Shown piece after piece: positions 1-36,686 of a stretch of 36,686 nucleotides of DNA. Numbering within the stretch: position 1 is the first letter of the stretch; each line of letters begins with the position of its first letter. The notes beneath the pieces are model-generated. The model had not been told where the DNA came from. It was given only the letters and a program-made list of their open reading frames with translations, and ran no database searches. This stretch comes from a virus: the IMG/VR virus record IMGVR_UViG_3300033143_002801, positions 1-36,686 of that record, one strand, 5' to 3'. The translations under genes and the position numbers were made by a program.

Positions 1-114
1 AGATACCACTGATTTGAATTAGAAGTAGGAGCTACTGAACTTACTGATGATGTATTTGAGAACTTAGATAAGATTTCAGCTTCTAAGAAATGAGACTTAG
101 AAGAAACTAAGAAC
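1..114. repeat. terminal direct repeat, left copy
   Basis: Bases 1-114 are identical to 36573-36686. Both copies lie in the portal gene and keep its reading frame across the junction (471 bases, 157 codons, from the portal ATG to the second copy). This is what a circular contig cut at an arbitrary point looks like; a real packaging redundancy would be unlikely to sit inside portal. Unit length would be 36,572 bp. Confidence 0.95.
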
Positions 115-1449
115 AAACTTAACGAAATTAGAGGTCTTAATGACACTGATAAAGATAAGGCAGAAGATGATAATCCTGTTTACAAGATTTACAACCACTA
201 TACAACAGTTGTAGATCCTGAAACTAAACTTACTAGAAAGTACTTAGTAACTGCAGCTAATGATGAATCTCTACTTATTAGAGCTGAAGAGATTACTGCT
301 GTAACTAAATCAGAAGAAGAGAACCCTTGACTAATTCCTTACCCAGTAGTACTTAACTACTATTCACCAATGAGAGGTGATCCTTTCTGAGTATGTATTC
401 CTGATTTACTAGAAGATAAACAAAGAGCTGAACAACTATTCCTTAACCTTAACAGGATTAAAGCTGAAAACGAAGCATGGGGTGATTACTTCTTATATGA
501 TTCTGGTTCAATCAAGAACATCAATGAACTTAAAGTTCCTTCACAATGACCTAAATTCCTTAAAGCAGACCTTAGAGCTAATCCTAATCCAATTCAAGAG
601 GTTAGAAAAGCACAGGTTAAATGAGATGCTGTGAACATTCCACAAATGATTCAACAACAAGCTCAAATGGATCTTTGATTAGATCCTAGAAGTTTATGAG
701 TATGATGAGCTACAAATATCACAGCTACTGAAAACCAAAGAGTACAACAAAACGCTAACATCAGATTACTATTAGGTAACAAGATTAACCAATGGTGAGA
801 GAAAGAGTTCTGGAGATTATGGTTTAGATCTTACAAAGAGTACTTCAAACCTACAGATAAAAAGAACATCTTACTTAACAACGCATTTGGTTCTCAAATC
901 TACACAGTTAAACTTACAGACATTAAAACAACTGAAGATATTAATATTAATGTAGTAAACCAATCAGATAAAGAAGCACTAGAAGAGAAAGAAAGACTTT
1001 GATTCCTTGCAACTGCTCCAATGATTCTACAAGATCCTAGCACTCCAACTATTTCTAAAGCATTCACTCAAAGAAAGATGCTTAAGCTTAACTGAATGGA
1101 TAAAGATGAAGTGATGGTTATGATTCCACCTTCTATTGAAGAAATGCAAGCAATGGAAGATGTAAACCTTCTTAATGAGAACGAAGAACCTTGACCAATT
1201 GAGAACTTAAACGAAGATCACCTTACTTATATTATCATTTATAAGAGAGCTATTGACACTCCAGCAAAAGCAGAAGCAATTGCAAGAAGGCAAGAAGCAT
1301 ATTTAGCTAGTTGACAGTCACAACAAGCCCAATTACAATGATGATGAGTACAATGATCATTAGCAGCTTGATGAGCTGCTCAAATACAAGCTAAAGCACT
1401 ACAAGAGTCACCAGTAGGAGCTGCAAGCTTACAACAAGTAACACAATAA
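1..1449 (+). CDS. phage portal protein, 3' part
   Basis: Continues the portal gene that starts at 36102; joined across the repeat it makes 639 residues. Portal proteins form the dodecameric ring at the capsid vertex through which DNA is packaged and ejected. Identification rests on position (directly after large terminase, before scaffold and major capsid), length and the charged helical character of the chain. The last hundred residues are Ala/Gln-rich (AQQAQLQ-like runs), as in many podovirus portals whose C-terminus forms a coiled barrel. Many glycines are TGA. The gene ends in TAA one base before the ATG of the next gene, so the two are probably co-translated. Confidence 0.82.
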
Positions 1450-1450
1450 T

Positions 1451-1720
1451 ATGAGTAACAACGACATTCAAATCAGTAATCTTAAACACTTAGTAGAATC
1501 AGATGCTTGGAAATTTATCCAACGTGAACTACAAACAGAAGTTGATAGACTTACAAACGAATTACTAGGAGAAACTTGAATAGAGCCAGAGAATAATGAG
1601 AAGCTTTACACTAATAATGATTTAATGAGAGTCCAAAGACTACTCAATAAAGATACTATAAATTTACCGAACAAATTGATTGAGCAATTAAGCCCAATTG
1701 AACAGATTGAGGTAGACTAA
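1451..1720 (+). CDS. small protein of the head module, unknown function
   Basis: Encodes 89 residues, mostly charged and helical, with one TGA codon read as Gly (ETGIEPEN). It lies one base behind the portal stop and is followed by a structured noncoding stretch before the scaffold-like gene. No family is recognised. Position suggests a minor head or assembly protein. The start is the first ATG after the portal stop; no Shine-Dalgarno sequence is visible. Confidence 0.7.
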
Positions 1721-1737
1721 TGAACATTCACATCACC

Positions 1738-1823
1738 GACAACGACACTTAATGTATCCTTACTTGGGAATAAGTTCGTCGTTGTCTTACTCCCAGATAA
1801 GGACACAGTAATGTGTCTTTTTT
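1738..1823 (+). promoter_or_regulatory. pseudoknot/attenuator-like RNA element upstream of the scaffold gene
   Basis: Two interleaved pairings are visible. GACAACGAC (1738-1746) is the exact complement of 1778-1786. The 17-base segment 1753-1769 pairs with 1791-1807 at 15 of 17 positions. The 3' arm of the second pairing overlaps the 5' arm of the intrinsic terminator at 1802-1823, so the long pairing and the terminator exclude each other. This is the logic of an attenuator or riboswitch controlling read-through from portal into scaffold and capsid genes. The pairing is read from the sequence; the regulatory role is inferred. Confidence 0.6.
1802..1823 (+). terminator. intrinsic terminator before the scaffold gene
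   Basis: A perfect 6-bp stem GACACA/TGTGTC closes a GTAA (GNRA-type) loop and is followed by six T. A further GC-rich mini hairpin (GCCC-GAAG-GGGC, 1832-1843) lies between it and the next start codon. It may set the ratio of portal to capsid transcripts. Confidence 0.72.
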
Positions 1824-1864
1824 ATTAACCCGCCCGAAGGGGCATAACAACTAACTATCCTATT

Positions 1865-2380
1865 ATGGAAAACAACAACGCAGCCGTGAACGAGGCAAAT
1901 ATCGAACAAAACGTAGAAACTGAAGTGGAAACTACGACAGAAGAAACAGAAACTAAGGTGTGATTACCTGAGTGAGAAACAAAAGCTGAAACCAAATGAC
2001 AATCAAAAGCTAAGAAATTACTTAGTCAACGTAATGAGGCAAGGACTGAACTTGAAGACGCTAACTCTAGAATTAAAGCTCTAGAAGAAAGATTTCAAAC
2101 TGAAGACTCTGCTCAAGTTGCAAAGACTAATGCGAACTTTGAAGCGAGCTATTGAGAAGAAGCATTAAAACAAGCTACGGAAGTATTAAATCAACATCCT
2201 AGCCTAGGTTTAGAGCAAGCTTACCAACTAGCAGGAGGGACACTACAAAAAAACCCAACTAGATTCTCAACACCTTGAAGAACTCCAGTAGACCTAAGAA
2301 GAGAAAAGTCAGTAACTGAATTATCAGGAGACGATCTTAGAGCCGCTGCAATGGAAGACATCAAATCACTATGACTCTAG
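1865..2380 (+). CDS. putative scaffold / capsid assembly protein
   Basis: Encodes 171 residues, strongly acidic at the N-terminus (many Glu and Thr in residues 1-40), then a Lys/Glu/Gln-rich helical stretch likely to form a coiled coil (about residues 45-85), then a mixed C-terminal part. Scaffold proteins typically sit between portal and major capsid genes and are small, charged and helical, which is the basis of the call; there is no diagnostic motif. It follows the attenuator-like element, so its expression may be separately tuned. Ends in TAG. Confidence 0.55.
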
Positions 2381-2408
2381 TAACTAATAATTAACTAAAT
2401 AAATTAAT

Positions 2409-3359
2409 ATGGCTGCTGCTAATACTTGAAATATTTATACGTCTTGAGCGTTATGAATATTCATCGAAAAAACTGCTATCGACCAGTTTGAAAAGTCGAC
2501 TTTCTTCATGCAATTATGAGATAATAAGAAACTTCCAAAAGGACAAAACTCTTACAAATTTACTACTGTAGACGCTGGTACTTTACCATCTGCTTGAGTA
2601 CTATCTGAATGAGTTACTCCAACTGAAACTTCTTTCAACATGACTCAAATTGCTGTGACTATGTCTCAACTTTGAGCATTCACAAAAGTATCTGATGTAC
2701 TATTATCAGATGCACCAGTTGACGTTCTTGAAAAAGCTTGAATCGAAATCTGAAGACTATTAGCTGAACAAGCTGATACTAACATCCAAGCTGTAATTGA
2801 TGGTTGAACTAATGTTATCTACTCTGGTGACGCTACTTCTACTGCTGAAATTGCTGCTGATGATAACTTAGATGCTGTTGATCTTGCTAAAGCATTCTCT
2901 GGACTTAAAACAAACGCTGCTCCAACTTATGATGGATCATCTTTCGTTGCAATTGCTCATCCACAGGTTATCTTTGATCTAATGACTGAAACAACTGCTT
3001 GAGGTTTCCTAGATGTAAACAAATACTCTAACCCTGAAGCAATTTTCAAATGAGAAATTGGTACTCTTAACTGAGTAAGACTTATCTCTTCTGCTAATAT
3101 TACTATTAACGCTGATGCTTGAGCTTCTGATGTTGATGTATATTACACATTTGTACTAGGTAAAGACGCTTACTGAGTTGTTTCTGCTGAAAACATGGAT
3201 ATGTCTATCAACATGCCAGGTTCTGCTTGATCTTCTGATCCTCTTGCACAAATCTGAACTGTTTGAGGTAAACTTAGATTCTGATCTGCTATTCTTAAAG
3301 AAGAAGCACTTTACAGAATTGAGTCTGCATCTTCAATCTGAGATAACGTTACTGCGTAA
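2409..3359 (+). CDS. major capsid protein, N4-gp56 type
   Basis: Encodes 316 residues. The N-terminal half has the pattern of the N4-gp56 capsid family: a Lys/Gly/Phe-Thr strand, a LPSAGVLSEGVTPTETSF segment, then an ITVTMSQLGAFTKVSD-like strand followed by a long helix with EQADTNIQAVIDG. The length is shorter than N4 gp56 itself but normal for related podoviruses. It would assemble the HK97-fold shell. Most glycines are TGA (for instance Ser-Ala-Gly-Val and Ser-Glu-Gly-Val), so the standard code would break the gene many times. A strong hairpin follows 14 bases after the stop. Confidence 0.78.
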
Positions 3360-3372
3360 TCGTTAACTTATA

Positions 3373-3399
3373 GAAAGTCTTAGCCTAGCTAGGGCTTTC
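3373..3399 (+). terminator. 11-bp hairpin directly after the major capsid gene
   Basis: Bases 3373-3383 pair with 3389-3399 over 11 consecutive positions (two G-U pairs) with a five-base CCTAG loop. The following bases are A/T mixed (AATTAATTTAATT) without a clean T run, so it may be a weak terminator or an mRNA-stabilising hairpin that helps produce excess capsid protein. Confidence 0.5.
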
Positions 3400-3418
3400 A
3401 ATTAATTTAATTATTGTT

Positions 3419-4132
3419 ATGAATGTTTCAGAAATCATTTGACTAGCAAGAACGCTAACACACACAACAAGCACACAAGTAAGTGATGCTGTTGGTTTAC
3501 AATATCTTAATATTGTATATCACGACCTAGAGAACTCTATTGTAACTGGAATCAATGAGAACTTCTTTTGGGACACTTTCACAACTGATACAGTTGAAGA
3601 CCAAAACGAATATGTACTTCCAGTAGCAAGTGCTACAGTTAATGGTATTAGAAAGATTATTGACTGAAGGATTTATTGGACTCAAGAACAAGCAGATGAT
3701 TCTAATTATTCTAAACTTAGCTCAGATTCAACTAATAACTACTCTGAAGGATTAGATTACCTAGAAGAGAACCAACCTACTAACAACGCATTCTTTGAGC
3801 TTAGAGAAGGTAGTGTATTTATTTATCCTACACCAGAGAACGCAATTACTAATGGTCTTAAAATGCAAGCAATTATTGCACTTAAAGATCTTGATTGAGC
3901 AGATGAAGAAGTTGATGTATACCCAAACCAATCAACTCTAAGACAGTTTCACCACGTTTTAGCTGTTTGAATGAAACAATATATCTATTCACAACAAAGA
4001 GAGTTCTGAGAGAAGGACAATGCTATACAAGAGTATAGTATTGCTAAAGACTGAATGTTAAACTTCCTAGAAGATAGAACAAACGCTCCTGTAGAATGAT
4101 ACTTACCAGCTTGAACTAATTTAATGAACTAA
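3419..4132 (+). CDS. putative head-tail adaptor protein
   Basis: Encodes 237 residues. It follows the major capsid gene, where podoviruses normally encode the adaptor or head-completion protein. The chain contains a helical N-terminus, a middle part rich in Asn, Ser and Tyr, and a helical C-terminus with FHHVLAVGMKQYIYSQQREF. No signature motif is recognised, so the role rests on gene order. The stop codon lies one base before the next ATG. Confidence 0.5.
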
Positions 4133-4133
4133 T

Positions 4134-5606
4134 ATGTCTCAATCTTACATTATTAACAAGTTTTACTGAGGAATGGCTTGAGATGACTACGTTGGTAGTG
4201 ATTGAAGCTTCTTATACTCTGATAACTTAGACTTTAGACAAAACTACAACTGAATAGAGCTTGTAAGAGCTTTACAAGTTAATTGAAGTACTTGATCTAA
4301 TTCAATGTACTGATTTACTGAAACATTTAGTGGAAGTTCTAAGGCAACCTTTGCTTGGTGAGAGGATTGAAAGTTCTATAACACTGTTTGATTAGATTTA
4401 TGAGTAACACCAGATGCTAGTGACTTATATAATGCACAAGAGTTTGGAGATTATATTTACTTTGCTTACGAGCCTACTTCAACTACATTTGATATAGCTA
4501 GAATTACTAAAGCAGAGGCTGTTACTTACAATACTACATCTACTTGATACACTTGAAGAGTTACAGAATGAGATATTACTTGATTTTGAACTACAAATGC
4601 TAGTTCTAGTATATATCCTATGCTTAATTATGTTGATGAGTTTATGCTTATTTGAGTATGATCTAGACTTTATAAGCTTGCAGCTTGAGAATCTGCTGTA
4701 ACAAGCCTATTTGATAATGATTTAGAAGCTGATATTGTGTGAATAACTGAATACTCAGGCTTATTTAAGATTTACTTACAATCTTGAAAGATTATGTTTT
4801 GGGATTGACAAAGTTCAGTGTTCTCTGCAATTACAGACATTCATAATACTATTAACAATGTTTACTGATACTGAGCAACAGATTACATTATAGCTTGAGC
4901 TAACTCTGCTTACAGTGAATTACACATACTAAAAGGTTATCAAGCACAACTATTACAAAGAGTAATTAATTCTGAAAGAGAGAATAAAGATTTATATGCT
5001 TTTTGAGGTAGTTCAACTTGATCTAGATTACCACAAGTAATGGCTAAAAGATTATGATTGCTTTGGATTTGAGCTAATAAAGGTGATGATACTTGATTCT
5101 ACACTTACTGAACTGATGTTTTAGGAACTTGAGATGCTTTCCAACTTAATTACACAGAAGATGATAGTGAAGAAGCTATTACTAAAGTATTTGGTATATT
5201 TCCATTTACTGCATGATTATATGTTTCTTACCAAACTTGAACTTGAGACAAGATATGACTAGTTGATCTTAATGTTAACCCTAGTACAGATAAACAGATA
5301 GCTTGAACACTTATTACAAGAGTGTTTGACGCTTGAAACAGAACACAAACTAAACAATTAGCTAAGATTAAAGTTAAAACAAGTAATACTACTTCTAGTA
5401 ACTACATTACTATTAAAGTAAGAAGAAATTGAGGTATTTATGAAGAAGTATGAGTGTGTAACGAATCTTGAACTGATTTATATGAATTTACTAAGATAAT
5501 CTGAGAGTTTAACGATATTCAAATACAAGCAAACTTTGTTTGATCTTGAAGTGCAACACCGGTATTAGAAGAGGTTAATGTTATTTACGATATTATAGAA
5601 GACTAA
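4134..5606 (+). CDS. tail or connector structural protein, beta-rich
   Basis: Encodes 490 residues dominated by short Thr/Ser/Gly/Tyr-rich strands; the repeated motif spacing suggests a beta-propeller or stacked beta fold. No transmembrane segment or enzyme motif is seen. Its place between adaptor and virion lysozyme suggests a tail tube, nozzle or stopper component, as in podoviruses with large beta-rich tail proteins. Glycine is largely TGA. The stop overlaps the next start (TAATGA), implying translational coupling. Confidence 0.5.
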
Positions 5607-6064
5607 TGACTAAAACTAAGATAGTTACAGAGGCAAACATTACACCTACTCTAAAAGAAGTAGTACAAACACCTTGAATTAATTGACCGCAATTAGATGC
5701 TAATGTTTCTTTGAGAAACAATGATATAACTACTATTAGATCTTATTCTTGATTTAAATTTGCAGCAACGAGTTGAACTCAAGATGTTATTACATGATTT
5801 GCTCCAAAGACTATACAAATATTCGCAAGTATTTCCTGAAGTAATACATGGTCACAATGAGTATCTAATAATTGACAATTAGGACAAGTAATTACTCGTA
5901 GCTCTTCTGGTACTATGACTGAACTACAAAACAGAATAATATTTGTAACAGATTGATCTTGAACTTATACAGCACAAGTAAAAAGTCTTTGAGTAGATAG
6001 ATTTACATTAGAAGTTGTACAATGAAGAACGTGAGTCTCTTTTACCGTTATGGCATTTGGCTAG
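5606..6064 (+). CDS. small structural protein, unknown
   Basis: Encodes 152 residues. The N-terminal third resembles a linker with several Gly/Pro; the rest alternates polar and hydrophobic residues as in a compact beta-sandwich (TYTAQVKSLGVDRFTLEVVQ, then SFTVMAFG at the end). This ending is common in small tail or head decoration proteins. It overlaps the preceding gene by one base. Function is inferred only from position. Confidence 0.5.
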
Positions 6065-6113
6065 TTTGCAATTACATTAAAACCCCTTAAACTAAATATA
6101 GATAACAATTACT

Positions 6114-8534
6114 ATGGCATCATTTACCAGACAACAATTAATAGATAGAAAAGCATTACAAGATCAATGACTTGATAACAAAGCAATTGATACACAAGTG
6201 CCAGCAACTACACCTGCTATACAAGAGCCAGTATCACCTACTCCTCCAGCTCCTTGAGTTCCTACAAGAACAGAGATTCAAGCAGCACGTGAAGCACACA
6301 GGTTAAATATACCTTTAACTTCAGATACACCAGTTCCTTGAATAGCCCTACCTCCAACTCCAGCACCTATAGTAGCTGCTGCACCAGCACCAGCTCTTGT
6401 AAAAGAAGTCAAAGAAGAAGTAACAGTTGTTGCTCCTAAGACAGCTGATGAAATATTCACTGCTAAGGTTTCTTGAGAAAAGATAGACTTTACTTGAGCT
6501 GCTGGACAAACTGCAAAGAAAAGATTTCTTACAGCTAAAGCTAGTCAGTTCTCTGATGCTACACAACTTGCTAAAGACTTTAAAGCTTGATTACTTACTG
6601 AACAAAACATTAGAGATATTGAAGCGTTCAATCCTGAGGCTGTAGCAGCTTTTAAAACACTTAAGGCTGACCAAGACAAGTTAAGCTCAATAAACAAAGA
6701 GGGAGCAGATGAAGACCTTGTAGCTACTACTGACGATACTATTAAATGATTTGAACAGAAGTTTAAAGACCTATCTAAATGACAAGAAGAACTATTACTT
6801 AAAAAGAAAGAGTTATTATGAACTCCTGAGATTAAAGCTTCTAAATTAGTAGTAAATGAATCTGTAGATAAATTAAATAGTGTTAGACTTAAACAACAAC
6901 AATTAGAAGATAATATTAGAGATCAATTCTCTGGTAAAGCTACTGAATGATTTATAAATGCTAAGATTAGAAAAGAAGGAAGACTTCTAAGGCAAGAAGA
7001 ACAAGAACTACTTAATGAAGTAACATTCGAACAAAGTAATCTTAAAGTATTACTAGACTCTGCTGAAACTGAGTTTGATGACTTAGTTAATATAGCTGCA
7101 TTAGAAGCTAAAACACTGGCTTGAGAGTTTGATAGAGCTATTAAATTAGAAGATAGAGATATTGCACAACAATCAAGAGAACAAGCTAAATACACAACTT
7201 TATTATCTACTTGATGACTAGATTGATTATCTAGTGAAGAACTTATAGAAATGGATATTAAATCGTGATTTCCAGAATGAACTTGAGAAAAGATTAGAGC
7301 ATTAGCAATTACTGATAGAGTTAGATGAACTAAACTAGCAGATTTAGAACTTCAAACAGCACAAAATGAAGTGAATAAATTGTTAGATCAAAAAACATCT
7401 AAAGACTTTGATGAGGCAGTTGATACAGTAAGAAACCCTTGAGATTTTATTAGGTCTAAAGAATGATTTAGATCACAAGCATACGATGATGCAACGTGAC
7501 TTACATTAAAACCTTGAGAAATACCTAAGGGAACTGCTACTATTTGATACTGATTTACACAAATTGGAGAAAACCCAGTACAAGCTTGAGATTCAATTAC
7601 TCAACAAGCAGCTGATAAAGAGTTCGGTAAACAATTAAGAACTTATGAGAACTTTAAAGATAAAGTTACAATTACATTAACACCTACACAAGAAGAAGCA
7701 TTAAGAAGTTTTGAATATAATCTAGGTAGAAATATCTGGAAAGAATCTACTGCAAATAATGCTAGTGAGGTTATTAAACTTGTTAATCTTTGAAAGTTTA
7801 AAGAAGCTTGAAACTATATGAAATTATTCAATAGAGCTTGATGAAAAGTTGTTAAATGATTACAAAATAGAAGAAATGATGAAGCTCAATTATTAATGGT
7901 TACATGAGATAGAGAATGAACTCAATCTAGTTTCCAAAGATTTAAAGAACAAGCAATAGAAGATTGACTAGACTGAGAAGCAGCAATTAAATTTGCAGAG
8001 AAAAGATATGAAGATACATTTAGTAAATTAACTTGAGAACAAGGTAAGTCATTTAATGCCTATACTATAATGCAAAAGGAAAATGAACTATTTGATAGTT
8101 TAGTGTCTTGAGAAGCGGATACAGAAGATTTTGCTAATGCAATCAATTTTATTTCTACACAGATTAAAGATGAAACTTCACCTTTGACTGCTGAAATAGT
8201 TAATAGAGCTACTTCTAATCCAACAACAAGAAGAGCAATAATGAGTGAGATGAGATGGTTAGAATGAGTACTTAGAGAAGAATCTTGAGCAGCAATTAGT
8301 ATTTGAGAATACCTAACAAAATGAAGATCTAATTTCCCAAGAGCTTGAGATGACTCTTGAGCTATATCTGATAAAGAAAGAGCTAGAAAAGATGCTACTA
8401 TAGGTAAATTCGTTAAAATGTGACCTTCAGGACAAAGACAATGGGAAGAAGCATTTTGAGAAGACAAAAGATCAATTGTAAGCAAATGAAAATATACAAA
8501 TGCCACTAAAGGTAGATGGCAACAAACTAACTAA
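6114..8534 (+). CDS. large virion protein with internal lysozyme (GH24) domain
   Basis: Encodes 806 residues. Residues 1-110 are Pro/Ala-rich and probably flexible; 110-440 are helical and charged. Residues about 440-600 form a T4-type lysozyme domain: SKEGFRSQAYDD carries the catalytic Glu450 and Asp459, ATIGYG carries Thr476, and GLQNRRNDEAQLL matches the family's C-terminal GL-x-x-RR-x-x-E motif. The remaining 200 residues are helical. This architecture fits a virion protein that cuts peptidoglycan during DNA entry, comparable in role to T7 gp16, though the enzyme class differs. The glycine of the catalytic E-G-F and both GYG glycines are TGA. It is a different protein from the minus-strand lysozyme at 19542-20290. 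Confidence 0.82.
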
Positions 8535-8539
8535 GTAAT

Positions 8540-10297
8540 ATGATAGATTTAAATACAATTAGGAATCAAGCTTGATTAGACATTAGGGCAGGAATGCCTT
8601 TTGATGAGTTTGATAAGTTTTATCCAGAGCTTTCAGATGAGAAGCAATCATTTTCTCAGTTTAATGCTGATGTTATGTGATGAATGCCTCAAAGTGAAGA
8701 TAGAAATTTCTATCCTGAAATATTTACAGCAGAACAAGTAGAGGTTGCTCCTATTGAAGAACCTTGATTTGTAGAAAGAGTTTGAGAAAGACTTTGAGAA
8801 AGAAAAGAAGCTATCTTAACAACAGCAGAACAACAAGCTGCTGAACAAATTTGATTTGCTAGATGAGCTTTAAGACAAACTTGAGCTTTATTTGGATGAT
8901 TATCAGACATTATCTGAGAATGACTTGTAAGTGCTTATAAAACCGCTTGAGAACCTTGAAAAGAACAGTTTAAAAAACTTGCACAAACTGAATTATGACA
9001 ATCTGCTATTCAAACACTATGAGAATGAATGGAAGCTTGGCAAGATTTCAAAGAAATCAATCCAGAAGTTGCAAAAGATATTGAATCAGTGATTAATATT
9101 GCTGAATTTATCCCTATTGCTAAATGAACAACTGCTGCTGCTAGATTAACTGAGGGATGAGTAGAAACTGTGTGAAAAAAAGTTGTAAAATGAGCCTGAA
9201 AGGTATGAGAGATAATATCTGAACAAGCTTGAGATGTATTACAAAGAGAGAAGAAGGATTTTGTTAAAGATTTATTGAGTCCAGAATGAACAAAAAAGGA
9301 GAGATTAGCTGAAATAAGAGCTTGAAAAGTGAAAGAGTGAGTTTTATGAAGAACTACTACCCCTTCACCAGTAGAAGTAAAATCTATTGAAGAAGTATCT
9401 AAAATACCTTGAATTAATAAATCAAATACTAATTTACAAAATAATAATATTATTAGAGATGAAATAGTAAAAGAGGCAACTAGTTTAGACCAAGCTTTAA
9501 AAGCTAATGATGTTATTTTTCCAAGAAAAGAGCTTAATTCATTCTTAGAAAATTGAATAGATAATATCAAGAAAAATAAATTACTAAGATGAGATGCAAA
9601 ACAGGTTGCACTAGATTTACTAGATGAATTTAAAATTATTATGAAGAATAAGCCTTCAAAATGAAGTGCTTTACTAGAATGAAGAAAAGAGTTTGATAGG
9701 TTAGTGAAAGAATTTAGATGAGACAAAGTTTTAGATCCTAATATTGAAAATGCCTTAAGTATCGCCAACAGAGAAGTAAGACAGTGAGCAAATAATTTCT
9801 TATCAAAAAAAGCACAAAATGTTGATGTTAGAAATAGTTTTAATAAACAATCTAGCCTGTTTAATGCCCTAGAAACTACTGCCATTAAAGCAGATAAAGA
9901 AGCAAAAAATGCTATTTGAAGATTTCTTTGAAGAGTAAAAAATAAGCTATGATTAAGTAGTGAATTAGCTTGAGTTTTAGCAACAATATGAGCAACTTGA
10001 TGATTAACTTTCTTAACTTCAGTAGCCCCAGTAGTAGTTTGAGCGTGAGTAGCGTGAATATGAGCTGTCAAATTATGAAAATTAGCTTTTGGTGCAAAAA
10101 GTAGAAAAGCAATTTGAGAGGCACTTAAAAAAGCTGATAAAGCATTAAATAAATCTCCAAAGGATTTTGAATTGAGAAAAATCAAATCTTGATTAGAATC
10201 TTTAAATAAGTGAGATGTAATGGATATTATTACTTGAGCTTGAGTACTTTGAGCTTGAGAAATTGAAGAAGATACAGAAGAAATATTTAAACCTTAA
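8540..10297 (+). CDS. putative internal virion / ejection protein
   Basis: Encodes 585 residues, mostly charged amphipathic helix with several Gly- and Ala-rich turns. Residues roughly 480-520 form a glycine-rich hydrophobic segment (LATIGATGGLTFLTSVAPVV then a VVGAGVAG stretch) that could insert in a membrane. Located between the virion lysozyme and the tail fibre, this resembles podovirus ejection proteins that form a conduit in the cell envelope. No catalytic motif is seen. A long antisense open frame over this gene is not considered real. Confidence 0.5.
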
Positions 10298-10300
10298 TAT

Positions 10301-10363
10301 ATGCTAGAATTAATCATTTTTTCCTGATGAATGTTAACTCTTATAAGCTTTATAAATAACTAA
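10301..10363 (+). CDS. 20-residue hydrophobic micropeptide
   Basis: Short ORF MLELIIFSGGMLTLISFINN with both internal glycines as TGA. It fits exactly between two genes (3 bases after one stop, 2 before the next ATG) and would form a single short membrane helix. Packing suggests it is real, but at 20 codons it could be chance. Confidence 0.35.
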
Positions 10364-10365
10364 TA

Positions 10366-10572
10366 ATGACTTGGACTCAAAGAACATGAACGGCGAGTAC
10401 TGATTGGGAAGAGAGAGCTAACTATCAAATAGATACAGCTTACTTACTTACAGATTTAAGCGAGATTATAACAAATGACAACGATGAAAGAATAGTCTTC
10501 CACAATTGAGACTACTACGATTGAACAAATAACTGGTATGAAAGACCTGAATTAACAACTAACTGGACATAA
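10366..10572 (+). CDS. small acidic protein upstream of the tail fibre
   Basis: Encodes 68 residues, rich in Asp, Asn, Thr and Trp/Tyr (FHNGDYYDGTNNWYERPELT). It ends two bases before the tail fibre ATG, so it is probably co-translated. It may be a minor fibre-attachment or virion component; no family is recognised. Confidence 0.6.
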
Positions 10573-10574
10573 AC

Positions 10575-13500
10575 ATGGCTGATAAACAGTTTTGAGCATT
10601 AACGGAAAAGACAACTGATGCAGTAGCAGCAGATCAAACGCTTATAATTGATTCGGAAGATTCAAATATAGTTAAACGTATTAGTGCTACTAAATATAAA
10701 TGACCTCAATGAGAAACTTGAGACACTGGTGCTACATGAGATACTTGAGCAAAGTGAGACACTTGAGATGATTGAGCAAAAGGTGATACTTGAGATACTT
10801 GACCACAATGACCTGCTTGAGATGATTGAATTGTACAAACGGTAGTTTGATGAACAAACATTACTGTAGATGCTACAGATCCAGCTAATCCTATAGTAAA
10901 TTCAGATTTAGGAGTTGATTGAGAACAAATCTACTATGTAGGAAAGAATTGAAATGATAGTAATGATTGATTAACAACTGATAAAGCTTTCTTAACTTGG
11001 GGAGCTGCAATAACAGAAGCTACAGCACAAACACCTACTTCAACTAATAGTTTTGTGTTATATTGTGATGATAGAGGGATTTATACAGAAGATGTAGTAT
11101 TACCAGCTTGGGTAGATATGAAAGCTACATCTGCCTTTATAGATTGAAGTTTAACAGTAGCTGATAATCAATCTGTGAGAATATGTACAGTAGATAAAAT
11201 AATAAAAACTACTTGAACCTGACAATCTTATGTAGATGCTTGTAGAATTAAAACTCCTGATACAGAAACTTGAGTATTAAATTCATCTACTTGAAGTTTG
11301 ATAATGAAAGCAAGAAGAATTGATGCTCCTTTAAATTGAATAGGTATAAACAATACATCTACTTGAGTTATACACTGTGATGTAAATAGTTTAGTTTTAG
11401 AATGAAATAATGCTATTTGAGTACAATCTGATTGAGGAGAAATAATAGGATCAATTGAAGCTATATGAGAAGAATGAACACCTACAACTACTACAGCATT
11501 AAAAGTTGTTACTTGACATATAGATGCTAATTCTAGTGAAATAGTTGCAGATACTGCTTACAATATAGCAGCAGGTGTAATATTAACTTTACAAGTTGGA
11601 CATCTTGAAGGAACTAAAACAGTTGCAAATTGATGAGATGCACAAATAAGTGAGGCTTCTAAAAGTACAGATGAATTAGCTGCAACTTGATTAGTTAATT
11701 GAGCTTGAGAAGTTACAATAAATACTGATACAACTAAATTAGATATAACACCAGGTAGTTATTATATACAAGGTACTAAATATGTATATGCTTGATGAAC
11801 AGCTGTAACTCCTACAATAGGAGCTTGAGATAGTTCCACTTGGGTATGATTTGATAGTTCTTGAGTAATATATAGTACAACATCTTGGACTACAGTACAA
11901 ACTAAAACAATACTTCCGTTGTCTAGATTACAAGCAGAACAATGAGAATCTTGACCTTGAAGTAATTTACAATCTCCTATAGATTTAAGATTTATAATAT
12001 CAGAAAATTGATATTTACAAAGAGATTGGAATGAAAATGCTATATGAGTATTGTATAAGAATTGAGGTACTTATATAGAAAGTTCTACAGCATTACAAGT
12101 GGACCAATCAGCTTGAGTTTTTTATGATCCTCAAACAAAACCATTAGATATAACAGCTGATACAGATATTGAAGCTTCTGCACTTTACCATATATCTTGA
12201 AGCTGGGACTTACAAACAAGAGCAACTTTAGTTACTCCTTTATACTATGATGATTGAACAGATATTGCAGCGTTGCCAGTAAATAAATGGGCTTCTCATA
12301 CATTATTAAGAGCGCAAAAAGAAGAAGATAGTTTTATATTAGTGTATAGTCCTGCTATTTATGATTCAGAAGCAGAAGCAGAAGCTGCTTGAATATATTA
12401 TTGATTATTTGGATCACAAGCTTCTTGATTTACAGCAGTTGCTAATATTATTATAAAAGGTTCTAGTGGAAATATAGACAGTATTGCAGATAGAAGACCT
12501 TTTGTGTGAGGAACAAGTCCTTGAGTAATTGGTACTGCTACAATGCAACAAACTTATGACAATTCATCTAATCCAGAAGTACTTACAGATGCAACAAGAT
12601 GAGCTATAACTGTAAAAAGATGAAGTGCTGCTGATACAGATTGTATATTTGAATGACAAAATTGAGCTTGAAGTCAAACTTTTTGTGTAGATTGAAATTG
12701 AGATGTTACAGCAAGTTGAGATATTACTTGAAATAATCTTTCTTGAACTAATACTTGAGATCAAACTACTGTATCTTGAAATGCTTGAACTGCAACTGCA
12801 TTAGAAACAGCTAGAACTATTTGATGAGTAAGTTTTGACTGAACTGCTAATATAGATTTACCTTGAGTAAACACTGCTTGAAACCAAAACACTTCTTGAA
12901 CTGCTGCTAATGTAACCTGAACAGTTGCAATTGCTAATTGAGGTACTTGATTAAGTACTCTTTGAACAGTAGGGCAAGTATTAGCTGTAAATACTTGAGA
13001 AGATGCTTTAGAGTATGTTGACGCTTGATGAGGTTCAGTATGACAAACAACAAATCAATCAACACTTTTACTTTGAGAAAATGTATCTGCTTGAAATGCA
13101 TTAGCTATAGAACAACCTCAAGCTATTGATCAATCCCAAACTACTGATGACAATGATGTTTGATCTTATTCTACTGGTTGGAATGGTCAAACTTTTACAA
13201 CTGGGTCTTGAGTTACTACTGTTTCTTCAGTAGACTTAAAGATATTTAGAGAGTGAACAGTTACTGATTTTACTGTATCAATTAGAGCTACATCTTGATG
13301 ATTACCAACTTGAGCAGATCTTTGAACTGTTGTTTATGATGCAAGTTCTTTATCTACTTCTGCTACAGAAGTAAACTTTAAGTTTTCTTCTCCAGTTTCT
13401 GTTTCTGCAAGTACACAATATGCAATAGTTTGGAGAAGTGCTTGAGGAGACGCTAGTAATGAAGTAAGAACAAGAAGAACTTGAAGTGTTTACGGTTGAG

Positions 13501-13850
13501 GTAGTAGAATGGACAGTTCAAACAGTTGAAGCTCTTGGACTGCGAATACTTCACAAGATTTCTGGTTTAAAAGTTATTACGTTTCTTGAACAGCTACTAT
13601 TATAAAGGCTGATGCTTCTGATTCTTCTTGAACACTTTTTGTTTGATTCGCAACAGGTGCTTGAACTTCTTGAAATTCAGTCAACATTTGAACATCGTGA
13701 GTAGATACCAATCAAAGCTGATTAACTCCAGGTGATAAATATTATTTAAGTGATACAGCTTGAGATATATCAAACACTCCTTGAACTGTTTCTGTTGAAT
13801 GTTGAAAAGCTTTAAGTGCAACTGAAATATTAATAAATACTTTCTGATAG
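10575..13850 (+). CDS. tail fibre / receptor-binding protein with collagen-like stalk
   Basis: Encodes 1091 residues, the longest protein here. Residues 1-42 probably anchor to the tail; 43-84 are fourteen Gly-X-Y triplets forming a collagen-like stalk; 85-730 are Thr/Ser/Gly-rich with beta-helix character. Residues about 735-800 carry the common tail-fibre pattern TIGGVSFDGTANIDLPG followed by GTAANVTGTVAIANGGTG. The next 170 residues look like a beta-sandwich of the kind found in adhesins (WNGQTFTTGSGVTTVSSVDL, then STQYAIVWRS). The end GLTPGDKYYLSDTAGDIS plus GKALSATEILI matches a frequent fibre C-terminus. It would trimerise and bind the host surface. Ends in TAG. Confidence 0.82.
10701..10826 (+). 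repeat. collagen-like Gly-X-Y tract in which Gly is almost always TGA
   Basis: Fourteen consecutive Gly-X-Y triplets, mainly GDT, GAK, GDD and GPQ. Twelve of the fourteen obligatory glycines are TGA and two are GGT. Collagen tracts tolerate no other residue at position 1, so this is strong internal evidence that TGA is glycine. Confidence 0.95.
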
Positions 13851-13857
13851 ATTAAAT

Positions 13858-14331
13858 ATGACTGCTGAATTAGCTACTAAGCTAGAACTACAAGAGGCAA
13901 AAGAAGACATAAGATATACTTTAAGAAATGAATTTACACCTATGATTCACTGATTAGCCGACTCTATTGACTCAGTTAAATGAATGTTAACTAAATTAAC
14001 AGTTTCAGATGCTAAACAAAAAGTACAGATTAAGAACTTGGAAAAAGCAATATCATCTCATACAACAACTGAAGATAAAGATATGGGAGAAGTTGTATCA
14101 GCAATTAAAGAGTTGACTAAAAGTATATCTCGTATGAATGAGAAGTTAGAATGAAAGATTTCTTTTACTATGTTTTGGACTCTAATGTGAGCAGCAGCTT
14201 GAGCAATTGTAATAACTACATCTTTACTTTTCTCTGATATAAAAGAAGATAGAAAAGAAGATAAGATTACACGTGAATCACTTATTAGAGTAGAAACACT
14301 GGTAGAATGATTAAAAAGTAAAAGCAAATAA
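13858..14331 (+). CDS. coiled-coil protein with C-terminal-half membrane helix, possible lysis accessory
   Basis: Encodes 157 residues. Residues 1-100 are charged heptad-like helix; residues about 100-125 form a hydrophobic span (SFTMFWTLMGAAAGAIVITT) followed by a short basic/acidic tail. This is the layout of XhlA-like or spanin-like proteins. It opens a group of four genes (coiled-coil membrane protein, peptidase, two-helix membrane protein, membrane peptide) that looks like a lysis cassette. It overlaps the next gene by one base (AAATAATGG). No direct motif proves the role. Confidence 0.55.
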
Positions 14332-15077
14332 TGGAAACAAACGCAACTAAAGAACATTATAATGATAAAGATTTCACTTGGTTAAACGATATTATCGAAA
14401 CACCAAGCAAGAACTTTCTAAATACTTGAATTGCATATAACCAAAGAGAAGTTCACAAGAACTCTTGTTTCTTACATTGACCTTTCTGAGCTGTTTCAGA
14501 TATTACAGGCTATAAGTTTACCTTAGAAGAAAGAAAAGAGCTTACAGAGCAAGCGTGGGCTTCTGAGTATGCTAATCCTAAGTGGGGTGGTTACTTCGAT
14601 TACTGAGTAAAACAAGTTTGTAAACTGTACAACGAAAAGCACGCTTCACCTAGTCAAAGACTTTCTTATTACAGACTTTCATTTCCACAACGGGAAAAGT
14701 TCCTAGACAAAGGTTACTCTTTAGTTTGTTGATACTTTACATCTAAAGCCTTAAGAGCTGATAAATATGATGATGACACGATTAATTTCTCTAAATGAGA
14801 TTATGATAAATCAGGTTACTGACACTGTGTTAGAATGTTTAAGGAAGATTGAAAGGTAAAGATTGTAAACAACTATGAGTGAGTGTCTAACTACAATATC
14901 TTTGAAATTGAAGACATTAAAAAGCTTAAAGATAAAGGTATCTTCTTTAAGAATGCGTACGCAGTTATAATTAAAGAGCCAGTATTAGATGGTTGGGAGT
15001 GACTTGATGTTAAACAAAAGATTGCTAAACTTAAAGCAAGAGAATCAGTACTTAAATACGAATCTAAACAAACATAA
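14331..15077 (+). CDS. papain-like cysteine peptidase, endolysin candidate
   Basis: Encodes 248 residues. A papain-type catalytic set can be read: Gln40 and Cys46 in YNQREVHKNSCFLHG, His165 in SGYGHCVRM and Asn180/Asn181 in KIVNNYEG. The His-Asn spacing of about 16 is as in papain. No signal peptide is seen, so export would need a holin. It sits between a coiled-coil membrane protein and a two-helix membrane protein, suggesting a peptidoglycan cross-link cleaving endolysin; a prohead or host-modifying protease is the alternative. Motif assignment is by eye. Confidence 0.55.
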
Positions 15078-15078
15078 T

Positions 15079-15339
15079 ATGAATACAAAAAATAGAAGCC
15101 CACGTTTCGAGTTTCACCTAACAGACTTAAAGAAAACATTAAGAGACTTTCTTTTTGTTGCTGCTGCTTGTGCAATTCCTGCTATAACAATAGCAACAGA
15201 TGCTCTAATTAAGTGAGAAGCTTATGATCCATTATTAGTTTGGTCTACATTTGCTATTCCTTTCACTGCTGCAATCTTTGCTTGAATTAATAGATGGCTT
15301 ACTCACTACTCAGAATCTGAAGATGAATGAAGAGTATAA
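15079..15339 (+). CDS. two-helix membrane protein, holin candidate
   Basis: Encodes 86 residues with two predicted membrane helices, FLFVAAACAIPAITIATDAL (about 29-48) and VWSTFAIPFTAAIFAGIN (about 58-75), a positively charged N-terminus and an acidic C-terminus. This size and topology match class II-like holins. It begins one base after the peptidase stop. Its last 17 bases overlap the next small gene in another frame. Confidence 0.6.
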
Positions 15340-15409
15340 AAAAACAGTGCTAGCAGTTATTGCTGCGACTGTTATTATAGTAACAATATTAAGCTGAAGT
15401 TTAGCCTAA
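15323..15409 (+). CDS. 28-residue membrane peptide at the end of the late operon
   Basis: Sequence MNEEYKKTVLAVIAATVIIV followed by TILSGSLA: a charged start and one hydrophobic helix. It starts inside the holin candidate and ends one base before the converging minus-strand gene. The position is typical of small lysis accessory peptides. The Gly is TGA. Confidence 0.45.
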
Positions 15410-15514
15410 CTACTTCTTTCTTCTAACTGTAACCTTAGTTACTTTTCCACGTTTCTTAACTTTAACCTTTCTTTTTCAAGTTGTCTTTACAGTTTTCTTT
15501 ATAGTTTTTGGCAT
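15410..15514 (-). CDS. 34-residue polybasic peptide
   Basis: Reads MPKTIKKTVKTTGKRKVKVK then KRGKVTKVTVRRKK. About half the residues are Lys or Arg and there is no acidic residue. Such composition suits nucleic-acid binding or DNA condensation. Its stop codon abuts the stop of the converging late gene with no gap. No family is recognised. Confidence 0.55.
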
Positions 15515-15519
15515 ATAGT

Positions 15520-15702
15520 TTAGTTATAAATATCATCACAATCAATTGTAACTTCTGCAGTTGCAATTATTTCTACTTCAATTATAAGCCAGCTAATAAA
15601 GAAAGCAAACAGGAAGCCTATAGTGAAACTTATCCCAGCTAAGATAAAGGTCTCTCTTGTTTTTGCTTTATGTACACAAGTTGCACAAGCTAAAGCTTTA
15701 AT
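15520..15702 (-). CDS. membrane protein segment without an ATG start
   Basis: An open frame of 60 codons with a clear membrane helix (TFILAGISFTIGFLFAFFIS) and an acidic C-terminus. No ATG, GTG or TTG occurs in frame before the helix; the frame opens at ATT right after a TAG. The 19-codon ORF at 15698-15757 ends exactly where this frame opens, in the other register. Either the two make one protein of about 80 residues by a +1 shift, or this part starts at the non-standard ATT, or there is an assembly indel. Confidence 0.45.
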   Translation of the reverse strand: MKALACATCVHKAKTRETFILAGISFTIGFLFAFFISWLIIEVEIIATAEVTIDCDDIYN

Positions 15703-15757
15703 CTATTCTATCAAGTAGTTCCCTGTACTGTTCTTTTAGCTGTGGTGTTATTTCCAT
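15698..15757 (-). CDS. short ORF, likely N-terminus of the downstream membrane segment
   Basis: Nineteen residues, MEITPQLKEQYRELLDRID, ending in TAA. The ORF at 15520-15702 continues in the +1 frame from this point (GAT-TAAAGC). A helical, charged N-terminus before a single membrane helix makes biological sense for the joined product. Confidence 0.4.
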   Translation of the reverse strand: MEITPQLKEQYRELLDRID

Positions 15758-15808
15758 TTTATATATTAGTTAATACTAATACATTAATGATTTTTAGTTA
15801 GTAACTGG

Positions 15809-15967
15809 TTACTTTTTCTTAACAGTTAATCTAATCCCTAATTGTCCTCTAGTGAGTTCTTTAATTGCCTTGTCAAACTCCTCAATAAGAGGTGCTATCT
15901 CATCTACATTCTTAAGCTTTTTAGTCTCTCTTAAGATTTTTAGGATGTCTTGTTTTTTTTCTTTCAT
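15809..15967 (-). CDS. small charged helical protein
   Basis: Encodes 52 residues, Lys/Glu/Leu-rich and probably all helix, with a basic end (IRLTVKKK). No family is recognised. It belongs to a run of short, closely packed minus-strand genes. Confidence 0.55.
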   Translation of the reverse strand: MKEKKQDILKILRETKKLKNVDEIAPLIEEFDKAIKELTRGQLGIRLTVKKK

Positions 15968-15975
15968 AGGATTAT

Positions 15976-16179
15976 TTAATTTCAAATTGTATTAGTTGTA
16001 TATCACCACCTATTTACAGGTAAATCTTTACCTACTAGTTTTTCAATACTTTCTAACCTCTCTTCTTTGTTTAAAAGTTCGTCTAATCTATCTGAACTGA
16101 TTACTTTACAAGTTCATTCACGAACTCATCTAATAATGCTGTCTTCTGTAATATATCAGTTTGGGGTAAATGCTACCAT
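15976..16179 (-). CDS. small hypothetical protein
   Basis: Encodes 67 residues. It has four or five TGA glycines that would be stops in the standard code, including RWGYTTNTIGN at the end. There is a central acidic helix (DELLNKEERLESIEKLVG). Nothing recognisable. Confidence 0.55.
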
Positions 16180-16185
16180 AATTAT

Positions 16186-16329
16186 TTATTTAAGTTTATT
16201 AATTTCTTTAATCTTCTCCTTTAATATCTCCTTAAATCAAAGCTGTATATCCTTCAAAGGAGCTTTATACTCTTGTCTTTGCTTTTGTGAGTCTTTTTGG
16301 ATTGGTGGGGTTGGGGTTATTTTTAGCAT
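16186..16329 (-). CDS. small basic helical protein
   Basis: Encodes 47 residues. It has a Pro-rich start (ITPTPPIQKD) followed by a Lys/Glu/Ile helix. It is separated from the upstream gene's stop by no bases. Function unknown. Confidence 0.5.
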
Positions 16330-16512
16330 TTAATTATTAAAATAGAATCCAACCCAATCTTGCTCATCTCTTTTTTTTGAAGTTGAATAGTTAAAATGAA
16401 TAAAGAAAAGATTAAAAGTAATAGCTTTAAAATCTGCACTGTATGCAAATCAAAACATCATAAATTTTAATGGATTGTTTACTGTAATAATTATTTTAGG
16501 TGATGGTCACAT
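16330..16512 (-). CDS. small aromatic-rich protein
   Basis: Encodes 60 residues rich in Phe, Asn and Ile, ending DWVGFYFNN. The second codon is TGA (Gly). The upstream leader of about 75 bases contains a hairpin (16547-16568). Function unknown. Confidence 0.5.
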
Positions 16513-16546
16513 AATAGTTTTTTTAATTAGTTTTTAATACCTCATT

Positions 16547-16568
16547 CTAACCTTCCTTGAAAGGCTAG
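16547..16568 (-). promoter_or_regulatory. 8-bp hairpin in an intergenic leader
   Basis: On the minus strand CTAGCCTT pairs with AAGGTTAG (one G-U) around a six-base loop. No T run follows, so it is not an obvious terminator. It could be a processing site or attenuator between the genes at 16587 and 16512. Confidence 0.4.
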
Positions 16569-16586
16569 GGAGAGGGGTTAAGGGTG

Positions 16587-16904
16587 TTACACTTGATTGA
16601 TAAATTCATATCTATCATTTTTATTGATTTGTCATCAATAAGTTTCTGAATAAATGTAACTTATGAATTTAAATTCATTAGGATTTGGATTCCATTCAGA
16701 TAATCACCTTGCCTCTAAAGTTTTCTCATTATTTAGCAAGAAAATTGACTTTCAATCTACAACAATTAATCACTCTCACTCAGCTCATCATTCGTCACGC
16801 ACCTCTCAATTAAGATTTTCAAATTTCTTTGTTTTAAATTTTACTTTTTTTCAATCTAAATTATTTAGAATGGTATAGCTATTTTGAATGTCTGTATTTT
16901 TCAT
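16587..16904 (-). CDS. hypothetical protein, 105 residues
   Basis: The N-terminal 40 residues are Lys/Asn-rich strands. A very acidic Gly-rich loop follows (GEVRDEGGAEGEG, nearly all Gly as TGA), then LIVVDGKSIFLL and aromatic C-terminal strands. It looks like a small beta domain. No family is recognised. About 53 A/T-rich noncoding bases separate it from the methylase upstream. Confidence 0.6.
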
Positions 16905-16957
16905 AATTTATTTTTAATTAATTAATATTTAGTTTTTAATTGTTTCAAGGAACTTAA

Positions 16958-17530
16958 TTAGTTCTTAAATCTTTCAATTTGATTTCCAAACACTCACCAT
17001 CATTCTGTTTGTGTTCTTGCAAATATTTCAACTTTAGAATGATTAGGGTACATAATCTCAATATTTTTCCTAACCTGATCAGGTTTTCTTGAATGTTCTC
17101 TTAATGGTTCTGCAATAATTTGATTTATCATAGCTTTTGCAGGTTTAAATAATCATCAATTTTTTCACTTTATTCAGATTATACAAAGTTCGATATTTGA
17201 AGCTGTGTAGTATCAAGGATTAAATCTATAAGTTCAATTCTTATTTGTTTTTACCCACGAAAATGCAACAGTTTTGTATTTAAATCACCATGATTTCATT
17301 AAATCAATTCAGAAATCTAATCTTGGCATTGTAACCCACATAAACATTATGCAATTATCTTTTGCATATTGGTCGATGGTTTCTTTAAATCCTATTAAAT
17401 CTTTATCTTTCATCAAAGGGTAATGTTTTTCAGCACCTCATCAAAATTTTGTTTTATCTTTCATTTCTCATCATGACTTCTTAGAGTTGTAATGCCATGG
17501 TGGATCAATGTAAATTAGGTCGTGTTTCAT
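16958..17530 (-). CDS. MT-A70 family adenine methyltransferase
   Basis: Encodes 190 residues. The catalytic DPPW motif is at residues 9-12 (LIYIDPPWHY), with the tryptophan encoded by TGG. Further family features are MFMWVTMPRLDFGIDLM, then WGFKYKTVAFSWVK and a C-terminal SRKPDQVRKNIEIMYP / VEIFARTQTEGW block, the usual MT-A70 order. It probably makes N6-methyladenine in phage DNA to evade restriction. A second, diverged MT-A70 gene lies on the plus strand at 29523-30086. Length is normal for phage members. Confidence 0.88.
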
Positions 17531-17533
17531 AAT

Positions 17534-17626
17534 TTATTTATAAATTTTTATTAAGTCTTTAATTACTAAAATTGCTATTAATATAGCTCAAAGTAATGCA
17601 CCAATTCCTATTAAGCATTCAATCAT
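17534..17626 (-). CDS. 30-residue single-span membrane peptide
   Basis: MIECLIGIGALLGAILIAIL then VIKDLIKIYK: one hydrophobic helix with a basic tail. It fits tightly between neighbours. No known family. Confidence 0.5.
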
Positions 17627-17630
17627 CTTT

Positions 17631-17843
17631 TTATTTATTAGTTTTTAAACAGTCCTCACAAGCTCAATGGCATTCTGAGCAAATCTCTATTGCTTCCTCT
17701 TCAAACTCGTCTAAGTTCTTTTCTGACCTATTTATCTTCTCAATAAATCTACTCACCTTAAGGCTCATTTCTGTAACTTCTCAAGATAGTATTTCAACAA
17801 ATTTATCGTAAGGGGTTATGCTGTTTTCTTTGCAGGTTTTCAT
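17631..17843 (-). CDS. small protein with C-terminal zinc-binding-like motif
   Basis: Encodes 70 residues: a helical first 50, then CSECHGACEDC, whose cysteine spacing could bind a metal. No family is recognised. It begins four bases after the stop of the upstream gene. Confidence 0.58.
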
Positions 17844-17846
17844 AGG

Positions 17847-18233
17847 CTAGTTTAGTTTCTTAAGTATTTCTAAAAGGTTCTTGTCTTCTTGTTCTGTGTA
17901 AAGGTGAAGAGGTTTGTTAGGGATTGAAATATTAGCTTTACTCATTTCAAACTTTCAAATATTAAACCATTTAAAATTTATATCAAAAGTACTATCTATT
18001 TTACCTCAATTGCTTAAAATAAACTTTTCTACTGCTGTAATATCATAGTGTCAAAGGATTTTAATAAAGAATCTTTTACCCTTCATTTTATCATCTTCTT
18101 TGTATAACTCACTATTTGTATGATAATCTCACGACATATCAGTCTCTCATCTGTAGTAAATACACCCCTCACTTAAAGTATTATCCATATAAGGCTCAAT
18201 CCATCCGATTATTTCTTTTCTTGTTTGGTTCAT
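17847..18233 (-). CDS. hypothetical protein, 128 residues
   Basis: A mixed alpha/beta protein with a WIEPYMDNTLSEGCIYY start, several TGA glycines in loops and a helical end (NLLEILKKLN, stop TAG). An internal ATG at 17945 could give a 32-residue form, but the longer frame is intact. Function unknown. Confidence 0.62.
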
Positions 18234-18243
18234 TGTAAGTTTG

Positions 18244-18567
18244 TTATTTAATTAGGTTGTAAAGGTAATCTACTGGACGTCTTAAATTATCCATTAGTCA
18301 TTCATTTATATCTGGTCTACCTAAAAATGAAGTATTTCATCACTTTGTTATATTCATACATTTTTCATCTATAAAGTCTTTAAACTTATCCATAAACTCT
18401 GTAGTAAAGATTATTTCTCTTACGTCTGCAAAGATTGGATTTCATACTGGGTCACAACCCCTTAAGTATCTATTTATTGTTCACATCCGACCTTCTCATT
18501 CAAATTCAAATATTGGCTTATGCCCAATCTTCTCATTTATCCAGTGTAAAGTTTCGTGTTCAGTCAT
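18244..18567 (-). CDS. hypothetical protein with MTEHETL N-terminus
   Basis: Encodes 107 residues. The start MTEHETLHWINEKIG resembles the starts of the genes at 18569-18826 (MTEQETLKKLYWEW) and 23825-24091 (MTEHELNNGIEA), suggesting a shared N-terminal module or recent duplication. The rest is mixed alpha/beta. Function unknown. Confidence 0.62.
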
Positions 18568-18568
18568 T

Positions 18569-18826
18569 TTATTTAATTAATTTAGTAAAGAAATAACTAT
18601 TATTGAAAGTAAATATTAGATAATTCCAGAAAGACACTTCTTTTTTAATCTCTTCACTTTTTTTCACTTTTCTATCCATAATATCAATAGCTTTTTTTGT
18701 GTCTTTTCTATATATAAAAGGGGAAGTTCAAAGTGGTTTATCTTTTAAATTAAAGATTTCTTCTTCTAGCATTTTTAAATCATACCATTCCCAGTAAAGT
18801 TTTTTTAAGGTTTCTTGTTCAGTCAT
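18569..18826 (-). CDS. small charged protein, MTEQETL type
   Basis: Encodes 85 residues, mostly charged helix with a Lys-rich centre (DTKKAIDIMDRKVKKSEEIK) and an aromatic C-terminal segment (FWNYLIFTFNNSYFF). The N-terminus matches the neighbouring gene at 18244-18567. Function unknown. Confidence 0.58.
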
Positions 18827-18828
18827 CT

Positions 18829-19311
18829 TTATTTAGCTTTATTTAATAAACAGTTTTCCCAAAGGTAGTCCTCAGCTTCTTGTTTTTTTCCTTGTGTAGT
18901 CAAAAACATTACATCACTTGCTATTTTTTGAGCATAAGTATCTGGACGACCCATTCTATGAACTTTTCAATTATCTTCCTCAAGGGTTAAAATTGGAAGT
19001 TTTCACTCTTGTATCTGTACTTTTTTTACTGTTAAGTTGTAGGCAATTCAAAAAGTTTGTCATACTTTCCATTCCTCTCCAAACAACTCTTTTCAGTATT
19101 TAACACAAAGGTCGTTTAGAATATCGTAAGCAGAAAATTCTGGATTAAATCAAAAAGAATTTTTATCTCTAATATCATATTCAGCAGGCACTTTTGTTCA
19201 ATTTTGAGTAAATTTATCTCATCATTTACCCCAGTGATTTTTGCTGTATTTCTTAAACCCTGCCTCGTAAAGTTTATTTGATAGCTCTAGGCTAGTGTGT
19301 GTGTTTTTCAT
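18829..19311 (-). CDS. hypothetical protein, 160 residues
   Basis: Soluble, mixed alpha/beta. It begins with a charged helix (SLELSNKLYEAGFKKY), has a central KYGKELFGEEWKVGQTFG block and ends in a helix with an LWENCLLNKAK tail. The conserved-looking HRMGRPDTYAQKIASDVMF may be a functional site, but no family is recognised. Confidence 0.62.
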
Positions 19312-19312
19312 T

Positions 19313-19531
19313 TTATTTAGATTGATTAGTATTTTCTGTCTCTTCATCCATAAGCGTTTTAATCCTCTTTTTAGTCAGGTCTATTAAATCCTCAACTACT
19401 TCAAGTAAAGCTTCTTTGTCTTTTATTGTTTGGTCTACATTAATGCAGTGTATTCCGCTTGTTACAATGTATTTAAAGAGTTGTGCGTCTTTCAGTGAAA
19501 GTTCTCCGATATGTTCTTTTAGTTTGTTCAT
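19313..19531 (-). CDS. small acidic helical protein
   Basis: Encodes 72 residues without any TGA. It is amphipathic helix throughout with a Glu/Asp-rich C-terminus. It lies directly downstream of the frameshifted lysozyme. Function unknown. Confidence 0.6.
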   Translation of the reverse strand: MNKLKEHIGELSLKDAQLFKYIVTSGIHCINVDQTIKDKEALLEVVEDLIDLTKKRIKTLMDEETENTNQSK

Positions 19532-19541
19532 AGGGGTTAAA

Positions 19542-20290
19542 TTAAAGTTTATATAATGTTACTTCTGCATTTCTTCTTTTGACTAGTCATCATAGCTTTT
19601 TACCTCAAGCATAGACTGTTTTATTCATAAGATAAACAACAGATTTGTGATCTCAACGAGCTGCGTACTTTAACACATTTCCTCATCAAGTGTTGTAAAT
19701 ATAGCTTACAAGGCTTGCTTTCTGATTATCTGTTAGGTTTAAATCCTTAACCCTATCATATCTAGCCCTTACTGCCTCTGTGAGACGTTTTTCTGCCTCT
19801 TGGGCTGTGATAGTCTCTCAGGCGAAACTCTTCGTCCCATATCCAATACTGTATTGTTTGTAATCTGGATAAGCTTTTAAGTGTAATCACTCGAAAGACT
19901 TAATAAGATTTGTAGCCTCTTTTAGAGCTGGCTGATTCTCAATTACTTTCCCAACCCAATGTTCTTATTAGCTTCTAGAATCGAATCTAACTGCTGTTTG
20001 TCAATTCTAATAAAGTTCTCTAAAGTGTCATATCTGGCACTATTTCAAAAGATATTAACTTGAACATCTTGTAGTTCTTGCTGAGCTACATCAAATGCTT
20101 GTTGTCTTGTAGGTAAGATTGCTCTTAATCCTTTGTTAGCTTCTCTTAAGTCTGACTGGATTTCTCTAGCTTCTACAATCCTGTTTTTTAAGATTGTTTC
20201 TGGTGAAGTTAAGTGTTGATAAGCCATTACTCCTCAAACTGTTGTAGCAAATAGTACTACTGCCGATAATATTTTAGTTGTTGTTTTCAT
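19542..20290 (-). CDS. secreted lysozyme made by -1 frameshift (fusion product)
   Basis: The joined product is 249 residues: 115 read in the ATG frame, then 134 in the -1 frame. Residues 1-23 are a signal peptide or signal anchor (MKTTTKILSAVVLFATTVGG then VMA); residues 25-115 are a helical coiled-coil-like stalk. The rest is a lysozyme of the T4/SAR family: catalytic Glu134 in KSFEG, Asp143 in AYPD nine residues later, SIGYG (Ser where Thr is usual), NTGGGNV and GGLVKRRNAE. The lysozyme frame has no start codon before its catalytic Glu; upstream it is closed by TAA just six bases before the overlap. Frameshift fusion is therefore the simplest reading. A natural split gene or an assembly indel is the alternative. 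Confidence 0.72.
19943..20290 (-). CDS. zero-frame product: secreted coiled-coil protein
   Basis: Without frameshifting, translation stops at TAA (19943-19945) after 115 residues, releasing the signal sequence and helical stalk without the lysozyme. In a frameshift model this is the more abundant form and could regulate, inhibit or tether the enzyme. The chain is Gln/Glu/Ala-rich from residue 40. Confidence 0.6.
19946..19952 (-). promoter_or_regulatory. slippery heptamer G GGA AAG for -1 frameshifting
   Basis: On the minus strand the ATG frame reads TTG GGA AAG TAA. The heptamer fits X XXY YYZ in the correct phase and is the same one used by the lambda tail G-GT frameshift. The stop codon directly follows. 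A bulged six-pair hairpin lies 16 bases downstream (plus 19914-19929), somewhat far for a classic stimulator. Confidence 0.72.
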
Positions 20291-20300
20291 AGTTTTGTTT

Positions 20301-20432
20301 TTATTTGTTTTTAGATTTAACTTTTGCTAACCAAGATTTTCAGTCGTATTCAACTTCTATTTCTGGTAATTCTACCCGAAATGTTTTTTCTTTCGGTGCA
20401 GTTTTTAAAGTAACTGTTTCTTCTTTTTTCAT
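20301..20432 (-). CDS. small charged protein
   Basis: Encodes 43 residues, alternating Lys and Glu with a Tyr-Asp-Gly-Lys-Ser-Trp centre. It sits between the lysozyme and a membrane peptide. Function unknown. Confidence 0.5.
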
Positions 20433-20438
20433 AGTGTT

Positions 20439-20543
20439 TTATTTAATTATTAAATTTAATGTAGAGCCTTGTTCAGGTATTTCTACTAATACTGCTAGTA
20501 ATAGTATCAAGCCGATGATGATTAAGTAGTCTTTTACTTTCAT
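20439..20543 (-). CDS. 34-residue membrane peptide
   Basis: MKVKDYLIIIGLILLLAVLV then a short polar tail. A single N-in membrane helix. It starts inside the 3' end of the upstream gene (10-base overlap), so translation is probably coupled. Near the secreted lysozyme, a holin-like accessory role is possible but unproven. Confidence 0.5.
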   Translation of the reverse strand: MKVKDYLIIIGLILLLAVLVEIPEQGSTLNLIIK

Positions 20544-20839
20544 AGTTTAAAGTTAAGTTTTCTAATTTGTCATTCCATCTTCTCTATCTTAATATTAGCG
20601 TCTGTAAGTTCTTGATCTGTTTCAAACATTCAATCTCTAAGTCTTTTAACTAGAGCTTTATAATCTTCAATATCTGCGTCTTTCTCTATACATACTTCCT
20701 TTTCTCCTAAGTTAATGCTGTAAATTATACCTGCTACTCAAACTGCTAAAAGTAAGAAGTATCAAATCATTGTATATTGTAGTAGTACTCAAGCTCATAG
20801 TAGAGCTGAGAAGCCGATAAATAGTGTTAAGTGTTTCAT
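20534..20839 (-). CDS. membrane protein with coiled-coil tail
   Basis: Encodes 101 residues. Two hydrophobic helices occupy about residues 4-22 and 24-42, followed by a charged coiled-coil region (CIEKDADIEDYKALVKRLRD onward). This resembles Rz-type inner-membrane spanins or small holin-like proteins. It is next to the signal-peptide lysozyme, so a second lysis-related cluster is plausible. Several membrane glycines are TGA. Confidence 0.55.
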
Positions 20840-20858
20840 AGTGTTTTAATTAGTTAGG

Positions 20859-20999
20859 TTATTCATTTGTGATAGATATATAATCAGTGTATCAATCAAA
20901 GTCTGGTAGTTCACATTTACAATATAACTCTGATATATTTCAATTTATAGTTCAAACTCTCATGGTTTTTTCTGATCAACATTTTTTACATTTACTCAT
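20859..20999 (-). CDS. small zinc-ribbon-like protein
   Basis: Encodes 46 residues. Cysteine pairs CKKC (residues 4-7) and CKC (about 28-30) suggest a metal-binding ribbon. No further motif; perhaps a small regulator. Confidence 0.55.
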
Positions 21000-21009
21000 A
21001 GTGTTTTAA

Positions 21010-21300
21010 TTAATTTATAAAGCTGTATTCCTCAAATCAATCTTCATCTTTATTTATAGCCCATTGTTTATTACATACTTCGCAATAAACCAAATCTTTA
21101 TCTTCTAGGTCTAAATGTTCACTACAAGGTCATTCTGTAGTACAGAAGCACTCGTCGTGTTTAATCATCTTTTCTAAGTCGTCTAAGTCTGTGTCCATAT
21201 ATCCTTCATTTGTTTGTTGAGAGATATACTCTCTTAAGTTTTCAGGAATCTCTCTTAAAGAGTGTAGTAGTTCCTTTCTTACTTGTTCTGGTGTTTTCAT
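21010..21300 (-). CDS. hypothetical protein with cysteine cluster
   Basis: Encodes 96 residues. The first 45 are helical and acidic; the second half has CFC, a single Cys, then CEVC, a plausible zinc site. It is the first full gene after the strong promoter at 21401-21429. Function unknown. Confidence 0.6.
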
Positions 21301-21331
21301 AGTGTGTTTTAGTTTTTAAAGTGTTTGTTGT

Positions 21332-21373
21332 TTAGATTCAAATAGGATCTCTCCATCATTGTTTTGTTTTCAT
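21332..21373 (-). CDS. 13-residue leader peptide candidate
   Basis: MKTKQGWRDPIGI begins about 20 bases after the expected start of the 21401-21429 promoter and has the same A/C-rich ACACATTATG start context as real genes nearby. It may be a leader peptide or chance. Both glycines are TGA. Confidence 0.3.
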
Positions 21374-21400
21374 AATGTGTGTTTTAATTAGTATAAATCA

Positions 21401-21429
21401 ATTATAGGTCAAGATTAATTCCAAGTCAA
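21401..21429 (-). promoter_or_regulatory. sigma70-type promoter for the leftward genes
   Basis: On the minus strand TTGACT, 17 bases, TATAAT: near-perfect consensus. The spacer ends in ATCTTGACC, a feature shared with the promoter at 26044-26072. It lies just after the terminator of the NinG-like gene, so it restarts transcription of the 21300-to-15410 block. Confidence 0.8.
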
Positions 21430-21441
21430 GGAAAAAAGTAT

Positions 21442-21470
21442 AAAAAAAGATAAGATTATTACGTCTTATC
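21442..21470 (-). terminator. intrinsic terminator of the NinG-like gene
   Basis: On the minus strand a 7-bp perfect stem GATAAGA/TCTTATC with an eight-base loop is followed by seven T. The gene's stop codon lies inside the loop, so the hairpin includes the last codons. Confidence 0.85.
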
Positions 21471-21986
21471 TCTATATTGGCTTACACTAGCCTCTAATTC
21501 AGTTATTATTTCTTGTAATCATTCAGAAGTTACTTTATAAATCTCTTGTGACTTCTTACTTCTTTCTTCAATCCACTCTCTTCAAAACTTCTCTTCTAAC
21601 CATTGGTAGAACTCTAAGCTAGTTTGATGAGCTGAGAAAGTAGAACTTAAAGTGTGGTGTCAACTACAAAGAGCAATCCCGTTCTTATCCCGCCATCTTG
21701 TAGCCTTTCTAGAACGAGTGAATAAGTGATGACTATTAAGGTACTCTGTCTTTCAACAATAAGCACACATATTATCCCACTGGTATTTAACCAACTCACT
21801 CCAAAGCTTATCAGCCTTCTTAGTTAGAACAGATACAGATACTTTCTTTCTTTCTTTGTCTCTAGTCTTCTTAGCTTTCTCCTTCTCTGCCTTACGTTTC
21901 TTATCACAAGCAAAAGAGCATACAGCTTGTAAGCCCTTTGGCATATCCTTTCAACATTGTTTACAAGGTTTGGTAGTCTTAGTCAT
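21459..21986 (-). CDS. NinG/Rap-like HNH recombination protein
   Basis: Encodes 175 residues. CKQCG near the N-terminus and CSFAC, a long Lys/Arg linker (about 30-55), then CAYCGKTEYLNSHHLFTRSR and NGIALCSGHHTLSS, i.e. an HNH zinc-finger core. This order (Cys-rich start, basic helix, HNH with Arg-rich middle) is that of lambda NinG, a Holliday-junction or branched-DNA nuclease. It could equally be a generic HNH endonuclease. It is near ERF and a PD-(D/E)XK gene, consistent with a recombination module. It overlaps the upstream gene by 8 bases. Confidence 0.65.
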
Positions 21987-22212
21987 CTTTCAAGTTCTTA
22001 GTTTCACAATCAAGTGCTTTACAATACATTTCTAGTGTTGTATCTGTACACCATCATTCTTGCCTTCCTAATATCTTAGAAAGTTGTTGTTGTAAGTTAA
22101 GGAAGTTATTGTTAGACGTTAGCATTAAAGCTCTTACAAATGTGCTTTTTTTCCCGTACTTCTTAGCTATTAGTTTTTCTAGTTTTGTTAAGTTTAAACG
22201 TGTTCTCTTCAT
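21979..22212 (-). CDS. small DNA-binding-like protein (HTH candidate)
   Basis: Encodes 77 residues, helical, with a KKYGKKSTFVRALML block and a later TDTTLEMYCKAL helix that together resemble a Cro/C1-type fold. The assignment is weak. Its stop lies inside the start of the NinG-like gene, so the two are coupled. Confidence 0.55.
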
Positions 22213-22213
22213 A

Positions 22214-22525
22214 TTAGTTTAATTTATCTTTATACATATTAATCAATTGTTCTAGTATGTGATTATAATACATAGTAAAGGTTTTAAACTCTTCTTTGTA
22301 ATCTTGTTCCCATACTTTGTACAATACTCATCTAAGACGTTGTGATGGAGTTTTCTGGTCACTTACATCTTCAGGAATATCTACACTTACAATCTCTTTA
22401 TTAATACTTGTAAATAGTTGTGCTAAATCTGCTGGTGGTAGTTCTCTAGTTACTAGAGTAATCTTTAGTGATCCGTCTTTCATTGTTGTAATCTTATCTA
22501 AGATTGATCATTTTAAGTTCATAGT
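22214..22525 (-). CDS. hypothetical protein, 102 residues
   Basis: The reading frame runs from the ATG at 22520-22522 to TAA at 22214-22216. The N-terminal half has strands (GSLKITLVTRELPPADLAQL) and the C-terminal half is an aromatic helix (VWEQDYKEEFKTFTMYYNHI). No family is recognised. It belongs to the recombination block by position. Confidence 0.58.
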
Positions 22526-22665
22526 TATTTATTAATCTTTTTATTATTTTCAAGTTGTTCAATATAGTCTCTTATTTCTTTCCAAAGTGTTTTAGATCTA
22601 GAATCGGTTTTATATGCTAAATATGCTAAATTAAACAAATGCGTTTCTATTTCTTTGTTTTGCAT
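22525..22665 (-). CDS. small helical protein
   Basis: Encodes 46 residues without TGA; Leu/Tyr/Lys helix throughout. It lies downstream of ERF with two bases between them. Function unknown. Confidence 0.52.
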   Translation of the reverse strand: MQNKEIETHLFNLAYLAYKTDSRSKTLWKEIRDYIEQLENNKKINK

Positions 22666-22667
22666 AG

Positions 22668-23300
22668 TTATTTAATTAATGCTTCTATCTTACCTGCAAA
22701 CTCCTTATTAACCTTATAATTAGTTCTAGCTTCTCTAACTAAATCAGCTCAAGTTTTAAACTTCTTCTTTAGTCCTTCTAAGTTGTTCTTCATATTTTGA
22801 AGATTAGTAGCTGTAAACCAATTAGCAGGTTCAGCTTTTTTTGGTACTGGTAAATCATCTGAGTGAGTATTGTCTGTGTCTTCTCAAGTAGGAACTAAGA
22901 AGATATTAATCAGTGTATTCTTTAAAGCATAAGTCGTAGCTTTACCTGCTCACTTATCTTGAGAGTCCACACCTTGACCATATCAAGCTAGTTCAATACT
23001 TTCTCAACTTGTATGAAGTAATAAGTATTTAGTAGTTACATCTGTAAAGACTGATTGTTTAGTTTTAGTTCAGTAATCATTTGTTTCTTCCCATCTATCT
23101 ATCTTAATGTTTCACTCAACTCAAGTTTGAATAATAGATAGTCAATTCTTAGTCATACTGTCTCTAATAGCTTTCTTAACATCTTTATCAGATACAGCTT
23201 TATAGGCAAACTTACCAGCTCAAACAGTAGTGTTTTTCTCGATATTGTTTACTTCCTTCATTACTTCAATGATGGCTGTTGTTATATTTTTAGTTTCCAT
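22668..23300 (-). CDS. erf: ERF-family single-strand annealing protein
   Basis: Encodes 210 residues. ERF hallmarks are VGAGKFAYKAVSDKDVKKAI near the N-terminus, a central LLLHTSGESIELAGYGQGVD and SQDKGAGKATTYALKNTLIN, followed by FLVPTGEDTD. ERF proteins anneal single-stranded DNA and promote phage recombination and circularisation. The C-terminal 60 residues are a separate helical part. It is followed by possible partners: an SSB-like acidic protein upstream, and NinG-like and PD-(D/E)XK nucleases nearby. Confidence 0.88.
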
Positions 23301-23315
23301 TGTGTTTTATTTAGT

Positions 23316-23603
23316 TTAATATGGTAAATCTTCTGGTTTATGGTCTGAAGCATATTTAGGAGCTTCTGCTGCTTTCTCTAAGTCTCAACCTTCTTCTTTC
23401 TTCCAATCGTTTAATTTAGCGTACATCTTACCTCATTTACTTTCTAGAATATCTAGATTAACCCAGTCTCAATCTTGTTCATTTAGGAAAGTGATAAACT
23501 CATCTTTCTTAATTGATACTTTACCTTTTACAAAGTCTGGTGCATTAGAAGTATCCTTAGGGATAAATCAATTTGCGAATACGATTTCTGTTTTGTTTGT
23601 CAT
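23316..23603 (-). CDS. small protein upstream of ERF, SSB-like acidic tip
   Basis: Encodes 95 residues: a beta-like core (VSIKKDEFITFLNEQDGDWV, then MYAKLNDWKKEEG) and an acidic C-terminus ending PEDLPY. Bacterial SSB proteins end in a similar DDxPF tip that recruits partners. The neighbour is an annealing protein. An SSB-like role is an inference from this tail and the context only. Confidence 0.5.
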
Positions 23604-23622
23604 AGTTATATATGTTTAGTTA

Positions 23623-23805
23623 TTATTTAATCTTAGTTTTTATATTTTCATACTTAATCTCATCTACTAGAACCTCTTTATCTAAATCTCAAAGCTTACA
23701 GTATTCATCTGAGTCCCAAACTGCATTCCAGAACTTATCTGTTCAAAAGATAAACTCGCTGTCGTGGTACATTTGTTCTGCCAATCATACTAAAGTTTCG
23801 TTCAT
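23623..23805 (-). CDS. small acidic protein
   Basis: Encodes 60 residues, rich in Asp, Glu and Trp/Tyr, with a basic final stretch. No family recognised. Confidence 0.55.
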
Positions 23806-23824
23806 AGTTATTTGATTAGATGGT

Positions 23825-24091
23825 TTAATTGAATTTAAATTGTTGTATCGTATCATCTTTCATAACAGCCCAAAGTTCTTTTTTTGGGATTATTTCCTTT
23901 GGTTTTTTATGAATTGGTATTCAAAATAATTCTGTAATATTTGGATTTACAATAGTTACTAATTCTCAAATTAATTCTTCAAGATTATCTTCTTCATTTA
24001 TTGCGAAAAATCTTACTTCATCTCAAGGTTCTAATGAAGATTTATATTTATTAATTGCTTCAATTCAATTATTTAATTCGTGTTCAGTCAT
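23825..24091 (-). CDS. small acidic protein with MTEHEL start
   Basis: Encodes 88 residues: an acidic centre (NEEDNLEELIGELVTIVNPN) and a basic IHKKPKEIIPKKE segment. The N-terminus resembles those at 18244-18567 and 18569-18826. Function unknown. Confidence 0.55.
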
Positions 24092-24115
24092 AGTGTGTTT
24101 TAGTTATTAGTTTAT

Positions 24116-24313
24116 TTACACTGATTTATATCATTCTGGAATTGAATATTGTAAGCTAAATTCTCAATCCTCATCTCTACATAAAATATCACATCCACAT
24201 TCATAATCACTAATTAGTTCTTCATAAACATCATCTGAAAGCTCGTTTTCCTCACAAATATCTCAAATATCACATCATTCAATTCTTGTGCATTGGTTTT
24301 TTTCTAAGTCCAT
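24116..24313 (-). CDS. small cysteine-rich acidic protein
   Basis: Encodes 65 residues with six cysteines (including CDIGDIC and CGCDILC), very acidic. It may bind a metal. The 102 bases upstream are noncoding and contain TTGACTTAT (24403-24408 on the minus strand) but no clear -10. Confidence 0.55.
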
Positions 24314-24415
24314 AGTTTTTTAGTTAGTTTTAAAGCTGTCTATTATCCTAATCTTTATTAGCTGGTAATCAGACAATATAAGTCTATTGATTTCTAAAGA
24401 TAAGTCAAGCTTTTT

Positions 24416-24898
24416 TTAAGTAATTTGTAAATTATTCTCTCTAATAGTATTAAATATTTCTGTTGGTTTCATTCAGTGTTCAAATTCATCTATTATAAAT
24501 TCATTGAATAGTTTGTTTCCAATATCCCAATATTGCTTTCACTCTTTATCTTTAAGTTGAAAGTGATTATTAGCTAATATTGCCTTAAGCCTATCTGTCT
24601 TAAATATTCTAAATTTAGTCTCTGTTTGTTGTACCCAGTATTTACTTTTAGTCATTATTATTGTTGAAGCTTGACCATTATTAACAGCCCACAAGTGAAG
24701 GAAGTTATCTTCTTTGTTTCATTTAACTTCAAAGGTATCTATATTTCAGTAAGTATCTATAGCTAGAACATCATAGTAAGGAAATGGAGCAGAAGGACTA
24801 ATCACTTCTGATTGTATGTATCACCACTTATCTCTAATAAGATCAGCGAATCTACATTCCATTATGTAAGAGGCTTGGAAACTAGCTTGGTAACTCAT
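24416..24898 (-). CDS. predicted PD-(D/E)XK nuclease
   Basis: Encodes 160 residues. A Glu14-led helix is followed by Asp43 in PYYDVLAIDTYG and Glu57-Val-Lys59 in DTFEVKGN, the D-x13-E-x-K spacing of the PD-(D/E)XK fold (Holliday-junction resolvases and RecB-like nucleases). Length suits a resolvase-like enzyme. The motif assignment is by eye; in the context of ERF and NinG-like genes a recombination nuclease is likely. The stop is followed by a run of A/T and the next gene starts 100 bases further. Confidence 0.6.
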
Positions 24899-24899
24899 A

Positions 24900-25103
24900 T
24901 TAAATAGTTATATAAAAAGGTACATTGTACACTCAAGTACAAAATCATCAATTGTTCTTAATGAAATCCTGTGCTCCTACTTCTGAATAAAAGTAAGAGT
25001 TATCATTCCGTCAATAGAACATTCATTTTGTTTGCACAAGATACACTCAACCTGTTGCAGTAAGTTCTCAAGTGTAAGATGTATCTATTATTCTACATTC
25101 CAT
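24900..25103 (-). CDS. small beta-rich hypothetical protein
   Basis: Encodes 67 residues, Gly/Tyr/Phe-rich, with about ten TGA glycines. It resembles a compact beta barrel; no family recognised. Its stop is one base from the start codon of the nuclease gene. Confidence 0.58.
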
Positions 25104-25111
25104 ATTAAGTA

Positions 25112-25438
25112 TTAGTTAAATAGTGGTTCTCATTTTAAAAGTTTGTTAGCCCATTCAAGTCTCATAGCTGGTGTTACCTTTCAATGTTTTGATTTTATCG
25201 AGTCTTCTTTCTCTGCTAATTTCTTTCTCTGATAATTATTAAGTCAATCCATTGCTTGAAATGGTTCAGCTGTAATAAAGAAACTAGGATTAATTAAAGT
25301 TCAATCTTCTTTTTCAAATATTCATCAAGTTGCAACTTGGTTTTTAAATCTCTTCATCTCATCTTCATTCAAACTAAACTCGTCTTTGGTAGACATTTTT
25401 AGCTTAAATTGTTTAGTGTATTTAATTAGTTGTGTCAT
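25112..25438 (-). CDS. hypothetical protein, 108 residues
   Basis: Mostly charged helix, with a central GGIFEKEDGTLINPSFFITA segment and a basic end. A second ATG 42 bases in gives a 94-residue form; the first is preferred because it sits one base from the stop of the upstream gene. Function unknown. Confidence 0.58.
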
Positions 25439-25439
25439 A

Positions 25440-25847
25440 TTATCAAATTGATTTACCTTTACTTATAGTCTTACTGTTAAATTTAGCCCTGCTCAACCAA
25501 GTACCTAATCTTTTTTGAACTTCAAACGTCTTCTCCTTCTCCCATCTCTGTTTAGTTCAAGTCTTATTAAGTTCAGTCCAATAAGAATCAAACTTAACTA
25601 ACTCTTCACCAACATCTTGTCAGTGAACTTCTACTAGTCTTAAGTGTACTGATCAATCCTGTCATTCAGAAAAGTATTGTCTTGCAATCTGTGCAGGTGT
25701 TGGTCATTTACTTACTAGTGTCTTAGTAGCCTTAGGTTTAGCTATATAGCCTTTTTCAACTAATTCGATATATCTAGCCTCTATTACATCTAAAGACACT
25801 GTAGGGTTCATCATTGCCGATTCTGCTATTAGTTTGTTTTTAGTCAT
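25440..25847 (-). CDS. hypothetical protein, possible DNA-binding
   Basis: Encodes 135 residues. The N-terminal third is helical (SLDVIEARYIELVEKGYIA) and the rest is basic, with Trp residues and KKR-type patches (TKQRWEKEKTFEVQKRLGTW). It may bind nucleic acid. No family recognised. Confidence 0.58.
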
Positions 25848-25852
25848 ATTAA

Positions 25853-26014
25853 TTAACTAAATATTAATGGAATAACTAATCACAAAACTATTCATAAAAC
25901 TAATGTAGCAAATATATATTTCTGTAATTCTTTTTTGTGTTGTGTGTTAATAGTGTCCTTTCTCTCTTTTAGTTTTAATTCAGCCAACATATCTTCCTTT
26001 TGTTGTGTAGTCAT
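25853..26014 (-). CDS. small membrane protein, single span
   Basis: Encodes 53 residues: a charged helix, then FATLVLGIVLGLVIPLIFS as a C-terminal membrane anchor. It is directly downstream of the promoter at 26044-26072. Function unknown. Confidence 0.55.
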
Positions 26015-26043
26015 AATGTGTTTTTAATTTATAAAGTATCTAC

Positions 26044-26072
26044 ATACTAGGTCAAGATATTATATAAGTCAA
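26044..26072 (-). promoter_or_regulatory. promoter for the 26014-to-21459 gene block
   Basis: Minus strand: TTGACT, 17 bases, TAGTAT. The spacer ends ATCTTGACC, as in the 21401-21429 promoter, giving two TTGAC boxes 17 bases apart. It lies between the DPPY methylase stop and the next gene. Confidence 0.72.
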
Positions 26073-26074
26073 GA

Positions 26075-27031
26075 CTATTTCAATCTTTCTTTCATTATTT
26101 CAAAGTAATCCTTATCTAACTCTATTCAAATACCTTGTCTATTAGTGTTCTTACAAGCTACAAGAGTAGAGCCACTTCAAGCAGTAAAGTCTAAGACTAA
26201 ATCTCATTCGTTAGTATAGGTTTTGATTAAGTCCTCCATTAAAGCTACTGGTTTTTGAGTTGGGTGTAATCAAGTGTAATCTTTCTTGTATTCTAGTACA
26301 TTAGATTTATATTTAGCTCATTCTGGAAGATTAAAGACTGAAGGAAATAAAATATTTTGTTCTTTGTGCATATTTAATTTATATTCTTCATCTATTTCTT
26401 TAAGTTCTTCATAATTTTTACTACATATACCTAGCTTTTGTAAAGCTTGGTATTTTTCTTTTGTTGGGAATGTCCATCATTTTTTATAAGATGTTAGCAC
26501 ATTTGAAGCCATACCACCACCGTTTGAAGCAGTGCCAAAACATTCTTTATTTATCTCTTTATATGTTATATGTTTAATTTTTTCTCTTTGTTTCTTAAAG
26601 TAATCTCTTAAAGGGTGTTCATAAATTTCATTCTTAGGATTATTCTTACTAAACACTAATATATCTTCTATAAAGTTAACTGGTGATTTTTTACATCATA
26701 AAGCAAATGCAAAACTGTCTTTTAACCAAGTTAATCTGTACCCAAATGTAACATTAGGTATTGCTTCAGTAATAAGCTTAGAAGTGTAAGGCTCTTGACT
26801 AAATAATACAAGCTTTCAATTCTTTCTAAGTATTCTATTTGCTTCTTTAAATATATCTTTAGGATTTATTTCTATATCCCAATTATGTTTAGGGTTATTC
26901 TTGTCACCATAAATATTTGTACCTTCTGCTCACTTCATAGTCCCATAAGGTGGATCAGTAAGTATTAAATCAACACTACCATCTGGTATTTGTTTCATTT
27001 CCTCAAGACATTCTCAGTTTATTAGTTTCAT
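26075..27031 (-). CDS. DPPY-type DNA methyltransferase (beta class, N6-A or N4-C)
   Basis: Encodes 318 residues. Motif IV TDPPYG is at residues 25-30 and motif I LVLDFTAGSGS near residue 285, i.e. catalytic motif first and SAM-binding motif last, the beta order. In between is a large target-recognition region; LHPTQKPVALMEDLI is the usual motif X neighbourhood. It methylates phage DNA, probably against restriction or for regulation. It is the first gene of the leftward transcript; the divergent rightward promoter lies about 90 bases away. Ends in TAG. Confidence 0.9.
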
Positions 27032-27060
27032 AGTGTGTTTTTAATTTATAAAGCTCTTAT

Positions 27061-27088
27061 ACTTTACAGATATATAAATATAAGTCAA
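27061..27088 (-). promoter_or_regulatory. leftward promoter of the divergent control region
   Basis: Minus strand TTGACT (27083-27088), 16 bases, TAAAGT. The -10 is weaker than in the other promoters. It is preceded by the same CTTGACTTATA sequence as at 26072, and drives the methylase gene. Confidence 0.5.
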
Positions 27089-27123
27089 GAGATTTAATTA
27101 AGAAAAGATAAATAAACAGTAAC

Positions 27124-27151
27124 TTGACAAATTAATCTATATGATTATAGT
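27124..27151 (+). promoter_or_regulatory. rightward promoter of the divergent control region
   Basis: TTGACA, 16 bases, TATAGT: consensus -35. Transcription would begin near 27158 and first cover a hairpin-rich RNA with a terminator at 27241-27271. Confidence 0.72.
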
Positions 27152-27157
27152 ATTTAC

Positions 27158-27271
27158 AGAACATTACAAATACGAAATATAGATATTAAGAACGTGAGCC
27201 CTTAATGTCTGACCGAAAAGTCAGAAAACTTCTAAAAAATTAACCCTTGGTTCACGCTTGAGGGTTATTTT
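27158..27271 (+). ncRNA. candidate small RNA with pseudoknotted terminator
   Basis: About 114 bases from promoter to terminator. Visible: hairpin TCTGAC-CGAAAA-GTCAGA (27208-27225); terminator stem TAACCCT/AGGGTTA (27241-27247 with 27261-27267) followed by TTTTGTTT; and an 8-bp pairing of CGTGAGCC (27193-27200) with GGTTCACG (27249-27256), which lies in the terminator loop. No credible ORF inside. Could be a free sRNA or an attenuator for downstream genes. Confidence 0.55.
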
Positions 27272-27353
27272 GTTTCTTAAATGCTTATAAATAATTGTAA
27301 GTATCTAAGAGATAAAACTCTAAGAGAATGCACACCATTGAAACGTAACTAAA

Positions 27354-27449
27354 ATGGATTATGTGACTGTAAGAATAGACGCCTCACTCTTTAATATGAA
27401 GGCTCTTACAGGGGAATGTTACAGGCTGGATACAAAACTCAAAAAGTAA
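27354..27449 (+). CDS. possible 31-residue ORF inside the noncoding tract
   Basis: Would encode MDYVTVRIDASLFNMKALTG followed by ECYRLDTKLKK with no TGA. It overlaps the 8-bp stem 27367-27411 and the first copy of the duplicated box, so the RNA structure may be the real feature. Confidence 0.25.
   Translation: MDYVTVRIDASLFNMKALTGECYRLDTKLKK
27411..27449 (+). repeat. duplicated box, copy 1
   Basis: GGGGAAT, ACAG, CTGGA, ACAAAA and AAAAAGTAAA occur in this order; copy 2 at 27598-27637 has the same blocks with small gaps and substitutions. Confidence 0.55.
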
Positions 27450-27597
27450 AATATCTTGATCTCTAATTAGAATACAGAACATTGAAATTATAGTTTTGAA
27501 ATTTAACACTTTAGTGTAAGAAAAGATTTAATTAACCAATAGTTAAGTCTAGTTTTGTTGTACCTTATATATTCAATAATCAAGTATAAGAAGCAAC

Positions 27598-27637
27598 GGG
27601 GAATCACAGATCTGGAAAACAAAATCTAAAAAGTAAA
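27598..27637 (+). repeat. duplicated box, copy 2
   Basis: Matches copy 1 (27411-27449) block by block. It lies 35 bases upstream of the ATG at 27672. May be a protein-binding site or an RNA element present twice. Confidence 0.55.
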
Positions 27638-27671
27638 TTACAATACTATAACTTTAATAACTAATAATAAT

Positions 27672-28274
27672 ATGAAAATACTAATAGCTTGTGAAGAAAG
27701 CCAATCAGTTTGTAAGGAATTTAGAAAACTTTGACACGAAGCTTATAGTTGTGATATTCAAGAATGTTCTTGATGACACCCAGAGTGGCATATCCAATGA
27801 TGTGCAACTAAAGAAGCATACAGTTGAAAATATGATATGATGATTGCTCACCCACCTTGTACTTATTTGTCTAATGCTTGAGCTAGACACCTTTACCCTT
27901 GAAAAGTATTAAATAAAGAAAGGTATGAAAAGTGATTAGAAGCAAAAGAGTTGTTTATGAAATTACTGAATGCACCTATTGATAAGATATGTGTAGAGAA
28001 TCCATTACCTAGTAAGATTTATGAGTTACCACCTCACACACAAGTTATACAGCCTTATGAGTATTGACACCCATTCAAGAAAAGAACTCAGTTATGGCTT
28101 AAAAACTTACCAAATTTAATACCAACAGATATTGTTGATACTAAAGAAAGTACAAAGCAAGTGTGAAACTGGTTTAATAAATGAGGTAAAGACAGACAAA
28201 AAAACAGAAGTAAAACATTTCTAGGTATTGCAAAAGCTATTGCTGAACAATGGGGGAACACTCAGGCAGAATAA
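27672..28274 (+). CDS. cytosine-methyltransferase-like phage protein
   Basis: Encodes 200 residues. The N-terminus LIACEESQSVCKEFRKLGHE followed by SCDI resembles the SAM-binding start of C5 methylases. HPPCTYLSNAG carries the PPC catalytic-cysteine motif and CVENPLPSKIY the ENP motif. The rest is shorter than a full methylase, with no obvious target-recognition domain, as in a common group of phage proteins annotated as DNA cytosine methylase. It would modify or bind phage DNA. The glycines around the motifs are TGA. Confidence 0.72.
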
Positions 28275-28325
28275 AACAATCTAATAGAAATAATAAATTT
28301 ACTTATAATAACTAATAACAATACT

Positions 28326-28526
28326 ATGTCTAAACGTAAATGTGATTATTGTGAACAAGAAGCTTTATGTATATGTGACTTTTTATGAGATAAGTTGATT
28401 AAAATTGCGTGATGTGAGAAACATACGCCTTTAGCAATAAGCCAACAAAACATAGAACGTATTAGGTCTGAATGTAAAAGTAGAAGTAATAAGTTTTATT
28501 ATTGACTTAATTCAAATAACTACTAG
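28326..28526 (+). CDS. small zinc-finger-like protein
   Basis: Encodes 66 residues with CDYCEQEALCIC at the start and two later cysteines, so probably metal-binding; the second half is basic. It ends in TAG just before a hairpin and terminator. Function unknown. Confidence 0.58.
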
Positions 28527-28540
28527 ACTATAAGTACTTC

Positions 28541-28574
28541 GACTCCATTCAAGGTTGTGTTTTACCTTAGAGTC
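28541..28574 (+). promoter_or_regulatory. two-tier hairpin in the 3' untranslated region
   Basis: GACTC (28541-28545) pairs with GAGTC (28570-28574) and inside it AAGGT (28551-28555) pairs with ACCTT (28564-28568). It precedes the terminator by 20 bases and may protect the transcript end. Confidence 0.5.
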
Positions 28575-28593
28575 ATAATTTAAAGTAGAGAAG

Positions 28594-28616
28594 AACTCCT
28601 TAATTGGAGTTTTTTT
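28594..28616 (+). terminator. intrinsic terminator after the zinc-finger-like gene
   Basis: AACTCC/GGAGTT stem of six pairs, six-base loop TTAATT, then TTTTT and CTTTG. Ends the 27672-28526 transcript. Confidence 0.82.
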
Positions 28617-28621
28617 CTTTG

Positions 28622-28649
28622 TTGATTTCTTTTAAGTAGTAAGTATAAT
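28622..28649 (+). promoter_or_regulatory. promoter of a short RNA unit
   Basis: TTGATT, 16 bases, TATAAT: perfect -10. Directly after a terminator and about 65 bases before the next one, so it drives only a short transcript. Confidence 0.7.
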
Positions 28650-28655
28650 ATTTAT

Positions 28656-28738
28656 AGAGATTGTATCTCTGGGAGGTAATGAAAGAACTTATGTAACTCC
28701 TAAAACCACTTAGCCTTAGAGAAATCTAGGGCTTTTTC
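28656..28738 (+). ncRNA. candidate small RNA, about 80 bases
   Basis: Bounded by a promoter and an intrinsic terminator with no usable ORF (only a five-codon MKELM). It contains AGAGAT/ATCTCT (28657-28671 region), a GGGAG/CTCCT pairing (28671-28675 with 28697-28701) and the terminator stem with GAAA loop. Regulatory RNA is the best guess; an attenuated leader is the alternative, but a new promoter follows at 28760. Confidence 0.62.
28712..28737 (+). terminator. intrinsic terminator of the small RNA
   Basis: AGCCTTAGA/TCTAGGGCT: nine pairs (one G-U) around a GAAA tetraloop, then five T. Confidence 0.85.
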
Positions 28739-28759
28739 TATATTTAATTAATAAAAGTC

Positions 28760-28788
28760 TTGACTTAGAAATAGATTAAGAGTAGTAT
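28760..28788 (+). promoter_or_regulatory. promoter for the 28858-30086 genes
   Basis: TTGACT, 17 bases, TAGTAT, on the plus strand. It shares the CTTGACTTA -35 context with the leftward promoters. Confidence 0.72.
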
Positions 28789-28857
28789 AAGTCCGTCGAA
28801 GTAATCCAGTTAATATAACTTAGGTATTACAGACAGCTTTAGAAACTAAAACACACT

Positions 28858-28983
28858 ATGAAACTAAAAGCTTACCTTATTAGAAAGGAATGAGAAGGAG
28901 ATGTTAGACTTACAAATCCAAGCACAGAAGTACTTAAAGATTTAAAGTCTAGAGGGTACAAGGTTACTTTATTAATTAAATAA
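28858..28983 (+). CDS. small basic protein
   Basis: Encodes 41 residues, Lys/Leu-rich, mixed helix and strand. First gene after the promoter at 28760. Function unknown. Confidence 0.5.
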
Positions 28984-28989
28984 ACTATT

Positions 28990-29367
28990 ATGAACAGAGA
29001 AATTAAATTTAGGGCTTGGGATAAGAAAGAAAATGAAATGTTAAATGACTTTTCAACATTCACAGATGATTTTACAGATATATTTAATGAGACAATAGAA
29101 TACAAAAAAGAATCATTAGAACTTATGCAATACACCTGACTAAAAGACAAGAACTGAAAAGAGATTTATGAAGGGGATATAATTGCAACTAGTAATGATT
29201 GAAAAGACCACGCTGATGTGTGGGAACAAGAAATAATGTGAGAAGTTGAATTTACTTATGATTGATACACACAACTTGGACAGCACGACTACTTAGACTC
29301 TATGTATAATAAAGATTACCTTGAAGTAATTTGAAACATCTACGAAAACCCAGAGCTAATTAAATAA
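28990..29367 (+). CDS. YopX-family phage protein
   Basis: Encodes 125 residues. It has the family's ends: an REIKFRAWDKKENEML start, then [20 protein letters not shown] and a VIGNIYENPELI finish. YopX proteins are frequent in phages; their role is not established. The middle acidic loop is variable. Length is normal. TGA glycines occur inside the conserved [10 protein letters not shown] block. Confidence 0.88.
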
Positions 29368-29373
29368 AACACT

Positions 29374-29520
29374 ATGACTAAACTACAAGAACTAAACGGC
29401 TTACTACAACTAGTAAAGACAGAGTTTACTAACTACACACCAGAAACTTGAAACATGTCTGTATTAGACAAAGAAAGTGCTATTAAAAGGATTGAGAAAG
29501 CTATTAAATTAATTAAGTAA
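29374..29520 (+). CDS. small helical protein
   Basis: Encodes 48 residues, amphipathic, ending in a Lys/Ile helix. Function unknown; it sits between the YopX and MT-A70 genes. Confidence 0.52.
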
Positions 29521-29522
29521 TT

Positions 29523-30086
29523 ATGAAATACAATGTAATTTACGCAGACCCAGCTTGGAAATATTGAAGTAAATCAGCAGTAAACAATTCAAGCTGATCA
29601 GAGATTAAAAAACTTTCTGAGCATTACGAGTCAATGACAACTCAAGATATTAAAAACTTACCAGTAAAAAACATTATTGATGAAGATTGTGCTTGTTTCT
29701 TATGGGTTACAGATTCACACCTAAAAGAATGAATTGAAGTATTAGAAGCTTGGGGGTTTAAATATAAAACTATTGCTTTTAATTGGATTAAGAAAACCAG
29801 TAAGTGAAATACTTATAAAAATGTAGCACCTTGGACTTTAAAAAGTTCAGAGATTTGTCTTTTAGGTACAAAATGAGCAATGACTAAATACAAACAAGCA
29901 AATAATGTAGAGCAATTAATTGAAGCAGAAAGAACTAAGCATTCTAAGAAGCCAGAGGAAGCAATTAAAAGAATTGAAACTTTGTTTTGAGATTTACCAA
30001 GACTAGAAATGTTTTGTAGGTTTCCAAGAGAAGGGTGGGACGTATGGGGTAATGAGGCAGAATGAAGTATTAAATTAGTTAAATAA
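29523..30086 (+). CDS. MT-A70 family adenine methyltransferase, second copy
   Basis: Encodes 187 residues. IYADPAWKYGS carries DPAW in place of the DPPW of the minus-strand paralogue. The order of later blocks is the same: FLWVTDSHLKEGIEVLEAWG, KTIAFNWIK, KHSKKPEEAIKRIE and MFCRFPREGWDVWGNE. Sequence identity to the other copy looks low, so they are probably of separate origin with different specificities. It lies two bases behind the preceding stop. It would methylate adenine in phage DNA. Confidence 0.88.
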
Positions 30087-30097
30087 CTAAAAAAGCC

Positions 30098-30126
30098 TTG
30101 CAATTAAGACTAAGTTAGTCTATTAT
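30098..30126 (+). promoter_or_regulatory. promoter of the metallophosphoesterase gene, with operator
   Basis: TTGCAA, 17 bases, TATTAT. The spacer contains the perfect inverted repeat AGACTAA-G-TTAGTCT (30107-30121), placed between the -35 and -10 where a repressor would block polymerase. Confidence 0.65.
30107..30121. promoter_or_regulatory. 15-base palindromic operator candidate
   Basis: Seven-base arms AGACTAA and TTAGTCT around a single G. It overlaps the first base of the -10 hexamer. The same sequence as RNA would form too tight a hairpin to matter, so DNA binding is more likely. Confidence 0.55.
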
Positions 30127-30149
30127 GTGAGTAAATTAACACAAATGCT

Positions 30150-30893
30150 ATGATTAAAAACAAATCAGTATTAGTAATTTCAGATTTACATTGTCCTTAC
30201 ATGCACCAAGATGCTATCAAGTTTCTTAAAGCTGTAAAGAAGAAATACAAACCAGATAGAGTTATCCAGATTTGAGATGAGTTAGATAATCACTGAATTA
30301 GTTTTCACGATGCTGATCCAGACTTAGATAGTGCTTGAGAAGAGTTAATTAAATGAAGAGAACAGTTACACCAGCTAGAGAAGATATTCCCAGAAATGGA
30401 TATTATGGACAGTAACCACTGAAGCTTACTTTACAGAAGAGGTAAAGCTCATTGAATCCCTAAACATATGCTCTTAGGATATAGAGATGTTATATTTGGT
30501 GATAAACAAAAAGATTGATCAATTAAAACTACAAAAGGTCTTTGATGGAATTGGTACCCAGATTGAATGACTATTACTCTAAGTAATTGAGAACAATGTC
30601 ATTTTAGACACGAAGGTGATGCACATATTGGTAACCACGCTTGACATTATTGAATGAGTGTAGTAGCAGGACACAGACATTCTAAATTTGAAATAATGTA
30701 TGTAAGTTCTCCATTTAATCTTAGGTTCGGTATGACAGTTTGATGTTTATTAGACCATAAGAGCATGGCATTTGCTTACAACAAGCAACAAAAGAAGAGA
30801 CCAATCCTTTGATGTGCTGTAATTATCGAATGAGTACCAACTTTAGTACCAATGTTCCTTACTAGTGAAGGAAGATGGATAGGGAAACTTTAA
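30150..30893 (+). CDS. metallophosphoesterase (calcineurin-like)
   Basis: Encodes 247 residues. The metal-binding motifs appear in order: SDLHCP (D12, H14), GDELDNHG, SNHGSLLYRRG (Asn-His), a later HEGDAHIG and AGHRHSK. This matches the calcineurin-like fold of phosphatases and nucleases. Phage members may cleave nucleotides or nucleic acid or remove phosphates. The gene has its own promoter with a palindromic operator. Motif glycines are TGA. Confidence 0.85.
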
Positions 30894-30902
30894 TTAAATT
30901 AT

Positions 30903-31391
30903 ATGAAAGTAATTAGCGACAACATTAAAACATTTGATGATATTCTTAAAGAGGTTGAAAAAAGGTCAGTAGGGATATATTCAATTACAATAGATTGAGA
31001 ACCTATATGGTGTTCATCGAAAGAAGAAATGGCAAATAAAGCATTTAATGCTAGAGATGTTATTGCAGCCATTGAGTCAGTAGGTAAAACTATTCTACCA
31101 GATGATTATTGAAAAAAACATTCTTCCCCTGTAGAAGAACTTAAAGAAGACAAGGATAATATTAACCCAGACCATTACAAACAAGGTTGAATTGAAACTA
31201 TAGATTACATTAAAGCTAAACTATCACCAGAAGCATTTGAGTGATACTTAGCAGGAAATATTATCAAATATGTTTCAAGATACAACCATAAGAACTGAGT
31301 TGAGGACTTAAAGAAGTCTAATTGGTACGTAAATAGATTAATAGAAGAAAAAAGTATTGACTTAGAAACTGAGAAGAGTAAAATGTGATAG
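30903..31391 (+). CDS. DUF3310-containing protein
   Basis: Encodes 162 residues. The C-terminal 65 residues match DUF3310: NPDHYKQGGIETIDYIKAKL, then EGYLAGNIIKYVSRYNHKNG and VEDLKKSNWYVNRLIE. This domain occurs in phage proteins including T7 gp1.7-type nucleotide kinases. The N-terminal 90 residues are a separate alpha/beta part without a known match. Ends in TAG. Confidence 0.82.
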
Positions 31392-31412
31392 GAATAACAA
31401 TAATAAATAAAT

Positions 31413-31508
31413 ATGGAATGTCTAACATGAGCAACAATAGGAGCAATAATTTGAATTGTAATCTGATCAATCGTTTGAGAAATAATTGTAAGGAAATATT
31501 TTAAATAA
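31413..31508 (+). CDS. 31-residue membrane peptide, glycine-rich
   Basis: MECLTGATIGAIIGIVIGSI then VGEIIVRKYFK: a glycine-zipper-like membrane helix with a basic end. Most glycines are TGA. No known family; small toxin-like or lysis-related roles are possible. Confidence 0.5.
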
Positions 31509-31510
31509 CA

Positions 31511-31591
31511 ATGACTAAACAAGAAGCAATTAAATTAGGCTACATTAAGACTAAAGTAAATGGTATCACTATTTATATACTTATGAAGTAA
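31511..31591 (+). CDS. 26-residue basic peptide
   Basis: MTKQEAIKLGYIKTKVNGIT then IYILMK. Its TAA overlaps the ATG of the HNH gene, so it may serve coupling. Function unknown. Confidence 0.4.
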   Translation: MTKQEAIKLGYIKTKVNGITIYILMK

Positions 31592-32166
31592 TGATAATTT
31601 GGAAAGATATTGCAGGCTATGATTGATTATATCAAGTAAGTAATACTGGTATTGTTAAAAGTTTGTGAAAATGATTATCTAATAACTCTAAAATTAGATA
31701 CTTAAAAGCATGAACTTCTAAATGATATTTATCAGTAGTATTAAGCGATACTAAAAATGCAAAAACTATTTCAGTACATCGTTTAGTAGCTAAAGCATTT
31801 ATATATAATGACGAAAATAAACCACAGGTTAATCATAAAGATTGAGATAAAACAAATAATGTAGTTGAGAACTTAGAATGGTGTACACATAAAGAAAATA
31901 TGCAACATGCTCACAGAAATTGATTAATTAAGTTATATAACTTTAAGATAAATAATCCAAAGCCACAAAAGTGAAGGTTTTGAAAACTACATCATAATAG
32001 TAAACCAATTAACCAATACGATTTAGATTGAAACCTTATCAAGTCTTGGGATTCAATTATGGATGCACAAAGAGATTTATGAATATATAATGGTAATATT
32101 TCAGCTTGTTGTAAATGAAAAGTGAAAACATCTTGAGGATTCAAGTGGAAACATAAATTAAACTAA
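31591..32166 (+). CDS. NUMOD4/HNH homing-type endonuclease
   Basis: Encodes 191 residues. The N-terminus (WKDIAGYDGLYQVSNTGIVK) is a NUMOD4 module. The HNH core is in VHRLVAKAFI, QVNHKDGDKTNNVVENLEWC and THKENMQHAH. The C-terminus (INQYDLDGNLIKSWDSIMDA with later SACCKGK and GFKWKH) is a NUMOD1-type DNA-binding repeat. Such genes are mobile and cut specific sites in phage genomes. A second NUMOD4-like start occurs alone at 32825-32923. Confidence 0.9.
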
Positions 32167-32174
32167 ATAACATT

Positions 32175-32438
32175 ATGAAATTAAAACATATTATACCACA
32201 AGGAGAACTAAAGAAAACATTTGATTTATCAGACAAGTCTCAAAAAGATCTATTTAAAAGGACTAATTGAAATATATATACACCAGTAATTAGAGAGTTA
32301 GACGAGTGAGAGAAATTATGACTTGAAGATGAAACATTATTTACTCAAGAGTTTTATGATGAAAGAGTAAGGATTCTTAGTGATTGGCTTGCTTGAGAGT
32401 TCGAGTGCTACTGAGTTAAGATTGCAAAAGTTAAATAA
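32175..32438 (+). CDS. hypothetical protein, 87 residues
   Basis: Acidic and helical, with IREL and FEC/YGVKIAKVK strands at the end. No family recognised. Confidence 0.58.
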
Positions 32439-32474
32439 ATAAGTATAATAGTTCTACTAACTAATTATACATTT

Positions 32475-32717
32475 ATGACAACAATAGAGAAGAAATATAC
32501 AGATTTATTAGATGAGAATTGAATTTATACTTGAAGAGTAAAAGACAGTAAAGGTAACATTAGAACGAAGACTCAAATATTTACTAGAGTTATGTGATAC
32601 CACCGCAGTGTAAACATGTACAATCGCTGAAAGAAGTCAGAGTTTTACTCAAGAAGATATTTTTCAGAGGAATCTTCTAACAAGTGATTCGCTAAGAAGT
32701 ATTTGACAACAGCTTAA
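32475..32717 (+). CDS. small protein resembling the anaerobic ribonucleotide reductase tail
   Basis: Encodes 80 residues. TKTQIFTRVMGYHRSVNMYN followed by RGKKSEFYSRRYF recalls the R-V-x-G-Y-Y-x-P-V-x-x-W-N-x-G-K pattern near the C-terminus of NrdD-type proteins. The catalytic parts are absent, so it is at most a detached module like others found alone in phages. The last bases include the TTGACA of the next promoter. Confidence 0.5.
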
Positions 32718-32733
32718 ATTTAGCTATTATACT
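32703..32733 (+). promoter_or_regulatory. promoter overlapping the end of the preceding gene
   Basis: TTGACA (32703-32708) and TATACT (32728-32733) are 19 bases apart, or 18 with TTATAC. Transcription would begin near 32739, at the 5' arm of the hairpin described next. Confidence 0.55.
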
Positions 32734-32738
32734 TGTGC

Positions 32739-32820
32739 GTAAGATTAAATGATTTGCACAAATAATGACTTTAGCCTACAGGTTCTTACGCAAATCAGCC
32801 TGTAGACTAGAGTTTTTATT
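32739..32820 (+). ncRNA. candidate small RNA or leader with pseudoknotted terminator
   Basis: Stem B CTACAGG (32776-32782) pairs with CCTGTAG (32799-32805), extended by four further pairs past one mismatch, then AGTTTTTATTTT: terminator-like. The loop holds TCTTACGCA (32784-32792), exactly complementary to TGCGTAAGA (32736-32744) at the 5' end. Same architecture as 27193-27271. Confidence 0.58.
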
Positions 32821-32824
32821 TTAT

Positions 32825-32923
32825 ATGGAACAATGGAAAGACGTAGAAGGGTTTGAATGAATAGGCAGATGAACTGTTGCAGATAGGCTTAATCATTGAC
32901 AGAAACATCTTGACTTACTGTAG
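32825..32923 (+). CDS. 32-residue NUMOD4-like fragment
   Basis: MEQWKDVEGFEGIGRGTVAD then RLNHGQKHLDLL resembles the first 25 residues of the HNH protein at 31591, but lacks the nuclease. Probably a remnant or a small derived protein. Its end contains the -35 of the next promoter. Confidence 0.45.
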
Positions 32924-32937
32924 GAAAACTATACAAT
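32910..32937 (+). promoter_or_regulatory. promoter for the 32962-34211 genes
   Basis: TTGACT, 16 bases, TACAAT. It has the CTTGACTTA -35 context seen in the other promoters of this genome. Confidence 0.6.
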
Positions 32938-32961
32938 ATAAATACCAACTAACTTAATAAT

Positions 32962-33093
32962 ATGAAAGATACAATATGAAACAGTTTTATAACTTGAGGA
33001 AATAATATAATGGACTGGTTTTCAGATATTACTATTGTAATCACTTGATATCAATGGAACTTTACTTGAGGAGGAGATTTAATTTGGGCTTAA
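32962..33093 (+). CDS. 43-residue small protein
   Basis: Trp/Gly/Ile-rich (MDWFSDITIVITGYQWNFTG), with most glycines as TGA. Function unknown. A shorter start at the internal ATG (33010) would give 27 residues. Confidence 0.45.
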
Positions 33094-33111
33094 TTAACTA
33101 ACTTAAACAAT

Positions 33112-33348
33112 ATGTCATACAATATAGAAACAAATACTTACAATAGAGAAACGCTAAAAGACTTACTAGTTGAAATGTCTTGTAGAGCAGACACTAGATG
33201 AGAACTAATGTGTCAATTAAGCACACTAACTAGAAAGCTAAATGAGAACGAAAAAGAGTTTTGCAATGCTCAAATGCTAGCTAATGAAAGAAAGGCTAAG
33301 TGAGAAACTGCTGAGTGGGAAGGGGCAGAAATCAAATTAACTAACTAA
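33112..33348 (+). CDS. helical protein, 78 residues
   Basis: Charged helix with two cysteines, probably coiled coil (LSTLTRKLNENEKEFCNAQM). Function unknown. Confidence 0.55.
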
Positions 33349-33355
33349 ATATACT

Positions 33356-33688
33356 ATGAACAAAGAACTATACATAGAATTTCTAGAAGAAAGAGTTGAA
33401 CTACTTGAAGAAGAAGTTTATGATCTAGAATGTGAGTTAGATGAACAATCAGACCTACAATATCTTTATAATGAATTAGAAGATGTAGATTGTAATAATA
33501 AACAATGATGGATTGTATTTGATTCAGATGAAGAGAGAGAGAACTATTTATTAAATAAAGATCTTGATGAATACTATGAAAAACATAAATCTACAGAAGA
33601 AGAATGTATCTGATTCAACAACTGATGTATGTGTGACTGATGTTACGATGAAAGAATGGCACTATACGAAGAAGAAATAAATAACTAA
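33356..33688 (+). CDS. acidic protein with cysteine motif
   Basis: Encodes 110 residues, extremely Glu/Asp-rich, coiled coil for the first 45 and a CIGFNNGCMCDGCYDE metal-like motif near the end. May mimic DNA or bind metal. Function unknown. Confidence 0.58.
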
Positions 33689-33702
33689 TTAACATTAAAA
33701 CA

Positions 33703-34086
33703 ATGACTAAAGTTTACAATGAACAAAAAACGGAAATCAATATCTGAAACGATGCTGATGAACAAGTAAAAGACTTCGAGACTGCAAAAGCTAAGAACAA
33801 GAAAGACGCTGATGAAGCTAAAGAGAAACATCTTAAACTTCTTAAGGAAGCAAAAGAAAGAGATGAAGCAGCTGAAAAGATATTAAAACAAACTCAAAAG
33901 TACTGTGATAAGTATGAGAAAGAAACAGGTAAGAAGATTGCAATGTGATTCATTACTGTAGATGATAAATGATACTTCCAAAACTGAGTATCTTCTAGTA
34001 ACAATATGAACCAATTTGATTGAATCCTTATGGGTAACAAACTAGCAGGTTCACTATTAAACTTAGTAAACAATATTAAAGAGTAA
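33703..34086 (+). CDS. coiled-coil protein, 127 residues
   Basis: Residues 20-75 are a long Lys/Glu/Ala coiled coil; the end (GNKLAGSLLNLVNNIKE) is more hydrophobic. Its stop overlaps the next ATG. Function unknown. Confidence 0.58.
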
Positions 34087-34211
34087 TGTATTACTTATGA
34101 TCAGTATTGGCAATAGTTATTAGTTATACGGCTAATCATTCTATTTTGTGGGCAATTGTTCATTGAATACTTAGTTGGTTTTATGTAGTATATGCAGTAT
34201 TATTCGGTTAA
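34086..34211 (+). CDS. 41-residue membrane protein
   Basis: Two short hydrophobic stretches (SVLAIVISYTA and LSWFYVVYAVLFG) around a polar bend. It lies just before small terminase. Function unknown; holin-like size. Confidence 0.5.
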
Positions 34212-34219
34212 ACATTTAT

Positions 34220-34633
34220 ATGGCTAAATGAAAAGCAACAAGTTCGGCAGATAAAGCTAAAGTAATTAAAGAGTTAGTTACTAATCCAGATGCTAGTCTA
34301 AGAGATGTTGAAAGAACTACTTGAGTACATAACAGTACAGTAAGACTTATCAAACAGAACGATGCTCCAGAAATAGCAGAGAAAAGCCAAATAGTAGCTG
34401 ATATTGTAAGTATGGATAAAGAGATTATACATATTGCAAATGAGCTTAGTTTAAGCAAGTTTAAGCATCTTGACTTCAATGAGCTTAAGTTAAATGATAT
34501 TAAGATTGTAAGTGAAATAGCTGATAAGAGTACAAAGAGAGTTGCAACTTTTTGATGAGACATTACAGATAAAGATTGATGACTAAAGCAGCAAGATGTT
34601 GTATTCCAAATTATAAATCCAAATGGACAATAA
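34220..34633 (+). CDS. terminase small subunit candidate
   Basis: Encodes 137 residues. Residues 18-50 contain a helix-turn-helix (DASLRDVERTTGVHNSTVRL), then a long helix and the segment TFGGDITDKDGGLK near the C-terminus, as often seen in small terminases. It overlaps the large terminase start by 11 bases. It would recognise the packaging site and activate the large subunit. Confidence 0.72.
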
Positions 34634-36044
34634 AAGAATTATAGAAGTTAAACCTAGTAAGAAACAATTTGAGGCATTGCAATTATTACTAAATGATAAT
34701 TGAATGTCTTTTTTATGATATGGTTGAGCAGCTTGATGATGAAAGACAATATTAGCAGCTTTATGGATTTCAATGATGTGTAAGAAATATCCTTGAGTTA
34801 AATACTGAGTGTTTCGTAGATACATTACAGATGCTCTTGATACAACCTTTCACTCGTTTACTAAAGCTTTAATTATGCTTTGATTAACTGAAGCTCCTAG
34901 TATAGATGTGTTACATAAAAGATGCCACGAATTTGATTATGTGATAAGAAACTGATGAAAGGAGATAGTTTTTAGTAATTGAAGTGAGATTATTTTTAGA
35001 TGACTTCAGGATAAGCCAACCGATGTGCATTTTACTAAGATTTGATGACTTGAGCTTACTTGAGCTTATATTGATGAAGCAAATGAGTGTCCAGAAATGT
35101 GAGTAGCAGTATTAAAGAAAAGAGTTTGAAGGCATTTAAATTCTGAGTACAAAATACCACGTAAAGTTTTATGTACATTTAATCCAGATAAATGATGGGT
35201 ATATAGAACCTTCTATTTACCATTCAAGAATAAAGTAGAAACTAAAGACACTTTATTTATACCAGCTCTGCCAACTGATAACCCTTATTTAACAGAAGAA
35301 TACTTAGATGAACTTAAAAATGAAGAGAATGAAGTATTAAGACAGAGATATTACTTTTGAAACTTTGATTATGATGACACTCCTTGAAGATTATTTGAAT
35401 ATGATAAAATATTAGATCTATTAACAAATCCTAAATATAACTGAACTAAGTATATTTCTTGTGATGTAGCTAGAAAGTGAAAAGATAAGGCTATTATAAG
35501 TGTTTGGGATTGATATGAAGAAGTAGATAGAGCAGTATTTGAAAAGTGTCTTAATGTAGACATTGAGAACAAAATAAGAGAGTTTGCACATAAGTACAAT
35601 GTGTGAATGAGTAATACAATTGTTGATGAAGATTGAGTTTGAGGGTGAATTGTAGATAATCTTAGATGTAAATGATTCATAAATAACTCTAGTGCAATAC
35701 AACCCTTTACTTCCAAATATGATAGCACACAAAAGGTGAACTATTCTAATCTTAAAACTCAATGTTATTATGAATTATCTAAACTTGTTAATTTAAATAA
35801 GCTTAGAGTATTAGATCAAGACTTTAGCCTTCTTACTGAAGAGCTTGATGTAATAGTAGAGGCTGATATTAATAAAGACTCCAAAAAGAAGATAATAAGC
35901 AAGGATCAAATAAAAGAAAAGTTATGAAGAAGTCCTGATTATTCTGACACGCTAATGATGAGATGTTATTTTGAAATAAACAAATCTAGTATTAGTGAAG
36001 ATTCAGAAGAAGTAGTGACTATAGACTTCTCAGACTTTGTGTAG
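34623..36044 (+). CDS. terminase large subunit
   Basis: Encodes 473 residues. ATPase: Walker A GYGGAAGGGKT (about residues 32-42, three consecutive glycines written TGA TGA TGA) and Walker B LTGAYIDEANE with the catalytic Glu. Nuclease: YISCDVARKGKDKAI, then NTIVDEDGVGGGIVDNL and the Asp-rich end (SPDYSDTLMM) supply the acidic residues of the RNase H-like domain. It cuts and pumps phage DNA into proheads. Length is normal. It ends in TAG, 57 bases before the portal start. Confidence 0.93.
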
Positions 36045-36101
36045 TTTGCTTTTTTATATCTTGTCTATTAAACTAAGCTTGACAAATCAAATAACGTTAT
36101 T
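36045..36101 (+). promoter_or_regulatory. terminase-portal intergenic region
   Basis: Contains GCTTTTTTATAT and a TTGACA (36079-36084) but no matching -10 before the portal ATG. Probably only a leader; a promoter is not supported. Confidence 0.3.
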
Positions 36102-36686
36102 ATGGCAATCAAAGACCTACCAATCTCAGAAGACCAACTATTACAACAAGTAAGACTAGAGAAAGAAGAATGATACAACTTTGTAAATACAAAGAGAGAC
36201 AAATTTAGAAAGAGATTAGAGCTATACAATAACATCTCTTGAGACGATAAGAAGATTTATGCAAGACTGATTTACACAGTAATGCAAACTTTGCTTTGAG
36301 TTTCTTACAGTGATGAGATGACAGTTAAGTTCTCTTGAAGACAAATGCAAGATGATGAATTAGCTGATAACATTAATAACCTTGCAGAGTTTGACCAAGG
36401 TGAAATGGAACTAGATAAACTAAACTACCAAAAAGAGTGGGATAGATTATTCTACTGAGTAGGTATTAGAGTATTAGATCACTGGGACGTTAATAGAAGA
36501 GTTCCTGTTTGGAGAGTTATTGACCCTCTTTCTTGGATTCCTGATCCTTACTGAACAGTACAAGATTGATTTAGATACCACTGATTTGAATTAGAAGTAG
36601 GAGCTACTGAACTTACTGATGATGTATTTGAGAACTTAGATAAGATTTCAGCTTCTAAGAAATGAGACTTAGAAGAAACTAAGAAC
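36102..36686 (+). CDS. phage portal protein, 5' part
   Basis: First 195 codons of the portal gene, which continues at base 1. MAIKDLPISEDQLLQQVRLE begins a helical N-terminus; further on, WDRLFYGVGIRVLDHWDVNR and VWRVIDPLSWIPDPYG resemble the clip/stem approach of portal proteins, where a RVIDPLSWIPDP-type block is common. The start ATG is chosen because no earlier one is in frame after the terminase stop. Confidence 0.82.
36573..36686. repeat. terminal direct repeat, right copy
   Basis: Identical to bases 1-114; see the left copy. It marks where the circular map was opened. Confidence 0.95.

Follow-up and report, generated by a model that had tools for sequence, protein, structure and literature searches.

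We analyzed a single metagenomic record, IMGVR_UViG_3300033143_002801, at positions 1 to 36,686 (hereafter the window). On its minus strand, an ORF of 115 codons (the 0 frame, 19943–20290) begins with the ATG at 20290 and ends in ATT GGG TTG GGA AAG TAA, in which the slippery heptamer G_GGA_AAG (19946–19952), read in the X_XXY_YYZ phase, is directly followed by the TAA stop (19943–19945). The −1 frame of the same strand is open from 19964 to 19545 and, from the shift site to its own TAA at 19544–19542, codes for a lysozyme (19542–19952). The original prediction had the two frames joining at G GGA AAG followed by TAA, and both the coordinates and the −1 phase are confirmed from the sequence. 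It had also described the lysozyme as lacking a start codon of its own, and indeed there is no ATG, GTG or TTG in the window's −1 frame until codon 96, far beyond the catalytic residues; an ATT at 19943 is the sole near-start ahead of the lysozyme domain. No other ATG-less frame of the window codes for a recognizable protein.

Both the 0-frame ORF, which contains two in-frame TGA codons, and the −1 lysozyme frame are closed under the standard code and open only when TGA is read as sense. Across the window, frames of at least 100 codons number 13 under table 11 versus 64 with TGA as sense (code 4 or 25). TGA stands at conserved glycine positions, for example in the FEG of the lysozyme, and makes up 550 of the 739 glycine codons. 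Judged from its sequence, the window phage is one of code 25 (TGA = Gly), the code of Gracilibacteria and Absconditabacteria, which is also known from their phages (PMC10746230). The original prediction had the layout of the split gene right but left the glycine reading of TGA in this genome unmentioned. tRNAs with the anticodon TCA, labeled SeC by ARAGORN, occur in the bacterial genome that holds the G113 contig described below (L188, L190, L192 and L204); they are consistent with UGA decoding as glycine.

The assignment of the −1 frame to the GH24 lysozymes is solid. The phage lysozyme domain (PF00959) covers residues 15–127 of its product P0002 (19563–19901, minus strand) and scores 72.9 bits against a cut-off of 22.3 (E = 3.8×10−20), and solved GH24 lysozymes are matched by sequence (phmmer, 2×10−11) and by fold (Foldseek, E = 2.5×10−07), the best fold matches all being GH24-type lysozymes or muramidases. 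The catalytic positions E18, D27 and S32 (Ser replacing Thr) are invariant across the aligned relatives, and the AlphaFold model has a mean pLDDT of 81 with a helix from residue 5. The window holds a second GH24 domain (PF00959, E = 2.4×10−24) at 6114–8534 on the plus strand, within an 806-aa protein that lies amid structural genes and is probably a virion-borne lysozyme.

The 0-frame ORF has at its N-terminus an export signal or anchor, ILSAVVLFATTVGGVMA; by hydropathy, residues 1–23 (20222–20290, minus strand) form a signal peptide or signal anchor, with a possible signal peptidase site, placed by eye, after VMA. A charged, Gly- and Pro-poor, coiled-coil-like segment follows. No spanin profile matched this ORF, and a search of viral contigs with the ORF alone returned no relatives. 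Three further ORFs lie upstream on the minus strand. The first two, read from the sequence and pointing in the same direction as the split gene, are a small ORF of 43 aa directly upstream (20301–20432) and one for a 34-aa single-TM peptide (20439–20543). The third codes for a 101-aa protein, hydrophobic in its N-terminal half and charged at its tail (20534–20839), which has no Pfam match and no useful PHROG match and is, by position only, a possible holin-like partner. SD-like cores (AGGA, GGAG or GAGG) precede 0 of 43 genes in the window, 0 of 37 in the related phage G001, 1 of 45 in G359 and 1 of 31 in G113:C45, no more than in a control stretch, which suggests that translation initiation in these recoded phages does not depend on SD pairing.

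Of the 80 GH24 relatives that the search of viral contigs retained, a single one scored as a recoded genome, L073, which is the same record as G359 (IMGVR_UViG_3300001200_000024); the others use the standard code and are uninformative here. A capsid-based search likewise yielded chiefly standard-code contigs, and no recoded FEG...KAY motif turned up in a pattern search. G359 shares 37% identity with the window in the portal, 36% in the capsid and 46% in the GH24 domain, and by these comparisons is a distant relative within the window's phage lineage. Its export-signal coiled-coil ORF ends in GCA AAG TAG, the reading of GH24 goes on in the −1 frame, and AAAGTARTTGA at the junction is common to both phages. 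The G359 slip site consists of the A_AAG tetramer only (A_GCA_AAG), the full heptamer being absent. Two ATGs precede GH24 in its −1 frame, and the codon homologous to the ATT of the window is GTT, which is not a start. The second split gene is in a phage-like contig, G113:C45, of a Gracilibacteria-class genome, where a TM coiled-coil ORF ends in GAG GGT TTG AAT TAG, placing G_GGT_TTG one codon ahead of the TAG, and the −1 frame then encodes an M23+GH24 protein. A TTG lies upstream of the slip site in that −1 frame. The −1 product of G113 is 40% identical over 298 aa (2×10−57) to a protein of G360 in which TM, M23 and GH24 are all in one frame, and the conservation between the two starts about 25 residues ahead of the first ATG in the G113 −1 frame. 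G079 and G026 also carry TM, a linker or coil, and M23 in one frame. Thus the heptamer and the −1 layout, whose conservation the original prediction had proposed to compare among relatives, fared differently: the layout recurs in G359 and G113, but the heptamer is reduced to A_AAG in the former and is G_GGT_TTG in the latter. Relatives with one uninterrupted frame, which had been expected to speak against frameshifting, do exist (G360, G079 and G026), yet the gene is split in G359 and G113 as well.

G001, the nearest relative by terminase (77–82%), has no detectable GH24 and is therefore uninformative on the conservation of the split. Its large terminase (L003/L009) is 82% identical to that of the window (34623–36044), whereas other shared proteins are at about 30%, a contrast suggesting that the terminase gene was exchanged recently. 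We rejected as incidental a G_GGT_TTA close to a stop of G001, which opens just ~10 codons of the −1 frame, and we rejected other overlapping −1 frames in recoded phages as antisense shadows or as having their own ATG. Within G359, a gene at 32938–33594 is followed by TAA and then by a gapless, ATG-less, coding-like stretch in the same frame, which would represent readthrough, a split gene or an error. Two Gracilibacteria-class genomes (L023 and L024) also encode long single-frame proteins with coiled coil, M23 and GH24, which resemble the endolysin of the G113 phage in architecture and are possibly cellular.

Across the 9,468 codons of the window, a G_GGN heptamer occurs in phase only once and there abuts the 0-frame stop, which speaks against a chance match. 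In four recoded phages, G_GGA_AAx or G_GGT_TTx occurs in phase five times in ~35,000 codons (window, one, at the junction; G113, two, one of them at the junction; G001 and G359, one each), and two of the five are thus at endolysin junctions. Because glycine is mainly encoded by TGA, the GGA at the slip site is itself unusual. We also counted slip motifs, defined as a heptamer at most one codon from the stop or A_AAG at the stop, in 276 genes of eight recoded phages or contigs and found 21, at 3 of 3 split endolysins versus 18 of 273 other genes (P = 4×10−4, Fisher's exact test), a value that is only indicative because the motif class is partly post hoc, A_AAG having been added after G359 was seen. 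The heptamer rates in the window and G113 carry more weight.

Programmed −1 ribosomal frameshifting is the best explanation for this endolysin of a code 25 phage and a probable one, judging from the sequence comparisons. Most ribosomes would read the signal and coiled-coil ORF and stop at TAA, giving an exported coil protein of 115 residues, and a minority would move back one base on G_GGA_AAG, while the stop codon is in the A site or close to it, and read on in the GH24 frame. The slip product would be a fused exported endolysin of ~249 residues (signal, coil and lysozyme), and slip efficiency would fix the ratio of the coil to the coil-lysozyme product; the two might form a mixed oligomer, a logic comparable to that of lambda gpG/gpGT. 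Slipping and its efficiency, export and oligomerization are in this sense all predicted steps. Ribosomal slippage is favored by the three splits, the missing start codon in the window, the conservation ahead of the ATG in G113 and the fused forms elsewhere. The signal-like export segment sits in the 0 frame and would be on the lysozyme polypeptide only if the frameshift fusion is made.

As for the sites themselves, G_GGA_AAG belongs to the highly shift-prone sequences in E. coli, and IS1222 makes natural use of an A_AAG site (PMC5009743). In the one host-class genome examined, that of G113, tRNA-Lys(CTT) and tRNA-Lys(TTT) are both present, and a dedicated tRNA-Lys(CUU) should make slipping on A_AAG weaker. 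G_GGT_TTG is not known as a classic strong bacterial slip site. If such hosts lack RF2, UAA would be left to RF1 alone, which might favor a slip with the stop in the A site. Downstream of the three split genes there is no strong or consistent stimulatory RNA structure (z = −1.96, 0.27 and −1.27); the window has a weak hairpin (AGCC...GGCU; 19914–19933, minus strand) 12 nt after the heptamer, whose role as a stimulator is doubtful, with folding z-scores of −1.96 over 80 nt and −0.42 over 120 nt. A stimulatory structure or SD-like element is dispensable in some known cases of frameshifting. Programmed shifting as originally proposed is strengthened by the −1 split recurring at the homologous position of G359 and also in G113, each stop having a slippery motif, and weakened by the incomplete heptamer of G359, the single-frame relatives and the lack of a strong stimulator.

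The main and serious rival is that there are two separate genes, one for a lysis protein (spanin-like or of another kind) with a membrane anchor and a coiled coil, and one for a cytosolic lysozyme with weak independent initiation. In the window the lysozyme would start by reinitiation on TAAUU with AUU, in G359 at an ATG 38 nt past the stop, and in G113 at the TTG. The TAATT of the window is one base from TAATG, a coupled start seen at 10 of 333 genes of these phages, and the ATGs of G359 and the TTG of G113 are candidate starts. The lysozyme domain is also complete without the upstream part in the AlphaFold model, the first ORF of G359 shows a weak match to Rz-like spanins (E = 2.8×10−4), and a holin-like gene, identified by eye, is close by in G113 (L044, 10244–10723). 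However, AUU is rare as a start, and because none of the 43 genes of the window has an SD-like core, a non-AUG start would have little help. The homologous GTT of G359 offers no start, the conservation in G113 reaches upstream of its first ATG, and in G360, G079 and G026 a single frame holds both the export segment and the hydrolase. Two genes would also leave the slippery motifs at all three stops unexplained, and we consider this arrangement unlikely, though still a real competitor to frameshifting.

A single-frame signal-coil-lysozyme gene might instead have been broken by the loss of one base in the G/A run, either as an assembly or sequencing error or as a real inactivating indel. Such a single frame would be in keeping with the export segment and hydrolase of G360, G079 and G026, and the window sequence comes from one metagenomic record. 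However, the same split in the same phase and at nearly the same junction is found independently in G359, and in G113 with another heptamer. Because the split recurs in these two and two of the five rare heptamers are at the junctions, an assembly error is unlikely; the catalytic positions and the rest of the lysozyme frame are intact, and errors do not typically fall in runs of only three bases, which together make a broken gene improbable. Slippage of RNA polymerase during transcription would also yield both products, but G3A3 is much shorter than the usual slippage runs and there is no long run in G359 or G113, so that this origin of the fusion is very improbable.

We tentatively extend programmed frameshifting to phages of UGA-recoded Gracilibacteria-type hosts, as a proposal that could well prove wrong: in cells expected to lack RF2, a stop-adjacent −1 slip may set the ratio of exported coil to coil-lysozyme and hence the timing of lysis. 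If true, lysis control would be tied both to translation and to an altered genetic code, and recurrently so in phages of hosts that have given up one stop codon. Gene callers would miss such endolysins twice, through the wrong code and the missing start codon. Programmed frameshifting in tailed phages is known chiefly from tail-assembly genes. Frameshifting itself and GH24 endolysins are both well known, and a frameshift-made endolysin is without precedent in the open-access papers searched, a coverage that most subscription journals fall outside; the papers matching both frameshift and endolysin deal with tail genes or, where checked, only cite such work.

Several known systems share parts of this arrangement. 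Lambda gpG/gpGT and its homologues in tailed phages have the same G_GGA_AAG, the same −1 direction, and a short product in excess over a longer fusion; unlike there, the gene here is for a lysis enzyme, the 0-frame stop directly follows the site, and a GH24 lysozyme makes up the second part. Transposase frameshifts of the IS3 family and IS1222 belong to the same class of sites (X_XXA_AAG, A_AAG), the A_AAG of G359 resembling the G_CGA_AAG of IS1222 (PMC5009743), whereas the present product is an endolysin and has no clear stimulatory structure. Variants of dnaX have a 0-frame stop adjoining the shift site and make the long product by frameshifting (PMC5009743), but dnaX is a cellular polymerase gene. 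Ms6 lysA also gives two products from one lysis gene, in that case by internal initiation in the same frame and not by frameshifting (PMC3111421). Finally, the signal-peptide or SAR endolysins P1 Lyz and R21 of phage 21, which are structural neighbors of the window lysozyme, are GH24 lysozymes exported by means of an N-terminal segment; in them this export segment is in the lysozyme frame, whereas in the window it lies in the other frame and is followed by a coiled coil.
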